Position numbers and translations under genes: made by a program. Positions 1-64,000 of a stretch of 64,000 nt of DNA are shown one piece after another. Every line of letters begins with the position of its first letter. Position 1 is the first letter of the stretch. This stretch comes from Planctomycetota bacterium (GTDB lineage Bacteria; Planctomycetota; Planctomycetia; Pirellulales; Pirellulaceae): NCBI GenBank assembly GCA_016872775.1, contig VGZA01000003.1, positions 1 through 64,000 of the forward strand, written 5' to 3'. Below the pieces are notes generated by a model. It made no database searches. It was not told where the DNA came from and saw nothing but the letters and a program-made list of their open reading frames with translations.

Positions 1-99
1 TCGCATCCGGGCGTAGCCCGGAAAGGATTCTTTCGAGATGAAGAAGACGAGACATACGACGGACCAGATCATCGAGAAGCTGCGTCAAGCGGACGTGGC
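1..99 (+). mobile_element. IS3-type orfA 5' fragment, direct repeat copy A
   Basis: These bases are identical to 11563-11661. They comprise 37 bases of upstream sequence, with a small palindrome (CCGGGC-GTA-GCCCGG), and from the ATG at 38 the first roughly 20 codons of an IS3-family OrfA transposase (starts MKKTRHTTDQIIEKLRQADV). Identity stops abruptly after base 99, so only a stump of the transposase remains here. The copy may continue to the left of the window. It marks one edge of the accessory region that ends at the second copy. Confidence 0.75.
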
Positions 100-221
100 A
101 TTCGGTCGCCACGGGCGATGACGTTGATCTGATTTGGCATGGGGACAGCTGCCACGCCAATAATGGGGGGCGACTGCTGCGAGTTCGCCCAATTCTCCCA
201 GATTTCAGCAATTCGGCCACT

Positions 222-274
222 GTTCGCCTTTCACGAACTTTTCTCTTGTCTGTTCGTGTTTTGCGAACTAGAAT
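222..274 (+). promoter_or_regulatory. higBA promoter with two palindromic operators
   Basis: A sigma70-type promoter is visible: TTGTCT at 246-251, a 17-base spacer, and TAGAAT at 269-274, 33 bases before the higB start. The same short palindrome, GTTCG-N7-CGAAC, occurs twice, at 222-238 and 252-268, exactly 30 bases apart (about three helical turns). The second copy fills the promoter spacer completely and the first lies just upstream of the -35 hexamer. This is the layout expected for autorepression by the HigA-like antitoxin (inference). Confidence 0.75.
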
Positions 275-307
275 TCCTGGGGATGCCGATCAACCAAGAG
301 GCGACGG

Positions 308-700
308 ATGCGGGTGATCTCCAAAGCTCGACTCAGACGGTTCTGGGAATGGCCACGCCACGGAGATGCTGAGGGGCCGCTTCGAGCTTGGCACACCCAC
401 GTCAACAGCAAGACCATCCGCTGGCAATCTTGGGCTGACGTGAAGGCCGACTTTGCCAGTGCCAGCATGGTCGGCAACTGCGTTGTGTTCAACATCGGTG
501 GGAACAAGTATCGGCTGGCCACGCGTATTCTGTATCCTAGCCAGAAGGTCTTCGTCCTGAAGGTGATGACTCACGAGGAATACGACGAGGACAAATGGAA
601 GGAAGAGTGCGGGTGCTACGAGCCGCCACCACCAACCACACGCACGACCAAGCGATCAAAGTCCGGACCGACCAGACCTCTCCAACGTAGGCGGAAATAA
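308..700 (+). CDS. higB: HigB-family toxin (RelE-like mRNA interferase)
   Basis: This is the first gene of a type II toxin-antitoxin pair; family members are ribosome-dependent mRNA endonucleases. The 130-residue product starts MRVISKARLRRFWE and carries the HigB_toxin signature (WADVKADF, FNIGGNKYRLATRILY, then THEEYD). The core usually ends after about 100 residues. Here a Pro/Thr/Lys/Arg-rich tail of about 30 residues follows (from PPPPTT on). AGAGG at 297-301 precedes the ATG. The toxin is first and the antitoxin starts 3 bases after its stop, the usual higBA order. Catalysis was not verified residue by residue. Confidence 0.85.
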   Translation: MRVISKARLRRFWEWPRHGDAEGPLRAWHTHVNSKTIRWQSWADVKADFASASMVGNCVVFNIGGNKYRLATRILYPSQKVFVLKVMTHEEYDEDKWKEECGCYEPPPPTTRTTKRSKSGPTRPLQRRRK

Positions 701-703
701 AAG

Positions 704-1135
704 ATGGCGACCAAGGCCAAATTCGGTTTGAAGGGGAAAGACCGAGACTCCTACCTGGAGCTAGTGCTGGTCTTCCCACTCTCTTCGATCCGCTCGGAGG
801 AGCATCTCGACGAAGCGCAGAAGGTCATGGATCGGCTGCTCGCCAAGGGCGCGCTTGATGACGGTGAGGAGACGTACCTCGATGCACTCAGCGATCTCGT
901 CGCCGTGTACGAAGACACCTATCATGCTCTCGAGCCGGCATCCGACGCTGACATGCTGCGACATCTGCTCGAAGCAAAGGGCGTCACGCAGGCACAACTG
1001 AGCCAGGAGTCGGGAATCGCCAAGTCCACAATCTCGGAGGTTCTGGCCGGAAAAAAGCCATTCAGCCGTCAGATGATTCGCAAACTGGCCGACTACTTCA
1101 AGATCGACGTGAGCGTCTTGGCGAGTAATCTGTGA
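704..1135 (+). CDS. higA: HigA-like XRE-family antitoxin
   Basis: The 143-residue protein is the probable antitoxin and autorepressor of the adjacent HigB-like toxin. Residues about 84-140 form an XRE/Cro-type helix-turn-helix (LLEAKGVTQAQLSQESGIAK, then STISEVLAGKKPFSRQMIRK). The acidic, helical N-terminal 80 residues would be the toxin-facing or dimerisation part, as in larger HigA proteins. It starts 3 bases after the toxin stop, so translational coupling is likely. Its likely DNA targets are the two GTTCG-N7-CGAAC palindromes at 222-268. The family call is secure; pairing and regulation are inferred from position. Confidence 0.85.
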   Translation: MATKAKFGLKGKDRDSYLELVLVFPLSSIRSEEHLDEAQKVMDRLLAKGALDDGEETYLDALSDLVAVYEDTYHALEPASDADMLRHLLEAKGVTQAQLSQESGIAKSTISEVLAGKKPFSRQMIRKLADYFKIDVSVLASNL

Positions 1136-1261
1136 GCAATGTGCCGACTGGGCCATCTGCGTTATTGTCCGCGCTCGCGTTGCGAAATAGTTCGCTCCAT
1201 CTATGGCGGTCGCAACCCTCCATAATCCCGCCGACCCAAGGGTTGACGGAAATCGCCGAGA

Positions 1262-1281
1262 GCGAGAGTCCGTACTCTCGC
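1262..1281 (+). terminator. Hairpin downstream of higBA
   Basis: A perfect 8-bp stem (GCGAGAGT / ACTCTCGC) with a 4-base loop (CCGT) lies 126 bases after the higA stop. There is no clear T-run, so termination is only possible. The remaining sequence between 1137 and 1838 has no convincing gene; it holds this hairpin and the 124-bp repeat. Confidence 0.4.
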
Positions 1282-1506
1282 GACCCTTCCGCCGTTCTGG
1301 CAATGACTTGCGGCGAGGCAGCCAGACGGGAAAGTTCCGGCACGATCGCACGAGAGCGCCGCTGGCGGGTAGCTCAGCGACCCAGCTGTGTGTCACGACA
1401 TTCTGGACTTTTTTACGCAAGTTCTCGCCACCTTGGGGCCGGCACAACCCAATCGCGTATGAGTTGGCGACCGGAAGTTCGAAGAGGGTTCCTTTCGATG
1501 GAGCGG

Positions 1507-1630
1507 AAGGGACACTGCTCGAACTGCGATCCGCTTGATCACCGTTGGGCCAAGGCGAAGTCGTACGGGCTCGGTAATCACATGGATCACAGAACTGCGT
1601 CTGGCTAAGCGTCGTCATCCAACTCCCGAA
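1507..1630. repeat. 124-bp direct repeat, left copy
   Basis: This copy matches 7683-7806 over 124 bases with one mismatch (A at 1529, G at 7705), same orientation. Its last 27 bases are, on the - strand, the end of the DUF2075 gene (FRELDDDA-stop), so a severed tail of that gene sits here without the rest. The two copies bracket the DUF1501-DUF1552-DUF1592 cassette. Confidence 0.9.
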
Positions 1631-1838
1631 TCAGAAAACGAGCCAGGAATTGCCGCACGATAGACGCGGGGGGCGCGATGTCGTCCCTCATTGAGTGGGT
1701 GGTGCCCTGGCACGGTCATTGACAGACGTAGAGAAGGCCCGCCAGAACTCATAGAATAGCCAAGGGCTTGGTACAGTTGCCTCGTTGCGGCTCGTTCCCG
1801 GCCCAAGCTATTCCAAACGGCTGCGGAGAGATCATCCG

Positions 1839-3230
1839 ATGTCCAGCTTCAACTCAAGGAATGGCATCCCACGCCGAGAATTGTTGCGCATCGGTGGGAT
1901 GGGAGCTCTGGGGCTGACTCTCCCCGCGTTCATTCGGGCAGAAGCAACGGAAGAGAATCGTGCAGAATCGCCGACGGCATCCGCACCGCCGATCCAATCG
2001 TGCATTCTGCTTTATCAAAGCGGCGGGCCGAGCCAGCTCGATACCTGGGACATGAAACCCGATGCGCCGCGTGAAGTGAGAGGCGATTTTCAAAGTATTG
2101 ATACCACCGTCCCGGACCTGCGAATCTGCGAACATCTGCCGCAACTGGCGAGCCTGGCCCATCGGTTGGCCGTGGTCCGCAGCATGTGGCATCGGATGCG
2201 TGATCATAATGCGGCGGCGACGGAAACGCTTTGCGGGCATACTCCGTTGGAAGGAGACGTGATTTTTCACGACGGCCCGAACAGTTATCCGTGCTTCGGC
2301 TCGGTGTTAAGCCATCTGCTGCCGCAACAAAATCTGGTACCGCCGCATGTCGCACTCCCTCAAGTGGTGAGCCGCGGGGGCAAGCTGCCGGGACAAGGCC
2401 CCGGTTTTTTGGGGGCCGCCTACAGCCCGTTTCAACTCTCGCAAGATGCCAATGCGGCGAATTTCAGCGTCCCGGAATTGTCGTTGCCAAGTGGCCTCAC
2501 GCCGGACGGTTTGGAGAATCGCCGACGTTTGTTGCGTCTGATCAACCGACAAATGCCAGAGTCCGAGTTGACCGCCGCCCAGAAATCAATGGGTCTGTTT
2601 CGTGATCGCGCCTTTGATCTTCTTCGTTCCCACGAAATTCGCCAGGCGTTCGACATCGCGCAGGAAGACCAACGCCTTCGGGATCGCTATGGCAGACACA
2701 CGCATGGCCAAAGCCTGCTCTTGGCCCGCAGGCTGGTGGAAGCGGGAGTCCGTTTCGTGACGGTCAATTCCATCGGTGATAAGGAAATCGGCGGCGGCGA
2801 TGACTGGGACACCCATTACCAGAATTTCAGCATCCTCAAAAACGATCTGCTCCCTAAAACCGACCAAGCGTTTTCCGCGCTGATCGAAGATCTGGAATCG
2901 CGCGGACTGTTGGATTCCACCTTGATTGTCTGGATCGGTGAATTCGGTCGGACACCAACGATCACCAAAGCGGAAGGGGGCGGACGAGACCACTGGCCCG
3001 ATTGCTTCAGTATCGTGCTGGCCGGTGGCGGCGTGAATGGCGGAATGGTCTATGGGAATAGCGACAAGCACGCTGCTTATCCGACTTCTGATCCGGTCTC
3101 CAGCGGCGAATTGGCGGCAACGCTCTTCTGGAGGTTCGGACTCGACCCGGCCCAACTGATCCACGACCGACTCGGCCGCCCCGTGCACATCGGCACAGGC
3201 GAACCCGTCCGCAAGCTCTTTGCGTTATAG
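1839..3230 (+). CDS. DUF1501 protein, Tat-exported
   Basis: DUF1501 proteins belong to the alkaline phosphatase/sulfatase superfamily, are abundant in planctomycetes and have no settled substrate. The product (464 residues from this start) begins with a twin-arginine-type leader (RRELLRIGGMGALGLTLPAF). It shows the family hallmarks QSGGPSQLDTWDMKPDAP, LAVVRSMWHRMRDHN and GEFGRTPTITKAEGGGRDHW. An ATG at 1785 is also open, but the start at 1839 has GGAG at 1825-1828 and places the Tat motif at the terminus. It heads a three-gene same-strand set with DUF1552 and a DUF1592 cytochrome, a pairing common in planctomycetes and suggestive of an exported oxidative or hydrolytic complex. Confidence 0.9.
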   Translation: MSSFNSRNGIPRRELLRIGGMGALGLTLPAFIRAEATEENRAESPTASAPPIQSCILLYQSGGPSQLDTWDMKPDAPREVRGDFQSIDTTVPDLRICEHLPQLASLAHRLAVVRSMWHRMRDHNAAATETLCGHTPLEGDVIFHDGPNSYPCFGSVLSHLLPQQNLVPPHVALPQVVSRGGKLPGQGPGFLGAAYSPFQLSQDANAANFSVPELSLPSGLTPDGLENRRRLLRLINRQMPESELTAAQKSMGLFRDRAFDLLRSHEIRQAFDIAQEDQRLRDRYGRHTHGQSLLLARRLVEAGVRFVTVNSIGDKEIGGGDDWDTHYQNFSILKNDLLPKTDQAFSALIEDLESRGLLDSTLIVWIGEFGRTPTITKAEGGGRDHWPDCFSIVLAGGGVNGGMVYGNSDKHAAYPTSDPVSSGELAATLFWRFGLDPAQLIHDRLGRPVHIGTGEPVRKLFAL

Positions 3231-3320
3231 CCGGGGGATGCGCAAACCAACCGAAGATTGTCCCTTTCTTAACGCAGCATGGTATCCTTATTGCTCTTGA
3301 AGCTTTACGAGGACACGACC

Positions 3321-4586
3321 ATGCATACTCCCATCCCCCGTCGTACTTTCTTACGCGGCGCCGGCGTCGCTATCGCGCTGCCGATACTCGATGCTATGCT
3401 TCCACATGGGCGTGCTGCCACAACTACAGCCTTGCCGATCAAGCGGTTTGTCTGTCTCTCCAATAACTATGGTGTCTACCAGGAAGCTTTTTTTCCGCGT
3501 AAGGATCAGGTCGGCACCGAATACGATATGCCAGAAACTCTCCAACCTCTGGAGAAGCATCGAAAAGATTTCACGATTTTCTCGCATCTCGATCATGGCA
3601 ATACGGGTGGCCATCAGGGTGTGCCGGTGCTGCTCAGCGGAGTGCGGCCGTCGCATGCGGCGCACTTTCCCGAAGGAAACATCAGCGTCGATCAAAAGGT
3701 TGCTGAGTTTGTCGGCTCAAAGACACGGTTTCCATCGCTGACTTTGCAAGTGAACGATGCAAACCTCATCAGCTTCACACGCACCGGCGTGCAGGTGCCG
3801 GCGATTGATTTGCAGCGAACCTTTCGCGTGCTCTTCACCGAGGATGATCAGGCCATCAAAGCCACGGCTGCTGAAAAGTTAAAACGCCACAACAGCATCT
3901 TGGATGTGGTCCTGGAGGAGGCGAAGTCGGTCCAGAACACTCTGGGGCGAGAGGACCAGCAGAAGTTCGCGGAGTACCTCGAAGCGGTTCGTTCGTTGGA
4001 ACAGAAAATCGCACAACGAAAACCATGGCTCGATCAGCCCAAGCCACAACCCGGCATGAAGGAACCGCCGCAGACAGGCAAAACCGTTCCCGATCTTGCA
4101 GTGATGATGGAACTCATTGCGTTGGCGATTCAGACCGATTCAACCCGCGCTGTCACAGTGACTTCCGGGTTTGCCAATGGCGATCTGGGACTCTCCGGCG
4201 GCTACCACGGCTTCTCTCACCACGGTCAACGCGAAAAGGAAGTGAACGCCCTCAAACTTATCGAACGCAACCAGATCGCACAGACGGCTCACCTCATCGA
4301 CCTCCTCAAAGCACAACCCGATCCGCTCAATGGCGGTACGTTGTTTGATCACACTGCGATCCTGTTCGGCTGCGGCATGGCAACCGGCGAACATTCCACG
4401 CGGAATCTGCCGCTTGTCTTGGCAGGTGGCGGTTTCAAGCTCGGCGAGCATCAAGTCTATCCGGAAGAAAACGGCCAGCGCGTTCCCGCAGCCAATCTTC
4501 TGCTCTCCATCTTGCAAAATCATGGCTTGGAGATCGACCGTTTCGGTACCAGCACCGGAACTCTCACCGGATTGAAGTGGAGTTGA
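3321..4586 (+). CDS. DUF1552 protein, Tat-exported
   Basis: This 421-residue protein belongs to DUF1552, a family of exported planctomycete and verrucomicrobial proteins normally paired with DUF1592-type cytochromes. Its function is unknown. The N-terminus is a Tat-like leader (IPRRTFLRGAGVAIALPILD). Family segments include GNTGGHQGVPVLLSGVRPSH, a charged helical stretch (QQKFAEYLEAVRSLEQKIAQ) and a C-terminal LFGCGMATGEHSTRNLPLVL. An upstream ATG at 3279 is open, but 3321 is preferred because GAGG lies at 3309-3312 and it gives a proper leader. The next gene begins 3 bases after its stop, so they are almost certainly co-transcribed. Confidence 0.9.
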   Translation: MHTPIPRRTFLRGAGVAIALPILDAMLPHGRAATTTALPIKRFVCLSNNYGVYQEAFFPRKDQVGTEYDMPETLQPLEKHRKDFTIFSHLDHGNTGGHQGVPVLLSGVRPSHAAHFPEGNISVDQKVAEFVGSKTRFPSLTLQVNDANLISFTRTGVQVPAIDLQRTFRVLFTEDDQAIKATAAEKLKRHNSILDVVLEEAKSVQNTLGREDQQKFAEYLEAVRSLEQKIAQRKPWLDQPKPQPGMKEPPQTGKTVPDLAVMMELIALAIQTDSTRAVTVTSGFANGDLGLSGGYHGFSHHGQREKEVNALKLIERNQIAQTAHLIDLLKAQPDPLNGGTLFDHTAILFGCGMATGEHSTRNLPLVLAGGGFKLGEHQVYPEENGQRVPAANLLLSILQNHGLEIDRFGTSTGTLTGLKWS

Positions 4587-4589
4587 GCC

Positions 4590-7139
4590 ATGCTTCGTTT
4601 TGCATTCGTATTGGCCCTCATTGCCAATCTGACGACGAGCCTTGTGTTGGCGGATGAATCATGGCTCGAAAAGGTACGTCCTTTTTTGAAACAGCACTGC
4701 TATGAATGCCACGGTGCCGAAAAACAGAAAAGCGAGCTGCGCTTCGATACGTTGGGCACATCGCTCACGCAACGGGAAACGCTGGCAACGTGGCAGGCGA
4801 TTCTGGATGAGTTAAATCTCGGCTCGATGCCGCCAGAAAGCCAGCCGCAGCCCAAGAGTGAGGAAATCGCGGCCATTGTGGAGACGCTTAGCACGGAGTT
4901 GCGGCAGGCTTACGCGAAACTCAAAAGTGTAGCTGGTAAGACGGTTGCTCGGCGCCTGAATCGCTTTGAAGTTCGCAGCACGCTCCGGGATTTGCTTTAT
5001 CTGGAGGACCATAACGACTTCCGGCCGGACATGGTTCCCAAACTGGAGGATCGCAACGGCAACGGCGTGGCAGAGTGGAGTAGTAACGACCCCACCCGCG
5101 AGTTCCCTGCCGACCAATTGGAAGAGGGCTTCGATAATATCGGCGGCAAACTGGTGATGTCTGATTTTCTATTGACACAAATGATCAATGCGGCCGAGTA
5201 CAGTCTGAAGCTGGCAACCTATCCGCAACAGAAACCCAAGCTGGAAACACGCCGCTTCGCTGCTCCAATTCGCAAAGATGGTCCTGGCGGCAGTTTCGAA
5301 CGCTGGTCTCAAGAGGTGGATTCCAGCTTCGACGGCATCTATGAGCGTTATCGTGAGCCAGGTGCAGCTGCAGGTGGATTGGGACGCGTCTCTTCGAATG
5401 AACTGGCCCACGCAGGGGTTGGTGTGGCGGGCCGATATCGCATTACGATTGAAGCCTCCGCCCACAATCAGCAGCATCCCTGGGGAGATCTCATCAAGAG
5501 CCGGCAGGAGGAACCCCTACTGCTAGGCCTGCATATTTCTGATGCACGCACCGGCGGCATGAATGACGGCAACCCCAATGAACGCCTGCTCACGGAGTGG
5601 GCAATGACCGCCGATGGCGTCGAACGCACTTACACTTTCGAGACTTGGCTGGGCGATACTTGGTTACCGTGGATTGGTTGGGAGAACGCGCCCTATCAGC
5701 GTGGGCTGTGTCCTTCTCAATTGGTCGAGAAGTACGTAACAGAGGCGTTTGAACCACGGCCAAAGAATGACGCCCCGCAGAAGGAACGGGAAACCTACGA
5801 GCCGAGAATGGCTCGTGCCTTGTTTGAGGCAGGTTACAAAGGCCCGCACGTCCGCATCCACAGTCTCACCGTGGAACCGCTGATACAATCTTGGCCACCA
5901 CCTAGCCATGTTGCGCTCTATGGTTTGAGTGAGAAGGAGCCCGTCGAGGATCTGCTACTGCGGTTTGCTTTTCGTGCCTTTCGCAGCCCGGTGAAGCTGG
6001 ACGACATCACTCGCTACGTGCGGTTGGTTGATGAGGAAATGAAAGCCGGCCGCAGTCGAGCCGAAGCATTGCGTGTGGGATACACCGCGATCATTGCCTC
6101 GCCACGTTTCTACTACTTGCAGGAGCGTGAGGGCCGGTTGACCAATTTCGAACTTGCTTCACGCTTGAGCTACTTTCTCTGGTCGTCGATGCCCGATGAG
6201 GAATTGCTGGCTTTGGCCGAGGCGCACAAACTGAACGATCCGTCCGTGCTACGCAAACAGGTCAACCGCATGCTCGACGATCCCAAGTCGCTCGCCTTTA
6301 TCCGACGCTTTCCTGAACGATGGTTGCGGTTATACAAGCTCGGTACGATGCCGCCCCCAGGCGGATTCTATCATCACCGACAAATGGAGACGCAGATGCG
6401 ACTCCAGGTCGATGCCTTCTTTGGAGACTTGGTGAAATCGAGTGGATCAGTGCGAAACATCATCGACTCGGATTACACCTTCCTCAACGAACGTATGGCC
6501 CAGTGGATTTATGATCGTGACGATGTCTGGGGGGATGGCTATCGCAAAGTTCCGGCGAAGGCTCCTCATGGCGGTGGCCTGCTCACCATGCCCGCCGCGA
6601 TGACCGCCACTGCCAACGGCGTGGATACGTCGCCTGTCGTGCGCGGCGTTTGGGTGTTGGAGTGTGTCTTAGGCACGCCGCCGTCGCCCCCGCCGCCCGA
6701 TGTCGAGCCACTTTCGCCAGACCTGCGCGGTGCCAAGACCATCCGCGAGCAATTGGAGAAGCACCGCAAATTCGAAACCTGTAACGCCTGCCATCGCAAG
6801 ATCGACCCAATGGGTTTCGCGATGGAGAATTTTGACCCGGTTGGAAAGTGGCGAACAGTCTATGACGATTCCAAGCAAAGAATCGATCCGTCATCAACAT
6901 TGATCGGAGGCCGCAAACTCGATGACATCACCGCGCTTAAGGGCTGGCTGTTGGAACGCGAGCCGATGATAACGCACAACCTCACCGAGAAACTGCTCAC
7001 GTACGCCACGGGACGCTTAATGGAACCAACCGACCGCAGTGAAGTGAACCGAATCGTTCGGCAGTTGCACGACCAATCCAGCGGCTTTCGCGATTTAATT
7101 CACCTCGTTGTGCAAAGCCCGTTGTTCCTGACCAAGTAA
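4590..7139 (+). CDS. DUF1592-type planctomycete cytochrome
   Basis: An exported 849-residue protein with an N-terminal signal peptide and a cytochrome-like heme motif CYECH at residues 37-41. Then follow the usual domain series: DUF1587 (about 115-190), DUF1595 (RFAFRAFRSPVKLDDITRYV region), DUF1592 (FELASRLSYFLWSSMPDEEL region), DUF1588 with a second CxxCH (CNACH, 731-735) and C-terminal DUF1585 (LLTYATGRLMEP region). Length and order match the family. It is probably a periplasmic c-type cytochrome acting with the upstream DUF1552 protein; the substrate is unknown. It is the last gene of the cassette; a hairpin follows its stop. Confidence 0.9.
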   Translation: MLRFAFVLALIANLTTSLVLADESWLEKVRPFLKQHCYECHGAEKQKSELRFDTLGTSLTQRETLATWQAILDELNLGSMPPESQPQPKSEEIAAIVETLSTELRQAYAKLKSVAGKTVARRLNRFEVRSTLRDLLYLEDHNDFRPDMVPKLEDRNGNGVAEWSSNDPTREFPADQLEEGFDNIGGKLVMSDFLLTQMINAAEYSLKLATYPQQKPKLETRRFAAPIRKDGPGGSFERWSQEVDSSFDGIYERYREPGAAAGGLGRVSSNELAHAGVGVAGRYRITIEASAHNQQHPWGDLIKSRQEEPLLLGLHISDARTGGMNDGNPNERLLTEWAMTADGVERTYTFETWLGDTWLPWIGWENAPYQRGLCPSQLVEKYVTEAFEPRPKNDAPQKERETYEPRMARALFEAGYKGPHVRIHSLTVEPLIQSWPPPSHVALYGLSEKEPVEDLLLRFAFRAFRSPVKLDDITRYVRLVDEEMKAGRSRAEALRVGYTAIIASPRFYYLQEREGRLTNFELASRLSYFLWSSMPDEELLALAEAHKLNDPSVLRKQVNRMLDDPKSLAFIRRFPERWLRLYKLGTMPPPGGFYHHRQMETQMRLQVDAFFGDLVKSSGSVRNIIDSDYTFLNERMAQWIYDRDDVWGDGYRKVPAKAPHGGGLLTMPAAMTATANGVDTSPVVRGVWVLECVLGTPPSPPPPDVEPLSPDLRGAKTIREQLEKHRKFETCNACHRKIDPMGFAMENFDPVGKWRTVYDDSKQRIDPSSTLIGGRKLDDITALKGWLLEREPMITHNLTEKLLTYATGRLMEPTDRSEVNRIVRQLHDQSSGFRDLIHLVVQSPLFLTK

Positions 7140-7154
7140 GCCAATGGAATACGT

Positions 7155-7177
7155 CATGGCCGGCACGATCGGCCATG
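7155..7177 (+). terminator. Hairpin after DUF1592 gene
   Basis: A perfect 8-bp stem CATGGCCG / CGGCCATG with a 7-base loop begins 16 bases after the DUF1592 stop. It lacks a T-run, so it may be a factor-dependent terminator or an mRNA 3'-end stabiliser. Confidence 0.4.
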
Positions 7178-7463
7178 CTCAAATGTAGTTTAAAGGAGCA
7201 AGAACCTCGGGAATCGCCAACAAATGAAAGTGGCGTTTGCTCAACAGCATTTGCTCATACCGCTCACCGCTGTTAACTTGCCTGTGGGCGAGTTGTAACC
7301 GTCGGTTTCGTTTTTTACTACCGAAACCGACTCGAATTCACGAAGTCCTATTCGCTTATGTACTTACGAAAATCAAAAAAGAGAGTATTGTTTCGAAGAG
7401 AGTCCCTTTCGGGGAGCTGATATTTCCGCCACCAACTTTTCCGCCCCACGAGTTCACACCCCA

Positions 7464-7487
7464 CGCCGAGAGTTTCCCCTCTCGGCG
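7464..7487. terminator. Hairpin between DUF1592 and DUF2075 genes
   Basis: A perfect 9-bp stem CGCCGAGAG / CTCTCGGCG with loop TTTCCC is followed by TCGTCGTTTT on the + strand. It lies between two convergent genes and may serve either one. The 641-base interval 7140-7780 shows no credible gene apart from this hairpin, the one at 7155 and the 124-bp repeat. Confidence 0.5.
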
Positions 7488-7682
7488 TCGTCGTTTTATG
7501 GCGTGATCCGTCAACGACTTACGGCGATGCGGTAAAATCTCCGGCTCTCTTCGTCAACCGCCAGACCGGTCGAAAATGGCCCTGTCCCTTCTCGGGGTCA
7601 CGAAACTTCGCCCCAAAACTCTCTCCGGGTCGAATTAACAACCCCTCGAAAATTAACAACCGTGTCAAACTCGGGGTAGCGA

Positions 7683-7806
7683 AAGGGACACTGCTCGAAC
7701 TGCGGTCCGCTTGATCACCGTTGGGCCAAGGCGAAGTCGTACGGGCTCGGTAATCACATGGATCACAGAACTGCGTCTGGCTAAGCGTCGTCATCCAACT
7801 CCCGAA
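7683..7806. repeat. 124-bp direct repeat, right copy
   Basis: This is the partner of 1507-1630 with 123 of 124 bases identical. Here the repeat is in native context: bases 7781-7806 are the last codons and stop of the intact DUF2075 gene and the rest is its 3' flank. This copy is therefore likely the parent and the left one the duplicate. Confidence 0.9.
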
Positions 7807-9721
7807 ACCCACTCGACACCAGATAGTGCCATGTTTCGTCCAATTCACTCCATTGCGGGACAAACACGACGGTGGCGTCACGTCCGCGGGTAAGGAGGAC
7901 GCGATAGGCGTTCAGTCGTAGCTGAAACGGATCCTTGACGTGGGCACCACGCTGGTAACCTCGAGCGCGATGATTCGACCACTTGCCTTGAACGCGCGCC
8001 AGGTCCGTGCCCCAAGCTAACAACACAGCATCCAATTCGAGCCCTTGCGCGCCGAATTCCGTTACTGCGTCGCGTAGATGGCGACATGAGTATCCACCTG
8101 CAGCTGTTTCATTATCACCATACCAAGGACCGTACTTGACCCGCTTGGTTGATTGGAAGTCGTTGGGAATTCCGAATCGCATCAAGTCCTTGTCCTTTGA
8201 GGACGCGACCAGACCATAGCGCGCCAATGGGTTTTCGGAGTACCGTTCACGCAGGTAGTGCTTCGCGACTTCGATGTCGCGGGTCGCACGCAGGTGATAA
8301 CACTGGTCAAACATACGACCTGCAAGCCGTCGATTATCCTCTGGAGGATGTCCCGCCAGAAGCATCTGGACGAACTGGTGAAGGTCGCGGGCAAGATGAA
8401 AGCGGATTTCGGTGTCCAGGTTGAGCGACGGGCAAGCATGAAAGCCAATCGCACCGTCCGCAAAGATGTCGGCGACTCCTTGCGGTCCGTGGACCTGCCA
8501 ATCGCTGGGCATCTGCGCTTTTTCGATCGCCGTTCGCCATTGGCTCAGGCCCGCTTCCTCCCCCACGTGAATCTCCTGCCCGCTCCCGATTAACCCGACG
8601 ACAACGCACCATTCCGGAATGCGTTCCGCGAACTCGATGAAATGCTCCGGTTCCGACTTGCCGCCAACGTAGCCCGCGGTGTCGGTGTGCTTTTTTCGCA
8701 CCTGCTCGGCATCAAATGCGCGCTGGGCTTCATCAAACACGAGCACGTGTTCCGGAGGAATCTGATGTCGCCGGGACGAATAGTGTTTCACGTACTCCTT
8801 CACGCCCCGGACAAACGTCTTCCCGCCCCCACCCGCCGCGCGCAGTTCGTACTGAAGCACCTCAACGAGCGGACCATTGCCCGATAAGAACACAGCCGGC
8901 ACTGTGCTTTTGCCACCCGGTCTGGGAACCGCCAAGTCATCCAGGTACTTGGCGTGGACCGTTCGCAAGCCGACCAAGGTCTTTCCAGCCCCGGGCACGC
9001 CGGTTAGCAGAATCAATCGCCTCGAACGAGATTGGGCCGCTTCGTGCACAATACGTGTGATTTGCTGAACCGCAGGGTCGGTCGAAGCACAAGCCTGGTG
9101 GATTCGCCGAATCGTGTGCGAATGAAAGAGCTCTCTCGCTGCCTGCACAAGCGTGGGAAGCGGCCGGTAAGCGGACGACGCCAGAAAATCGGCGATTGGC
9201 AAGGGACCGGCTTCTGGCGATGATTGCAGCTCAAGAATTAGCCGATCGATCGCGTCTGGGCCTGCGATATGAACACCTTGAATCTGCCCCACATAGCCCT
9301 TTGCCCGCATGGGAACAACGACCGCCAGCACTTGCCGGCTTGCACAGGCCGCGTGATAGCAACGCAGATCGCGAGCATATGCGGACACCTGATCGAGGTC
9401 GGCCTGGGAAGGCGTTTCCTTGCCTTTGATTTCCAGGACGATGACCGCTCCTTTGGCGAGAACCAGTACGTCGGGGCGCCGCGACTCGAGCGGAAGTTCG
9501 TATTCGAGAATCGCCGAATATTCGGCGCTGGTCGGATCGACCTCCAAGACTTCGCTGGCTTCGCGTTGCAGCGGCGGAATCGAGTCTCTCCAGGCACGTA
9601 GTTGCTCGTCACTGGCGTCATGCACGAGTGCCCGCAGGCTTTCGTAGATAACCGGCGGAGCCGTGGAGCGAAACACTGGGAAGTTGGAACTCCAACCGTG
9701 TCGCGCCGACGATTCGTCCAT
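7781..9721 (-). CDS. PD-(D/E)XK-like nuclease fused to DUF2075 helicase
   Basis: A 646-residue two-part protein. Residues about 65-160 look like a PD-(D/E)XK nuclease core: an upstream Glu (E73/E75), D84 in RPDVLVL, and E97-I-K99 in VIVLEIKGKE. Residues about 232-620 are a DUF2075 P-loop ATPase/helicase with Walker A GVPGAGKT (241-248) and Walker B VLVFDEAQ (ending 330-333), then helicase-like motifs (ELDAVLLAWG, YRVLLTRGRD) near the end. DUF2075 proteins are related to Schlafen-type helicases, and such fusions are often accessory genes. With a toxin-antitoxin pair and a SUKH gene nearby, a role in defence or DNA repair is plausible, but that is inference. It stands alone on the - strand. Confidence 0.8.
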   Translation of the reverse strand: MDESSARHGWSSNFPVFRSTAPPVIYESLRALVHDASDEQLRAWRDSIPPLQREASEVLEVDPTSAEYSAILEYELPLESRRPDVLVLAKGAVIVLEIKGKETPSQADLDQVSAYARDLRCYHAACASRQVLAVVVPMRAKGYVGQIQGVHIAGPDAIDRLILELQSSPEAGPLPIADFLASSAYRPLPTLVQAARELFHSHTIRRIHQACASTDPAVQQITRIVHEAAQSRSRRLILLTGVPGAGKTLVGLRTVHAKYLDDLAVPRPGGKSTVPAVFLSGNGPLVEVLQYELRAAGGGGKTFVRGVKEYVKHYSSRRHQIPPEHVLVFDEAQRAFDAEQVRKKHTDTAGYVGGKSEPEHFIEFAERIPEWCVVVGLIGSGQEIHVGEEAGLSQWRTAIEKAQMPSDWQVHGPQGVADIFADGAIGFHACPSLNLDTEIRFHLARDLHQFVQMLLAGHPPEDNRRLAGRMFDQCYHLRATRDIEVAKHYLRERYSENPLARYGLVASSKDKDLMRFGIPNDFQSTKRVKYGPWYGDNETAAGGYSCRHLRDAVTEFGAQGLELDAVLLAWGTDLARVQGKWSNHRARGYQRGAHVKDPFQLRLNAYRVLLTRGRDATVVFVPQWSELDETWHYLVSSGFRELDDDA

Positions 9722-10006
9722 CAGTGGCCTCTCCTGTCCGTCCCAATCATCGATACCAAGTCAGTGCATTGTCTACCGCCCCCGATCGGATACGTCGCTT
9801 CGCCTTTATCCGTGACATTGGAGCGAATTGGCCGCCTGCTGCAAATCGCCCCACGGACGCGATTTGCGATCTTCCATCGTCCGCTTGGAATCTCGCTTCG
9901 GAATTGCCTGAATTGCCGCCGACCGGCGCTTGCTCCCTGCTACAACCCTAGCGTAACTGTCCTGTCCTTGACGGCGCGAGCGAGGTACTCGCCCGACCGC
10001 TAACCA

Positions 10007-10240
10007 TCAAGGAGACAGGAAATGACAGCGTGGTGGGAAATCGATACGCCCCAACTTCTGGGAGCCGTACCCAAATTCCGGGCCGTGGCCTCGCCATGTT
10101 TTAGCAATCGACCGATTCGTTGCCTTGTCGGGGAGCTCCGCCAACCCGTAAAGGTTCCGAATCGCCGACCGCACACCCAGGTCATCTTCGGGGAATACAT
10201 CCAGTCGCCCCACAGCGAAGATCAGGAACATCTGCGCCGG
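10007..10240 (-). pseudogene. DNA-3-methyladenine glycosylase (AlkA-type) remnant
   Basis: Reading the - strand down from about 10240 gives AQMFLIFAVGRLDVFPEDDL, then GVRSAIRNLYGLAELPD and IAKTWRG. This resembles the segment after the helix-hairpin-helix of AlkA-type glycosylases, including the catalytic Asp region of the form DVxPxDDxGVR and the following WRP motif. Upstream, the N-terminal half and the helix-hairpin-helix are missing; downstream, the expected aromatic C-terminus is lost. It is a fragment, not a working enzyme. Between it and the DUF2075 start (9722-10006) I see no gene. Confidence 0.6.
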
Positions 10241-10302
10241 GCGCCGAGCCGCGTTCGAATCACGAGGACCGTTCCGCCCGGCCGGTTCGTTGCAATGCGT
10301 GG

Positions 10303-10656
10303 TTATACCCTTGGCCGGTACCGGCGGGCAAACCGCCACGTCTCAATAAGAGGGATCAGAATGAAGATGAGCGGTGCGAAGCCGAGGGTAAGCGTTAATC
10401 CCGTATGAGATTGCAGCGGCAGAAAGAAAGAGATGATGCCGATGGCGACCAGCGGAATCGACCAGACGATTAATCGCCTGCCCCCGAAGCGGTTGATGGC
10501 AAACCACGCATCGTCGGATTGGAACGATTGGGAAAAACGAACGCCGTAGAGCGCATTCCTGCCAACCTGCCCACGCACAAGCGGAATGGCCAAGCCGATG
10601 CATACCAACCCGACCACTGTCCAACTGATGCCGATCGTAATCGCAACTGCATCCAT
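10303..10656 (-). CDS. SdpI-family membrane protein
   Basis: The 117-residue product has three hydrophobic segments: AITIGISWTVVGLVCIGLAI, LIVWSIPLVAIGIISFFLPL and LTLGFAPLIFILIPLI. Between the first two lies the SdpI/YhfL signature NALYGVRFSQSFQSDDAWFA followed by INRFGGR. SdpI of Bacillus gives immunity to the SdpC toxin; most family members are uncharacterised membrane proteins. The start at 10656 is chosen over 10713 because GGAG lies 8 bases upstream. It sits beside a SUKH gene, another family with immunity members, but no toxin gene is visible nearby. Confidence 0.8.
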   Translation of the reverse strand: MDAVAITIGISWTVVGLVCIGLAIPLVRGQVGRNALYGVRFSQSFQSDDAWFAINRFGGRRLIVWSIPLVAIGIISFFLPLQSHTGLTLTLGFAPLIFILIPLIETWRFARRYRPRV

Positions 10657-10787
10657 GTGGCCTCCAAGGGTATAACGACTGCCGTAACCGGGCGGCAACG
10701 AAGAATTGTCCATTTCAAACTCGCCCGACTTCGCCGCTCCGGTTCACGGCCTTGTTCTGCTGCGACTATGCCATTAACTATTATGTG

Positions 10788-11318
10788 TCACCAGAATTGC
10801 CACCAAGGCTTCACACTTGTTGCTGGCACAAGTGCCTCTGGAATTGTTTGGCACCGGCCGTACGGATCAGCGAGATAGTTGGTGACAAACTCAGTAAACG
10901 ATGCAAACAGATCACCAATCCCGAAGGCTCCAAAATCGGATAGCACACTGGCGACGGGCGTGTTTTCTGTGGCGTTGCTTGAGAGTCGAATGGCGTACGT
11001 TGGTAGTGAAATCGAATGATCGGCAAACATGAAATAGCATCTTGTGTTTGGATAGTCTCTTGTCCGGTCGGGCAGTTCATCGGCAACGGAAATCACGTCC
11101 TGAATCCGCCAAAAGCTGAACATGTCCTCGTCCATCACGCCGCGCTTACCCATGCCATTGACGGCTTGGAAATAGAAACGCATGTCGGCCGGCAAGACGA
11201 CATTGTGTCTGGATTCAAACTGTCGAATCTCCTCTTCCGTCGCGCCGCTCGGCAAGTCAATGCCATGACTACTCCAGTGTGCGACTAGCCTCGGTAAGTC
11301 AAGCATGGATAGTTTCAT
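10788..11318 (-). CDS. SMI1/KNR4 (SUKH) family protein
   Basis: The roughly 176-residue product has the SUKH-1 layout: a helical start (LPSGATEEEIRQFESRHNVV) with LPADMRFYFQAVNG and GMGKRGVMDEDMFSFWRIQD, then IGDLFASFTEFVTNYLADPY near the C-terminus. SUKH proteins are mostly immunity proteins for polymorphic or contact-dependent toxins, usually nuclease toxins. No cognate toxin is in the window, so this may be an orphan immunity gene. An upstream in-frame start at 11447 is open, but the domain begins after 11318, and no clear Shine-Dalgarno decides the start. Confidence 0.75.
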   Translation of the reverse strand: MKLSMLDLPRLVAHWSSHGIDLPSGATEEEIRQFESRHNVVLPADMRFYFQAVNGMGKRGVMDEDMFSFWRIQDVISVADELPDRTRDYPNTRCYFMFADHSISLPTYAIRLSSNATENTPVASVLSDFGAFGIGDLFASFTEFVTNYLADPYGRCQTIPEALVPATSVKPWWQFW

Positions 11319-11562
11319 GTCAGCAGCAGAACTATGTAATTCTGCCGCCGGGGAAGCGCCCTCGTAATTAGTTACGATGGCCACTCCGGCGGGATAAGAC
11401 GCAGTCGAAACTCCCATGAATTTAGGACCGAAGTGCTGGCAAGTCAATCATTTGCGGCCATTCGTCCCAGACGACCCCGCGGCATTATTGGAGCGGCACA
11501 ATCCGCAGCGATCCGAACCGCTGGCCTTCCCCCCTGAAATTGGTCCATTCTGGATGAGAGAA

Positions 11563-11661
11563 TCGCATCCGGGCGTAGCCCGGAAAGGATTCTTTCGAGA
11601 TGAAGAAGACGAGACATACGACGGACCAGATCATCGAGAAGCTGCGTCAAGCGGACGTGGC
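11563..11661 (+). repeat. 99-bp direct repeat copy B (IS3 orfA end)
   Basis: These bases are identical to 1-99, same orientation. The repeat includes the CCGGGC-GTA-GCCCGG palindrome just upstream of the orfA ATG and the first codons of the transposase. The two copies are 11,562 bases apart and enclose the accessory genes between them. Confidence 0.85.
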
Positions 11662-11840
11662 GTTGGGCAAGGGGCAGAAGGTGCCGGAGGTCCGCAAGGC
11701 ACTCCAGATCACGGAGCAGACCTACTACCGTTGGCGTCAGAAGTATGGCGGGATGGCCCCTGCGATGATCCAGCAGCTGCGGGCCTTGTGGAGAAGGAGA
11801 ATGCCCGCTTGAAGAAGCTGGTGGCCGAGCAGGGCCTTCC
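11600..11840 (+). pseudogene. IS3-family OrfA transposase, frameshifted and truncated
   Basis: The ORF starts MKKTRHTTDQIIEKLRQADV and continues with the OrfA helix-turn-helix (VRKALQITEQTYYRWRQKYG). After QQLRALW the reading frame is broken. The expected continuation, EKENARLKKLVAEQ (leucine zipper start), is found in another frame at about 11786-11830, so one frameshift is present. The sequence then leaves the family at about 11840, next to the stop of the porin gene. OrfB, the catalytic part, is absent, so this copy cannot transpose by itself. Confidence 0.8.
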
Positions 11841-11850
11841 GACCTGGGCT

Positions 11851-13323
11851 TTAGATATCGAACGACAATCTTATGACAAACGCGTCGACGTCACCCGAGA
11901 TTGATGCAGGGTTGCTTGCGTTGCGATGAGTGTGAATGTAGTTCAATTGCATGCGAAAGTTGTAATTCCAGTACCAATTGACGCCCATGGTCATCGCTTC
12001 CTCGACTCCTCCTGAAACGTTGGCGGACGTGAGGTCAGTCCAAGAGTAGCGAGCGGCCAGTTCCCAAGCGCCGTGTCCAAAAGCGCCGATGCTGCAAGGT
12101 TCGTCGGCGCCACGCCTTGTGAGGAAGAAATTCTCCGTTGGTTTGAGGCGAGCAAATCTGCCAAGCCTTTTGTCGTACGGGCGTGACTCGCCCGTCAGAA
12201 AGTAACTCACCATGGCGTAACCACCATTAAAAGTCTCGGTGTTGCCACTGGTCGAATTAACCGATGCATACAGACACTCCGTCTGAAAACTGAATGCACC
12301 AGCCACCCAAGCCATCTCAGCCTGGTAGAGGTTGTAATCCGAGGCGACGATGTCACCCGTATCGACAAACCGCGAGTTGAGAGATGCACTCGTCGTGGTG
12401 TCTCGCCATTCAGGACGTCCACGAAACCGAACTGTGCCGCCCCGATCATCGCGAATACTGTAGGCGGAACCAACATGGAGGTAGTGGCGGTCATCGGGCG
12501 AAGTGAAAAGCAGCGACGTCATTCGGAAGGTTCCATTCCATTGGCCATCACCACTGTCAGTTCCGTTTCCATTAGGATCCAGGCGATGTGCGCACGCTGC
12601 CCAAGTAAGCTTTGCATCTCTGTAAGAATCAAAAGCCAGGATACCCGGCCCGTATTCGGGCAAAAATGCATCAAACATGGAGGCGCGTTCGACAAACGTG
12701 AAGACGCGGTTACTCGTAATCGACTCGATTCCCATAGGAATTTTCACATGGCCAGCGCGAACAGTTCCGAGAACGGGAAGATTGGTGGTTCCTACCCACA
12801 GGTCATCGAACGCGATCGTATTGTTTGCCAGAAGCTCGCAATCGAAGTCCCATTCAATCACGTCATGGGCAACCCCATCAAATCGAATACGCCCACGTCG
12901 AAAGAACACAGAGTCTTGTAAATCGCCAACTCCACCTGCGGGGCCTTGCCCTATACCAGGGAGTGTCTTGAGGGCCTGATCCTGGCTAAAAAAAGCGTAG
13001 TCTTGTTGAATCAGAGCTCCAACGTGGTAGCGGTAGTCTTTGTTTACTGTCTCTAATTGAAGTCCGCCGTTATTTACTTTTCCCGACAGCTCAAGCGATG
13101 ATCCGATCCGGTAGGGTTTCTCTTCCTCTTTGCTTTCTTCCGACGAATCGGGACGCGCGACAGTGAATGATTCGATTGCCGGCGGGAAGGATTCAAGCGA
13201 TCTCTCGCCCCCGTGCCCCCCCCCCGTGTCCCCCCACCCTTGTCCCCGAAGCAGGCCCGGTGTAGTCGCAACCAAGACGAGAACTGCGATTTGCGTCCAA
13301 GTTGTTTTTTCGATCTGCCACAT
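11851..13323 (-). CDS. Phosphate-selective porin O/P-type outer membrane protein
   Basis: A 490-residue exported protein with a signal peptide (about residues 1-28, ending LLRGQG). The mature part resembles porins of the OprO/OprP family (PF07396): DSVFFRRGRIRFDGVAHDVI, EWDFDCELL, LGTVRAGHVKIPMGIE and many alternating aromatic/polar strands, closing with DVDAFVIRLSFDI, a C-terminal strand ending in a hydrophobic residue. Outer membrane location and anion or substrate diffusion are inferred from the family. The N-terminal linker (residues about 30-42, Gly-rich) is encoded by a run of ten G on the coding strand, a possible phase-variation site. It is transcribed alone. Confidence 0.8.
   Translation of the reverse strand: MWQIEKTTWTQIAVLVLVATTPGLLRGQGWGDTGGGHGGERSLESFPPAIESFTVARPDSSEESKEEEKPYRIGSSLELSGKVNNGGLQLETVNKDYRYHVGALIQQDYAFFSQDQALKTLPGIGQGPAGGVGDLQDSVFFRRGRIRFDGVAHDVIEWDFDCELLANNTIAFDDLWVGTTNLPVLGTVRAGHVKIPMGIESITSNRVFTFVERASMFDAFLPEYGPGILAFDSYRDAKLTWAACAHRLDPNGNGTDSGDGQWNGTFRMTSLLFTSPDDRHYLHVGSAYSIRDDRGGTVRFRGRPEWRDTTTSASLNSRFVDTGDIVASDYNLYQAEMAWVAGAFSFQTECLYASVNSTSGNTETFNGGYAMVSYFLTGESRPYDKRLGRFARLKPTENFFLTRRGADEPCSIGAFGHGAWELAARYSWTDLTSANVSGGVEEAMTMGVNWYWNYNFRMQLNYIHTHRNASNPASISGDVDAFVIRLSFDI
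13216..13225. repeat. C10/G10 homopolymer inside porin CDS
   Basis: Ten consecutive C on the + strand (G10 on the coding strand) encode the Gly run TGGGHGG just after the signal peptide of the porin. Further C runs flank it (C6 at 13230-13235, C5 at 13208-13212), so the stretch could also fold as a G-quadruplex on the coding strand. The present length keeps the frame open. Confidence 0.8.
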
Positions 13324-13656
13324 TTGCTAGCATCTTTGCCGGCCTTGGATCTTAGAACTTCCCTGCTGTTGTCGTTTCGACCGTACTGGTTTGTTCGATC
13401 ATTCCAAATACAACGGTTTATCCCAGGATATTTGGGAAAGGCGTCATATCCGGCACAACCGCTACCAATTTCCAAAACACCAGGTCTTCGTCCTCCGCAC
13501 CAATTCAATGCACCCGACAATCCTTCGACGTTGAAAGTGGTCTTCTTCCGAGTAGCGCGGACGATGACGACATCTATTTCCGGCACTGGTTCCGCACGCA
13601 GGCCGAAGCACTCAAGCGTGCGGACTGGTCGCATCCTGGTCTGATGCTGGTGGAAC
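13324..13656. other. Divergent intergenic region
   Basis: No recognised gene. It separates the porin (-) from a weak ORF (+). From about 13540 one + frame reads protein-like, without stop, into the next ORF but in a different frame (DDDDIYFRHWFRTQAEALKR, then ADWSHPGLMLVEHGDG). This might be the start of a gene broken by a frameshift. Confidence 0.35.
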
Positions 13657-14130
13657 ATGGCGACGGATTGCGGGAGTGCGACACTGGCGGCCTCTACCAC
13701 GGCGGCTGGGCCTTCCGCTGCGGCGCAATTCTATCGGGGCCGGGGCTACGGTCCCCACAACAACGGCGAGGACCAGGCACTGGCCGACCGTCTCGTCGCG
13801 TCCGGCGCAACCCAATGCGATCCGTGCGAGTTCGCGCTGCCGTTTTACATCTATAGATTTGACAACGGCAGTTACCACCTGAGCTACATGGATGATAGCG
13901 GCTATCGCGAACCAAGCGTCCGTGAAACTCCGAGCAAGGTAACGATCCCGATCCGCTGGTCACGCGACTGGGACCAGTTGCCGGTGCTGCGGCGTTTTTC
14001 GTTCGCGCCGCACGTGAACCCTCGGGACGACAAGATGCCCGTCGAGCTCATCGGCCCGGTCGATGCTCCCGGCGGCAACGGTCCGTCGAACGGCATGTAC
14101 GCTCGCGGCCCCCGACGTTCGACGCTCTGA
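13657..14130 (+). CDS. Hypothetical protein, possibly frameshifted gene
   Basis: A 157-residue ORF that I do not recognise. From about residue 24 the composition is protein-like (QFYRGRGYGPHNNGEDQALA, QCDPCEFALPFYIYRFDNGS, IRWSRDWDQLPVLRRFSFAP), with a CDPC pair. The first 23 residues are low-complexity Ala/Ser/Thr, as if out of frame, while the +1 frame upstream (through HGDGLRECDTGGLYHGGWAF) looks coding. One frameshift near 13725 would join the two. There is no strong Shine-Dalgarno before the ATG. It is most likely a damaged or misread gene of unknown function. Confidence 0.35.
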   Translation: MATDCGSATLAASTTAAGPSAAAQFYRGRGYGPHNNGEDQALADRLVASGATQCDPCEFALPFYIYRFDNGSYHLSYMDDSGYREPSVRETPSKVTIPIRWSRDWDQLPVLRRFSFAPHVNPRDDKMPVELIGPVDAPGGNGPSNGMYARGPRRSTL

Positions 14131-14264
14131 AAGGGGGTAAGACAGGCGCGGAACATTCCGGTCCGAACCCATTGCTTGTTGCGCTCGTAAAAACCATAAT
14201 CATTCAATCAGAACTGGTCCGGATACCTGAACATCTCGCCTGTTTTTCAGTGTAAGCCTGAGAA

Positions 14265-14693
14265 ATGCGTTTTACCCGACGTTTAATCGCCGTTGCCTTT
14301 CTGGCACTTTATGCCGGCCAAGTGGTGGGTGGACTGCCTGTTCATCTATGGCAGCATTTGTCGGGTACCTGCTGCGGTGAGGGCCATTGCCCGGCTGCCT
14401 CGAATCATTCGCGGCAGCACCATCATCACGAAGGCCGTTGTCATCACCAAAGCGAGGATGCCGAGGACGAGCAGCAGGATGGCGGTCATTCGCCGGGCAA
14501 GAACCGACCCCACGATTCATCCACATGCTCGGTTTGCCAGGTTCTAGGGCAGGCGCAAGACACACCTGTCGATCTCGAAACTACCGTTAGTTTGGCGGTT
14601 TCGCCGGCAACGGTTTCTGTCTTGCCCGAATTCTACCCTTTCCCGAGCCGGTCTGGCTTCCGATCTCGCGCTCCACCCGCGTTTCAGGTGTAA
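14265..14693 (+). CDS. Exported His-rich DUF2946-like protein
   Basis: A 142-residue protein with an N-terminal signal peptide (RRLIAVAFLALYAGQVVGGL), a Cys/His-rich middle (TCCGEGHCPAASNHSRQHHH and following) and a C-terminal segment with CSVCQ and SRAPPA, the pattern of DUF2946 proteins, which often accompany metal transport genes. A metal-binding periplasmic role is likely but unproven. It opens the same-strand run that continues with the CobW-type GTPase. An AT-rich patch around 14195-14210 (CATAATCATTCAATC) upstream has weak resemblance to Fur-family sites; I do not rely on it. Confidence 0.6.
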   Translation: MRFTRRLIAVAFLALYAGQVVGGLPVHLWQHLSGTCCGEGHCPAASNHSRQHHHHEGRCHHQSEDAEDEQQDGGHSPGKNRPHDSSTCSVCQVLGQAQDTPVDLETTVSLAVSPATVSVLPEFYPFPSRSGFRSRAPPAFQV

Positions 14694-14728
14694 GCGGCCT
14701 CTTTGTCAATCTGTTGGGCGGTAGGCGC

Positions 14729-14746
14729 GCACGACCTGCGTCGTGC
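14729..14746 (+). promoter_or_regulatory. Hairpin before the CobW-type gene
   Basis: A perfect 7-bp stem GCACGAC / GTCGTGC with a 4-base loop lies in the 181-base gap between the DUF2946-like gene and the GTPase gene. No T-run follows. It could be an attenuator, an operator or an mRNA processing site; nothing more can be said. Confidence 0.3.
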
Positions 14747-14874
14747 CTCGTTCGGCAAGCGATTCAGCGTGTCGGCTTGGCATGGCGCGTTCGCATCCAT
14801 GCTGCCAGAACACCGAGCGTCCTTGGACGCGAACTTGGCCCTCCTTCACACTCCTAGCCAAACGGAATCCATTC

Positions 14875-16116
14875 ATGGCACAAGCCGGTTTTCCCATCCC
14901 TGTCACCGTCCTCTCCGGCTTTCTCGGCGCGGGGAAGACGACCCTGTTGAACCATCTGCTGGCGAATCGCCAAGGCTTGCGGGTCGCGGTAATCGTCAAC
15001 GACATGAGCGAAGTGAACATCGACGCGGCGCTGGTGCGCGGCGGCGAGGCGTCGCTGCTGCGGGCCGAGGAGCAGCTTGTCGAAATGACCAACGGCTGCA
15101 TCTGCTGCACGCTGCGCGAGGACCTGCTGATCGAAGTGGCCAAACTCGCGAAACAAGGACGCTTCGACTACCTGCTGATCGAATCGACCGGCATCAGCGA
15201 GCCGATGCCGGTGGCCGAGACGTTTACCTTTGAAGACGAAGAGGGACGCCGCCTGTCCGATGTCGCTCGGCTGGACACGATGGTCACGGTGGTTGACGCG
15301 GCCAATTTTCTCGACGAATTCGGCTCCGACGACGCCCTGCTAGATCGCGGGTTGGAATTGAATGAATCCGACGAGCGAAACATCGTTAATCTGCTAACTG
15401 ATCAAGTTGAGTTTGCCGACGTGCTGGTATTGAACAAGATCGACCTGATCTCCGACGAGCAGTCTCAAGCACTCGAACACATTCTGCATTTGATCAACCC
15501 GCAGGCCAAGATCATCCGCGCCCGCTTCGGCCGCGTGCCGCTGGATCAGGTTCTCAACACCGGCCGATTCGACATCGATCGGGCATCGGCGATTCTCGGC
15601 TGGATGGAGCAGCCGCGCGGGCAAGAGACGAGCGAAACCGACGAGTACGGCATCGGCAGCTTCATCTTTCGCGCTCGACGTCCCTTCCATCCACAGCGGT
15701 TATGGGGCTTGCTGTCGAGCGATCTGCTTGCAGGTGTGCTGCGCAGCAAAGGATTTTCCTGGCTGGCCAGCCGACACGACGAAGCGATGTTATGGTCGCA
15801 AGCCGGTTGCTCGATCAGCCTCTCGCCGGAAGGCAACTGGTGGGCGGCGGTTCCCCAAGACGATTGGCCCGACGATGAGGCCGAACGGGAAGCAGTACTC
15901 CGCGATTTGATGAGTCCCTACGGAGATCGGCGGCAGGAGCTTGTCTTCATCGGCATCGAAATGGACCAGCCGGTGATCGAATCGGCCTTGATCGATTGTC
16001 TGTTGACGAACGAAGAAATGCTGCTCGGCCCGGCAGGCTGGTCCGATTTCGAAGATCCGTTTCCGGTGGCTCCGGCCGAACACGAGAGCGACGCGGACGA
16101 TGACAGCGAAAGTTAA
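14875..16116 (+). CDS. CobW/COG0523 GTPase, probable metallochaperone
   Basis: A 413-residue G3E-family GTPase. It has Walker [10 protein letters not shown] (residues 15-23), the metal-binding GCICC motif (Cys75, Cys77, Cys78), [17 protein letters not shown], the NKID base-recognition motif and a CobW C-terminal domain. COG0523 proteins with a CxCC motif deliver metals, chiefly zinc, to client proteins. The acidic tail is short, without a long His run. An earlier ATG at 14743 is open, but family similarity starts right after 14875. The neighbours (His-rich DUF2946-like protein, Asp-His repeat lipoprotein, Cu/Zn-type permease) support a metal role. Zinc itself is inference, as COG0523 also covers cobalt and nitrile hydratase activators. 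Confidence 0.85.
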
Positions 16117-16132
16117 CCCAAGGAGATATCAA

Positions 16133-16666
16133 ATGACATCATTAATTCGACTGACAATTCTTGCTGGCATTCTTGCCTGCTTCCCTTGCCTCGCCGGTTG
16201 CGGCTCGCCCGGAACGGCAACTCCGGCGAAATCGGCCGCGGATCACGACCATGATCACGACCATGATCACGACCATGATCACGACCATGATCACGACCAT
16301 GATCACGACGCGCACGGAGATCACCCAGATGGTCCATCGGCATCCCTGGCCGGCGCGGTTTCAGAGATCGAACGTCTTCGCGACAAGATCGAAGCGGCGT
16401 TTGCCGCCGGCGATCTGGACAAGGCCGATGGGCCGGTTCACGCGATCGGCCATCTGCTCGAAGGCTTACCGAAGTCGGCAGCCACAAAGTCGCTTTCAGA
16501 AGCCGACCAGCAGCAGGTCAAGCGATCGGTCGATGCGTTGATGAACAGCTTTGCCGCTCTGGACGAACGGATCCACTCCGGCGGCAGCGCGGGCAAGTCG
16601 TTTGACGAAGTGGCTGCGCAGATCGATTCCGCGCTGACCGAGTTGAAGTCGATCGGAAAGGAATAG
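16133..16666 (+). CDS. Asp-His repeat lipoprotein, probable metal binder
   Basis: A 177-residue lipoprotein with strong AGGAG at 16121-16125. The lipobox is CLAGC, giving a lipidated Cys near residue 23. An Asp-His alternation of about 24 residues follows, encoded by a perfect 12-base tandem repeat, then AHGDHPDG. The rest is helical (EIERLRDKIEAAFAAGDLDK, DQQQVKRSVDALMNSFAALD) and resembles small planctomycete lipoproteins of unknown function. The charged tract should bind divalent metals such as zinc, copper or nickel at the cell surface or in the periplasm. It follows the GTPase by 16 bases and is followed after 5 bases by another lipoprotein. A buffer or scavenger partner of the GTPase is my inference. 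Confidence 0.7.
   Translation: MTSLIRLTILAGILACFPCLAGCGSPGTATPAKSAADHDHDHDHDHDHDHDHDHDHDHDAHGDHPDGPSASLAGAVSEIERLRDKIEAAFAAGDLDKADGPVHAIGHLLEGLPKSAATKSLSEADQQQVKRSVDALMNSFAALDERIHSGGSAGKSFDEVAAQIDSALTELKSIGKE
16241..16309 (+). repeat. 12-base tandem repeat coding (Asp-His)n
   Basis: The unit GATCACGACCAT is repeated five times perfectly plus nine further bases. It encodes the Asp-His tract of the lipoprotein. Because the unit is a multiple of three, gain or loss of units changes tract length without a frameshift. Confidence 0.95.
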
Positions 16667-16671
16667 TCACC

Positions 16672-17220
16672 ATGAACATCGCCTTGCGCGGCCCAATTCC
16701 AGCCTGCCATTCCCGATTGTTGGTGTCGCTGGCGGTCGTGTTGTTGATCACCGGTTGTTCCGCAGAAAATCCGCGTCTGGTGAAGTTGCGGCAACAGTTG
16801 GTACTGGCCGTCGAACCGGAGTCCGTGACAACGATCGACGCGGCGAGGGCTGAAGCGATCGAGAATCCGCGCGTCACGTTTGTGGGGCGCATCACTGGCA
16901 ACGAGCACGAAGTCTTCGTGCCGCGGCAGGCATCATTCGTCGTCACGGAGATTCTGGCCGATGAAGTCGGTCATGGCGGCAAGGATCACGCGGAGAACTG
17001 CCCATTCTGCAAACAAAGGGCCGCCAACGCTCCGCGTGCGGCGGTGCATTTCGTCGACTCGTCCGGCGAACTGCTGGCCGTCGATGCGCGCGAATTGTTC
17101 GGTATTCGAGTCGGCGACACCGTCGTGATTCGCGGACAGGGCGAAGTGCCTACCGAGTTGGACATGCTCCAAGTCACGGCTGACGGCATCTACATTCGGC
17201 GGCCGGGAGGTGGCTCTTGA
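16672..17220 (+). CDS. Lipoprotein with HxxxCPFC motif
   Basis: A 182-residue lipoprotein with lipobox LITGC (Cys near residue 29). The mature part looks like a small beta-barrel (VTFVGRITGNEHEVFVPRQA, AAVHFVDSSGELLAVDAREL, VGDTVVIRGQGEVP). In the middle, a loop HGGKDHAENCPFCKQR carries a CxxC pair with nearby His residues, suited to binding a metal or to redox chemistry. I recognise no named family; the strand pattern suggests an OB-like fold. It starts 5 bases after the Asp-His lipoprotein and its stop overlaps the next start (TTGA), so it is inside the operon. Confidence 0.65.
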   Translation: MNIALRGPIPACHSRLLVSLAVVLLITGCSAENPRLVKLRQQLVLAVEPESVTTIDAARAEAIENPRVTFVGRITGNEHEVFVPRQASFVVTEILADEVGHGGKDHAENCPFCKQRAANAPRAAVHFVDSSGELLAVDARELFGIRVGDTVVIRGQGEVPTELDMLQVTADGIYIRRPGGGS

Positions 17221-18536
17221 AGCCTCGTGATGCAAGTATTCGGCTTGCAAAGATCCGGCCGTCTCAATGGGCCGGCAACTTGGTCGCGTTCGGTAACTAC
17301 GACTTCTGTCCGTGGGCGAATCGCTATGTCTATTGGCTTAAGCAGCCGATGGGCTGGTTCGTTGTGGCAGCGGCGGCTGCGGCATTAACGGCGATGTTTC
17401 TTGAGCCTCAAGTATGGATCGTCTTCGGTTCGTTAGCGGCAGTGATGGTGTTGGGGGTTGTCTGGCCGTGGGTGGCGATGCGCGGGACGACAGCGAAAAT
17501 CACTTTCGACTGCCGTCGGTGCCGTGAAGGGGATCGCAGGCAAGTGCGTCTGGCCGTCCACAATCGCTGGCCGTGGCCGCTGTGGGGACTGGCGGTTGAG
17601 AACGGTTTCTTCTTGCGACCAATCGATGAGGAAAATCGACCCGTGGCAGCACTGGCTCGCGTTCCAGGCTGGAGCCGATCGAAGTTTGTATTCGAATTCT
17701 GTCCCGATGCTCGAGGCGTCTATCCACATCAGATGCCCGAACTGGCAACCGGGTTTCCCTTCGGCATTTGGCGAGCCGCGAAGACGATTTCTGTCGAGGG
17801 CGCGCTGCTGGTCTGGCCGCGAACGACGACGCTCACCGCGATTCCGTCGCTCGGCGGCGACATTGCCGACGTGATCGGAATGCTGTTCGACCGGCCGGGT
17901 TACGAAGGCGATGTGATCGGAGTCCGTCCGTACCGTCACGGCGACCGGCTGCGCAGCATCCACTGGGCACAAACCGCGCGGCGCGATGCGCTGATCGTGA
18001 CCGAGCGGCAAGCGGCGGCTCGGCGGTTGGTCGTGGTGACCGTCGACGTGGCAGCCTTTGCGAATTCCGATTCGAGGATCGAGCAACCGACTAACAATTC
18101 CCTGGAGGCAGCGATTCGAGTTGCCGCCAGCATCGCGCAGGAGTTTCACGCGCATCATGCCCAGGTGCGGTTCGTCATTGGCGACGTCGATTTGCTGTTG
18201 GCCCCCGGTGCGGACGGCTTGCACCGCCTCTTCGATGCGCTGGCCCGATTCCAGGCCGAGCCGGAGTTCTTTCGTCCGCCGCTGAGTTTTGGCCGTCAGG
18301 CTTTAACGGTGCTGCTGACGAACAGCCAGCGCCGGTCGGAATGGGAACACGAGGCCGTATCGAAAAGCTCACTTCGGCTGGTACTGATCGACGATCAGGG
18401 CGAATCGAGCAACAGAACCAATTCTTCGCAATCCCGCCGGCAAAATGTCTGGATCTCGATTGACACAGGCGCCGACCCGTCACGGCAACTACGACACCAA
18501 TGGGAGCGGCTCTGTAATGACAGCGTGGCGAAATAG
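17217..18536 (+). CDS. DUF58 protein
   Basis: A 439-residue protein with two N-terminal membrane segments (WFVVAAAAAALTAMFLE and VWIVFGSLAAVMVLGVVWPW) and the DUF58 core: GDVIGVRPYRHGDRLRSIHW, AQTARRDALIVTERQAAARR and a von Willebrand-like fold beyond. DUF58 proteins act with MoxR AAA+ ATPases in assembly or activation of secreted and membrane complexes. The start is TTG at 17217, overlapping the previous stop by three bases, which is why it is easily missed. The transglutaminase-like gene overlaps its 3' end by 20 bases and the MoxR gene follows, giving the usual trio in an uncommon order. Confidence 0.85.
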   Translation: MKPRDASIRLAKIRPSQWAGNLVAFGNYDFCPWANRYVYWLKQPMGWFVVAAAAAALTAMFLEPQVWIVFGSLAAVMVLGVVWPWVAMRGTTAKITFDCRRCREGDRRQVRLAVHNRWPWPLWGLAVENGFFLRPIDEENRPVAALARVPGWSRSKFVFEFCPDARGVYPHQMPELATGFPFGIWRAAKTISVEGALLVWPRTTTLTAIPSLGGDIADVIGMLFDRPGYEGDVIGVRPYRHGDRLRSIHWAQTARRDALIVTERQAAARRLVVVTVDVAAFANSDSRIEQPTNNSLEAAIRVAASIAQEFHAHHAQVRFVIGDVDLLLAPGADGLHRLFDALARFQAEPEFFRPPLSFGRQALTVLLTNSQRRSEWEHEAVSKSSLRLVLIDDQGESSNRTNSSQSRRQNVWISIDTGADPSRQLRHQWERLCNDSVAK

Positions 18537-20748
18537 TCCGACTCCGCGTGTTGATGCGCTGCTGTTGGTGCTGATCGCGAGTCTGGCAATGACCGTGGTC
18601 CGGGCCAATAACGCGTGGAATCCAACTTCGCTGGCGGTTCGAGCCGTCTGCGAATTGCTGGTGACGATCGCGTTGTCGATCGCGCTTTGTCGCCGAGCCG
18701 GTTCGCTCGCGCACGCAAAGGGACTCCTGGCGATCGCGATTTTTGCGGCGATCATCTATCCGTTTGTCGCCGAGCTTGCGCTGCGGCAATTCGCCGGCGG
18801 CAGCGAGCCGCTGGAGATATTGATGTTGAGCAGCCTGCAGTTGATGGCGGTGGTGCTGGCTGTGTTTTCGCAATTGCCGCGGGTGGCAAGTTCTGCCGTA
18901 CTGCTGAGCAGCTTTCTGTTGCTGTTCGTCACGACAATGACCAGCAGCCGCATCGCACTGGTCCTGGTTGGCATCTACGGCATGATGGTTTTGTGGTGGC
19001 TGATGGGCGCGTACTGGGACCGATTGGCCGGAGCGCTTGTGGCCACCCAAGTCGAGCGGCGGATTCCGGTGCGGGTTGCAGTGCTTGGCGGCACAGGAAT
19101 TTTCGCGTTGCTTCTGGCGACGCTGATTGGCGCGACGCGCGTATCGGCGGTGGCCTTGCACGGATTCATGCCGACTTCCGGTGGTACGCGGTGGCATGAT
19201 CCTCAAGCCCGCTCCGGCGTTGGCGACGGCGACGCGATGGTCGCCGCCAAATACGAGGCGAAGAGCTTCGGGCCGGTCGAGAGCGATCTGTTTCTCGAGT
19301 CGGACATGCCGAGTCTGTACGACATGTCCAACGATCTCTACGGCGACCCGCCCAAGCCAAAGAGAGAACTGGAACGGAACATCGCTCTGGCATCCGAGAA
19401 CTTCACAGCTACGCATGAACCGATGTCCAAGACCGAGCGAAGCGGTCGGGAATTTTCAGCGGTGCGGCGAAGAGGCAAACGCAACTCAACGACGACACTG
19501 GAGGATCGCCTGGCACCAGCGATGCTGTACGTGGTCGGCCGAGTGCCGCTGCATCTAGCGCTGGAGCGGTTCGACACATTCGATGGCCGTCAATGGACAC
19601 ACTCGGGCGAAACGGAAATCCGACCGCCAATCCGGCTCGAAATCTGGTATGAAAGACCGTGGGCTTATCTCATGCGGGCCGGTTCATCGTCAATTCATCG
19701 CGGTGTCGAGTCGCACGCAGTCAAGATCATCAACCTGAATACGAATCGTTTTCCGTCGCCTCCGCAGTTGACGGCGATCCACGTCGACAAGGTGGATCAG
19801 CCCGATTTCTTCGGCTGGACCGATGACGGCGTCGCTTGCATGCCCGTCCGCAAACAGATCCCGCAACTGACCGTCGCCCACCTGCAATCGCAAGGCGTCA
19901 ACTTGCAGCCACTGCGTAGTAGCCCGACCAACAACTGGCGAAAGGTGGAAGCGGTCGTCGAACGCCTGCGGTCGGAATTTGTTCTAGATCCCAATGCTCC
20001 GGCGCCGGAAGAATGCACGGACGTTGTCGCCCATTTTCTTAGCACCAAACGCGGACCCGACTACTTGTTCGCGACAACGGCGGCTGTGATGTTGCGCGAG
20101 TTGGGTTACGTGACGCGATTGGTTGCGGGCTTCTACGCGCGTCACGATCGGTTTGACCATCGCGCTGGACAGACAAGCGTACTGGCCGACGACGTGCATG
20201 TGTGGGTGGAAGTTTTTGTGAACGGAAACAGCTGGGTGGCGATCGAACCCACGCCTGGTTACGACGCGCCGCGAGAATCGCTCACGTGGCGACAGTGGGC
20301 AATGTTCGTACTTACCAAGTGTGTTGACTGGTGCGCCGAACATATTGCCATCGTTTTGGCCGGCAGCGTGCTGGTCGCTCTGCTATTCGTTGCTCGCTGC
20401 GTGTGGCTGGATATGTTAGCCGGTTGTGTTTGCTGCGTGATGGGACTGCGATCCAATCGCGCCCGGCTGCTGTGGACGATTCGGCTGCTGGAATGGCGGG
20501 GATGGCTCGCGGGCAGTTCACGCCCCAGGCGGTCTACCATTGCGAGCTGGTATGCGCCGCTTGTGGAAAACGCACCACCCGACGTTCAACCGCCTCTAGC
20601 CCACTTCCTGCGCTGCACCGACCGTCTGCTTTACTCCCCGGCTGGAATCGATGCCACTGAGCACTCGGTCGTCGATTCGGTTTGCCGCTCCGCTGCGTCT
20701 ACCTGCACACGTAAACTACTCGCGACAAGTTTCTGCCAATCCAAGTAA
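18517..20748 (+). CDS. TgpA-like transglutaminase-fold membrane protein
   Basis: A 743-residue protein with several N-terminal membrane segments (VDALLLVLIASLAMTVV; LLAIAIFAAIIYPFVAELAL; MAVVLAVFSQLPRVASSAVL; VLLSSFLLLFVTTMTSSRIA), a long periplasmic part with a transglutaminase core, and a late membrane helix (EHIAIVLAGSVLVALLFVAR). The core aligns with the family, with the His in DDVHVWVEVF and the Asp-equivalent region AIEPTPGYD. But the position of the nucleophilic Cys (normally G-x-C-E/D) reads GPDYLFATTAAV, with Asp in place of Cys. It may therefore be non-catalytic or act differently. ATG at 18517 overlaps the DUF58 gene by 20 bases; this supports co-translation. Confidence 0.8.
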   Translation: MTAWRNSPTPRVDALLLVLIASLAMTVVRANNAWNPTSLAVRAVCELLVTIALSIALCRRAGSLAHAKGLLAIAIFAAIIYPFVAELALRQFAGGSEPLEILMLSSLQLMAVVLAVFSQLPRVASSAVLLSSFLLLFVTTMTSSRIALVLVGIYGMMVLWWLMGAYWDRLAGALVATQVERRIPVRVAVLGGTGIFALLLATLIGATRVSAVALHGFMPTSGGTRWHDPQARSGVGDGDAMVAAKYEAKSFGPVESDLFLESDMPSLYDMSNDLYGDPPKPKRELERNIALASENFTATHEPMSKTERSGREFSAVRRRGKRNSTTTLEDRLAPAMLYVVGRVPLHLALERFDTFDGRQWTHSGETEIRPPIRLEIWYERPWAYLMRAGSSSIHRGVESHAVKIINLNTNRFPSPPQLTAIHVDKVDQPDFFGWTDDGVACMPVRKQIPQLTVAHLQSQGVNLQPLRSSPTNNWRKVEAVVERLRSEFVLDPNAPAPEECTDVVAHFLSTKRGPDYLFATTAAVMLRELGYVTRLVAGFYARHDRFDHRAGQTSVLADDVHVWVEVFVNGNSWVAIEPTPGYDAPRESLTWRQWAMFVLTKCVDWCAEHIAIVLAGSVLVALLFVARCVWLDMLAGCVCCVMGLRSNRARLLWTIRLLEWRGWLAGSSRPRRSTIASWYAPLVENAPPDVQPPLAHFLRCTDRLLYSPAGIDATEHSVVDSVCRSAASTCTRKLLATSFCQSK

Positions 20749-20760
20749 GCATAAGAAGAC

Positions 20761-21747
20761 ATGGCAATTGAAATGGTAAAGGAATCTTCCCACCTCGCTG
20801 AAAAGACGCTTGCCTCGCCCTGTGAACACCAGGCCGCGATCGATGGCCTGCGCCGATCACTGCAAGCCGCTCTGAGCGGCAAGAACGACATCGTCGAAAT
20901 GGTCCTCGCTTGCCTCTTGGCCCGGGGCCACTTGCTGTTCGACGATCTGCCCGGTTTGGGAAAGACGACCCTGGCGAAGGCGGTGGCCCGGGCGGTCGGT
21001 GGCGAATTCGCCCGCGTGCAATGCACGCCCGACTTGCTGCCGACCGACATCACTGGCTTCAATATGTTCGATCAGAAGTCGCGCGCGTTCGAATTTCGCC
21101 GCGGTCCTGTCTTCTCGGATGTGCTGCTGGCCGACGAGATCAATCGCGCCACCCCGCGGACGCAGAGCGCGTTGTTCGAAGCGATGGCCGAACGGCAGGT
21201 GACGCTTGACGGACAAACGCATCCCTTGAGCCAGACGTTTTTCGTCATCGCGACACAGAATCCGGTCGAAAGCCATGGTGCCTATCCGTTGCCCGAAGCG
21301 CAGCTCGATCGTTTCGCAATGAAACTCCGGATTGGCTACCCCGATCGGCGCAGCGAACTGGAAATGCTGGCCGCGAATATCGGGGTCGTGGACGGTGTGC
21401 GGCACGAGCCCGAGCCAGTCATCACGCCCGTGCAACTGTGCCAATTACAGGAGCACGTCGCCAAGGTCGCATTGTCGGCAAAAGTTCAGGAGTACCTGGT
21501 CGATCTGGGGCGAGCGACCCGCGAACACAAAGAGATCTCGCTGGGGCTCAGTCCGCGCGGATTGATCAGCTGGCAGCGGATTGCACAAGCTCGCGCTCAC
21601 CTGCGCGGACGAGACTTCGTGACCCCGGATGACATCCAAGACGTCGCCGGCCCCGTGCTTGAAGTCCGCCTGGCAGGCGACTTTGATGCCGCGCCGCGGC
21701 TTGTCCAAGAGATCCTGGCTGCCGTCGAGGTTCCTGTGTTTCGCTGA
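20761..21747 (+). CDS. MoxR-family AAA+ ATPase
   Basis: A 328-residue MoxR ATPase: Walker A within DDLPGLGKTTLAKA (residues 61-74), Walker B VLLADEINRA, sensor 1 FVIATQNPVE, the arginine finger region PLPEAQLDRFAMKL, and the lid domain with SLGLSPRGLISWQRIAQA. MoxR proteins work with DUF58 and von Willebrand-domain partners as chaperones for protein complexes, often in envelope functions. Here it is the third of the DUF58-transglutaminase-MoxR set, starting 12 bases after the transglutaminase-like gene. Usually the moxR gene comes first. Confidence 0.9.
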   Translation: MAIEMVKESSHLAEKTLASPCEHQAAIDGLRRSLQAALSGKNDIVEMVLACLLARGHLLFDDLPGLGKTTLAKAVARAVGGEFARVQCTPDLLPTDITGFNMFDQKSRAFEFRRGPVFSDVLLADEINRATPRTQSALFEAMAERQVTLDGQTHPLSQTFFVIATQNPVESHGAYPLPEAQLDRFAMKLRIGYPDRRSELEMLAANIGVVDGVRHEPEPVITPVQLCQLQEHVAKVALSAKVQEYLVDLGRATREHKEISLGLSPRGLISWQRIAQARAHLRGRDFVTPDDIQDVAGPVLEVRLAGDFDAAPRLVQEILAAVEVPVFR

Positions 21748-21844
21748 GTGGACCAAGCGATTATCACTTCGAGCTTGTCGGCCATTCGCAAGGCGAGCAG
21801 CATGCTTGACCCACAAGGCACCAACAACGAACAAGGTTTCAAGA

Positions 21845-22327
21845 ATGATACCAACCAAACTCCATGCGGCCTTTCGAAGAAGGCTCCCCCTGCTGGCAAG
21901 TCTTTTACTTGCCGCCGGCTGCCACGGCACCCGCGTCGAGGAATCCGAACACCACACGCCCGCCCACAAGCCGGCTGATTTTCCCGCTGCGGTGGACCGG
22001 CTGCTGGCGCTGCACGTGGAGATCCTCAACGGCCGTCCCCGCGCGAACGATTCGCTCGACGTTTTCACCGAAGCCCACGACGTTGTTCGTTGGCTGCCCG
22101 AACTGGCCGCGGATAGCGATTTGGGTGAAGAGCCCTGGAACATCGTATACGCCACGGCCCAACGGCTTGAAGCAATCTTGACCGAGGTGCGATCTCCGCA
22201 CGTTGACGATCGGTCGAATGCGTACCTGAACTACGAAACGGAACTCGGCCAGCACCAACGCGCACTGATTGAGATCAAACAGAAATTCCCGGCCGCCAGC
22301 CCGTTGTCATCCGATCAATCTTTATAA
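21845..22327 (+). CDS. Small lipoprotein of unknown function
   Basis: A 160-residue lipoprotein: arginine-rich n-region, LPLLASLLLAAGC lipobox, then a helical soluble part (KPADFPAAVDRLLALHVEIL, DVFTEAHDVVRWLPELAADS, VYATAQRLEAILTEVRSPHV). No family is recognised, though the helical plan resembles the C-terminal part of the Asp-His lipoprotein encoded at 16133. The His-containing ESEHHTPAHK sits just after the Cys. The start at 21845 is chosen because the leader begins there; the frame is open further upstream into the MoxR gene. The permease gene follows 10 bases after its stop, so the two probably work together. Confidence 0.6.
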   Translation: MIPTKLHAAFRRRLPLLASLLLAAGCHGTRVEESEHHTPAHKPADFPAAVDRLLALHVEILNGRPRANDSLDVFTEAHDVVRWLPELAADSDLGEEPWNIVYATAQRLEAILTEVRSPHVDDRSNAYLNYETELGQHQRALIEIKQKFPAASPLSSDQSL

Positions 22328-22337
22328 GGCATCAAGA

Positions 22338-23861
22338 ATGGAAAGCCTCTTCTGGGGAGCTGTGCTCCGCTTTGTCCAGGCGCTTATTCAAGCAACACCG
22401 ACAATTCTGGTGGGTTTGATTGTGGCTGGAGTGTTCCGCCGCTTGTTGGGACACGCGGGCACGCGGCGGTTGTTCGGCGAAAACACTTGGCGGACTCTGC
22501 CGCAAGCGTGGGCGGTTGGCATGTTACTGCCGGTCTGTTCGCTGGGTGTGATACCCGTCGTGCGAGAGATGCGCCGTGCGGGTGTGTCCGGAGGAGCGAT
22601 TCTGGCTTTCGGATTGACGGCACCGCTGTTCAACCCAATCTCCGTCCTGTACGGGCTGACACTTGCCGACCCGATTGTGATCATCACGTTTTCCTTCTGT
22701 TCGCTGATGATTGTGACAGTGGTTGGCATTGCGTGGGACAAGCTGTTTCCTCACACTGCCGCTGCCGAACTAGAACCGCCTACGGTCGGATTCGGCGCGA
22801 AACGCATGCTGGCGGTTGCCGTTTTCAGCGCGCGGGAACTGGCCGGGCCGAGCAGCCTGTACATCGCCGCCGGATTGCTGGGCGTGGCGATTCTCAGTCT
22901 GATTCTCCCTGCCGGTTACTTGCAAACCGCCGCCGAACACGACGACCCGTGGGCACCCTTGTTCATGACCGCAGTGGCGGTTCCCGCGTATGCCACACCG
23001 ATGGCCGCGATGGTGCAACTCGCTTCGATGTTCCAGCATGGGAATTCGGTGGGCGCGGCGTTCGCACTGTTAGTGCTTGGCGCGGGTGCGAACATTGGGC
23101 TTGTGGTATGGATGATTCGCATGTACGGGCTGCGTCGCTCGGCAGCCTGGTTTGCGTTACTCATCGCGGTGGTAGTCGGGCTGGCTTACGGCGTCGACAA
23201 GCCACTGTATCCTCACGGCGTGGAGCCGGCCGGCCACACGCACGCGTTCGATATTTATTGTGCGCCGTTTCAACCGGGCACTAGCGGCGCGTTTTCGTTG
23301 GCCTGGCGCATGCTGAGCGAGAAGATCGCGCCGCACGAGATCGTCGCTCTGATTGTGACCGGGCTGTTTCTTATGGCAGGCATTGCACTGGCTCGCTGGG
23401 ACCGCGGCGGGCGCCTCGAGCGTTGGCTCGAGCGGCGACCGGAGAAGCAGCCGCGAGGGGACATCGTGTTGCCAGGCCCGGTGCTGGGCGGGATCGCACT
23501 CGTCGGTTTGATCGGTGTAAGCGTCCTTGGTTGCTACATCTACTACCCGCCGCCGAGTGAAATCTTTGAAGAGATGGGAATCATCAATGTGGAAGTCGCA
23601 TCGGCGGCGTCGTCGCGGAACTGGGACACCGCCCTGTATTGGATTCCGATTTACGACGACTGGACCCGGAAGCTGCAAGTGAGCATGTTTTTGCGAGGCG
23701 AGCAACTGACGCCGTACCGCCGCGCCAAGGCCAACGTCCTGCGCGACAAGCTGGAACTGCTTGAACATGAGGTCGAGGATCAGGAAGTTGACGAAGCTCG
23801 CCAGCTCGGCATCGCCGTCAACCGGGCTTTCCTACGAATAAAGGCAGCCTATTCGCCGTAA
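22338..23861 (+). CDS. ArsP/DUF318-type permease, possible Cu/Zn exporter
   Basis: A 507-residue integral membrane protein of the DUF318/ArsP_1 permease family, with about ten membrane segments and the hallmarks LLPVCSLGVIPVVREMRRAG and GGAILAFGLTAPLFNPISVL. A related branch (SO_0444 type) is annotated as Cu/Zn efflux, ArsP exports organoarsenicals, and other members have unknown substrates. The conserved Cys in PVCSLGV is present. The C-terminal 100 residues form a periplasmic or cytosolic tail not typical for the family. The metal-related genes upstream favour divalent-metal export (inference). It ends the + strand run; a weak 6-bp stem (CCCGGC 23863-23868 / GCCGGG 23884-23889) follows the stop. 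Confidence 0.75.
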   Translation: MESLFWGAVLRFVQALIQATPTILVGLIVAGVFRRLLGHAGTRRLFGENTWRTLPQAWAVGMLLPVCSLGVIPVVREMRRAGVSGGAILAFGLTAPLFNPISVLYGLTLADPIVIITFSFCSLMIVTVVGIAWDKLFPHTAAAELEPPTVGFGAKRMLAVAVFSARELAGPSSLYIAAGLLGVAILSLILPAGYLQTAAEHDDPWAPLFMTAVAVPAYATPMAAMVQLASMFQHGNSVGAAFALLVLGAGANIGLVVWMIRMYGLRRSAAWFALLIAVVVGLAYGVDKPLYPHGVEPAGHTHAFDIYCAPFQPGTSGAFSLAWRMLSEKIAPHEIVALIVTGLFLMAGIALARWDRGGRLERWLERRPEKQPRGDIVLPGPVLGGIALVGLIGVSVLGCYIYYPPPSEIFEEMGIINVEVASAASSRNWDTALYWIPIYDDWTRKLQVSMFLRGEQLTPYRRAKANVLRDKLELLEHEVEDQEVDEARQLGIAVNRAFLRIKAAYSP

Positions 23862-24332
23862 TCCCGGCGTTGCTATTCAGTTTGCCGGGTATGCCTCATC
23901 GGCAGTCATCATGCGGCATAGCCATGTTCGGCGGCTATCGTTCAAAGTTAGCGGGAGACCACCCAGTGAGGCTGTACGAGCGACTTGTCGGGGCGTTAGA
24001 AATCTGCCAAGTACCTGTCCAACGCGTGCCGTTCGCCCAAGGACCATCTACGCCAACCAACACCGCGTTTTGATCATACGTATTTCCACGCATAAGGCTG
24101 AGGACCATTACATGCGGGAATGTGGTCGCATCCGGTAAATGCCAAAGATTGCGATTGGCCCTCGTCTCAGTTCGTCGGTTGCAGGTCGCCGACTCATCGA
24201 CACGGTACGATCCGATTGTTAACTTTGGATGCAACGGAAAACAAGCCCGCCACCTTGGTACGGGCTCCCAAGTGATCGTCAGTCTCTGCATGTGGATATG
24301 CGAATGACCGCTTCTTCGTTGAAAGCACACTT
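23862..24332. other. Intergenic region, no gene seen
   Basis: About 470 bases without a credible gene. The only structure noted is the weak inverted repeat CCCGGC / GCCGGG just after the permease stop, a possible terminator. Short open frames here have no protein-like composition. Confidence 0.5.
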
Positions 24333-25652
24333 GTGAACGTTCCAACACGTCGCGCATTCAATCGTTCCGCATTCTTGGCCCTTGGCTGCGGAGTGGTTCA
24401 GACGAACGCGGTTCAGACGAACCTGGGGACCTTACGGGCGGCGGCATCGCAGCGCGAGAAACTTCCGGTCACTGCGCTGATCACCGCCTACTATCACGTC
24501 AGCCACGCGGATGTGATCGTGTCGAAAATTTTGGAAGGGTATCAACGCAATGGCGAGAGCCCCGGTCCGGGATTGCGACTTGTTTCGATGTTTGTCGATC
24601 AACCGCAGCATGTTCATGACATCAGTCGAGCGCTGGCCAAGAAGTATGACGTCCGACTCTGCCAGTCGGTCGAGGAAGCGATCACCCTCGGAACGGATCA
24701 GGTTCAGGTGGCGGGAGTGCTGAGTATCGGCGAACACGGCGAGTACCCGCGCGTGAAGGAGACACAGCAGAAGATGTACCCACGGCGACGCTTTTTTGAC
24801 GAAACGGTCGCCACGTATCGACGTTGTGGCCGATCGGTTCCCTTTTTCAACGATAAACATCTTTCCTATCGCTGGGAGGATGCCGTGGAGATGGTCAAGA
24901 CCGCACGCAAAATGAAGTTTCCGTTGCTGGCTGGTTCGTCGCTGCCATTGACGTGGCGGTTTCCGGCACTGGAGTTGCCCCCGGACTGTGAGATCGAGTC
25001 GGCGCTGACGATCGGCTACGGCCCGCTGGAGGACTATGGTTTCCACGCCCTCGAGGCCCACCAGGGCATGATCGAGAGACGCCGTGGCGGTGAAGCGGGC
25101 GTGCGTTCGGTTCGGGTCGCCGTCAAGGATCAGATTCGCGAGAGCGAGCGCGAGGGCCATTGGTCCGCGGAACTCTTTTCGGCGGCACGTCGCAGCATGC
25201 CCAGAGCACCCGAGGACGCCGCCGCGTGGGATCCGCTTCGAGCCGAATTCGAGGGCAACCTGAATCAACCCGCTGCCTATCTGCTGGAACACGAGGATGG
25301 CCTGAAATCGGCCGTGATCATGACGGCGGGCTGGTCGGGAGGATTTGCCTTCGCCTGCCGATTGAAAGGGGAAGATCGGCCAAGAGCCTGTTGGTTCAAG
25401 CTTCAGGACTGGGGCCCGTTCGGGCATTTTTCGTATCTGCTCGAGGCATTTGAGGCGACCATTCGCTCGGGCGAGACCGTGTATCCCGTCGAACGAACGT
25501 TGCTGACGACAGGGACCCTCGACCGCTGCATGCAGGGCCTTGCGGCGGGAGGCGCTCGGCAGCGAACACCGGAACTAGCGGTGACTTACTCGCCCGGCGA
25601 CTGGCCGTTTGCCAATCATGTCCGATCGAAACTGTCGCTGCCCCATGAATAG
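24333..25652 (+). CDS. Conserved exported planctomycete protein of unknown function
   Basis: A 439-residue protein starting at GTG, with an N-terminal Tat-like leader (RRAFNRSAFLALGCGVVQ). Residues about 45-125 resemble the nucleotide-binding half of a Gfo/Idh/MocA-like Rossmann domain (VTALITAYYHVSHADVIVSK, LVSMFVDQPQ, ALAKKYDVRLCQSVEEAI). The dinucleotide glycine motif is not evident, so cofactor binding is doubtful. Other recurring segments are GEHGEYPRVKETQQKMYPRR and FPLLAGSSLPLTWRFP. I believe this type is common in planctomycetes next to DUF1501/DUF1549 genes but cannot name a family. It precedes the DUF1549/DUF1553 gene on the same strand and may share its transcript. Confidence 0.6.
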   Translation: MNVPTRRAFNRSAFLALGCGVVQTNAVQTNLGTLRAAASQREKLPVTALITAYYHVSHADVIVSKILEGYQRNGESPGPGLRLVSMFVDQPQHVHDISRALAKKYDVRLCQSVEEAITLGTDQVQVAGVLSIGEHGEYPRVKETQQKMYPRRRFFDETVATYRRCGRSVPFFNDKHLSYRWEDAVEMVKTARKMKFPLLAGSSLPLTWRFPALELPPDCEIESALTIGYGPLEDYGFHALEAHQGMIERRRGGEAGVRSVRVAVKDQIRESEREGHWSAELFSAARRSMPRAPEDAAAWDPLRAEFEGNLNQPAAYLLEHEDGLKSAVIMTAGWSGGFAFACRLKGEDRPRACWFKLQDWGPFGHFSYLLEAFEATIRSGETVYPVERTLLTTGTLDRCMQGLAAGGARQRTPELAVTYSPGDWPFANHVRSKLSLPHE

Positions 25653-25755
25653 GGCTGCCGATCGAGAAGCACGATCCCGACCAAGTTCTTTGGATTTGCG
25701 AGGGGGCGCCGCCAATGCTAAAATCCTGGTTTGCCTTGGAAACGCACTCGACGAG

Positions 25756-28236
25756 ATGACGGTGTTGTTGCAGTTGCTATCTCATTCACTGAAGCTTCGG
25801 CAAGCCATGCTGATCCCATGGCTCGCGGTGCTCACCTTGCGAGCCGTTGGTTCTGACGCGACGCCTCCGCTCAGCCAACGCATCGATCAAGTAGTCGCAG
25901 CCGGCTACCGCGGACCCGAGATTCCTTCCGCGAGCGACCTGGAGTTCCTGCGGCGCGTCTATCTCGACTTGATCGGGCGAGGACCAATGATCGAAGAGGT
26001 TCGTGCCTATCTCCTAAAGCTCGAACAGCGTCCCGGCGAGACGCAGGTCATCCGCCAGGAGGTCATCGACGATCTGCTCGAGCGAGATGAGTTCTCGCGG
26101 CAATATGCCAGGGTCTTCGATGTGATGTTCACGGAGCGGCGGGAGAATATTTCGGTTCTGGAATTTCGCGCCTTCATCCGACAATGGCTGGCGGACAAGA
26201 AACCCCTCAATGAACTCTGCCTGGAGATTCTGGCGGCTGACGGAACCGGAGCACAGTGGCGGCCAGCGGCCAGCTTCTTCCTCAACCGGGACGCGGAGCC
26301 GAATCTGATGACCCGGGATGTTGGGCGGATCTTTTTTGGTCGCGATGTCCAATGTGCTCAATGTCACGACCATCCGCTGGTGGCTGACTACGAGCAGTCC
26401 GAATTCTTCGGCATCCTGTCGTTTGTTAATCGGACCTATCTGTTTTTGGATGAGAAGCAGAACAACAAACCGTTTCTCGGTGAGAAAGCGGATGCCCCAC
26501 TGGAATTTGCCTCGGTCTTCCATCCCGAACGTGGCAAGTTCGCCGCCCGACCCGTGCTGCCGATGGTCATGGCCATGGATGCGGAACCAATGTTCATCAG
26601 CGATGCTGATGCCTATGTGGTCCCTCCCGAAAAGGGCCGCCGCGCTGTTCCCCGTTACAGTCGCCGGCAACAGCTGGCGGTCTTGGCGACGCATCCCGAG
26701 AACGAGTCGTTCAATCGCAATCTTGCGAATCGGCTTTGGGCCAACCTGATGGGGACGGGGATTGTCCAGCCGGTCGACATGCACCACGCCGGGAACCGCC
26801 CGGCCTCGGCGGCCCTTTTGCGGTTGCTGGCCGACGAACTGGTCGCCTGCCAATACGACCTCCGCGAGATGTTGCGTCAGATCGCGCGATCGCAGACATA
26901 CCAGCGTTCGCTCTTTGCGCCCGAGTTGGAATCGTGGCAAGGCCCCGCTCAGGGACTGGCTGGACTGGAATCGGAACTGGAGCGACTCGATCATCAAATC
27001 ACCGAAGTAACGGCGCGTCAGAATTCACTGCACGAAGAAATTAAAGAAGCGACCGCCGCGCTGAATCGAGCACAAGCCGATGTGGATCGTAACCAGCAGC
27101 AAGTCGATCAGGAAAAGACGACGCTTCAAAAACATGCCACGGACCGCGACGCACAAGCGACGAAGTTGACCGGAATCCAGGCCCGGAAAAAGACGTCGCA
27201 CGATCTTGTCGCTTCCCTTACCGCGGCTCTCGCTGAGTTCGAGAAGGTCGTGTCGCTGCGGCCCGAGGACCAGGAATTGATTGCCGCCAGAGATCTGCTG
27301 AAAACTCGGTTGGCAACAGCGACGGAAGCGACCACCGCCATTGACAACGAAGTCAAAGAGCAACAGGAAGACGTCACGGAAGCCGAACGCCGCGTCGAGG
27401 ATCAGCGAGGGAGAATTCTGGCGCTGGCGAATCGCCGCCTGGCCTTGGGTGAGTTCGTGGTCGAGGCACGCGGTGTATCGCGTCGGGTGCGGCATCGGCA
27501 GCAGGCTCTGCTCGATCAACAGTCGGACTTCGAGCAACATAAGCAGAGGATCACGATTCTCAAGGGCTGGCTGGAGCAGCGCGAGCGAATCCCGCCGTTG
27601 ATTGCCAGCGGCCAGGGCGCGCAAGCCGTTGAGTCGAAAAAGCAACTCGACATACTTCGTGCCGAGCTTGTTGAATCATGGCGACGCAGCTTTGCGATGC
27701 GCAGCGTTCGTGGACTTTCACCGGAGCAATTCACAGGAGCGACCTACACGGCGCTCGAAATGTACCGACCGGTGCGCGAGAAGGCTCTGGCGGAATGGCA
27801 GTCAACCCATCAAGCCAACCCTGGGGAACGTGATGACCTCAACAAGCAGCAACTGTTTTTGAGCGCGGCTTTGGCGACGAATATGTGGGATACCGTCGAG
27901 GATCTGATCGTCGAGCGATTTTCTGCTCCCGCCGGTGCACCTCAAGATGGGTTCTTTGCGACCATCGATCAGGCGCTTGCGCTTCGGAACGATTCCAACT
28001 GCCAGAACTGGCTCAAGCCCGCATCGGGCAATCTGGTCGAGCGATTGATCGCACTGGATGACTCAAACCAATTTGCCGAACAACTTTATTTGAGCATGGC
28101 CTGTCGCTTTCCCGATGAGGAAGAGCGGACGATGGTTCGTGACTTTCTAAGCCAAAACGTCGCAGAGCGAGACAGGCTCGTGCAAGAGTTGGTTTGGGGA
28201 GTGCTCGCCTCGTCTGAGTTCCGCTTCATTCCCTGA
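25756..28236 (+). CDS. DUF1549/DUF1553 protein with coiled-coil insert
   Basis: The product is about 826 residues from this start. A signal-like hydrophobic stretch (MLIPWLAVLTLRAV) leads into DUF1549 (SDLEFLRRVYLDLIGRGPMI) and a heme-type CAQCHDHP motif. DUF1553 begins (SFNRNLANRLWANLMGTGIV, DELVACQYDLREMLRQIARS) but is interrupted after PELESW by about 230 residues of charged heptad-like sequence, a predicted coiled coil. Then DUF1553 resumes (WRRSFAMRSVRGLSPEQFTG, LSMACRFPDEEERTMVRDFL, WGVLASSEFRFIP). The family is exported and of unknown function. Starts at 25609 and 25807 are also possible; 25756 avoids overlap with the previous gene and has GACGAG just before it. It is followed by DUF1501 and a WD40 gene, the standard planctomycete order. 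Confidence 0.85.
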   Translation: MTVLLQLLSHSLKLRQAMLIPWLAVLTLRAVGSDATPPLSQRIDQVVAAGYRGPEIPSASDLEFLRRVYLDLIGRGPMIEEVRAYLLKLEQRPGETQVIRQEVIDDLLERDEFSRQYARVFDVMFTERRENISVLEFRAFIRQWLADKKPLNELCLEILAADGTGAQWRPAASFFLNRDAEPNLMTRDVGRIFFGRDVQCAQCHDHPLVADYEQSEFFGILSFVNRTYLFLDEKQNNKPFLGEKADAPLEFASVFHPERGKFAARPVLPMVMAMDAEPMFISDADAYVVPPEKGRRAVPRYSRRQQLAVLATHPENESFNRNLANRLWANLMGTGIVQPVDMHHAGNRPASAALLRLLADELVACQYDLREMLRQIARSQTYQRSLFAPELESWQGPAQGLAGLESELERLDHQITEVTARQNSLHEEIKEATAALNRAQADVDRNQQQVDQEKTTLQKHATDRDAQATKLTGIQARKKTSHDLVASLTAALAEFEKVVSLRPEDQELIAARDLLKTRLATATEATTAIDNEVKEQQEDVTEAERRVEDQRGRILALANRRLALGEFVVEARGVSRRVRHRQQALLDQQSDFEQHKQRITILKGWLEQRERIPPLIASGQGAQAVESKKQLDILRAELVESWRRSFAMRSVRGLSPEQFTGATYTALEMYRPVREKALAEWQSTHQANPGERDDLNKQQLFLSAALATNMWDTVEDLIVERFSAPAGAPQDGFFATIDQALALRNDSNCQNWLKPASGNLVERLIALDDSNQFAEQLYLSMACRFPDEEERTMVRDFLSQNVAERDRLVQELVWGVLASSEFRFIP

Positions 28237-28266
28237 GCTACGAATTGATCCAATAGGTCCTTGCAT

Positions 28267-29559
28267 ATGCTTCCACCGACGACTCGCTGTGGTTCGAATC
28301 AACACTTGATCGGGCGTCGCCAGTTCCTTGGAGACTTGTGGACCGGCTTGGGCGTGACCGCAGGAGCCGGTCTGTTTGCGCATCAACTTGGTGCCAGCGA
28401 AGTCGCCCGACAAGGGAAGTCCGTCGTCGTGGTCTTTTTGGATGGCGGAATCAGTCAATTCGAATCTTGGGATCCGAAATCCGATCTCGATACGGGGGGC
28501 CCATTCAAGGCGATCCCGACTTCGGTTCCTGGAATTCACATTTCGGAACTCTTCCCCCACACGGCTCGGCAGATGCATCGGATGGCGCTGGTCCGCAGTA
28601 TGAGTACCGGACTGGACGATCATGGGCTGGCGAAGAATCTGGTCAGGTCCGGGCGCACCACGCGCTCAGCGACGGAATATCCGGAACTAGGCGCCGTGGT
28701 GGCCAAGGGGTTGGAGCGTCCGGACGATCCATTGCCAGGGTATATTCGCACAATGGAGTCCGGAGTCGGAGGACGCGGACGGGACGCGGCCTACCTGGGG
28801 CCGGCGTATGCCAGTGTATCGATCGGCGCGGAAGCGGGCGGAATCGCCAACAGCAACTTGCCGGACGGACTTACACCCCAGAGCGATCAACGTCGGCAGG
28901 ATGTACGCCGTTTTTTCAATGAGCGTTACCGTCGTCGAATCGAGTCGCCCGAGATCGACGCCTACTCGCAGAGCTACACGCAGGCTCAGCGAATCATGGA
29001 ACGGCGTGAACTGTTCGACATCGCTCGCGAACCGGAAACAGTGCAGCAAGGTTACGGAAAATCGGAGTTCGGAAAGAAGCTCTTGCTGGCCCGGCGACTG
29101 GTGGAGCAGGAAGTTCCGTTTGTGGAAGTCTCCCATGCCGGCTGGGACTTTCATCACAACAATTTTGAGTTCCATCTGCACTATGTGGCCGACATTGACC
29201 GTCCGTTCGCACATTTTCTGGAGGATCTGACTCAACGGGGCTTGCTGGAGCGGACCTTGGTAATCGTGATGACCGAATTCGGCCGGACTCCGAAGATCAA
29301 TGCGGGATACGGGCGTGACCACTATCCCAATGCCTGGTCGATCGCGCTGGCGGGGTGTGGAATTCAGCACGGCGCGGTGATCGGCAAGACCGATTCCAAA
29401 GGCGTCGAAGTGACCGATCGAAAGGTCGACCATCGTCACCTGTTCCACACTTACCTACGAGCCGTCGGAATCGACTCATCGGGTCACTTTCAAATTGCCG
29501 GCCGGTCGTATCCGATCGCCGATCCCGCCTTCGGCCCGATCAAGGAGTTGCTGGCATGA
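28267..29559 (+). CDS. DUF1501 protein, Tat-exported
   Basis: The second DUF1501 protein in the window, 430 residues. The leader has the twin-arginine motif (GRRQFLGDLWTGLGVTAGAG). Family motifs are VVFLDGGISQFESWDPKSDL, MALVRSMSTGLDDHGLAKNL and MTEFGRTPKINAGYGRDHYP. It is only distantly similar to the copy at 1839, so it is not a recent duplicate. A TTG at 28261 could also start the frame. It follows DUF1549/DUF1553 by 30 bases and overlaps the WD40 reading frame by four bases (ATGA), which indicates translational coupling. Function is inferred only as exported alkaline-phosphatase-superfamily protein. Confidence 0.9.
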   Translation: MLPPTTRCGSNQHLIGRRQFLGDLWTGLGVTAGAGLFAHQLGASEVARQGKSVVVVFLDGGISQFESWDPKSDLDTGGPFKAIPTSVPGIHISELFPHTARQMHRMALVRSMSTGLDDHGLAKNLVRSGRTTRSATEYPELGAVVAKGLERPDDPLPGYIRTMESGVGGRGRDAAYLGPAYASVSIGAEAGGIANSNLPDGLTPQSDQRRQDVRRFFNERYRRRIESPEIDAYSQSYTQAQRIMERRELFDIAREPETVQQGYGKSEFGKKLLLARRLVEQEVPFVEVSHAGWDFHHNNFEFHLHYVADIDRPFAHFLEDLTQRGLLERTLVIVMTEFGRTPKINAGYGRDHYPNAWSIALAGCGIQHGAVIGKTDSKGVEVTDRKVDHRHLFHTYLRAVGIDSSGHFQIAGRSYPIADPAFGPIKELLA

Positions 29560-29966
29560 ACACTGACATCGCCTCTCCTTCCTCAGCTCCAGTGCCGTTT
29601 CGGCCCCAGGACGCGAAACCGACACACGACTGGCCGCACTCCGCGCGTCTACTTTGCTGCCGCATCGACCCAGCGGGGAAGTACGTCTTCGCCGGCGGCA
29701 CGGACAACACGATTTAGCGCTGGGAGATCGCCAGCGGAAAGCAGACGGCTTTCGTGGGTCACGACAATTGGGTCCGCACCCTCGGCGTTTCTCGCGACGG
29801 ACAAACGCTCTATTCGGGCGATTATGACGGCCGTTGGCTGTCGTGGGAAGTTGCCGCCGAGACGCCCAGCAAAATCTTCGACTGCGACCTGCACCCCAAC
29901 GGCGTTGACCTCTTCACAGCCCACTTCGACGGCCACGTGCGCTGCCTGCGTTGTTCCGCCGGGTGA
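29556..29966 (+). pseudogene. WD40-repeat gene with amber stop, truncated
   Basis: The frame opens with ATGA overlapping the DUF1501 stop and reads WD40-like sequence: HDWPHSARLLCCRIDPAGKY, VFAGGTDNTI, then TAG at 29715-29717, then in the same frame RWEIASGKQTAFVGHDNWVR, TLGVSRDGQTLYSGDYDGRW and LHPNGVDLFTAHFDGHVRCL before a stop at 29964-29966. Homologues commonly have a Gln codon at this place, so CAG to TAG by one transition is the simplest explanation. The gene also ends after about 135 codons, while such proteins usually have several more repeats, so it is doubly broken. The 38-base gap to meaB contains an eight-T run. Confidence 0.8.
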
Positions 29967-30004
29967 TGATGGCTGCGTGTATTGGTCGTTTTTTTTCTTC
30001 CAAG

Positions 30005-31036
30005 TCACTCGCGGGATGCGGCAGGGATGCCGAACGCCTCTAGGATCCTGCGTGCGGCGACTTCGGCGGGCAGCGTGCCCGCCAGCACCTGTCGTTCGAG
30101 TGACTCGCGGATCTCACGCACACCGGGATGCGACTGCAGCGCCTGCCGCAGGCGATCCTCAACGGAGTTCCAGATCCAACGTAGTTCCTGCCGTCGTCGG
30201 CGTTCCCCGAGCTGCCCGGTGGCGAGCAGTTCGTCCTGGTGCTGTCGGATCGCCTCCCAGATGCGGTCGATGCCGGTCTGCTCGCGGGCGCTGCAGGTAA
30301 AGATCTTCGGCGCGGACGCTTCACCGTCCCGCGACGGCAGCGACTCGAATAACACATGGAACTGTCGGGCGGCTACCTCCGCCGCGATGCGAAACTCTCC
30401 ATCCGCCTTATTGACCGCGATGATGTCGACCAGTTCCAGCAGGCCCCGTTTCATCGCTTGCAGTTCGTCCCCTGCCCCGGGCAGCATCAAGGCGACGAAC
30501 GTGTCGGTCATGTCTGCAACCATCGTTTCCGACTGGCCGACACCGACGGTCTCGACAATCACGACATCGTAACCGGCGGCCTCGCAGAGCAGCATCGCTT
30601 CGCGCGACTTGCGGGCAACGCCACCCAACGTGCCCGCGGCTGGGCAAGGACGAATGTAGGCGGACGGTTCGTTCGCCAGTCCGGACATGCGCGTCTTGTC
30701 TCCGAGAATGCTACCGCCGCTGATGCCGCTGGAGGGATCGACTGCCAGCACGGCCACCCGCAGCCCCTGGCGGACAAGGTGCATTCCCAACGCGTTGATG
30801 AACGTACTCTTGCCGCTTCCCGGAGCGCCAGTGATGCCGATCCGCACCCCTTTGTTGTCGAGCGGCAGCAGCCGCGACAACAGCTCCTCGGCCAGCAACT
30901 GGTGTCGGGGCAAGCTCGACTCGAGCAGGGTCAAGGCTCGAGCCAGGACCTCGATCCGCCGTTGCCGAACGCCCTCGACGAGCTCCTCGATGGTCCATTC
31001 TGGGCGACGTGGTTTTGACGGCATTTCGTTCGGCAT
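30005..31036 (-). CDS. meaB: MeaB GTPase, chaperone of methylmalonyl-CoA mutase
   Basis: A 343-residue G3E GTPase (ArgK/MeaB family). Walker A lies in GITGAPGSGKSTFINALG, followed by VLAVDPSSGISGGSILGDKT, VETVGVGQSETMVADMTDTF and the NKAD base motif. MeaB loads and protects the adenosylcobalamin cofactor of methylmalonyl-CoA mutase using GTP hydrolysis. The gene lies 41 bases downstream of the mutase large subunit and is the last of the - strand propionate set. Length and motifs are complete. Confidence 0.92.
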   Translation of the reverse strand: MPNEMPSKPRRPEWTIEELVEGVRQRRIEVLARALTLLESSLPRHQLLAEELLSRLLPLDNKGVRIGITGAPGSGKSTFINALGMHLVRQGLRVAVLAVDPSSGISGGSILGDKTRMSGLANEPSAYIRPCPAAGTLGGVARKSREAMLLCEAAGYDVVIVETVGVGQSETMVADMTDTFVALMLPGAGDELQAMKRGLLELVDIIAVNKADGEFRIAAEVAARQFHVLFESLPSRDGEASAPKIFTCSAREQTGIDRIWEAIRQHQDELLATGQLGERRRRQELRWIWNSVEDRLRQALQSHPGVREIRESLERQVLAGTLPAEVAARRILEAFGIPAASRE

Positions 31037-31077
31037 GCGCTGGCTATCGGCGTTGGAAGCGGGTCGGGTCTTGGATC

Positions 31078-33360
31078 TTACGCGCTGGGCGAGGCAACGG
31101 GCAACTCGATCTCCAGGCGATCGGCCAGTTCCCGCACGAGTTTCTTCGCTGCCTGGACGATGACGGTTCCCGGTCCGAAGACGGCTGAGGCACCCGCGTC
31201 GTACAAAGCTTGATAATCTTGCGGCGGAATCACGCCTCCCACGACGATCATCAGATCGTTGCGACCGAGCCGATCCAATTCCGCGCGCAATTCGGGCACA
31301 AGTGTCAGGTGTCCCGCGGCAAGTGAACTAACTCCAATGATATGCACGTCATTCTCGACTGCCTGCCGCGCCGTTTCCGCCGGCGTACGGAACAGCGAGC
31401 CGATGTCGACGTCGAACCCAAGATCGGCAAGCGCCGAGGCGATGACCTTCTGTCCGCGGTCGTGCCCGTCCTGGCCCATTTTGGCGACCAGGATCCTGGG
31501 ACGGCGTCCTTCGGCATTTTCGAATGCCGTCACGAGCCGCCGCACTTCCTCCGTGTCGGTTCGATCAGCGCCCAGTTCCGCCGCGTAGACTCCTCGCACG
31601 GCAAGGGCTGGAGCCTCATATCGGCCAAAGACTTTTTCCAGAGCGGCGCTGATTTCACCCACCGTTGCTCGAGCCCGCGCGGCGACCACCGCCAGTTCCA
31701 GCAGATTGCCCGAACCGCTGGCCGCTGACGCCGTCAACGCGGCGAGCGCCGATTCCACTGCCGCCGGATCGCGATCGCGGCGCAGTCGGCGAAGGTTCTC
31801 GATCTGCGCCGCTCGAACCGCCGCGTTGTCGACCTTCAAGACCTTGATCTGTTCCTCGCCTGTCGAGCGGTATTTGTTGACGCCGATGACGGTCTGCTGG
31901 CCGGAATCGATCCTGGCCTGCGTACGCGCCGCCGCCTCTTCGATCCGTGTCTTCGGAATTCCTTCCTGGATCGCGCGTGTCATCCCGCCCCTTCCCTCGA
32001 CTTCGCGGATATGGTCCCAGGCCCGCTGCGCCAGCTCCCGCGTCAGGCGTTCCAGATAATAACTGCCACCCCAAGGGTCGATCACGTTGCAGGTATCGGT
32101 TTCCTGCTGGATAAACAGTTGTGTGTTGCGGGCGATTCGGGCAGAAAAATCGTTCGGCAAGGCGAGCGCCTCGTCCAGAGCGTTCGTGTGCAGCGACTGC
32201 GTGTGCCCGTGGGTCGCCGCCAGCGCCTCCAGGCAGGTGCGCACGACGTTGTTATAAACGCCTTGAGCCGTCAAACTCCAGCCGCTCGTCTGGCTGTGCG
32301 TTCGCAGCGACATGCTGCGCGGGTTCCTGGGATGAAACTGGCTCGTCAGTTTCGCCCACAACATACGGGCCGCTCGCAGCTTAGCAACCTCCATGAAGTA
32401 GTTCATTCCGATGGCCCAGAAAAAGGAAAGGCGCGGACAAAAGGCGTCCACGTCCAGCCCCGATCGCTGTCCGGTCCGGATATATTCCAGTCCGTCCGCG
32501 AGCGTGTAGGCCAGTTCCAGGTCCGCCGTAGCGCCGGCTTCATGCATATGGTAGCCACTGATGCTGATGCTGTTGAACTTGGGCATCCGTCGACTGGTAA
32601 AGTCGAAGATATCGCCGATGATCCGCATGCTCGGCTCAGGCGGGTAAATGTAAGTGTTACGGACCACGAATTCCTTGAGAATGTCGTTCTGGATTGTGCC
32701 GCCGAGCTGCTCCGGCGCCACGCCTTGTTCCTCGCCCGCCACAATATACAGTGCCATGATCGGCAGCACCGCGCCGTTCATCGTCATCGAGACGGTCATC
32801 TTATCGAGCGGTATGCCATCCAGCAGCGTACGCATGTCGTCAATGCTGTCGATCGCCACTCCCGCCATTCCGACATCCCCGGCAACGCGAGGATGATCGG
32901 AATCGTAACCGCGATGCGTCGCCAGGTCGAACGCGATCGAAAGCCCCATCTGGCCGGCGGCCAGATTGCGCCGGTAGAACGCGTTCGATTCACTGGCGGT
33001 CGAAAAGCCGGCGTACTGCCGGATCGTCCAGGGGCGCAGCACGTACATCGTCGCGTACGGACCGCGCAGGTACGGCGGGAGTCCCGGCATTGTGTCGAGG
33101 TGGTCGAGTCCTTCCAGGTCGGCCGACGTATAAAGCGGTCGCACCATGATCTGCTCGGGAGTTTCCCATTCCTGCTCGAGACGCTGGAGGCCATGCCGGT
33201 CGGCAGGTTCGGCAGCGACGGTGGTGGCGGCGGTCGCATTTCCGGACGGACGGCCCGCGCCGCGCGAGCGGCCCGCGACCGTTCGCCAATCGTCCCATGG
33301 AAGCGGTTTGCGCGTCGGCGGATGGAGTGGCAGTTTAGCGAAGTCGGGAATTGCACTCAT
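31078..33360 (-). CDS. mutB: Methylmalonyl-CoA mutase, large (catalytic) subunit
   Basis: A 760-residue B12-dependent enzyme that isomerises (R)-methylmalonyl-CoA to succinyl-CoA. The TIM-barrel part carries [20 protein letters not shown] and the substrate tunnel segments; the C-terminal cobalamin-binding domain has the intact MGQDGHDRG (DxHxxG) with the GSLF and GGVIPPQD segments. It starts with ATG overlapping the small-subunit stop by four bases (ATGA), so the two subunits are translationally coupled and presumably form a heterodimer. Upstream epimerase and downstream meaB complete the pathway. Confidence 0.95.
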
Positions 33361-35477
33361 GACGATAACACTCCTTCATCCTCGAGCAACTCACGCAGCG
33401 TCGCCAGTACATCGCACTTGATGAAGATAAATCGATCGACACCGGCCTGCTCCCAGGCATTTTGCTGTGCAGCGGGGTTCCCTGCGAGCACGACGGTTCG
33501 CGCTCCGCTTGCCTTGAGGGCCGCGGCGGCGCCGGGGACAATCTGGGGATAGAGCTTATCCGAAGAGCAAATGACGGCGATCTTTGCGCCACTGTCGGCG
33601 AAAGCATTTGCGGCCGATTGCGGATCGTCGAACGCATGATTGCCACTGACAACGAATCCACCGGCCTCGAAGAAGCCGCGAGCATAGCTGGCGCGCGCCG
33701 TATGGTGGGCGGCCGATCCGAACTTTGCCAGAAAGACGGCCGGCCTGCGGCCATGCGTTTCGCACCAGCGGTCGCTGGCGTCGCGAAGGTCTTCGAATGG
33801 CTGCGCGTACGGATGCGGCGCCAGGGGCGCGATCGGTACACAGTCCGCGCGGTGAAATCTAAGTGCTTCGGCCAGTTGCCCGAGCGACGCGCCGGAGGCG
33901 GCCGCGGCGATCGCCGCGTCAAATCGGTTGTCGGCGCCGATCGGTAGGCCCGCCAGTCGGTCGAGGGCAGAATTCTCCCGCCGCAAGCGTGCCACCCGCA
34001 GACAAGCCGCGTCGCGCATTTCGCGTGGATCGGGTGGAACAGTTGCGGCGCGATCCTGAGCTGGATCGACAAAATCGCTGGCGCCGGTGATTCCTTCTTT
34101 TCGCCGGGAGATATTCCGCTCACACAGGGCAAATGCCGAGTCGATTTCTTGCAAGACCCAACCGCTCTTCAGCAGATGGGTCATCCCGCCCTGACGTTCG
34201 ATTTTCTGAAACAGTTCCCAGGCCATGCCGGCGAGCTTTTCGGTGAGGCTGTCGAGATACCAGCTCCCTCCGGCGGGGTCGATCACACGATGGAGATGGC
34301 CTTCCTCCTGAAGTACCAGCGGGGTGTTGCGGGCGACACGGCGGCTGAAGTCATCGGGCAGCCCGGCAGCCGCGTCGAACGGAGCGGACGTGATCGTCTC
34401 GCTGCCGCCCAGGATGGCCGCGAACAGCGCCGAACTGTTACGCAGAATATTTACGTAAGGATCGCGGCGCGTGAGGACACGCTTGCTGGTGCGCGCGTGG
34501 ATTCGCATCGCCCCGGCCGACGCCGAGCCTCCGCAGGCCTCGATAACACGCGACCAAAGGAGCCGCGCCGCTCGCAATTTGGCGATCCCCAGAAAATGGT
34601 GCGTTCCAAGACTGAAACTGAACAAGATTTGCTTTGCCGCCGACTCGATGGTCAACCCGGCGGCCTCCATCGCGCGCAGGTAGTCAATCCCTGTCGCGAT
34701 CGCGAAGGCGAGATCCTGCACCGCCGTCGCGCCGGCGTGGTGGTAGGGCGCCGAACCGACGCGAACCGAAGTCAGATGTGGACAATTCCGCGTCGTCCAG
34801 TTCGCCAGCTCCGCCATCTGTGCGAGCGCGTGCTCGATCGGCATCGGCAACTCGCCGTCCCGTGCCAGGATGGCCAACGGGTCGGCGTTGAACGCGCCGC
34901 GGGCCTCGTTCGCGGGAATCCCCGCGCGCCGCCAATGCCCGACGAGCAGCGCCGCCGCGGGCAGGAATGCCGCCCCCGCCTCCAATGCGATCGGCGTCGA
35001 CGCCAGATCCACGCCGTGGAACAGCTGCGCAAAATCGTCCTGGTGATAGATCATCACGCCATCGCGGCCCGCCCGTGCGATAGCGCGACTATCGTCCGGA
35101 TCGAGTCCGGTTCGAGCACCGAAATCGAACCGTAACAGTAGCGACGTCGCGCCACCCGCAAGGTCCGCCAAAATCTCGCGATTCGATTGTCCAAGATCCG
35201 GATGCAGGTACTCCTGACGCAAATCGCATCCGCCGCGCACGCCCCAGGCATCGGCGCCGCGAACGTGCGGCGGCAGGCCCGGAAAGCCCAGCGGATCGTC
35301 GTCGCCGGAATGGTCGGCGCGCGTGTACAGCGCCTGTACCTTGAATCCCTCGTATGTCTGCGTCAGCAGTTTCTCTTCGAACGTCGCGCCTTCCAGATCC
35401 GATTCGGCCAGCTCGCGCCATTGCGCATAGTCGGTCGGCGGAAAATCATCTCGAATGGAAAACGTCGCGGGAAGCAT
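33357..35477 (-). CDS. mutA: Methylmalonyl-CoA mutase, small subunit
   Basis: A 706-residue partner of the catalytic subunit. The barrel domain is related to the large subunit ([40 protein letters not shown]). The C-terminal cobalamin-like domain ([20 protein letters not shown]) lacks the DxHxxG His ligand, as in other small subunits, so it does not bind B12. It is structural and needed for the heterodimer. The gene is followed by mutB with a four-base overlap. Start ATG at 35477 fits the family N-terminus. Confidence 0.93.
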
Positions 35478-35540
35478 GGCGAGTCACTCGTAAGGAGGGG
35501 AGGCTGACAAATCGAGGTGCGGTGCGTTTCGACGTTCGTA

Positions 35541-35960
35541 TCAAAGATGCCCCTGGCGCGGCTGACAGAGTTCCGTCAGTACGCCAAAGGTGCTCTTCGG
35601 GTGCAGGAACGCGATCTGCATCTGGTGAGCGCCGGGCCGAGGTACCTCGTCAATCATCCGCAATCCGGCAGATTGCAACTCGGCGATCCGAGCCTGAATA
35701 TCGTCCACAGTGAACGCCAGGTGGTGCAGTCCTTCGCCGCGTTTCTCCAGGAACTTCGCCACGGTACTCTCATCGTCGGTCGGTTCCAGCAACTCCAAGC
35801 GAACGTCGTGGACGCGAAAGAAGGCGACGCGAACGCGCTGCGACGGGACAAGCTCCACGCCCTCGAAGGCCGCGCCGAGCACGTCTTCGTAGAACGAGCG
35901 TTGGGCGTCGATCGATCGCACCGCGATTCCGACATGGTTCAAGGCTTTCACGGGGGTCAT
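35541..35960 (-). CDS. mce: Methylmalonyl-CoA epimerase
   Basis: A 139-residue vicinal-oxygen-chelate protein that converts (S)- to (R)-methylmalonyl-CoA, the form used by the mutase. Motifs fit: LNHVGIAVRSIDAQRSFYED with the N-terminal metal His, ELLEP, GLHHLAFTVDDI with the second His, and the C-terminal Glu in VLTELC. Two repeats of the beta-alpha-beta-beta-beta fold fill the length. The gene lies 63 bases before mutA on the same strand, so epimerase, mutase and MeaB likely form one unit. Confidence 0.93.
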   Translation of the reverse strand: MTPVKALNHVGIAVRSIDAQRSFYEDVLGAAFEGVELVPSQRVRVAFFRVHDVRLELLEPTDDESTVAKFLEKRGEGLHHLAFTVDDIQARIAELQSAGLRMIDEVPRPGAHQMQIAFLHPKSTFGVLTELCQPRQGHL

Positions 35961-36098
35961 ACGAGTCTCCTTGGGCTGTTACAGGTCGGTCCGTTGCTTC
36001 CACAAGTCCTGAATGGAATCGTGCTCCTTTCCGTGACAGTTGCACTTGTTACCCGCTCGGAACGAATCGAACAAGGCCGTGCCTGTTCGGCGAACGGC

Positions 36099-36899
36099 TC
36101 AGCAGGCCCAACCCATGACTCCCGAGGCATCACCGCAATGCACCAGCTGTTCCTCGCCCTGCTCGTTCCGCAATCGGAGCGCACCGTTGGATTCCAGTGC
36201 AATTGCCGTGCCCGCGATCGTGGTGTTGCCATGCGTGACACGCACGGCCGTACCAAGCCACGGTGCGAATTCCGTCCAGCGTTCGATCACGCTCCCGCCA
36301 TGTTGCAGCGCCAATTGATCGATCCAGAATTCGAGCCGCTGCAGCAGTCGAGCCAGCACGGCGGCGCGGTCGAGATGCGCGCCACCTCGCATCAGGTACA
36401 GGGATGTCGCGCGCTGCTCAAGTTCCGCCGGGAAATCACTCTGATTGACATTGACGCCAATCCCGAGCACGACCTGACGAATTTGCCGTTGCTGGGCGGT
36501 TGCTTCGACAAGCACGCCGGCCAGTTTGCGTCCATTGCACAGCACGTCATTCGGCCATTTCAATTCAGGAGTGGCCGCGAATTGCGCCACCGCCTCCGCG
36601 ATCGCCACGCCCGCGGCGATACTCAAGGGCGGACAGGCCTGCAGATCCCATTGCGGCCGCAGCAGGATGGAAAAATAGAGGTTCATGCCGGCCGGCGAGT
36701 GCCACACACGCCGCATGCGACCGCGACCCTTTGTCTGCGATTCCGCGCTCACCACCAGTCCATGAGCGGCGCCCGCTTCGCCCAATCGGGCTGCGAGAGA
36801 GTTGGTCGAATCGACCTCGCTCCGCGTTTCGTAGTTCCTCCCGAGCCACTCCGTCCGCAGCAGCGGCTCGAGCGCTTCCCTGGTTATCGGATTGGTCAT
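36099..36899 (-). CDS. birA: Biotin-[acetyl-CoA-carboxylase] ligase
   Basis: A 266-residue biotin protein ligase. It has SEVDSTNSLAARLGE, the ATP/biotin-binding SAESQTKGRGRMRRVWHSPA, LKWPNDVLCNGRKLAGVLVE and VVLGIGVNVNQS, then the C-terminal SH3-like part. No N-terminal helix-turn-helix, so this is a monofunctional ligase without repressor activity. ATG 36899 is preferred to the open 36998 because the added sequence is unlike the family. It stands before mce on the same strand. Propionyl-CoA carboxylase, the biotin enzyme feeding methylmalonyl-CoA, is a plausible client, but its genes are not in the window. Confidence 0.9.
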   Translation of the reverse strand: MTNPITREALEPLLRTEWLGRNYETRSEVDSTNSLAARLGEAGAAHGLVVSAESQTKGRGRMRRVWHSPAGMNLYFSILLRPQWDLQACPPLSIAAGVAIAEAVAQFAATPELKWPNDVLCNGRKLAGVLVEATAQQRQIRQVVLGIGVNVNQSDFPAELEQRATSLYLMRGGAHLDRAAVLARLLQRLEFWIDQLALQHGGSVIERWTEFAPWLGTAVRVTHGNTTIAGTAIALESNGALRLRNEQGEEQLVHCGDASGVMGWAC

Positions 36900-36906
36900 G
36901 GCGCTC

Positions 36907-37422
36907 CTAGCCGCTTCGAGCCGAGAGCCAGTGGTGGATATGAGGCCAGGTCGTCCTCTGGGCGCCGCGCCCCGCCATGATGCCGATATGTCCGCCACGG
37001 ACGCGAAAGATCTCTTTGTCCTGGCTGCCGACCAGCTCCATCACCCGCTCCGACTGGCAGGGCGGCGTAATATGATCCGCCTCGGCGATCACGTTCAGCA
37101 GGTCGGCGCGCAGGTTGGCCAACTGCACCCGCTCGCCGCGCAACGCCATCGTACCGTTCATCAGGCGATTCTCTTTATACAGTTCGTTGATCAGTTGCTC
37201 GTAAGGGCCGCCGGCCATCGGAATGATATCGCGGACCCAGGTATTCATGGCATGCCAAGCCTCAACGGCGCCAGGATCGTCGAGATTATCCCATAATGTC
37301 AAGTAGTTGCCGGCGTAATTCTCGATCGGCTTGAGCATCTTCGCGCCGGCGCGGGCCCCAATCCGATGTCGGGTTGCGAATTGGCGTCTAAGGATTTCAT
37401 GGGATACCTCCTGCCATTCCAT
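36907..37422 (-). pseudogene. PHA synthase (PhaC) C-terminal remnant
   Basis: From about residue 28 the frame matches the last third of class III-type poly(3-hydroxyalkanoate) synthases: MLKPIENYAGNYLTLWDNLD, VRDIIPMAGGPYEQLINELY, KENRLMNG, the catalytic Asp region IAEADHITPPCQ and the catalytic His in RGGHIGIMAG. The lipase-box Cys and the first two thirds of the enzyme are absent, and the first 27 residues have no family likeness. A full enzyme has roughly 350 residues or more, so this fragment cannot polymerise PHA. PHA synthesis and methylmalonyl-CoA genes share propionyl-CoA metabolism, which explains the neighbourhood. Confidence 0.75.
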
Positions 37423-37522
37423 GGCTCAACCAATCGTGCCGCCCGCTCTCCTGCGGATGAACCATTGAACCCACCTCGATTGGATTTAGCAAACGGCATA
37501 CCGGCACAGGACAGGGTCGCAC

Positions 37523-37725
37523 TTATTCGTGGAACAAGAGTCGACGCGTCGCCAGCAACCGGTCGGCCAGTACATCGGCGACCCGCCGCATAAACTCGTA
37601 ACCTAACTCAGGATCCTTGCGGCAGAGGGACCGCAACGCGTTTCCCCCGCAGACAATTACGCGTGTGGGAATCTGGGTCTGCGCCGTCGCCGTAAATCGG
37701 CTCCTTTCCAGCATCGGTGACCAGA
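37523..37725 (-). pseudogene. Cyclic-nucleotide-binding regulator remnant
   Basis: The - strand encodes RSRFTATAQTQIPTRVIVCG, then NALRSLCRKDPELGYEFMRR and VADVLADRLLATRRLL. This is the end of a cNMP-binding domain of Crp-like single-domain proteins (TATA, then CxxDPxLGYxxMRR). The N-terminal strands and phosphate-binding cassette are missing, and the frame has no start with a Shine-Dalgarno. It is the stump of a lost gene beside the PHA synthase stump. Confidence 0.6.
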
Positions 37726-37848
37726 ACGATACTCCTTATTCGCGCTAGATATTTACGGTACAGGATCGGTTTCCCTTCCCCCGCTGATTGCAACTGGTGT
37801 GCCGGTCCCGGTACGCCGACTTCGGCCGCAAAAAGGGAGGACCAGATC

Positions 37849-37974
37849 ATGAACCGTCCCATTCGCCGGCTTACGGCATTTGCAATCGCCTGGCTGCTGA
37901 TCGCGGGCTGCATCGTCGAACGCGGAACGATCACGGCGTCAGGGCGCGTCCCACACCGAACTGATCACCATTAA
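37849..37974 (+). CDS. Very small lipoprotein candidate
   Basis: A 41-codon ORF with a strong GGAGG 7 bases before the ATG and a complete lipoprotein leader (PIRRLTAFAIAWLLIAGC), so the mature peptide would be about 22 residues ending PHRTDHH. Its last 44 bases overlap the 3' end of the beta-propeller gene on the other strand. It could be a genuine entericidin-like small lipoprotein or the head of a longer gene cut off by rearrangement. The surrounding remnants favour the second. Confidence 0.4.
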   Translation: MNRPIRRLTAFAIAWLLIAGCIVERGTITASGRVPHRTDHH

Positions 37975-39067
37975 CGACGGGACGGCCGTTCTGAAAATGC
38001 AGTTCGACCATCTTTTCGCTGTGGACTTCGCGACCCTGCTCGTCGCTCAAACCGGCGACCAGCTTGCGCGTCGCCACGTCGATGATCTCGCCGGTCGACA
38101 ACCAGGCATGCTTGCCGTCCAATCGGAAAGTGATCCATCCGGGTTGTTCGCGAAGCGGGACATCGGCCAATTGCCGCGGCGGCGATTCACGATTGTCAAA
38201 GAAATGGACGCGTTGATTGAACGCGTCGACGACCCAGACCTGACTCTCGTCGGGCGTCAGGCCGATCCCATGGCTGGGACAGCCGTGCCGCTTCACGGGT
38301 CCACGTTCGAACCCCCCCACTTCGACGCGGTGTTCGAGCTTACCCGTTTCGAGATCCGCGACTTCGAATCCAAGCAGGTCGTTCACGCAGATATAGGCCC
38401 GCCGACCTTGCCCGTCGACGGTAAACGGACGAACGGATCCTCCCAGCGGCCCGACCTTGCGGATGATCGTGTGGGAATGGGTATCGGCAACGAACAGGAA
38501 GGGTGATTTCAGGCCGCCAAGATACATGAATCGCCCGTCACGGCTGACGACAGTGTTATGCGCGCCGCTGCGAGTCTCTATCGATGTAATCAAAGCGCCG
38601 GTTGCTGGATCAACGACGTTCCAGGTGTCCTGCTCCAGGGAGGGAACGTACAAGACTCGCCCGTCCGGCGTGATCGACATGCGGTCGGTCCCTCCGGGCA
38701 GCGACTTGACCCAGACGGTCTGCTCTGTCAGCAGGTCGACGCAGTAGAGTTGCGAACGGGTTGTGAAATAGAGCCGTCCGCGAGGCGCGTCGGCGCAAAC
38801 TCCCTTGATATTATCCGGCGCGGATTCGCGGCTGGCAGGGGTTTCGATGCGGCGTACGAAGCGGTATTCATGATCGATATCGAATACCAGGATACCGGCT
38901 CCGCCGAACTCCAGGTAGTTACGAATACCGGGAGTTACGACATACAGGTAGCGTTTCGTCGGCGGCTGGTCGTTGCCGAACGACAAGCCGCATTCGATCG
39001 GCAGCCATGCCAGCGACACGATGACGGCCAAGGGAATTCGAACAGCGCGGCCGGGCATGTTGTTCAT
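37931..39067 (-). CDS. Exported beta-propeller (YncE-like) protein
   Basis: A 378-residue protein with a signal peptide and repeated beta-propeller blades of the YVTN/NHL type: GRLYFTTRSQLYCVDLLTEQ, DRMSITPDGRVLYVPSLEQD, NTVVSRDGRFMYLGGLKSPF, GIGLTPDESQVWVVDAFNQR. Such proteins bind ligands or partners in the periplasm; no enzyme motif is seen. Its ATG overlaps the helicase stop by four bases (ATGA), so it is translated from the same mRNA even though one protein is exported and the other cytosolic. The start could also be 39058. Confidence 0.75.
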   Translation of the reverse strand: MNNMPGRAVRIPLAVIVSLAWLPIECGLSFGNDQPPTKRYLYVVTPGIRNYLEFGGAGILVFDIDHEYRFVRRIETPASRESAPDNIKGVCADAPRGRLYFTTRSQLYCVDLLTEQTVWVKSLPGGTDRMSITPDGRVLYVPSLEQDTWNVVDPATGALITSIETRSGAHNTVVSRDGRFMYLGGLKSPFLFVADTHSHTIIRKVGPLGGSVRPFTVDGQGRRAYICVNDLLGFEVADLETGKLEHRVEVGGFERGPVKRHGCPSHGIGLTPDESQVWVVDAFNQRVHFFDNRESPPRQLADVPLREQPGWITFRLDGKHAWLSTGEIIDVATRKLVAGLSDEQGREVHSEKMVELHFQNGRPVVNGDQFGVGRALTP

Positions 39068-41703
39068 CGTTCTTCCTCCGTCGAGAGCGTCGAATCTTGC
39101 AGGTCGTCAAATAGTCCCGCCGCGAAATCGTTATTGGTGCGACGAGCCGCTTCCCGATTCGTGGTGGAAGCCGTAGCGGGGGGCACCACTTCGTTCGTAG
39201 CGCTCTTCACCGTTGCAGTCTCCGTGGCCGGATGAACCAGCACGGGTGCAGACGCCGGCGCGAAGACATCCACCTGGCCGGCCTGCGCGATCGCGTGGTC
39301 GGTACTGGCGGGATCGACGTCTCGGCAGCAGGCCGTCAACTGGTCAGCCAGGTTACGGAGGTACGACTGCCACTCAACCGCTTCCATTCCGACTGGCAAT
39401 ACATGCGCAAATTCTTCCAGCAGCAGAATCAGTCGCAGCAGGTGCCGGAAGATGAGTCCCTCCTGCGTGGCGATCTGTTTGGCACCGATAAATGCGTGGA
39501 ACTTCGCGCCATGTTCCAACACGTCCCCGGCGGCCCAGGCCGGTGTAATCCGCACGCTATGGACGTTCGGGTACTCGGATTCGAACAGCATGCGAACCTT
39601 GTCGGCCAGCGGCGGCGCGTATTTTCTTTCTTCGGGCGGAAGGTCGGGATCAAACTCCGGATAGATGTCTCCTGCGGCGATCAACCCGCGCTGCACGATT
39701 TCTGCATCGACGCGTTCCCGTGCCAGCGGTCCTGGAGGCATGCGGTGTGGCGGTGGCACGCGCACATGTCGAAGCAGCGAGCCGGGAAGTTCCAACACAC
39801 TTTCCAGCAACTGAATGCGTTCCACGGGGTCCGCCAGCGCCAGATGTTCCAGGAGAAACAGGCCATACACCGGATTGATGCCGCGGAAAACGAAGAACGC
39901 ATCCATGCGGTCGGTGGGATGCGCGGCGACCGCGCGATAGCCGGTGGGTCGAGTACCTCCGGAGACGGCCTCCGGGTCGGGCCGTGCGCCTTTGCCGGTG
40001 GCTGCATGTTGCTCTTGCAGCGCCTGCAGAATCAGATCGCCGACCAGCGACCGTTTGGGCTCGATCGGAATGTTCGATGCCGCCGTCGGCCCACCCGAGG
40101 TCGGCGGCACGATCGGATTGCTCATCGACGCGGCACGTTCGAGGTCACTGAAGGGCGGCGGCTCCGGATCCAGTTTGACGACCTGCAGCGCATGCAGGAT
40201 CCGCAGCATATGTTCCATTTCCCGTTCGGCCTCTTCCTGCCGCTTGACGGGAATCAAACGCTGTTTGACCAGAGCGCGCAGGCGGTCAACCCGCGGATCG
40301 ATGCGCAGCATGTAGGCCAGTAGCCGCCAGGGCAATGCGCCCTGGCTGGCGAGGTCGCGCGGTGCTGCCTCGCGCAGTTTTTCAAACTGTCCCGCATTCC
40401 AGTACTGCCGGTTCGGGCTGCGGGTCGGCATCTTCTTTTTCAGCGCCTTTTTTGCCCGCAGCAGGCCGGGATCGCGGGTATCTTCGGGAATGCTGTCGTA
40501 TTTCAGCCGCCATTCGTGGATCTTGACGTCGTCTTCGTGGGCGATCGCGTAGACGTGTCCTTCGCGATCGAACTGCGGCCGCCCGGCTCGTCCAAAGATC
40601 TGATGGGCCGTGCTGGCGTCGATCAGTTTCTGCTTGCCCGGGATTCCCTTGACCAGCGAGGTCAATACGACCGACCGCGCGGGAAGGTTGATGCCGGCGG
40701 ACAGCGTCTCGGTGCAAACGCAGACGGTCAGCAGTTTTTTTTGGAACAGTTCCTCGACGATCCGCCGATATCGCGGCAGGATTCCCGCATGATGCACGCC
40801 GACGCCCCGTAACAGAATGCGGCGCATTTTCGGGCCCGCGCCGACCGACCAATCGTAGCGGTCGAGGCGCATCGCCAGTTCATCCTGCTGCCCGCTGGCC
40901 AGCATCGCGCGTCCCTTCAGTTGCTCCGCCACATTCCAGCACTCGTCCCGATTAAAGCAGAAAACCAGCGCCGGCGTGCGCCGAGCGTCGCCCGCGCCTT
41001 CCGCCAGTTCCTCCAGAAGTTCGTTCAACAACTTGTCCGGAATCCAATGGTAGCTGAGCGGCACTTTGCGGTCGGTACTTTGAACCAGTTCCAGCTTGCG
41101 GCGGTGGCTCTGCTCCAGCCAGGAGAGAAATGCCACCGAATTTCCTACCGTCGCGGATAGCAACAGCAATCGCACCTGTGGCGGAAGCAGCGCCAGGGCG
41201 AATTCCCAGACGATGCCCCGTTCCGGATCCGAGAAGCTGTGAAATTCGTCCATCACCACAGCCGAGACCCGTCGGAATTCATCCTCGACTCCCGGTTGGA
41301 GTAGCCGGTTAAGCAGGATCTCGGCGACCACGACCAGAACCCGGGCGTCCGGATTGACGCGCCGGTTACCCGTGACCAGGCCGACATCGTCCGGGTGGAA
41401 TCCCCAATCGGCGGCCAATCGCTGCAGTTCGGCGAACTTCTGCTCGGTGAGAGCGATCAGCGGCGTGGTGTAGTAGATCGTCGATCCGTCTCGTAACGCT
41501 TCGTAGACCGCCGCCTCGGCGATCAACGTCTTGCCGGTACCGGTCGGAGCGCACACCAGCACGCCCCCCGGACTGCGAAACCAGGCCTCGATCGCCCGCT
41601 CCTGTACCGGATACAACTCGTACGGGATCCGCTCCAGGAACTCCAGCGCCAAATCGTCGCGTGACGGGAGCTGTTCGGTTGGCAAGGGAAGATTCTCCTG
41701 CAA
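39064..41703 (-). CDS. Ski2-like DExH helicase
   Basis: An 879-residue helicase. Motif I APTGTGKT (residues 52-59), motif Ia TTPLIALTEQKFAEL, motif II DEFH (152-155), motif III LLSATVGNS, the C-terminal RecA domain with GVGVHHAGILPRYRRIVEEL, TLSAGINLPARSVVLTSLVK and motif VI HQIFGRAGRPQFDREG. The DEFH box and long C-terminal region place it near Ski2/Mtr4/Brr2-like RNA or DNA helicases, present in various bacteria with poorly known roles. The last 100 residues are low-complexity Ala/Thr/Pro. It probably unwinds RNA or DNA in repair or RNA turnover (family inference). Confidence 0.85.
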   Translation of the reverse strand: MQENLPLPTEQLPSRDDLALEFLERIPYELYPVQERAIEAWFRSPGGVLVCAPTGTGKTLIAEAAVYEALRDGSTIYYTTPLIALTEQKFAELQRLAADWGFHPDDVGLVTGNRRVNPDARVLVVVAEILLNRLLQPGVEDEFRRVSAVVMDEFHSFSDPERGIVWEFALALLPPQVRLLLLSATVGNSVAFLSWLEQSHRRKLELVQSTDRKVPLSYHWIPDKLLNELLEELAEGAGDARRTPALVFCFNRDECWNVAEQLKGRAMLASGQQDELAMRLDRYDWSVGAGPKMRRILLRGVGVHHAGILPRYRRIVEELFQKKLLTVCVCTETLSAGINLPARSVVLTSLVKGIPGKQKLIDASTAHQIFGRAGRPQFDREGHVYAIAHEDDVKIHEWRLKYDSIPEDTRDPGLLRAKKALKKKMPTRSPNRQYWNAGQFEKLREAAPRDLASQGALPWRLLAYMLRIDPRVDRLRALVKQRLIPVKRQEEAEREMEHMLRILHALQVVKLDPEPPPFSDLERAASMSNPIVPPTSGGPTAASNIPIEPKRSLVGDLILQALQEQHAATGKGARPDPEAVSGGTRPTGYRAVAAHPTDRMDAFFVFRGINPVYGLFLLEHLALADPVERIQLLESVLELPGSLLRHVRVPPPHRMPPGPLARERVDAEIVQRGLIAAGDIYPEFDPDLPPEERKYAPPLADKVRMLFESEYPNVHSVRITPAWAAGDVLEHGAKFHAFIGAKQIATQEGLIFRHLLRLILLLEEFAHVLPVGMEAVEWQSYLRNLADQLTACCRDVDPASTDHAIAQAGQVDVFAPASAPVLVHPATETATVKSATNEVVPPATASTTNREAARRTNNDFAAGLFDDLQDSTLSTEEER

Positions 41704-41863
41704 TTGGATCGCCGTGGGGAATGCGGATTATATGGGCACGCCGCGTCGTGCGACATCGTTGATAGCCGATTCCCTTGCCGGGGCAAAGGCGTTAAAGTGC
41801 AAAGATACCGGCCAGCAGTCGCTGGACGGGTCGCTGGCTCGATCCCGATTCGAGGAACAAGGC

Positions 41864-42970
41864 ATGGCCACCGACGAGATTTCGCTTCGCAAGATTGACC
41901 ACGTCCGGTTCTTTGTCGGTAACGCGAGGCAGTCGGCGTACTTCTATCGCAATGCCTACGGATTCGATGTTGTGGCGTATGCCGGGCTGGAAACCAAGGT
42001 CAAGCACGAGGCCGGTTACGTGCTTCAGCAGGGCGGAATCACGTTCGTGTTGATTTCACCGCTGCAGGCGAGTCATCCGGACGCGCACCGCCTGAGCCTG
42101 CACGGCGACGGCGTTGCCGATATCGCCTTCCAGGTCGACGACGTGCGCACGACCTATAACAAGTCCGTGGAGCGGGGTGCGGTCGGCGTGAAAGGTCCGA
42201 CGCGGCTGGAGGATGAATGGGGAGTTTACGAGTTCGCCACGATCCGCGCGTACGGGGACACGACCCACTCCTTTGTCAACCGCGACCAGTATCGAGGTCC
42301 GTTCGCGCCCGGCTTCAATCCGATCGACCCCTCGCGTTACAACCCGGCGACTTACCACCCCACCGGCCTGCTGGCGATTGACCATATCGTCGGCAACGTC
42401 GAAGAAGGGAAGATGAATGAATGGGTCGATTTCTACCGGCGGGTGCTGGGGTTTGAGCAACTCGTATCGTTCGACGACAAGGACATATCGACAGAGTATT
42501 CGGCGTTGATGTCGAAGGTCGTGCAGAGTGGGCGCGGCAAGATCAAGTTTCCAATTAACGAGCCTGCGCGTGGCCGGCGCCGGAGCCAGATCGAAGAGTA
42601 TATCGACTTCTACGGCGGCGCCGGGGTTCAGCATATTGCCTTGGCGACGAACGACATCCTCAAGACGGTGCGGGCATTGCGGCAGAACGACGTTTCCTTT
42701 CTGCGCGTGCCCCGGACCTATTACGACCTGTTGCCGGAACGCGTGGGTCCGATCGCCGAGAATATCGAGGAGCTTGCCGAACTGGGAATCCTGGTCGACC
42801 GCGACGATGAAGGATACATGCTTCAGATTTTCACGAAACCGGTCCAGGATCGTCCGACGCTGTTCTTCGAGATAATTCAGCGCGAGGGTTCCCGAAGTTT
42901 CGGCAAAGGGAACTTCAAGGCGCTGTTCGAAGCGATCGAGCGGGAACAATCCTTGCGTGGAACTTTGTAG
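41864..42970 (+). CDS. hpd: 4-hydroxyphenylpyruvate dioxygenase
   Basis: A 368-residue Fe(II) dioxygenase of the vicinal-oxygen-chelate fold that turns 4-hydroxyphenylpyruvate into homogentisate, the committed step of tyrosine catabolism. The three iron ligands are visible: His174 (LAIDHIVGNV), His257 (GVQHIALATND) and Glu336 (LFFEIIQREG), and the C-terminal RSFGKGNFKALFEAIEREQ is typical. Length is normal. The reading frame is open upstream to 41531, but that part lies over the helicase gene on the other strand and is not part of the protein. It begins a four-gene run; the FAH-family gene starts directly after its stop. Confidence 0.95.
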   Translation: MATDEISLRKIDHVRFFVGNARQSAYFYRNAYGFDVVAYAGLETKVKHEAGYVLQQGGITFVLISPLQASHPDAHRLSLHGDGVADIAFQVDDVRTTYNKSVERGAVGVKGPTRLEDEWGVYEFATIRAYGDTTHSFVNRDQYRGPFAPGFNPIDPSRYNPATYHPTGLLAIDHIVGNVEEGKMNEWVDFYRRVLGFEQLVSFDDKDISTEYSALMSKVVQSGRGKIKFPINEPARGRRRSQIEEYIDFYGGAGVQHIALATNDILKTVRALRQNDVSFLRVPRTYYDLLPERVGPIAENIEELAELGILVDRDDEGYMLQIFTKPVQDRPTLFFEIIQREGSRSFGKGNFKALFEAIEREQSLRGTL

Positions 42971-43690
42971 ATGACACTGCCGCTGCCCAGGATCAACAGC
43001 ATCCGCGACTTTTACGCGTTTGAGCAGCACGTCCGCACCTGCCGGGGTCAACGGGGATTGCCGGTGGCGCCGGAATGGTACGACGTTCCCGTCTTCTATT
43101 TTTCCAATACCGCATCGCTGCGCAGCGACGGCGACGCCGTCTGGGCTCCGTGGGGCAGCCAGGCGCTCGACTATGAACTGGAACTCGCCTGCGTCATCGG
43201 AACGGCTGCAAGCAACCTGCCGCCGGACGACTCGGCGATGCAATGCGTCGCCGGCTTCACGATCTTCAACGACTGGTCGGCCCGCGACCTGCAGAAAGTT
43301 GAAATGGCGGTGGGGTTGGGACCGAGCAAGAGCAAGGACTTCGCGAATTCACTCGGACCGGCCCTGGTGCCGCTGGAGGAACTTCGCGATTGCTACCGCG
43401 ACGGCCGCATCGGGCTGGAAATGTCGGCCACGGTGAATGGTCGTGAACTCTCCCGCGGCAATGCCGGGTCGATCTATTGGAGCTGGCCGCAGATTCTCGC
43501 CCACGCCAGCCGCGATACCATGTTGTTACCGGGCGATGTGATCGGATCCGGCACGGTCGGCGGTGGCTGTATCCTGGAACTAACGCCGGAACGGGTCGGC
43601 GGTTGGCTGCGGCCCGGCGATGTGGTGACACTCGCGATCGAACGCCTGGGAACCCTTACGAATCATATCGTTCAGCGTCCCGTTCGCTGA
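42971..43690 (+). CDS. Fumarylacetoacetate hydrolase family protein
   Basis: A 239-residue FAH-fold protein. Motifs: LDYELELACVIG (metal-binding Glu pair), FTIFNDWSARDLQKVEMAVG, KSKDFANSLGPALVP and PGDVIGSGTVGGGCILEL. In this setting it most likely cleaves fumarylacetoacetate to fumarate and acetoacetate, the last step of the homogentisate pathway. The family also holds other C-C hydrolases and decarboxylases, so the exact substrate is inferred from context. The start codon follows the HPPD stop with no gap. Confidence 0.85.
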   Translation: MTLPLPRINSIRDFYAFEQHVRTCRGQRGLPVAPEWYDVPVFYFSNTASLRSDGDAVWAPWGSQALDYELELACVIGTAASNLPPDDSAMQCVAGFTIFNDWSARDLQKVEMAVGLGPSKSKDFANSLGPALVPLEELRDCYRDGRIGLEMSATVNGRELSRGNAGSIYWSWPQILAHASRDTMLLPGDVIGSGTVGGGCILELTPERVGGWLRPGDVVTLAIERLGTLTNHIVQRPVR

Positions 43691-43708
43691 CGGATCGAGG
43701 AATCTGCC

Positions 43709-44884
43709 ATGCCACGTTACCTTCAGCTCGGCTCAGTTCCAGCCAAACGGCATGTCCGGCATGCGTCGACCGGCGCCGGTCACAAGGGCGAGGGGATCTA
43801 CTACGAAGAAGTAGTGACGACCCAGGGATTCGATCGGGCCTACAGCATCCTCTACCATTTGCGGCCGCCGACGCGCGTGCTGCGCGTGGAGCCGGCAGGC
43901 CGAAGTGAACTGCTCGGCCAGCCCAACCCCCTGCTGCGACATTACCACCTCAAGACCGGAACAATGCAGCGCGAGGGCGACGTGATTCTCGGCCGTGTGC
44001 CGTTATTCTGGAACGCCGATGTCACGATTTCGCGCTGCCGTCCCGCTTTGCCCCAGCCCGAACTTTATCGCAATGCGCTGTCCGACGAGGTCCTGTTCGT
44101 GCATCATGGCCGCGGTCGGTTGCTGACGCACTACGGTGCGCTGCCGTTCCGGGATCGTGACTACGTGGTAATCCCCAAGTGCACGACCTACCGCGTGGAT
44201 TTTGACGAGGCGGCCGACGCGCCGGATCTGCTGATCATCGAATCGCCCGGAGCGATCCGTTTCCCGTCGCGGTACCTCAATCCCGACGGCCAGTTCCGAC
44301 TCGGTGCTCCGTTCGCGGAAAGGGACCTGCGCGGACCCGCGGAACTGATTTCACTTGACCAGGAGATCGAATGCCCGATCCTGATCAAGAACGGTCCGCA
44401 ACTGGTCCGCTACGTGATGGCCCACCATCCATTCGATCTGGTTGGCTGGGACGGCATGGTCTACCCATTCGCGTTCAACGCCGACGATTTTGAGCCGATC
44501 ACGGGCACGATCCACCAGCCGCCACCGATCCATCAGACTTTCTCCGCGCCGGGTTTCGTCATCTGCACCTTCGCGCCTCGAGCGCTCGACACCCATCCGG
44601 ACGCGATCAAGGTTCCTTACGCGCACAGCAACGTCGAATCGGACGAAGTGTTGTACTACGTCCAGGGCCGGTTTGGCAGTCGCCGAGGCGTCGAAGAAGC
44701 CTCGTTGACATTGCACCCTCACGGGATTCCCCACGGTCCCCATCCTGGTACGATTGTCGCCAGTCAAAAAATGGCGCGCACCGATGAGCTGGCGGTGATG
44801 ATCGACACTTTCCGTCCGCTGGCTCCGACGATGCAGGCGGCCGCGTTTGATGACCCGCAATACCCTTTGAGTTGGCTGGATTGA
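43709..44884 (+). CDS. hmgA: Homogentisate 1,2-dioxygenase
   Basis: A 391-residue cupin-fold iron dioxygenase that opens the ring of homogentisate to maleylacetoacetate. It starts like the family (GSVPAKRHVRHAS), has DEVLFVHHGRGRLLTHYGAL, and carries the iron ligand segments YAHSNVESDEVLYYVQG (His, Glu) and LHPHGIPHGPHPG (His). It is the shorter bacterial form. It lies between the FAH-family gene (18 bases) and the flavin reductase gene (4 bases), so one transcript is likely. Confidence 0.93.
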   Translation: MPRYLQLGSVPAKRHVRHASTGAGHKGEGIYYEEVVTTQGFDRAYSILYHLRPPTRVLRVEPAGRSELLGQPNPLLRHYHLKTGTMQREGDVILGRVPLFWNADVTISRCRPALPQPELYRNALSDEVLFVHHGRGRLLTHYGALPFRDRDYVVIPKCTTYRVDFDEAADAPDLLIIESPGAIRFPSRYLNPDGQFRLGAPFAERDLRGPAELISLDQEIECPILIKNGPQLVRYVMAHHPFDLVGWDGMVYPFAFNADDFEPITGTIHQPPPIHQTFSAPGFVICTFAPRALDTHPDAIKVPYAHSNVESDEVLYYVQGRFGSRRGVEEASLTLHPHGIPHGPHPGTIVASQKMARTDELAVMIDTFRPLAPTMQAAAFDDPQYPLSWLD

Positions 44885-44888
44885 ACGG

Positions 44889-45494
44889 ATGCAAATCGAG
44901 ATCGGCAAGGCGAGCGTACTCGACGTCTACCAGTTTGTGACTGGCCTGGTGACACCGCGCCCCATCGCCTGGGTGACCACCAGGTCCGCGCAGGGCGCGA
45001 TTAATCTGGCTCCGTTCAGTTTCTACAATGCGTTCGGCGCCAATCCTCCGGTGGTAGTCTTCTCGCCGACGCTGCGGCGGGACGGCACCAAGAAGGACAC
45101 GCTGCGCAACATCGAGCGTGACGGCGAGTTCGTGATTAACGCATCGGTCGAGCGATACCTTGAGGCGATCAACCTGTCATCACGGGAGTTGCCGCCCGAG
45201 GAGAGCGAATTGGAACTTGTCGGATTATCGGCGGAATCGTCGATGCTTGTGGCGCCGCCGCGTGTCGCCGGAACGCCATTCGCCTTCGAATGCCGCTTAC
45301 GCCAGTTGTTGCCGATCGGCGATGGCCCGATCTCCGCCAATCTGGTAATCGGCGACGTGGTGTCGATCTACGTCGACGAGTCGATCCTGGATGACAAACG
45401 TCGCCCCGACCCACGCAAAGTCCAGGCCGTCGCGAGACTCGGCGGCGAATACTGGTGTCGCACCAGCGACCTGTTTCAACTGCCACGCCCTTGA
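44889..45494 (+). CDS. Flavin reductase-like FMN-binding protein
   Basis: A 201-residue split-barrel flavoprotein: VTPRPIAWVTTRSAQGAINL, APFSFYNAFGANPPVVVFSP, KDTLRNIERDGEFVINASVE and a beta-rich C-terminus ending GGEYWCRTSDLFQL. Members bind FMN and either reduce flavin for a partner oxygenase or have unknown roles. Similar genes are often found beside homogentisate genes, but no flavin-dependent oxygenase is present here. It ends the tyrosine-catabolism run and converges with the thioredoxin lipoprotein gene. Confidence 0.8.
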   Translation: MQIEIGKASVLDVYQFVTGLVTPRPIAWVTTRSAQGAINLAPFSFYNAFGANPPVVVFSPTLRRDGTKKDTLRNIERDGEFVINASVERYLEAINLSSRELPPEESELELVGLSAESSMLVAPPRVAGTPFAFECRLRQLLPIGDGPISANLVIGDVVSIYVDESILDDKRRPDPRKVQAVARLGGEYWCRTSDLFQLPRP

Positions 45495-45544
45495 ACGCAC
45501 AACGAATGCAGGACGAGCAGACGACGAGCGCCGACGAGCACACA

Positions 45545-45577
45545 ACAAGCGCACGACAAGCGCACGACAAGCGCACG
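45545..45577. repeat. 11-base tandem repeat between convergent genes
   Basis: Three perfect copies of ACAAGCGCACG lie in the 92-base gap between the flavin reductase gene and the convergent thioredoxin lipoprotein gene. The unit is also close to the preceding CACACAACAAGC and looks like slippage-derived sequence. No hairpin terminator is obvious. Confidence 0.85.
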
Positions 45578-45586
45578 ACAGCGGGC

Positions 45587-48500
45587 TCATTTCGCCGGTT
45601 CAACCGGGCGGACGGAATCGGGTCGGGTGCCGCCGGTGCCACCAGGGCCTTCGAGCAGTTTTTCGAGTTTCGGAATCAGCGACTCGCAGTTGTGGGAGAC
45701 GGCGGCAATCTTGCCTTCCCGGTCGACGAGTAACATCGTGGGGATCGCTCGGACGCCGAAGCTGCTGGCGATTGCCTGCGTTTCGTCTCCCATCAACGTT
45801 TCCCAGGGCACGGGGTTCTTGTCGAGGAACTCCAGCACCGCTTCGGGATCCTTGTCGAGATTCACGCCCACGATCTCCAGTCCCTTATCGTGCAGATTAT
45901 CGTACAGCGCCTTGACGTGCGGCATTTCGCGGATGCACGGGCCACACCAGGTCGCCCAGAAATCGACAATCACGACCCGCCCCTGATATTTCTTCCAGTC
46001 CAACTCGGAGCCGGCCACCGTCCGGCCCGACAGTTCGACAGGTTTGCCGACCAGCTCGGAGCTCTTTTCCGACTTCGCCAGTTGTTTTCCGTAGCGTGCC
46101 AGCTCCTTGCTGCTGGATCGGGCGAACAGTCCTCCGAATTCGGCGAACAACTTCTCCCGCGCGTCGTCGTCCTCGATGCGGTTAATGACGCGTACGGTAT
46201 TGGACGCCAGTCGCAGGTGTCGAGCGTTCAATGGTTCTTTGGCGAGGTACTCTTTGAGTTCCGCGAGCAATGCCGGAACGCTATCGACAGGAGCCTGTTC
46301 GGCATCGACGGTGCGGCGTTCCCATTGCAGGAAGCGAACTTCCCGGGCAATTTTGGCGTGGGGATCGTCCTGAAGCTGATCGACGAATTCGGCCAGAGAT
46401 TTTTCCGCCTCGGTGTCGCCGCCGCAGGCCATGCGGTGCAACGTTTCCAGCCTTGCGATCGTCGCAAGGACCCGCGTCTTATCTTCGGGCTGTGCGGCGA
46501 GCAGGCGGTCGGCCGCTTCGACCAGAGCCGCGTCGAATCCCTTGCGCACCTGGATCGATTTCGGCTTTTCCCGCATGGCCAGAATAAACTCTCGTAACTC
46601 GTCCGGCGTCAAATCGGCGCGGGGTGCGTACGGATTTTCATCGGCGACCGTCGCGGGCGCGGGGACCGGTTCGTCGAGTGGTTCCGAGGCCGGCTCGCCC
46701 GGCGCCGGCGCAGCTACCGGGCGGGGTTTGACGGTTCGCGATCGGCTTGAAAATCGGGGGACGACCGAAGAACGCACGCCATTCGTCCCGGCGCCATTCG
46801 TCCCGGCGCCATTCGTCCCGGCGCCATTCGTCCCGGCGTCATTCGTCCCGGCGTCACCATCCTTTTCTTTTTCCGCGGCGCGCCCTTTGTTGGGGCCCGC
46901 GTCGTCGCCGTCCGTTGTTTCCGGCGAGATACCCAGCAACGGCAACGTGGCATCAATGATGCGCTGACCAATGACATTCATCGCCACCAGCTTGCCTTCT
47001 CGATCAATCAGCGCTCCATACGGGACGACCTCGACGCCAAACTGACGAGCCAATACGAAATCCATGCCGGCCGATTCGCCTTGCGAACTGACCAGCGTAA
47101 CAAACGGAAGCGTGTTAAGTTTGAGGAACTCGTCCGTGATCCGCCGATTGTCGTCGACGTTGACGCTGACAACCTCGAAGCCTTTGTCCTTGTATTTTTC
47201 GTAGAACTCCATCAAGCCGGCCAGGTCGTTGACGCTGATTTCATTGGCGCCCGACCAGAAATAGACCAGCACGACTTTGTCGGCGTATTTTTCCCACTTC
47301 AGCGCTCGATCGTCATGGGCGGTTCCGGCGATCTTAACGGTTGTCCCCATCAATTTCGCGCGCGTACGGGCTTTTTCCAGCATCTCCTCCAGACGTTCCT
47401 TGGTCTGCCGGTCGGTCGCCTGTGAGAAAGTCCGTTCCAGCATCTTGAGCAGCAGCTCGGCGTCGGCGAAGCGGTCCATCGCCTCGAGGCCGTACACTCC
47501 TTGCGCCACCATGCTGAGCATGATAATGGTCTGGCGGCGCGCCGCCATTTCCTGAGCTGCGTCGATAACCGCCTGCACCGATTCGTCATCGCGGGACTTG
47601 AGCAGTGTCTCCATCTTTTCCGGGAATTTCAGCTCCATGGTCACCGCCATGTCGAGCAGTGCTTTGGCCTGTCCGGAGATGGCCGAAACCGGGTGGGAAT
47701 CGAACGTCTTTCCGGTCAAAGTGGCGGCCTGGCTGAACAACTCGGTGTGCTTGCCTTTTTCCAATGCCATGATCGACGCCATCGCCACCTCGAAATCTTC
47801 CGGAGTGAGTGGCTCGAATGCCAGCATCATCTCCAGCGTGCCTGTCAGGGTGCGAGCCAAGCCTTCCGAACCTTTGGCGACCGGTTCGAGCAGCATTTGG
47901 CAGATCATCATCGAAGAGAGATGACGCAGCCTCGGAGATTCACTTTCCTCAAGCTCTTGACATAGCGAGAAAAGTCGTTCGACGACGTCGCCAAATTCGT
48001 TCTGCCCGGCGATTCGCAGGACTTCAAAAATATGGTAGGCCGCCCGATATTTCTGATCGTCGTTGGCATCCTCGCGCCGGAAAACCTGTTCCGCCAGCAT
48101 CATACGCGAGGTGAAGATCGTACCGAACCGCTCCATGTACTCTTCACGCGATCGCGCATTTATCTTCACCGACCGCAATTCGTCCAGCACCGCCAGCAGT
48201 TCATCGGGCGTGCCGTCGGGCAGATTGCGGGGTGTGATCCGCTGCGCGATCGCTTTGGCGTTGAACTTGCCGCGCGGGCCGGCTGCCGAACCGGAGGACT
48301 TCTTGGTTCCTGCTTGATTGGCGGACGGTGCTGCCTTGCCGCCGGACGGATTACCCGCGGTGGCACCCGATCCCTTGGGATCAGTTGCCGGACGTCGCGC
48401 CGTCCCGCTGCGATCGGCCGCCGCGGTACCTTGGCGACTTGCCGTCGAGCCCGAGTCGGCCGGATTGTCGTTGTTGTTGTCCGCGCTGTTCGCCGCGTCG

Positions 48501-48775
48501 CTGCCGCGCCCCGACCTCGAGCCAGCGCTGCCTTTTCCTAAATCGGCGGGAGCGCGAGGCAAGACCGAACCGGAATTCGAGCGAGTTCCGGCCCCGGCGG
48601 CTTCGTCGTCATCCACGGCCTGGTACTTGGAACTCGACGCCGTAATCGGCGCATCCGGACTGCCGCCGCAGCCCAACAGCAACAGGCAGACGGCCAGCGT
48701 CGAACCAATTGACATCCCTCCGAACCCCACCCGACTAGTCCCAAGGGCGACCCGGCCGTTCAGAATAGCACGCAT
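45587..48775 (-). CDS. Lipoprotein with two thioredoxin-like (TlpA) domains
   Basis: A 1,062-residue lipoprotein (lipobox LLLLGC) with a low-complexity Ser/Gly/Ala linker, a long helical region (about 190-480), then a thioredoxin-like domain (VVLVYFWSGANEISV, VPYGALIDREGKLVAM) that lacks the CxxC, a (Gly-Thr-Asn-Ala)-repeat linker, another helical region, and a C-terminal TlpA domain with intact WCGPC and cis-Pro (VRAIPTMLLVDREGK). The C-terminal domain is probably an active periplasmic thiol reductase; the first is degenerate and may bind partners. Start 48775 is chosen with AGGA upstream; 48841 and 48715 are alternatives. Confidence 0.85.
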   Translation of the reverse strand: MRAILNGRVALGTSRVGFGGMSIGSTLAVCLLLLGCGGSPDAPITASSSKYQAVDDDEAAGAGTRSNSGSVLPRAPADLGKGSAGSRSGRGSDAANSADNNNDNPADSGSTASRQGTAAADRSGTARRPATDPKGSGATAGNPSGGKAAPSANQAGTKKSSGSAAGPRGKFNAKAIAQRITPRNLPDGTPDELLAVLDELRSVKINARSREEYMERFGTIFTSRMMLAEQVFRREDANDDQKYRAAYHIFEVLRIAGQNEFGDVVERLFSLCQELEESESPRLRHLSSMMICQMLLEPVAKGSEGLARTLTGTLEMMLAFEPLTPEDFEVAMASIMALEKGKHTELFSQAATLTGKTFDSHPVSAISGQAKALLDMAVTMELKFPEKMETLLKSRDDESVQAVIDAAQEMAARRQTIIMLSMVAQGVYGLEAMDRFADAELLLKMLERTFSQATDRQTKERLEEMLEKARTRAKLMGTTVKIAGTAHDDRALKWEKYADKVVLVYFWSGANEISVNDLAGLMEFYEKYKDKGFEVVSVNVDDNRRITDEFLKLNTLPFVTLVSSQGESAGMDFVLARQFGVEVVPYGALIDREGKLVAMNVIGQRIIDATLPLLGISPETTDGDDAGPNKGRAAEKEKDGDAGTNDAGTNGAGTNGAGTNGAGTNGVRSSVVPRFSSRSRTVKPRPVAAPAPGEPASEPLDEPVPAPATVADENPYAPRADLTPDELREFILAMREKPKSIQVRKGFDAALVEAADRLLAAQPEDKTRVLATIARLETLHRMACGGDTEAEKSLAEFVDQLQDDPHAKIAREVRFLQWERRTVDAEQAPVDSVPALLAELKEYLAKEPLNARHLRLASNTVRVINRIEDDDAREKLFAEFGGLFARSSSKELARYGKQLAKSEKSSELVGKPVELSGRTVAGSELDWKKYQGRVVIVDFWATWCGPCIREMPHVKALYDNLHDKGLEIVGVNLDKDPEAVLEFLDKNPVPWETLMGDETQAIASSFGVRAIPTMLLVDREGKIAAVSHNCESLIPKLEKLLEGPGGTGGTRPDSVRPVEPAK
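46781..46855. repeat. 15-base tandem repeat coding (AGTN) linker
   Basis: Five copies of a 15-base unit (ATTCGTCCCGGCGCC on the + strand, the last two with T for C near the end) encode a repeated Ala-Gly-Thr-Asn-Gly type linker in the thioredoxin lipoprotein. The unit is a multiple of three, so copy changes keep the frame. Confidence 0.9.
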
Positions 48776-48879
48776 TTCGTCACACTTTTCCTGATAACCG
48801 TTGAAGAGAACCACTGTTACAAAACCGCGGACGCGATCCACCTATTGTAGGCGGAAGGGGCTCGCCCGACACCCTCAAA

Positions 48880-51180
48880 CTACGATCGTTTTGGCCATTT
48901 CAAATGCCGGTGCAGAAATTCGTAGGTACCGACACCGTTGATCGTATGCGGCCCGTCAAATACCTCCATTTCCACCCGGTCCCTAATCTTCAGTCGATGG
49001 CTGTACAGGAATTGAACCTTGGCGAATTCGAACGCCACCCATTCATCGGTCGAGACCCCATCGGTATGCCCTCGTTCGACCATGAACGGTCGGGGACAGA
49101 TCAGAGCGGCCATCTCCGCATAGTTGAAGGTGCTTCCCAGATCAAACTCGAAAATCTCGTACTCGCCGGTCCAGACGTAACTGAACGGCAAGCGGTTGGA
49201 CGCGTTCTTGACGACCCATTCGTTGAAATCGGCGGAGCAGATCGACAGGCAATAATCAGTAACCAAAGGCGGGATCCGCATCGCGCTCTTTCCCCCGTAC
49301 GATAGTCCGTAGAAGGCTATACGTTCTGGGTCGACGAACGGTTGGGACTTCAGCCAGTTCACGATCTGCTGGTGTTGCGGAACGATCACGGAAAACAAGG
49401 TTTTTCCCAGGGGATTCGCCTTTCTCTGCAGCGTCCGGAAGTCGTCGCGGAATATGTAGAGATTCTGGGGAGCGAAGGTGATGAACCCTCGTTCGGCCAG
49501 TTTGGCGGCGAAATCATGGTAGGCCGGATTGTCGCCCTCGATGACGTCGCGCGGCCGGCCCTCGAGCCCATGCTGGCAGACCACCACCGGCCGCTTTTCG
49601 CCCGGCTTCAGATCGTTGGGAAGCAGCAGGACCCCATAGGCGATCACGTCCGGAAACACGTCCAGCGTCAGCTCGTATCCTGTCCATTTGTCGTTTTCGT
49701 ACGCTTTTCGGGAATGGGCGTTGAATGGCAGCAGGGGGCGATCGAAATGCCCGATCACTTCCTTGCGGAAAATCTCACGATATTCCTCGACCGACTGCTG
49801 GTATGCTTCCAGACTGCCGTAATTCAGCTTCTTCATGAATTCCTGGCGCACGTAAGGACTTTCCGCGAGCACCTGCTGGTTGAAGCGGTCGAGTTCCTGG
49901 AATTGGCGTGCGTGGCGCTGGGCGGGATCGATCGGCCTGGCGGCCGGACGGAGGGGGGATCGCGCGGTTTTCGCGGCCGATTCGCTGTCGCTGGCCGATT
50001 CGGCTTTCTGGAGCAGTTCTGCGACTTTCGCCGATGACGGGCTCGGCCGCAACTTTTCCGCTCCGGGAGCCACCAGCTTCAAGTAGCGCTGCCATTCCGC
50101 CTGGGAATCGTCCGCCGCCACGGGCAACAGGCGGGCCGGCGCTCCACCTTCGCTCGGCAGTGTCACCGACGGCCCGCCACTTTGGGAGATCCGCACAGCG
50201 CGAGGGAAGACCATCGCCGCCAGTTCGGCATCTCCGAATCGCTCCAGCAATCCAAACAGATTGCGGTCAATCGGTTCCTGCCAGACGTTCTGTCGCGAGC
50301 CAAAAAAACCATGCACCGCACAGGCGTCGATCCGTGGGTCGAGCGCGGCGGAGTACAGGGCAATCATGCCACCTTCGCCGTACCCGATCACGCCGATATC
50401 CGGATCGGCGTTTGCCGCATCCTGGACAAACCAATCGACACCGGCCAGAACCTTCTGTACTTCGTAGCCGACGAGATGCCGGCCCACTTCGAACGCGCTA
50501 CGGTAAAGGTACTCCCGATCCGTAAGTCTTGCTCCGCCGCTTCGACCGCGAGGCGCTCGTGGCTTCATTTCCCGGCCGATCAACGTCGGCACCAGGACAC
50601 GGCATCCGATCTCCGCCAAGGCACGCGCGAATGCCGGCCCTTTGCCTCCCGGCAATCCGGCCATCGATTCGGGGGACTGATCGGCGTCGGGGATCGCCAC
50701 AATACTGGCGCGAATCGCGCCGGATTTCGGCAACAGCAGCAAGCCCTCCGCGGTGACATCTCCGAAGGCGTGCCAGCGAACCGCCAGGACCTGAATCGCA
50801 TCGGACTCCGCCACCGTGGCAGGCTGCGTCGTCGTTGCGACAAATTCGACCTCAACCTGCGGCGGGCGCGCATCGCGGACTCCCAGGATTCTCGCCAGCC
50901 GAGCGCGGTTCGACTCCAGCGCGCGAACATAGGCGTCCGCCGACGCAAAATCGCGCTGCCAGAATTTTTCGCGTCCGGCGATCGATGCGTCCAGTTCGCC
51001 AAGCAGGAAACGGTCGACGCCGGCGACGAGCGATCGGGCGATATCGCCTTCCATCGTCAGCGGACGAGTGCCCTGAAGTTGCGGATCCGCCGCGGAACAA
51101 AACTGCGTCACGGCGCCGACACCGGCTGCCACGACGATTGAACAGATTCCGGGGACCATTCTCCATCGCGGTCGATGCAT
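48880..51180 (-). CDS. Exported double alpha/beta-hydrolase protein
   Basis: A 766-residue exported protein (signal peptide with GICSIVVAAGVGAVTQFCSA). It has two alpha/beta-hydrolase halves. The first contains VIGYGEGGMIALYSAALDPR: the nucleophile elbow has Glu where Ser is normal. The second contains RIAFYGLSYGGKSAMRIPPL, with a standard Ser elbow, the acid/His region (ICPRPFMVERGHTDGV, FDGPHTINGVGTYEFLHRHL) and a PVVVCQHGLEG oxyanion-type segment, similar to acetyl xylan esterase-like hydrolases. Thus one active and one degenerate domain. GAGGAG lies 8 bases before the chosen ATG. It may deacylate polysaccharides (family inference); the neighbour is a glycoside-hydrolase-like protein. Confidence 0.75.
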   Translation of the reverse strand: MHRPRWRMVPGICSIVVAAGVGAVTQFCSAADPQLQGTRPLTMEGDIARSLVAGVDRFLLGELDASIAGREKFWQRDFASADAYVRALESNRARLARILGVRDARPPQVEVEFVATTTQPATVAESDAIQVLAVRWHAFGDVTAEGLLLLPKSGAIRASIVAIPDADQSPESMAGLPGGKGPAFARALAEIGCRVLVPTLIGREMKPRAPRGRSGGARLTDREYLYRSAFEVGRHLVGYEVQKVLAGVDWFVQDAANADPDIGVIGYGEGGMIALYSAALDPRIDACAVHGFFGSRQNVWQEPIDRNLFGLLERFGDAELAAMVFPRAVRISQSGGPSVTLPSEGGAPARLLPVAADDSQAEWQRYLKLVAPGAEKLRPSPSSAKVAELLQKAESASDSESAAKTARSPLRPAARPIDPAQRHARQFQELDRFNQQVLAESPYVRQEFMKKLNYGSLEAYQQSVEEYREIFRKEVIGHFDRPLLPFNAHSRKAYENDKWTGYELTLDVFPDVIAYGVLLLPNDLKPGEKRPVVVCQHGLEGRPRDVIEGDNPAYHDFAAKLAERGFITFAPQNLYIFRDDFRTLQRKANPLGKTLFSVIVPQHQQIVNWLKSQPFVDPERIAFYGLSYGGKSAMRIPPLVTDYCLSICSADFNEWVVKNASNRLPFSYVWTGEYEIFEFDLGSTFNYAEMAALICPRPFMVERGHTDGVSTDEWVAFEFAKVQFLYSHRLKIRDRVEMEVFDGPHTINGVGTYEFLHRHLKWPKRS

Positions 51181-51281
51181 GAATTGCTCCTCATCAATAC
51201 TTGGAATTCGACTCAAGAAGGCACCCTATCTTAAGGGAACTTAGGAGTCAGAGCAGCCCAGGGCACCGGGGCGCACCGGGA

Positions 51282-54200
51282 TTATCGGGTCAGTTTTTTC
51301 GGCAGCATGCCGTTGACTTTGTCCAGCCAGCTCGTCGCTTTCGGCTTTTCCGCCGGCGCTGCGGCGGGATCCCGGGCCGCAACACGCGACGGCAACGGCA
51401 CATGCTGTTCGAGTAACTGCGGCCAGTAACTGTCCAGAAATGCCCGGCAATCCCCGATCGCCAGCTTGTTACGCAGAAAGATTGCCTGGGAGATACTCTT
51501 GGACAACTCCAATCCCTCGCTGCGGTCCAGCCACATCCCGTAGACATGAACGTCGTCGATCCAGACTTCCCCCTTTCCCATCAAGTCAAAACCGACACGC
51601 AATTCGTCGCCCGACGACGAAGGAACGCCGTCAATAAACAGTTGATACTCGGTCCACTCCGTGGTCAGCGGTTTTTCCGTCGCACCGATCGTCACATGCG
51701 GGTAGTAATTCTGGCCGTCGTCGACCGCGATGCGCAGTTCCGGTTGCGGCGCGGCGCGGTCGATGCGGATCTTCGCGCCGACGGCAAGCCGACCGGTTCG
51801 CGGCGACGAAAATGGTTCGCTGCGAATCCAGACAACCTCGCCATCACTCTTCAGACGCAAGGAATGCCCGCCGGACGCAGCGGATGCCGAATCGACCTTG
51901 ACCAAGACCCTCGGATCCTGGCGAAACTCCCACCCGGGAATCGCCTCGTTCCTGCCCAAATTCTCAAAGCCAGAGTTGCGCAGCGGCACGATCGGTTTGG
52001 GCGAACGCAGTTCATGGCGGCGGGTGGTTATGTCCTGGAGTCGCTGATCGAGTTCCGTGAGCACCGATTCCTCGACCGAGACTGTCCAGTCACGCACGCG
52101 GACCTCGCCCGAATTCAGTGCCAGCGCTTGCAGGTCGTACGCCTCCATATTCACGGTCCAGCGGATCCCGTTGGCGACCCTTTCGACCGAGGGCGCCGCG
52201 GCGACTCGACCAAGGGGCGTCGCCTTGGCTTCGACCCCCGTGCCCGTCAATTCGATTGCGGCGGTGAGCGGCCAGGGGGAGTCATTCACTGCATAGACGA
52301 ACGAGCGATTTCCGCGATTGAGAAATCGCACGGTGACAGGTTGTCCCCGCGTGGGGATTTGCGCGGCGGCCGTACTGAAACGCTCGGCGGGCAGTTTTCG
52401 AAAAACCTCGAGCTGATTGGCCAGGCTCTCTTCGTTCCCCATCGTCAATGTCCAACCGGTGTCCATGATGAGTTGAGCATCGAGCGTGGCGAGGCTTTGA
52501 ATCAACCGCCGGCGATTCGCTGCGCCGGCGGGCACGATCTGCGATGACAGCCAGGTCTTGGTCCGATCGGCGCCGAACGGACTAACGGCGTCGAATTCCG
52601 GCACCGCGGTGTCGAGGTTCTCCTGGCACCATTCCACAGCCGCGCGAAGTTCGCCCCGGAAGCAGTTGTCGAGTTCCAGCGAAGTTTCGGATTCCAGGTT
52701 CACGCCCTGCGCCGCCACCGAAGTGGTCGGCCCGAATCGTTGCGGCCGAAAGACGACGATCCGCGGGTCCTGTTCCAGCTTTCCCCAGTCCAGGCCAAGT
52801 TCCCGCAGCGCCTCGGGCACCGCCACCTCGCGATTCGTTTCGACCTCGCCCAACAACCGCGGACGCAGCAACTTCTGCATCCGCGCCGTCAGCAGAAGAT
52901 CACAAGTCGACAAGTAAAGTCGGCCATTATGAGTCCGCTCGCTGACCGTCTCGGCCATCCGCTGATAGAGATTTGTGAGCTGCCCGGCGCGCCAGTCAAG
53001 CCACGCCTCGCGCGCATCGCCGTCACAAAAGGCCACCCGCTGTTCAAGCAGCCCCAAGCCGTTTCCCGGAACGCGGACGCCCGCCGCCGATTCGAAACCG
53101 GCAATCGTCGTATCGTCGTAACTGCCACGGCCATCTGGCAGCTGAGCAAAGGTATCGGGCCCCAACTGCAACGCTACTCCGGCCAGACTTGGATGCGATC
53201 CATAGCGGTCCGCGATTTCCTCGACGACGCGCGTCATCACCGCCTGAACGCGTTCGTCCAACGGATTGTAGTAGGGCGCCAATCTGCGATTGGTTCCATG
53301 CAATTCCCGCCAAGACCGCCCTTGAGCGTCGAGCCAGTCCAACCCCGCCGACGAGCCACGCCCGGCGCGACGGAGCTCCTCGAGCTCGGGAATCGGCGTG
53401 GCAAATTGAATCGCCGGAATCAACCGCAGCCCCTCGCGATCGAAGATCCGACAGAGCATCTCCAGGATATCTTTGCGCACCGGGTCCTGACCGGTGCTGA
53501 ATCGCTGCCCCGAATCATAAAGCGTGTTGGGGCCGGTGATTGCCGAGGGATAGAGCGCGCTTCCCTCACACGCGATCGTCACAACCGCCGTGCCGTAGCC
53601 ATGGTACTTGAGATACTCGCTCAACCGTCTGCCCGCTTCGTAAAAGGTCACCCAGTCGCTCAACACCGCGCCCGTCGGACCGTCAATCACGTCGCCACCC
53701 CCCAACGTTTTCTGTACCAGCGGCTTCGTCAAATGCAGCAGATAGCGGCGCGATTCGAATCCGTCCGCGGGCCCCGACATCGCCGGCAGTCGAGCCGGCC
53801 CCGCGGAAATGGCGATCCGCCCACAAATTACCGGCTCGCGATCGCGGCGGTTCGTAAGCAACAACAACGGTGTCTTGGTCCTCGGCCAGAAAATCACCCG
53901 ATGCCTCGCCCAACGCGGTTCCCGATCCGAGGCGGAAGAAACGTCCAAGCCAAAATCGAGGCCACTTACCGGTGCCACTCGGCCCCCCGCATCCGGTTCG
54001 ACAAAACTGATGCCTAACGTCTGTCGCTGATCGGCCGCGTACTCAATTTCCAGGAGGTGCGGTTCGTCCGGTCGCACGACCGGCAGCGGATAGGCCTGCC
54101 AGCTTCCTGGTTCCATCCGCAGGCCGGGGCGGCCCGCATGCTCGACACGCGAAACCTTGGCCGCACCCAGCGGCCCTTTATTGAATCCGGGCAGTTTCAG

Positions 54201-55169
54201 CTGCGGCATTTTCCGCAGCCAGTCCGTCCAACGTGATCCCGTCATGTCCGACACCGCTCCGCTTTGCACAGGATCGATCTCGGCAATCGGCTTCCAACCC
54301 ACACTCTCCTGCCCCTTGCCACGCACATCGAGTTGCGAACGCGGGTGAATCACCACGAACTGAATTCGCCGCTGCGCAATCGGTTTGGCGGGAACCAGCG
54401 AAATGGAATCGGTCAAACGCTTCTTCATCAGGGTAATCACGACGTCAAAGACGCCTTCGTTCCCCGGCGCCGTCACCTGGATCGGTGTCGTGGTGATCCC
54501 GTTCCCGTCCCGATCGACGCGAATCTCCTTCTCCGTGGTCCATAACGGATCGTCCGATCGCGCTCGCGTCAATTGAATCCGGCACCGCAAAGTCGATTCG
54601 CCTTCGACGCCGATTCGATGCGGCAGCAGTCCGAAAATGAACAGCTCGTTTGGCTCCATCACCAACGCATCGCGCGGCAACTCCACACGCAGCCGATCGC
54701 CAGGAGCCCGCTCGATCGAAATTTCATGCCGCTGGTCGTCCATGACGCGGCTCAGCGATTTTCCGATCAAATCCGCCAACGGTACGTCCATGCGCTGCGG
54801 CGATGTCGATCCCTCCCCGTCCGACCACTCCACCGCCAGTATCGCGTCGCGAGGGGCGAGCAGCGTGAAATCGACCGCCGATTCCAGCGACGCACTCGGC
54901 GACATCACGCTCAGCGTCGATTTGTTTACGACGATCGAACCGGGGTCGTCGGGATTGCTGCCCAGGCCGAGCGGTTCGCGGATTTCGCCTTCGGAGATGC
55001 GAGCAGTGACGCGCCAGTTTTTCGGGGTCTCCCCCCCTCCCCAGCGCAGCCGCAGCCGCAGTTCGATCGGATCGACCGCCGCCACCGGCGCGCAGCAAAA
55101 GCAGGCGCTGACCAGGACTGCGACGATCCCCAGCGCAATACAAAATCGCGGACTTCCCTGTCCGACCAT
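51282..55169 (-). CDS. Large exported glycoside-hydrolase-like protein
   Basis: A roughly 1,295-residue protein with signal peptide (FCIALGIVAVLVSACFCCAP). The N-terminal 450 residues are beta-rich and of unknown family. The middle, from about GYGTAVVTIACEGSALYPSA through IFDREGLRLIPAIQFATPIP to SHPSLAGVALQLGPDTFAQL, resembles the TIM barrel of family-10 glycosylhydrolase-like (GHL10) proteins. The C-terminus (RVLVKVDSASAASGGHSLRL; DELRVGFDLMGKGEVWIDDV) looks like a carbohydrate-binding beta-sandwich. Polysaccharide degradation or binding is plausible, not shown. ATG 55169 is preferred to the TTG at 55190 because AAGGA lies upstream. Confidence 0.65.
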   Translation of the reverse strand: MVGQGSPRFCIALGIVAVLVSACFCCAPVAAVDPIELRLRLRWGGGETPKNWRVTARISEGEIREPLGLGSNPDDPGSIVVNKSTLSVMSPSASLESAVDFTLLAPRDAILAVEWSDGEGSTSPQRMDVPLADLIGKSLSRVMDDQRHEISIERAPGDRLRVELPRDALVMEPNELFIFGLLPHRIGVEGESTLRCRIQLTRARSDDPLWTTEKEIRVDRDGNGITTTPIQVTAPGNEGVFDVVITLMKKRLTDSISLVPAKPIAQRRIQFVVIHPRSQLDVRGKGQESVGWKPIAEIDPVQSGAVSDMTGSRWTDWLRKMPQLKLPGFNKGPLGAAKVSRVEHAGRPGLRMEPGSWQAYPLPVVRPDEPHLLEIEYAADQRQTLGISFVEPDAGGRVAPVSGLDFGLDVSSASDREPRWARHRVIFWPRTKTPLLLLTNRRDREPVICGRIAISAGPARLPAMSGPADGFESRRYLLHLTKPLVQKTLGGGDVIDGPTGAVLSDWVTFYEAGRRLSEYLKYHGYGTAVVTIACEGSALYPSAITGPNTLYDSGQRFSTGQDPVRKDILEMLCRIFDREGLRLIPAIQFATPIPELEELRRAGRGSSAGLDWLDAQGRSWRELHGTNRRLAPYYNPLDERVQAVMTRVVEEIADRYGSHPSLAGVALQLGPDTFAQLPDGRGSYDDTTIAGFESAAGVRVPGNGLGLLEQRVAFCDGDAREAWLDWRAGQLTNLYQRMAETVSERTHNGRLYLSTCDLLLTARMQKLLRPRLLGEVETNREVAVPEALRELGLDWGKLEQDPRIVVFRPQRFGPTTSVAAQGVNLESETSLELDNCFRGELRAAVEWCQENLDTAVPEFDAVSPFGADRTKTWLSSQIVPAGAANRRRLIQSLATLDAQLIMDTGWTLTMGNEESLANQLEVFRKLPAERFSTAAAQIPTRGQPVTVRFLNRGNRSFVYAVNDSPWPLTAAIELTGTGVEAKATPLGRVAAAPSVERVANGIRWTVNMEAYDLQALALNSGEVRVRDWTVSVEESVLTELDQRLQDITTRRHELRSPKPIVPLRNSGFENLGRNEAIPGWEFRQDPRVLVKVDSASAASGGHSLRLKSDGEVVWIRSEPFSSPRTGRLAVGAKIRIDRAAPQPELRIAVDDGQNYYPHVTIGATEKPLTTEWTEYQLFIDGVPSSSGDELRVGFDLMGKGEVWIDDVHVYGMWLDRSEGLELSKSISQAIFLRNKLAIGDCRAFLDSYWPQLLEQHVPLPSRVAARDPAAAPAEKPKATSWLDKVNGMLPKKLTR

Positions 55170-55190
55170 GGCGTCCTTGCCTGACAACAA

Positions 55191-55678
55191 CCTCTACGCC
55201 GTCGCTCACCCGTGACACGACGCTTCACGACGCTCGTTCTTCCCGCCAACCGGAGTGGTGTCTCCGCCGAAGGGCGCGGAATTATAAACGCGAGCAGGAA
55301 CGAACTCCTACAGGGAAAATGGTGTGCTAGCGGGGAACGGGGGCAGGGGGTGTTCGGGGGGGATATGGGGAACGGGGCGGACTTGGAGCTTGGCATGCGG
55401 GCTGGTTGTTCGAATCGAGCGGAAATTCCGCAGTAGAGATGGGATGACAAGGCGGTGCGGTACCAGCACCTGTACCCGGTTCGCCGTTTTCACCCTTTGT
55501 GGGGTCAAACTTTAAAAAAAGTCCCCTGCCTCCAATAAAGGCATATCCGGGGCGAATTGTCCATGTCGGCCGCCACGTTGGGTGACGCGGCAAGCGAAAA
55601 CAGAAGCCTCCTTGGACATCGGCGCGGGGCGCCGGGCCGGTCGAGGCGGTTCAGGTTTCCTGTGGGAGGGCTGGTGCC
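55191..55678. other. Divergent intergenic region with G-rich tract
   Basis: About 490 bases between the glycoside-hydrolase-like gene (-) and the coiled-coil gene (+). At 55332-55377 the + strand carries six runs of four or more G with loops of two to five bases (G4, G5, G5, G7, G4, G4), a good G-quadruplex candidate. No gene is credible here. A Shine-Dalgarno (GGGAGGG) precedes the coiled-coil gene. Confidence 0.75.
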
Positions 55679-56482
55679 ATGTTGAAGAAAATGGTGATGG
55701 GGGGAGTGGTGGCCGCGTTGTTTTCCGGGCTGTTTTTCGGCCGAGACGCGGTAAGTTATGTGTCGACCTCGGTTGGATGGGTCAAAGATACGGTCAAGGA
55801 GAGCGTGCCGATTGAGTTCGAGATTCAGCGGGCCAGGAACATGATCAAGGATCTTGATCCGGAAATTGCCCGCAATATGCACCTGATTGCGTCCGAGGAA
55901 ACTCAGGTGGTTTCGTTGAAGGACGAACTGGCCGGTTCGATGAAGCAGCTTGACAAGGACCGCCGCGACATCGTCCGACTGAAGGACGACCTGGACAACG
56001 GCGGAAGTCAATTTGTTTATGCCGGTGTCAGTTACACACAGCGGCAGGTGGAGACCGACTTGAGCCGCCGATTCGAGCGATTCAAGGTCCGGGAGGCGAC
56101 CGCCGAGAAGCTGCAGAAGATTCTAACGGCTCGCGAAACGGGATTGGCCGCCGCCCATGAGAAGCTCAAAGGGATGCAGAGTGCCAAGCGTCAGCTGGAG
56201 GTTGAGGTCGAGAACCTGAAGGCCCGCCTGGAGATGGTGAAGGTCGCGGAATCGACAAGCAACTTCAATTTCGACGACAGCAAGCTTGCCAGGACCCGTC
56301 AGACGATCAAGGAGATCAAGGCGCGAATCGACGTCGCGGAGAAGCTGGCCAGCTCGAACGTTAATCTTCCGGATCAGATCAAGCTGGACGAAGCGGAATC
56401 GCAGAACATCACGGCCGAGATTGCCAGGTATTTCAGCGAACATCCGTCTTCGGACACGATCGTGCGACTGGAAAACAACTAA
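55679..56482 (+). CDS. Membrane-anchored coiled-coil protein
   Basis: A 267-residue protein with one N-terminal hydrophobic segment (MVMGGVVAALFSGLFFGRDA) and long charged helices with heptad character (EIQRARNMIKDLDPEIARNM, LAGSMKQLDKDRRDIVRLKD, EKLKGMQSAKRQLEVEVENL). It has some likeness to PspA-type coiled-coil proteins, but the family is not certain. It starts after a strong Shine-Dalgarno and precedes the FHA gene by 131 bases. It opens the signalling cluster and could serve as a membrane scaffold. Confidence 0.65.
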   Translation: MLKKMVMGGVVAALFSGLFFGRDAVSYVSTSVGWVKDTVKESVPIEFEIQRARNMIKDLDPEIARNMHLIASEETQVVSLKDELAGSMKQLDKDRRDIVRLKDDLDNGGSQFVYAGVSYTQRQVETDLSRRFERFKVREATAEKLQKILTARETGLAAAHEKLKGMQSAKRQLEVEVENLKARLEMVKVAESTSNFNFDDSKLARTRQTIKEIKARIDVAEKLASSNVNLPDQIKLDEAESQNITAEIARYFSEHPSSDTIVRLENN

Positions 56483-56613
56483 GTGCGGGCAAATCGATGA
56501 ATTCCGGCCCTTCCCTTACGGGGAGGGCTGGAGTCGTTTTGCACGTGGTCGATTATCGCCGGTCGGACGGGATCGGCGTCTGAGGTGGCAGACATCGTAA
56601 CAGGGCATGCTGC

Positions 56614-57705
56614 ATGTTTCAGTCGTGGCGATGGAAGATCAAACAGGCCGAAGCTGCCTGTGCGGCCGGCCGAATCGACGAGGCAATGCGGACATTGCGG
56701 CAGGACGAGCTACGTCTGTTTCAGCCCGCCGAGCGCGTCGTCGATCGGTTAGCGGCCGCGTACCGGGCACGGATCGAAACCCGGATATCGGCCAGCAACT
56801 TCGCCGGCGCCTGGGCCGATCTGGAATGTATGGAAGAGCTGAAAGGGCCGACCGAAGAACTGCGTGGCCGGCTTGTCGACGCCGAACTGGCTCAGGCGTT
56901 ACGACGGGTGGAAGCGGGAGACGCTGCCGGAACCGTGGCAATCATCGATGGCCTGGAACGTCGGCAGGCGTGCAGCGACCGGGGGCGACGCATCCGTGAC
57001 GCAGCGCGGCGGGCGGAGGCGGGTGCTCGAGTCACGCTTGGAGGCCGCGCAAAACCATCCGCGTCGCAGAGAATGCCTGTTATGGTTGATCCGCAGGGAA
57101 AATCGAGGGCCACGCCGCGAATCCCCTCCCGGTTCCGGCTCTGGATCGACGCGGTCGGTGGGTACCTGGTTTGCCTTGCCGACCAGGTCGTGCTGGGGCA
57201 GGCGATCCCGGGAAACAAAGTCGATATTCCTATTCTCGGCGATCTCTCGAGGCGGCACGCGATCATCCGACGCCAGGGTGAGGGTTACTTTATCGAGCCG
57301 AATCATGCGGTGAGCGTCGAACGCCAGCCAATCCAGGAGGCGACACTATTGACCGATGGCGACGAAATCGCGCTGGGACCATCGGTTCGGATCCGATTTC
57401 GCAAGCCGCATGTGCTGAGCGCAACCGCCCGGCTTGAATTCGTCAGCCGGCATTCGACGGCCCCGAGTGCCGACGGAATCCTGCTGATGGCCGAATCGTG
57501 CGTGCTGGGACCTCGCTGGCAGAACCACGTTGTCTGCCGCAACTGGGCCGATGATGTGATTCTCTACCGGCAGGACGAACAACTGTATTGCCGTGCCATG
57601 GACTCGATCCAGATCGACGGAGAATGGATGGAGGGACGAGGCAGGGTTGGTGACAACTCGCATATCGCGGGAGCCGATTTCGCATTGAGCCTGGAGGTCA
57701 TTTGA
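56614..57705 (+). CDS. FHA-domain protein
   Basis: A 363-residue protein. An N-terminal helical repeat region (about 1-130; KQAEAACAAGRIDEAMRTLR, NFAGAWADLECMEELKGPTE) resembles tetratricopeptide-like helices. A forkhead-associated domain follows: VVLGQAIPGNKVDIPILGDL with SRRHAIIRRQGEGYFIEP, LTDGDEIALG, i.e. the Gly-Ser-Arg-His phosphothreonine-binding layout is near-complete. The last 100 residues form a second beta-rich, FHA-like region (GILLMAESCVLGPRWQNHVV). FHA domains bind phosphothreonine, so the kinase encoded next is the natural partner. Regulation of the kinase or sigma factor by phospho-binding is inference. Confidence 0.8.
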   Translation: MFQSWRWKIKQAEAACAAGRIDEAMRTLRQDELRLFQPAERVVDRLAAAYRARIETRISASNFAGAWADLECMEELKGPTEELRGRLVDAELAQALRRVEAGDAAGTVAIIDGLERRQACSDRGRRIRDAARRAEAGARVTLGGRAKPSASQRMPVMVDPQGKSRATPRIPSRFRLWIDAVGGYLVCLADQVVLGQAIPGNKVDIPILGDLSRRHAIIRRQGEGYFIEPNHAVSVERQPIQEATLLTDGDEIALGPSVRIRFRKPHVLSATARLEFVSRHSTAPSADGILLMAESCVLGPRWQNHVVCRNWADDVILYRQDEQLYCRAMDSIQIDGEWMEGRGRVGDNSHIAGADFALSLEVI

Positions 57706-57812
57706 TTTGCTCCCGGCGGAACCGAGCGCCAATCACCCCGATCACGCTGACGGCATGCCGTGGACTGTAAAGCGGACGAACCCCTGTATTTGACGGCAAG
57801 GAAACTGGACAA

Positions 57813-59921
57813 ATGGCAAAGTCCGCAGCTACGCTAGAACTTGATCCCAAGCGAGAAATACCCTTGGCCGAAAAGCAACCACGTATCGACGCCATGAAGT
57901 TCGTCTACGCCAGTGGTTCGCGCCCACTTGACGGTTTCACCATTAAGCGGGGCGTGGGTGTGGGGGGATTCGGCGAGGTTTATTTCGCGCTCAGCGACGC
58001 CGGCAAAGAAGTCGCGCTCAAACGGGTCCAGCGCAACTTGGACGTCGAACTCCGCGGGGTCTCCCAATGCCTGAACCTCAAACATCCCAATCTGCTCGGC
58101 CTGTTTGACATCCGTTACGACGGAAAAGGCGACGCCTGGGTGGTGATGGAGTTCGTCAAAGGTGAAAGCCTCCGGGATGTGCTCGAACGCAATCCCCATG
58201 GCATGCCGACCGATCAGGTTGTTCAATGGTTCCAGGGAATCGCCGCCGGTGTGGCCTACCTGCATGACCATGGTATTGTGCATCGCGATCTGAAGCCGGG
58301 AAACATCTTCAGCGATGAAGACCTGATCAAGATCGGCGATTATGGACTTTCGAAGTTCATTTCCTGCAGCCGCCGCAGTGGCCAGACGGAGAGCGTCGGC
58401 ACGTTCCATTACATGGCACCGGAGATTGGCCGGGGCTCGTATGGCAAGGAAATCGACATCTATGCCCTCGGCATCATCCTTTATGAAATGCTGACCGGCC
58501 GGGTGCCGTTCGAGGGCGAATCGAGTCAAGAGATCATCATGAAGCACCTGACGGCGGAGCCCGACTTGAACGGGATCGCCGCCGGGTTTCGTGAGGTGAT
58601 CCGCCGTGCCTTGCTCAAGGATCCCGAGAAGCGGTTTCACGATGTGAGCGAACTGTTGGCGGCGCTGCGCCTCTCCAACTCCCCCGCGGGCGCCCCCCAT
58701 CTGGCTGGCCATTCCTCGAAGCCGGAAGTTCTTTTCATCAACGATTCGAACCCCGACATCGTTTTCGGCCCCCTGCGCCACGCGGATCGATCGTCGGCAG
58801 CGGGGTTGGGGGCGGCGGTGGTGGCGGGCCCGTCTGCGAACCGAACGGCCGCCGCCGGGCCCGGAACGGGTGGAGCAGCTGCTTTTGCCGACCGTCCACC
58901 GGTCGTCACCCGACCTTCGCCGCCGGAACCGGTCGCGGCAGCGATTGCCGAGCGATTCCAGGCGGCGCGGCGCTGGTGGAACGAATCGAATCTTGCCGCT
59001 CCTGTCAAGGTCGTGCTGATGGTGGTGTTCAGCATCCTGGCGGTGGCGAATATCGGGATCATTTTCCCGATCGCGGTCGTATTGGGTGCAGTCTACCTGG
59101 TCTATCTGGGGATACGTTCGATCGTTCTGGCGATGTCGGCGCCCAGTCAGCCCGCAAGGGGCCCAGCTGCCCGGGCCGATCTGCATCGACGGGCGGGCCC
59201 CACGCCTCCGCCGCAGGCGTTTCCGGCATCGGCGAAGCAGCGTAAGCGGCAACAGGCCGAGGCAGTTCGTGCGGCGCTCGCCCAACGGTCCCCCCGCGAC
59301 AAATTCAGCGAGCTGGTCGGGTCGCTGCTCGGCGCGGCCACGGTTTCCGCCGTGCTCTCGTTCGTCGGACTGTTAATTGGCGAGCAACCGATCGACGGTT
59401 CGGTGCAGACCTGGTCGGTATACGCCTGGCTGGTCGCCACGACTACGACCGGCGCCTGGATCGTGCTGACCTTGAGCAAATTTTGGGAGGCATCCGCGGG
59501 CGATGAAATGCGGCGTCGTTTCACGATGCTCGTCGCCGGCCTGGCGCTCGGTGGAATCGCGTTCGCGCTCCACCAATTCCTGGGAATGGGGTCACTGTCG
59601 GCACCGTCGCCGCTTCTGGTTTCGAAGGCTCTGTTGTTCCCCTCGTCAGGAACGTCGGCAGCGCAACTCCCCACCTACCTCCTGTACTTTGGTGCTTTGT
59701 TTGTGTTGCTTCGCTGGTGGAAACAGGCGGACCCGCTGCGCGGTTCGCGGCTTAGCCTGTGGGACACCGCGGTCTGTGTGCTGTTCGCATACCTGGGCAC
59801 GGAGATCTGGCAATCGTTCCACCCCTGGGGGTTATTGGCGGCTGGAACGACGTCACTCGCCGTGCAGTTGGCCGCTCCTTGGGTCCCGCCCAAGCAGCGC
59901 GCGGTTGCGCCGGTCGCCTGA
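57813..59921 (+). CDS. Membrane serine/threonine protein kinase
   Basis: A 702-residue kinase. Catalytic domain (about 40-300): glycine loop [10 protein letters not shown] (48-56), Lys70 in EVALKRVQ, catalytic HRDLKPGN (157-164) and DYG at 176-178 in place of the usual DFG. Then come a Pro/Ala-rich linker (about 310-370) and C-terminal membrane segments ([36 protein letters not shown], and further helices around 505-690). It is a membrane-anchored Hanks-type kinase with multiple C-terminal helices, unlike PASTA kinases. It lies between the FHA gene and the sigma-factor genes, so signalling from the membrane to transcription is plausible (inference). Confidence 0.9.
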
Positions 59922-60000
59922 TCCAGGCCGTAACTTGCCGCACCGCAAGCACCCCCAATAATCCGCCTCGACGGACGAAAAACCAGCAGGAGATACTACG

Positions 60001-60807
60001 ATGACCGCTTGCACGACGCCAACCGAACTCGGACCTCCGACGGAAGATGTTCGCCAGTCAATACGCAGGTTTGTGCAGGGGATTTGTGGTCTATCCAGCC
60101 TTGTTTTTGGCTGTGTCATCGCCGTCATGGGCCTGGCATGTCTTGAAAGGGGCCACGCCGACGACGCCGCGATTCCGGTCTCGACCAGCAACGGAACGGT
60201 TGACGAATTCCGCCCGGATGCCGACGAGGTGGCGCTGCGGGAACGGATGAACAAGACGATTGCGGCGCGACCGGAATGGGTGAAGGAGTCGTCCCAGGCT
60301 GCCGCCGGAGGCGAATCGGTTTTGATCAGTTCCGGGCCGTTTGTGACGGCTGCGGAGGCGAGGCAGGCGTTGGCGGAGAAACTCGAACAGGCGACGGCCG
60401 ACTACCTTGTCGACCTGCTCGGAAACCCCTTAGCGCCGAAAATACTCCGCTACGACGCGAAATATATTCAGCGGCATCTGGTGCCCTCGGACCGCTGGTA
60501 CGACGAGTCCCAGTGGTTTTCGGTCGGAGAAATGAGGCAGTCGTACGCGTTACTTGAATTCGATGCCGATTTCCGCGAGGAAGCCCAGCAGCGCTGGCAG
60601 CGGGTTGTCACCACCAGCCGCCTGGGGCAGATCGGTCTGGGGTTTGCAGGTTTGTTTACGTTCTTGTTGATGGTCTTTGGTTACCTGCGCGCGGACACGG
60701 CAACACGCGGCTACTACTCGAAGCGCTTGCAGTTTGCCACGGCGGTGGCGATACTGGGGTTACTTGTCGCGGGCTTGATGATCACCAAGCATATTCAATG
60801 GCTATGA
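60001..60807 (+). CDS. Membrane protein of the kinase/sigma cluster
   Basis: A 268-residue protein with strong AGGAG before the ATG. One N-terminal hydrophobic segment (LSSLVFGCVIAVMGLACLER), a helical soluble region (VTAAEARQALAEKLEQATAD; FREEAQQRWQRVVTTSRLGQ) and two C-terminal membrane helices (LGFAGLFTFLLMVFGYL; TAVAILGLLVAGLMI). No family is recognised. It ends with TGA overlapping the sigma-factor start (ATGA at 60804-60807), so the two are translationally coupled. A sensor or anchor for the sigma factor is an inference. Confidence 0.65.
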   Translation: MTACTTPTELGPPTEDVRQSIRRFVQGICGLSSLVFGCVIAVMGLACLERGHADDAAIPVSTSNGTVDEFRPDADEVALRERMNKTIAARPEWVKESSQAAAGGESVLISSGPFVTAAEARQALAEKLEQATADYLVDLLGNPLAPKILRYDAKYIQRHLVPSDRWYDESQWFSVGEMRQSYALLEFDADFREEAQQRWQRVVTTSRLGQIGLGFAGLFTFLLMVFGYLRADTATRGYYSKRLQFATAVAILGLLVAGLMITKHIQWL

Positions 60808-61517
60808 TCGAATGTCGCCGGGCGGCAGTATCTCGCAATGCGAACCCCGATATGACCGCCTCCAACGACAGGACCGCCTCCAACGAAGCCGACCGCCAGC
60901 TTGTGGAGCGCATCCGCCACCGCGAGGAAAATGCGTGGCGGGAACTTATTTCGCGATTTGAGGGCCGGCTGCTGGCGTTTGTCGAAAGCCGACTTCGCGA
61001 TCGGACGACCAGTGAGGATATCGTCCAGGATACGTTCGTCGGCTTCCTGAACAGCTTGCCGAATTACGACTGGCGGCGGCCTCTGGAGAGCTATCTGTTC
61101 TCGATCTGCGCCTACAAACTCACGGATCACTTGCGACGCGAAGGGCGCCGTCCGAGTATCCCGTTTTCCGCCGGAAGCAATTCCAGCGGCGAGTGGGGGC
61201 TGCCGGATTCAGCCGCACGCGCCGCCAGCAGTATCGCCCGCAGTGGCGAACAGCAGAGACTCGAGGAAAAAGCGCTCGTCGACGCCATACGCGAGCAGAT
61301 CCAGCGGTGGCGCGAGCGCGGCGAATGGATCAAACTGCAGTGCCAGGAGCTGCTGTTCGTGCGAGGTTGGGCCAACAAGGACGTGGCGACGCAACTCGCC
61401 ATCAGCGAACAGCAGGTGGCCAACTTCAAGTTCGATTTTATCGCTCGGATGAGTTCCGCCGTACGGAAGCAGGGCCTGAACTCCGACATTTTTCCGGAAC
61501 TCTATCCGACCGAATAG
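60804..61517 (+). CDS. ECF-like RNA polymerase sigma factor
   Basis: A 237-residue sigma-70-family protein. Region 2 is clear (AWRELISRFEGRLLAFVESR, TTSEDIVQDTFVGFLNSLPN, YLFSICAYKLTDHLRREGRR), and region 4 includes LFVRGWANKDVATQLAISEQ and QVANFKFDFIARM. The domains are separated by a Ser/Gly-rich spacer. It is longer than classic ECF factors. ATG at 60804 overlaps the previous stop; 60798 or 60852 could also start it. The anti-sigma-like gene follows 11 bases later. Partner and target promoters are unknown. Confidence 0.85.
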   Translation: MIECRRAAVSRNANPDMTASNDRTASNEADRQLVERIRHREENAWRELISRFEGRLLAFVESRLRDRTTSEDIVQDTFVGFLNSLPNYDWRRPLESYLFSICAYKLTDHLRREGRRPSIPFSAGSNSSGEWGLPDSAARAASSIARSGEQQRLEEKALVDAIREQIQRWRERGEWIKLQCQELLFVRGWANKDVATQLAISEQQVANFKFDFIARMSSAVRKQGLNSDIFPELYPTE

Positions 61518-61528
61518 CAGGAATCGCC

Positions 61529-61939
61529 ATGCCGCGGATTTTCACCGAACTGGAACTCGAAGCCTATCTTGACGAGGCGCTTGCCCCCGCGCAAATGACG
61601 GAGATCGAGGAAGCGGTTCGCAACGACCCGCGACTGGTCCAGCAGCTCTCCACGCTCAACGCCCGCCGCGACGCCGGGGTACATTCCCTCGGCGAAATCT
61701 GGCGCCGCCATCGGCTGAGTTGCGCGACCCGCGAACAGCTTGGCAGTCTACTGCTGGGAGTACTGACCCCCGAGTTTGCCGAGTATTTTCGGTTTCATAT
61801 CGATGTCGTCGGCTGCCGCTACTGCTACGCGAACCTGGCCGACCTGCAACGTCAGCAGCGGGAGGCCGCGTCGTCGACGACGACGCGCCGCACGCGCTAC
61901 TTCCAATCCAGCGCCGGGATGCTCCGCGAAAAGCGTTGA
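61529..61939 (+). CDS. Anti-sigma-factor-like CxxC protein
   Basis: A 136-residue protein that starts MPRIFTELELEAYLDEALAP and carries SLGEIWRRHRLSCATREQLG and FRFHIDVVGCRYCYANLADL. The GCRYC (CxxC) with nearby His suggests a zinc-finger-like site as in ZAS-type anti-sigma factors, although there is no membrane segment. The N-terminal EAYLDEALAPAQMTEIE helix resembles short zf-HC2 type starts. It lies directly after the sigma gene (11 bases, AGGAA before the ATG), the usual place for its regulator. Anti-sigma action is inferred. Confidence 0.7.
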   Translation: MPRIFTELELEAYLDEALAPAQMTEIEEAVRNDPRLVQQLSTLNARRDAGVHSLGEIWRRHRLSCATREQLGSLLLGVLTPEFAEYFRFHIDVVGCRYCYANLADLQRQQREAASSTTTRRTRYFQSSAGMLREKR

Positions 61940-62029
61940 GCCTCCGTCGAGGACCGTCAAATCGGAGTTTGCGCAAAGACGCGAAGTCGCAAAGGGCGTG
62001 CTGTTCCACGTCGACCGCGAGCCGCGCGG

Positions 62030-62539
62030 TCAATCGGCGCCGGCAGCCGACGCTTCGTCGCGTAAAACTCGGATCAACGCCGGTACGGCGGGCGACGAGG
62101 CGGGACCGATCTGCCCCAAGGCCCGGATCGCCGCTTTGCGTACCCGAAGCTCCGGATCGTCGATGTGCGCGACCAGATCGGGAACCGCCTCCTTGGCTTC
62201 GGAGCCCATCCTGCCCAGGATTTCCGCGGCCCGGAATCGCATTTCCGGATCGCGATCATTTAACGATCGGACCAGGTCCGGAACGGCCGCCGCGCCGATC
62301 CGCCGCAGGGCATCGGCGACCGTCTGTTGCATGGTCCATTCATCGCGCATTGGGATCGAAAAATTCGATGCGGACGATGTCCTGGTTGCGTCGCTGCTCT
62401 CGTGCGAAGACCCGGCGACGCCCGACATCTGCTCGACCTGCTGGCGAATCGCCGGCGGGAGCGTCGAACCATCTTCCGTGCAGCCCGTCAGCAAGAGCGC
62501 CAGAAAAAGAAGCCGGCTGCCTGTTTTTGCGTTGCTCAT
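62030..62539 (-). CDS. HEAT-repeat lipoprotein
   Basis: A 169-residue lipoprotein (lipobox LLLTGC, Cys at about residue 20) with two to three HEAT repeats in the C-terminal half: ALRRIGAAAVPDLVRSLNDR, EILGRMGSEAKEAVPDLVAH and ALGQIGPASSPAVPALIRVL. HEAT repeats are protein-binding scaffolds; no partner is evident. It follows, on the same strand, the partial gene at the right edge, separated by a long hairpin, so it probably has its own promoter. Confidence 0.75.
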   Translation of the reverse strand: MSNAKTGSRLLFLALLLTGCTEDGSTLPPAIRQQVEQMSGVAGSSHESSDATRTSSASNFSIPMRDEWTMQQTVADALRRIGAAAVPDLVRSLNDRDPEMRFRAAEILGRMGSEAKEAVPDLVAHIDDPELRVRKAAIRALGQIGPASSPAVPALIRVLRDEASAAGAD

Positions 62540-62602
62540 CGTCGCGTCCTCCCTTCGCTTTCAGCATGCGCTGGAATCGAGCGAAAGTCCAGGATTCGCG
62601 GT

Positions 62603-62646
62603 GCAGGATGGTCATCTTGGCAGGACAGACAAGATGTCCGTCCTGC
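62603..62646. terminator. Long imperfect hairpin between two - strand genes
   Basis: A 17-bp arm at 62603-62619 pairs with 62630-62646 (two mismatches) around a 10-base loop. It lies just downstream of the partial gene at the right edge and upstream of the HEAT lipoprotein. The stability suits a transcription terminator or a 3'-end RNA structure; no T-run follows. Confidence 0.5.
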
Positions 62647-62653
62647 AAATCAC

Positions 62654-64000
62654 CTATTTGCGCGGTGGAGCGACAGGGATTGGAGCGCCTGGTGGGGGAA
62701 TTTCCTGCAGGTGGGCGGTCGGCGGTTGCCCCGCTGCGCTGGGGGGGCCACGTCGTTCCACGGCTTTGCGCTTCGATCGCAGCTCTTTCAGCTTGAAATC
62801 GGGCGGGAGACCGGTCAAACCCATTTGCTGCAGCACATGCTCGTACTTGTTGATCGATTCGTTCAGATCATCGCCGGTGACGTCGTCCATCAGCGCCGGG
62901 AAGTCTCGGAAGACGTTGGCCCAATAGTCCCATGCCAGTTCAAACTCCTGTTTGGCATTGACCAGGTCGGTCTTCTTCAGGCGGTCCAGCGCCTGGTAGA
63001 CATGTTTGCGGGCATTCACCGCATCGGCCGTTTGTTCGGCCTCGCATCGCATTTCCCAGTAACCGTAGTTGACGATATTGCGATAGCGATCGCAGTGTTC
63101 GAGAAACGCTTGCACCTCGGCGACTTTGGCCATCAGGCTGACGCCGCGAGGCTTCAGTTCGGTAGGCAGTCGGTCGACGAAGTCGGAATCTCTGGCTTCG
63201 AGCTTTTCCGGAATCATTGCCGCCAGCATCATTTGCCGCTCAGTTCGACTGAGCATATCCGTCTGCATCGCCACGCGCTCATCGTGGTCCAGCGCCTCTT
63301 CCTTCTGCTGCCGAATTTCGTCGCGCAGGCCGGGCGCCAGGGCATCCAATTGGCTGCGGTAGGCATCGCGTTCCTTGAGCAGTTCGTAGAACGAATCGAG
63401 GCGCGTGTAGTGGCCCCAGCTGGTCGGTAGATCTCTTCGGCCGAATCGGTGCAAGTCGTCGAGCGCGATCTGCCAGGCGGTTTGGGCCTGCTCACCCAGC
63501 CAGCCTTCATCTTCGATCGACTGCGCGTAATTGATGCGGGCCTGTGGTCCGTCGGAGTAGAAAATCAGCGGCGCTCGGCCGCGCATCGAGTGCCCCGCCG
63601 CTACGGCGTCTTCGGAAATCCCATGCCAGATTCGCCCCACCTGCCAGCAGTCGGGCCTGCCGTCCGGCCCCAGCGCATCGCGGGACTCGATCGGAATATC
63701 CTCCAGCAAATCGGAATGCCAGTCTCGGTCGCCGCGGAACAGCTCACGAAATTCCAGCTTCTCGTCCGACTTGCCGATTTTGTGGCTGGTATACCAGCCC
63801 GTCCAGCGCAGCAGCGTCGGGTCGGACGCATTGAAGTGGGTGCCGTCGATCAGGAAATCGATCCCTTTCTTCACCCAATGGTACCGATAGCGGTAGTCGT
63901 CAAATTCCACCGAAATGTTGTACGACAGGTTGTGCGCCTGGTATTCCCAGACGTTGATGAAGTTTGGCTGAAGGGTCGTGATCTGGTTCAACGTGGCGCG
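62654..64000 (-). CDS. Large conserved planctomycete protein, partial
   Basis: The right window edge cuts this gene: the frame runs open to base 64000 (reading RATLNQITTLQPNFINVWEY), with no ATG start, so at least 448 residues of its C-terminal part are present. Recognisable segments are AHNLSYNISVEFDDYRYRYH, GIDFLIDGTHFNASDPTLLR and LEFRELFRGDRDWHSDLLED; it ends with a Pro-rich tail. I know this type only as a conserved planctomycete protein of unknown function, with a probable membrane or signal part outside the window. Confidence 0.65.
   Translation of the reverse strand, partial: RATLNQITTLQPNFINVWEYQAHNLSYNISVEFDDYRYRYHWVKKGIDFLIDGTHFNASDPTLLRWTGWYTSHKIGKSDEKLEFRELFRGDRDWHSDLLEDIPIESRDALGPDGRPDCWQVGRIWHGISEDAVAAGHSMRGRAPLIFYSDGPQARINYAQSIEDEGWLGEQAQTAWQIALDDLHRFGRRDLPTSWGHYTRLDSFYELLKERDAYRSQLDALAPGLRDEIRQQKEEALDHDERVAMQTDMLSRTERQMMLAAMIPEKLEARDSDFVDRLPTELKPRGVSLMAKVAEVQAFLEHCDRYRNIVNYGYWEMRCEAEQTADAVNARKHVYQALDRLKKTDLVNAKQEFELAWDYWANVFRDFPALMDDVTGDDLNESINKYEHVLQQMGLTGLPPDFKLKELRSKRKAVERRGPPSAAGQPPTAHLQEIPPPGAPIPVAPPRK

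Follow-up and report, generated by a model that had tools for sequence, protein, structure and literature searches.

Here we present a six-gene locus of a planctomycete, which by comparison across related genomes is a single inherited signalling unit and more than a set of chance neighbours. It lies within the 64,000-nt stretch of contig VGZA01000003.1 that was analysed (the window). The original prediction that these genes form one circuit is well supported by how the genes are ordered, lost together and fused, and by a promoter that they share; the observations computed here are co-inheritance, fusion of the sigma factor to the gene 6 product, a weak anti-sigma likeness of the latter, the catalytic residues of the kinase and a promoter motif concentrated before gene 1. 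The most likely arrangement, which we hold with about even confidence, is a kinase-controlled ECF sigma/anti-sigma pair that would transcribe its own kinase operon.

The locus and its membrane-linked block

Six same-strand open reading frames, as originally predicted, were confirmed at 55679-61939 (+) and are real genes (Table 1). The ATGA coupling claimed for genes 4 and 5 is doubtful, because many orthologues begin nearer the internal ATG at 60852; the overlap depends on the start chosen (60798/60804).

Table 1. Features of the locus (residues of the gene 6 product are numbered without the first Met)
Feature	Position	Strand	Description	Detail
ECF-type promoter-like site	55526..55567	+	-35-like CCAATAA 55532-55538	-10-like GCGAAT 55552-55557
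Gene 1	55679..56482	+	coiled-coil protein, 267 aa	N-terminal membrane anchor probable
Gene 2	56614..57705	+	FHA-domain protein, 363 aa	Pfam FHA at residues 193-255
Gene 3	57813..59921	+	Hanks-type Ser/Thr kinase (DYG), 702 aa	C-terminal membrane helices
Gene 4	60001..60807	+	membrane protein, possible sensor	alpha/beta domain (about 100-188) between membrane helices
Gene 5	60798..61517	+	ECF-type sigma factor	true start possibly 60852
Gene 6	61529..61939	+	soluble, probably tandem anti-sigma-like protein	invariant C64-H89-C95-C98 in second half

The gene 1 product gave only weak Pfam coiled-coil matches, below the cut-off. Its description as a membrane coiled coil fits the family better than the window copy: an N-terminal membrane segment was found in 51 of 58 aligned copies and, at the hydropathy threshold used, none in the copy studied here. 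Second copies of gene 1 occur in four genomes of the close comparison set.

Gene 2 had been read as encoding a phosphothreonine reader, and the FHA domain itself stands in the window copy (Pfam E 5.8e-7). The reader function is less secure across the family. Among 63 aligned sequences the binding residues G195, S212, R213 and H215 are kept in 63, 50, 48 and 51, respectively, but the arginine of the GR pair is replaced by Gln in 45. Pfam detects the domain in three of eight further homologues and in none of the five tested from other classes.

The Ser/Thr kinase encoded directly after the FHA gene was confirmed by a strong Pkinase match (E 1.8e-49). Its DYG in place of DFG is real and typical of the family: 62 of the 71 kinases in the alignment have Y, and the catalytic K, HRD-D, DxG-D and APE are invariant in all 71; judged by its sequence, the gene 3 product has the intact catalytic residues of an active Hanks-type kinase. 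The predicted helices at its C-terminus were recovered by hydropathy as three membrane segments, against 2-11 in 56 orthologues. Gene 4 likewise encodes a membrane protein, as proposed, with three segments by hydropathy; its single Pfam match was at chance level (0.026), and structure comparison gave no confident fold match. An MscS-type channel fold was rejected as too weak, the match covering membrane helices only (Z up to 7.9, rmsd 1.8, 56 aligned), and so was naming an Lpp20 fold (Z 7.1, rmsd 3.9, 101 aligned).

The sigma factor and its possible phosphorylation

The gene 5 product passes the general ECF model (NCBIfam sigma70-ECF, TIGR02937; 51.0 bits against a cut-off of 42.9, residues 46-208), which upholds its earlier description as an ECF-like sigma factor. 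Region 2 was recognized also by Pfam (Sigma70_r2, E 2.6e-12) and by its resemblance to solved ECF sigma factors among PDB sequences (best E 2.5e-14). Region 4 is divergent, with no Pfam match in the window protein and a match below the cut-off in the fused homologue L238 (E 0.0033).

Phosphorylation control of this sigma factor is plausible. In the linker between regions 2 and 4, S144 is present in 73 of 74 sequences, R148 in 67 and S149 in 66. Such a near-invariant serine would suit a direct mechanism, in which the kinase phosphorylates the sigma factor in this linker or in region 2.2, as in EcfP/EcfK, and the gene 6 product is a co-factor or zinc sensor and not an inhibitor; EcfK is described as being activated by linker phosphorylation (PMC13147305). 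We regard this as unlikely, given the resemblance, if weak, of the gene 6 product to anti-sigma factors, and S144, for which a helix-cap role is possible, stands here as a candidate target, not a proven one. The DAED-like motif bears on the direct mechanism in both directions: position 1 is non-acidic in 70 of the 74 sequences, as it would favour, but an acid is retained at positions 3-4 in 73, unlike the ECF43 motif, and 25 have no Ser/Thr at positions 1-2. An EcfP-type switch is not required, because the sigma factor keeps this acid, and as a general mechanism such a switch was rejected. By eye, ECF paralogues in the same genome have partly similar Ser/Thr-Pro stretches at the linker position.

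The ECF59 and ECF60 groups were defined in planctomycetes. They share with this locus a Ser/Thr kinase gene nearby and, compared here by description, are said to need a serine replacing the acidic motif (PMC8103513). Similarly, PknS–EcfK and PknT–EcfP of ECF43 pair a membrane Hanks kinase with an ECF sigma factor encoded beside it (PMC13147305). In ECF43 the DAED residues are non-charged and accompanied by a phosphorylatable Thr/Ser, a combination not found in the present family, which keeps the acid and has an anti-sigma-like protein, either separate or fused to the sigma factor. The kinase–ECF coupling as such has already been described (PMC8103513, PMC13147305).

Co-inheritance, gene order and promoter

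We compared a close set of 60 genomes (our own and 59 relatives) and a phylum set of 294; in the latter, full-length sigma factors were called at 98 bits or more, a cut-off set afterwards at a gap, and gene 1 at 148 bits or more. In the close set the sigma factor, gene 1 and gene 6 each occur in 57 genomes, and the same three genomes (G015, G038 and G043) lack them all. The kinase orthologue is also missing there, with best matches of at most 113 bits compared with at least 314 in all eight module-bearing genomes tested. Across the phylum, full-length sigma and gene 6 occur in the same 51 genomes; gene 1 is found in 41 of these, and in G124, leaving ten with sigma and gene 6 and no gene 1. Weak gene 1-like matches (69-109 bits) appear in 17 genomes that lack the full-length sigma.

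Gene order in relatives, proposed originally as a check, is mostly not scattered, although in a fair share of the genomes the sigma gene stands away from the kinase block. Of 53 loci with sufficient sequence, 42 have the kinase gene upstream of the sigma gene and on its strand, and the two adjoin in 43 of 80 named loci, some of them on short contigs; gene 6 is near the sigma gene in 33 of 56. Genes 1-3 stay together in all 13 loci fetched apart from the sigma gene (L094-L106). In another order of the same class, none of 14 sigma genes has an adjacent gene 6, and 6 of them lack genes 1-4 alongside. In Blastopirellula marina and Adhaeretor mobilis (L211, L215) all six genes are found near the sigma gene. 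In other classes, where gene orders differ, the kinase is just upstream of the sigma factor in 23 of 24 loci (6/6 and 17/18), and sigma factor and gene 6 are fused into a single protein in 12 (5/6 and 7/18). The loci fetched cover 24 of 30 genomes from other classes in which the sigma is full-length (all but G151, G201, G240, G286, G297 and G316) and 14 of 16 from family f21 (all but G107 and G238).

The -10-like element of the promoter-like site in the window ends about 121 nt before gene 1, and the site scores 20.4, against a shuffle maximum of 8.7. Its motif, CCAA(G/T)A(T/A)-N13-(G/C)CGAA(T/A), precedes gene 1 in all 85 regions from which it was derived (the second copies, L110-L113, left out) and in 8 of 8 held-out regions of another order; in other-class loci a site of at least 13 bits lies right before gene 1 in only 1 of 24. 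This shared promoter suggests that the unit may switch itself on. The exact AAGA-N15-CGAA precedes the sigma gene in just 2 of 129 regions and gene 6 in 2 of 62.

The near absence of the motif before sigma genes would suit two separate systems that are often co-located, in which another sigma factor reads the gene 1 promoter and the kinase has other targets, as would the genomes in which genes 1-4 are unlinked from sigma and gene 6, the ten that have the latter pair without gene 1, and a strong site in G015, which has no module. Co-loss from the same three genomes, together with the return of the kinase beside the sigma factor in other classes with different gene orders, makes such independence distinctly improbable. 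The G015 site (26.4 bits, located 155 nt upstream of a 304-aa ORF) could mean that the motif is also read by another factor or can occur by chance.

Genome-wide, a relaxed pattern gave 22 matches in our own genome, including the window site and several within genes, against 4 for the reversed-pattern control. The exact CCAAGAT-N13-GCGAAT has matches in 36 of 60 genomes (our own, with CCAATAA, has none) and zero in every genome for the reversed control. A regulon defined by this exact motif was dropped in view of the strong G015 site and because many of 30 sites fall inside long open frames, so that codon use may explain them. Upstream of AIM24 orthologues, a site of at least 16 bits was found in 5 of 23 regions besides our own, about 0.3 being expected; the G015 orthologue has none. 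Other target candidates in our own genome are a 265-aa protein without a Pfam family, a 45-aa membrane peptide and a 468-aa secreted-looking protein.

The gene 6 product and the proposed circuit

The ORF of gene 6 starts at ATG 61529. Its product had been called a CxxC anti-sigma-like protein: the CxxC is conserved and the anti-sigma likeness weak, but the full conserved site is C-H-CxxC, invariant in 26 of 26 sequences with spacing Hx5CxxC. The Pfam zf-HC2 match is below the cut-off (E 0.0017), and when PDB sequences were searched with the profile of gene 6, the single hit was an unrelated enzyme (E 0.017). Ten of 14 Foldseek rows come from RslA, RsiW or ChrR entries (E 1.9-7.6), and VIA comparison gave Z 6.4 with RsiW (rmsd 6.5, 69 aligned) and Z 5.9 with RslA (rmsd 5.0, 56 aligned), unrelated rows reaching 4.8. 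These comparisons point to a weak resemblance to class I anti-sigma factors. The fold matches fall on the first half (about 1-75), not the C-H-CxxC half, and at locus L243 the first half of the gene 6 unit carries HxxxCxxC, the motif of class I anti-sigma factors. The product probably consists of two tandem units of the class I anti-sigma type, of which the second carries a conserved metal-type site.

That gene 6 encodes a zinc or metal protein without an anti-sigma role, the fusion being a sigma factor with a metal-sensing tail, would accord with the Cys-rich tails of CorE-like ECFs (PMC8999054) and with retention of C-H-CxxC in the fused unit outside the half that gives anti-sigma fold matches, but those very matches and the class I-like motif of L243 make it very improbable. 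CorE and ECF238 do resemble the fused form in having a metal-site tail joined to the sigma factor (PMC8999054). In the order of the window and another order of its class, by contrast, the tail unit is a separate gene.

PknB of Mycobacterium tuberculosis is a general kinase, and its PknB–RshA–SigH circuit is not known to include partners of the FHA, coiled-coil or gene 4 kind. There, phosphorylation of the anti-sigma factor frees the sigma factor, and the combination of Hanks kinase, zinc anti-sigma and ECF sigma is like that proposed here (PMC13147305, PMC8999054). The planctomycete genes differ in being inherited together and in having a shared promoter ahead of the kinase block. By analogy, the parts resemble both this circuit and PknS–EcfK.

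In the kinase-controlled circuit that we favour, gene 5 would supply the ECF sigma factor and gene 6 the soluble anti-sigma that partners it, while genes 1-4 would form a membrane-linked sensing block of coiled coil, FHA adaptor, transmembrane kinase and a gene 4 protein with an extracytoplasmic domain. An envelope signal would be passed to the kinase by way of protein 4, the membrane part of the kinase itself, or both, and the kinase would then phosphorylate either the anti-sigma factor or the linker of the sigma factor, which is conserved. Once freed, the sigma factor would transcribe from the CCAA(G/T)AT-N13-GCGAAT promoter before gene 1 and so raise the level of its signalling block; in some genomes it would also raise a gene of the AIM24 family. 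Here we infer the phosphorylated protein, the direction of the effect, the sigma factor reading the gene 1 promoter and the signal.

More tentatively, and with considerable doubt, these genes may constitute a dedicated pathway of the Planctomycetota that predates the divergence of several classes, leading from an envelope signal through the kinase and FHA adaptor to the sigma/anti-sigma pair, its own block and membrane-related targets such as AIM24, with the fused form self-inhibiting in some classes. In that case it could play the part in this phylum that an envelope stress response plays elsewhere. Kinases and ECF sigma factors are numerous in planctomycetes, but few circuits have, to our knowledge, been worked out there. 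What singles out the present circuit is its depth of conservation; with a sigma factor, candidates for the anti-sigma and the kinase, and a precise promoter, it could be tested step by step in relatives, for example Blastopirellula marina or Adhaeretor mobilis.

Gene content and linkage

The module lies on contig C3, part of a 5.85 Mb genome, and comprises six ORFs. All are on the + strand, as had been claimed, and they encode a coiled-coil protein (gene 1), an FHA protein, a Ser/Thr kinase, a membrane protein (gene 4), an ECF sigma factor (gene 5) and an anti-sigma-like protein (gene 6). The FHA, kinase and sigma region 2 domains of the window proteins gave strong scores, and the ECF-like assignment is upheld, as gene 5 passes the general ECF model of NCBIfam. 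The proposed ATGA coupling between gene 4 and gene 5 is questionable, since the start of many orthologues lies nearer an internal ATG. Adjoining the module, a 1302-aa ORF with a GHL10 glycosyl-hydrolase-like match just below threshold was absent from the 56 sigma loci.

Features of the window and of its genome (G000)
Feature	Position	Strand
Six-gene module	55679-61939	+
Promoter-like site of gene 1	55526..55567	+
Internal ATG, genes 4/5	60852	
1302-aa ORF	51282-55190	-
Promoter-like site before 265-aa membrane protein (L315)	G000:C116:1768-1792	

Separate searches of 60 genomes (this one and 59 relatives) for sigma, gene 1 and gene 6 found each in 57, and the same three genomes, G015, G038 and G043, lacked all of them. 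Gene 6 was single-copy wherever present, additional sigma matches were weak (at most 52 bits), and four genomes carried gene 1 a second time, as a weaker match. The window kinase, searched in the three module-less and eight module-bearing genomes, scored at best 113 bits or less in the former versus at least 314 bits in the latter. The second gene 1 copies (loci L110, L111, L112 and L113 of G046, G021, G022 and G052) are diverged, with 25-33% identity, and are possibly a paralogous module; in two of these loci an FHA-like match lies ~2.2 kb downstream.

Conservation of gene order, one of the proposed checks on the module, was mostly borne out in the relatives. Of 56 fetched sigma loci, 53 had enough sequence (L082, L089 and L093 are truncated at contig ends), and in 42 of these the kinase lies upstream of sigma in the same orientation. 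All 13 loci centred on a gene 1 that is separate from the sigma or on a different contig (L094-L106) keep the order and strand of gene 1, FHA and kinase; gene 4 was detected in five of them. Gene 6 falls within the sigma locus in 33/56, once on the opposite strand. Of three flanking window genes tested, two occurred in 0/56 sigma loci and the third, a downstream 445-aa ORF, in three. G003 has an isolated gene 1 (L107), its genes 2-4 having stayed with sigma (L042). Among named loci the kinase adjoins sigma in 43 of 80; named records matched by the sigma profile bear the titles Pirellulales, Pirellulaceae, Planctomycetaceae or plain Planctomycetota. The module is more than a chance neighbourhood. 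In L050 and L056, the unlinked sigma is directly preceded by a different protein whose N-terminus looks FHA-like by eye; the kinase block of these genomes lies elsewhere.

Across a phylum sample of 294 genomes, preset thresholds gave sigma-like matches in 128 (many to region 2 only), with gene 1 matching 59 genomes and gene 6 matching 51. Full-length sigma (at least 98 bits, a cut-off placed afterwards at a gap in the scores, the next matches being at 87 or less) was found in 51 genomes, exactly those with gene 6, and gene 1 at a strict cut-off of at least 148 bits (next lower match, 109) in 42, of which 41 belong to that set and one, G124, does not. In f21, a family from another order of the same class, genes 1, 3 and 4 stay ahead of sigma in 8/14 loci, and gene 6 is beside sigma in 0/14. 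From other classes, 24 of 30 sigma genomes were fetched, in batches of 6 and 18. There the kinase is ahead of sigma in 6/6 and 17/18 loci, and an FHA-like gene in 6/6 and 12/18 (three of the 12 weak, at 26-49 bits, and some loci without one truncated at a contig end). Gene 6 and sigma form one fused gene in 5/6 and 7/18; in the rest gene 6 overlaps sigma or follows it immediately. Nearby copies of gene 1 occur in 4/6 and 13/18, following gene 6 in 11 of the 13. Thus, in other classes the gene order is changed and the linkage is kept. Gene 1 homologues were also seen in L262 (G124) and L263 (G138), sigma being absent from the fetched stretch; in L263 a kinase is directly downstream, so the block may exist with partners other than this sigma.

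A promoter motif before gene 1

All 4-mer pairs at spacings of 12-21 were counted in upstream regions, with one base shuffle as control. AAGA-N15-CGAA preceded gene 1 in 51/88 regions (shuffle maximum for any pair, 5) and the kinase gene in 15/90, and was rare before sigma (2/129) and gene 6 (2/62). A profile refined on 85 gene 1 regions (second copies dropped, window region added) found a site in all 85; scores ran from 11.8 to 36.8, whereas shuffled sequence never exceeded 8.7. The profile was trained on these very regions, among which some species may be represented twice. Outside the training set, f21 had sites in 8/8 regions (17.8-31.7). A scan of real sequence covering both strands of 76 loci (2.59 million positions) gave 53 sites scoring at least 20: 45 precede gene 1, two the kinase gene, three lie by position between other module genes, and three elsewhere. 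In other-class loci, a site of at least 13 stood right before gene 1 in only 1/24 (L240, 17.1). ECF promoters have the hallmarks AAC and CGT (PMC8103513), and the module -10 likewise starts with CG. Upstream of sigma, TTGC-N19-GATA and TTGC-N21-TACT pairs recur in 29-31 of 129 regions, perhaps as a housekeeping promoter.

In its own genome, a relaxed form of the motif CCAA(G/T)A(T/A)-N13-(G/C)CGAA(T/A) had 22 matches (reversed control, 4), among which the site before gene 1 has the second-highest profile score. Another precedes an AIM24-family gene (Pfam E 8e-74). Within 500 nt before the aligned start, AIM24 orthologues of other genomes had a site of at least 16 in 5/23, with ~0.3 expected from the 2.59-million-position scan rate; that of module-less G015 had none. 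G015 does carry a strong profile site (26.4; L287) 155 nt upstream of a 304-aa ORF. A further site (16.7) lies 57 nt upstream of the 265-aa membrane protein, which by eye has a repetitive beta-like stretch and matched no family in a Pfam search.

The module proteins and a candidate circuit

All catalytic residues of the kinase are present in 71/71 aligned sequences, and the DYG noted in place of DFG is real and the norm of this kinase family (62/71). The phosphothreonine reader is only partly supported: most FHA binding residues are kept, but the GR arginine is Gln in 45/63; Pfam recognised no FHA in 5/5 other-class homologues tested.

Gene 6 has eight residues invariant in 26/26 aligned sequences, including C64, H89, C95 and C98. 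Because the gene 6 unit of L243 has an extra HxxxCxxC within its first half, the alignment suggests a tandem of anti-sigma units, the first of which would lack its ligands except in L243. In Foldseek, RslA, RsiW and ChrR complex entries made up 10/14 rows for the gene 6 model (mean pLDDT 79.9, pTM 0.43) at poor E values of 1.9-7.6, the title of the RslA entry leaving chain identity unstated. VIA aligned the model with RsiW (Z 6.4, rmsd 6.5, 69 aligned), RslA (5.9, 5.0, 56) and ChrR (4.4, 1.9, 51), always on the first half; unrelated rows reach 4.8. Such fold matches alone would not suffice to name gene 6 an anti-sigma. The protein 4 model (mean pLDDT 82.0) places an alpha/beta domain between an N-terminal helix (15-47) and a pair of long helices at the C-terminus; structure searches gave no confident fold match.

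The combined circuit had been taken to be undescribed. Kinase-linked ECF groups are already published (PMC8103513, PMC8999054, PMC13147305), and in Rhodopirellula baltica under stress the ECF factor RB138 is induced together with the Ser/Thr kinase RB140 (PMC2754498); the module itself was not found in the parts of the open-licence full-text literature consulted. PknB–RshA–SigH is a precedent for a kinase acting on a zinc anti-sigma, and PknS–EcfK for one acting on a sigma linker (PMC13147305). Judging from the sigma alignment, this sigma does not require the DAED-type switch of ECF43.

The best-supported account, a sigma/anti-sigma pair governed by a membrane kinase block whose transcription depends on that same sigma, has, in our judgement, an even chance of being correct; we place it no higher because the gene 6 fold matches cover the first half only and because of the strong G015 site. 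Under this account, the membrane kinase block would control the pair, with the anti-sigma or the sigma linker as kinase target, and the sigma would transcribe its own controlling kinase block.
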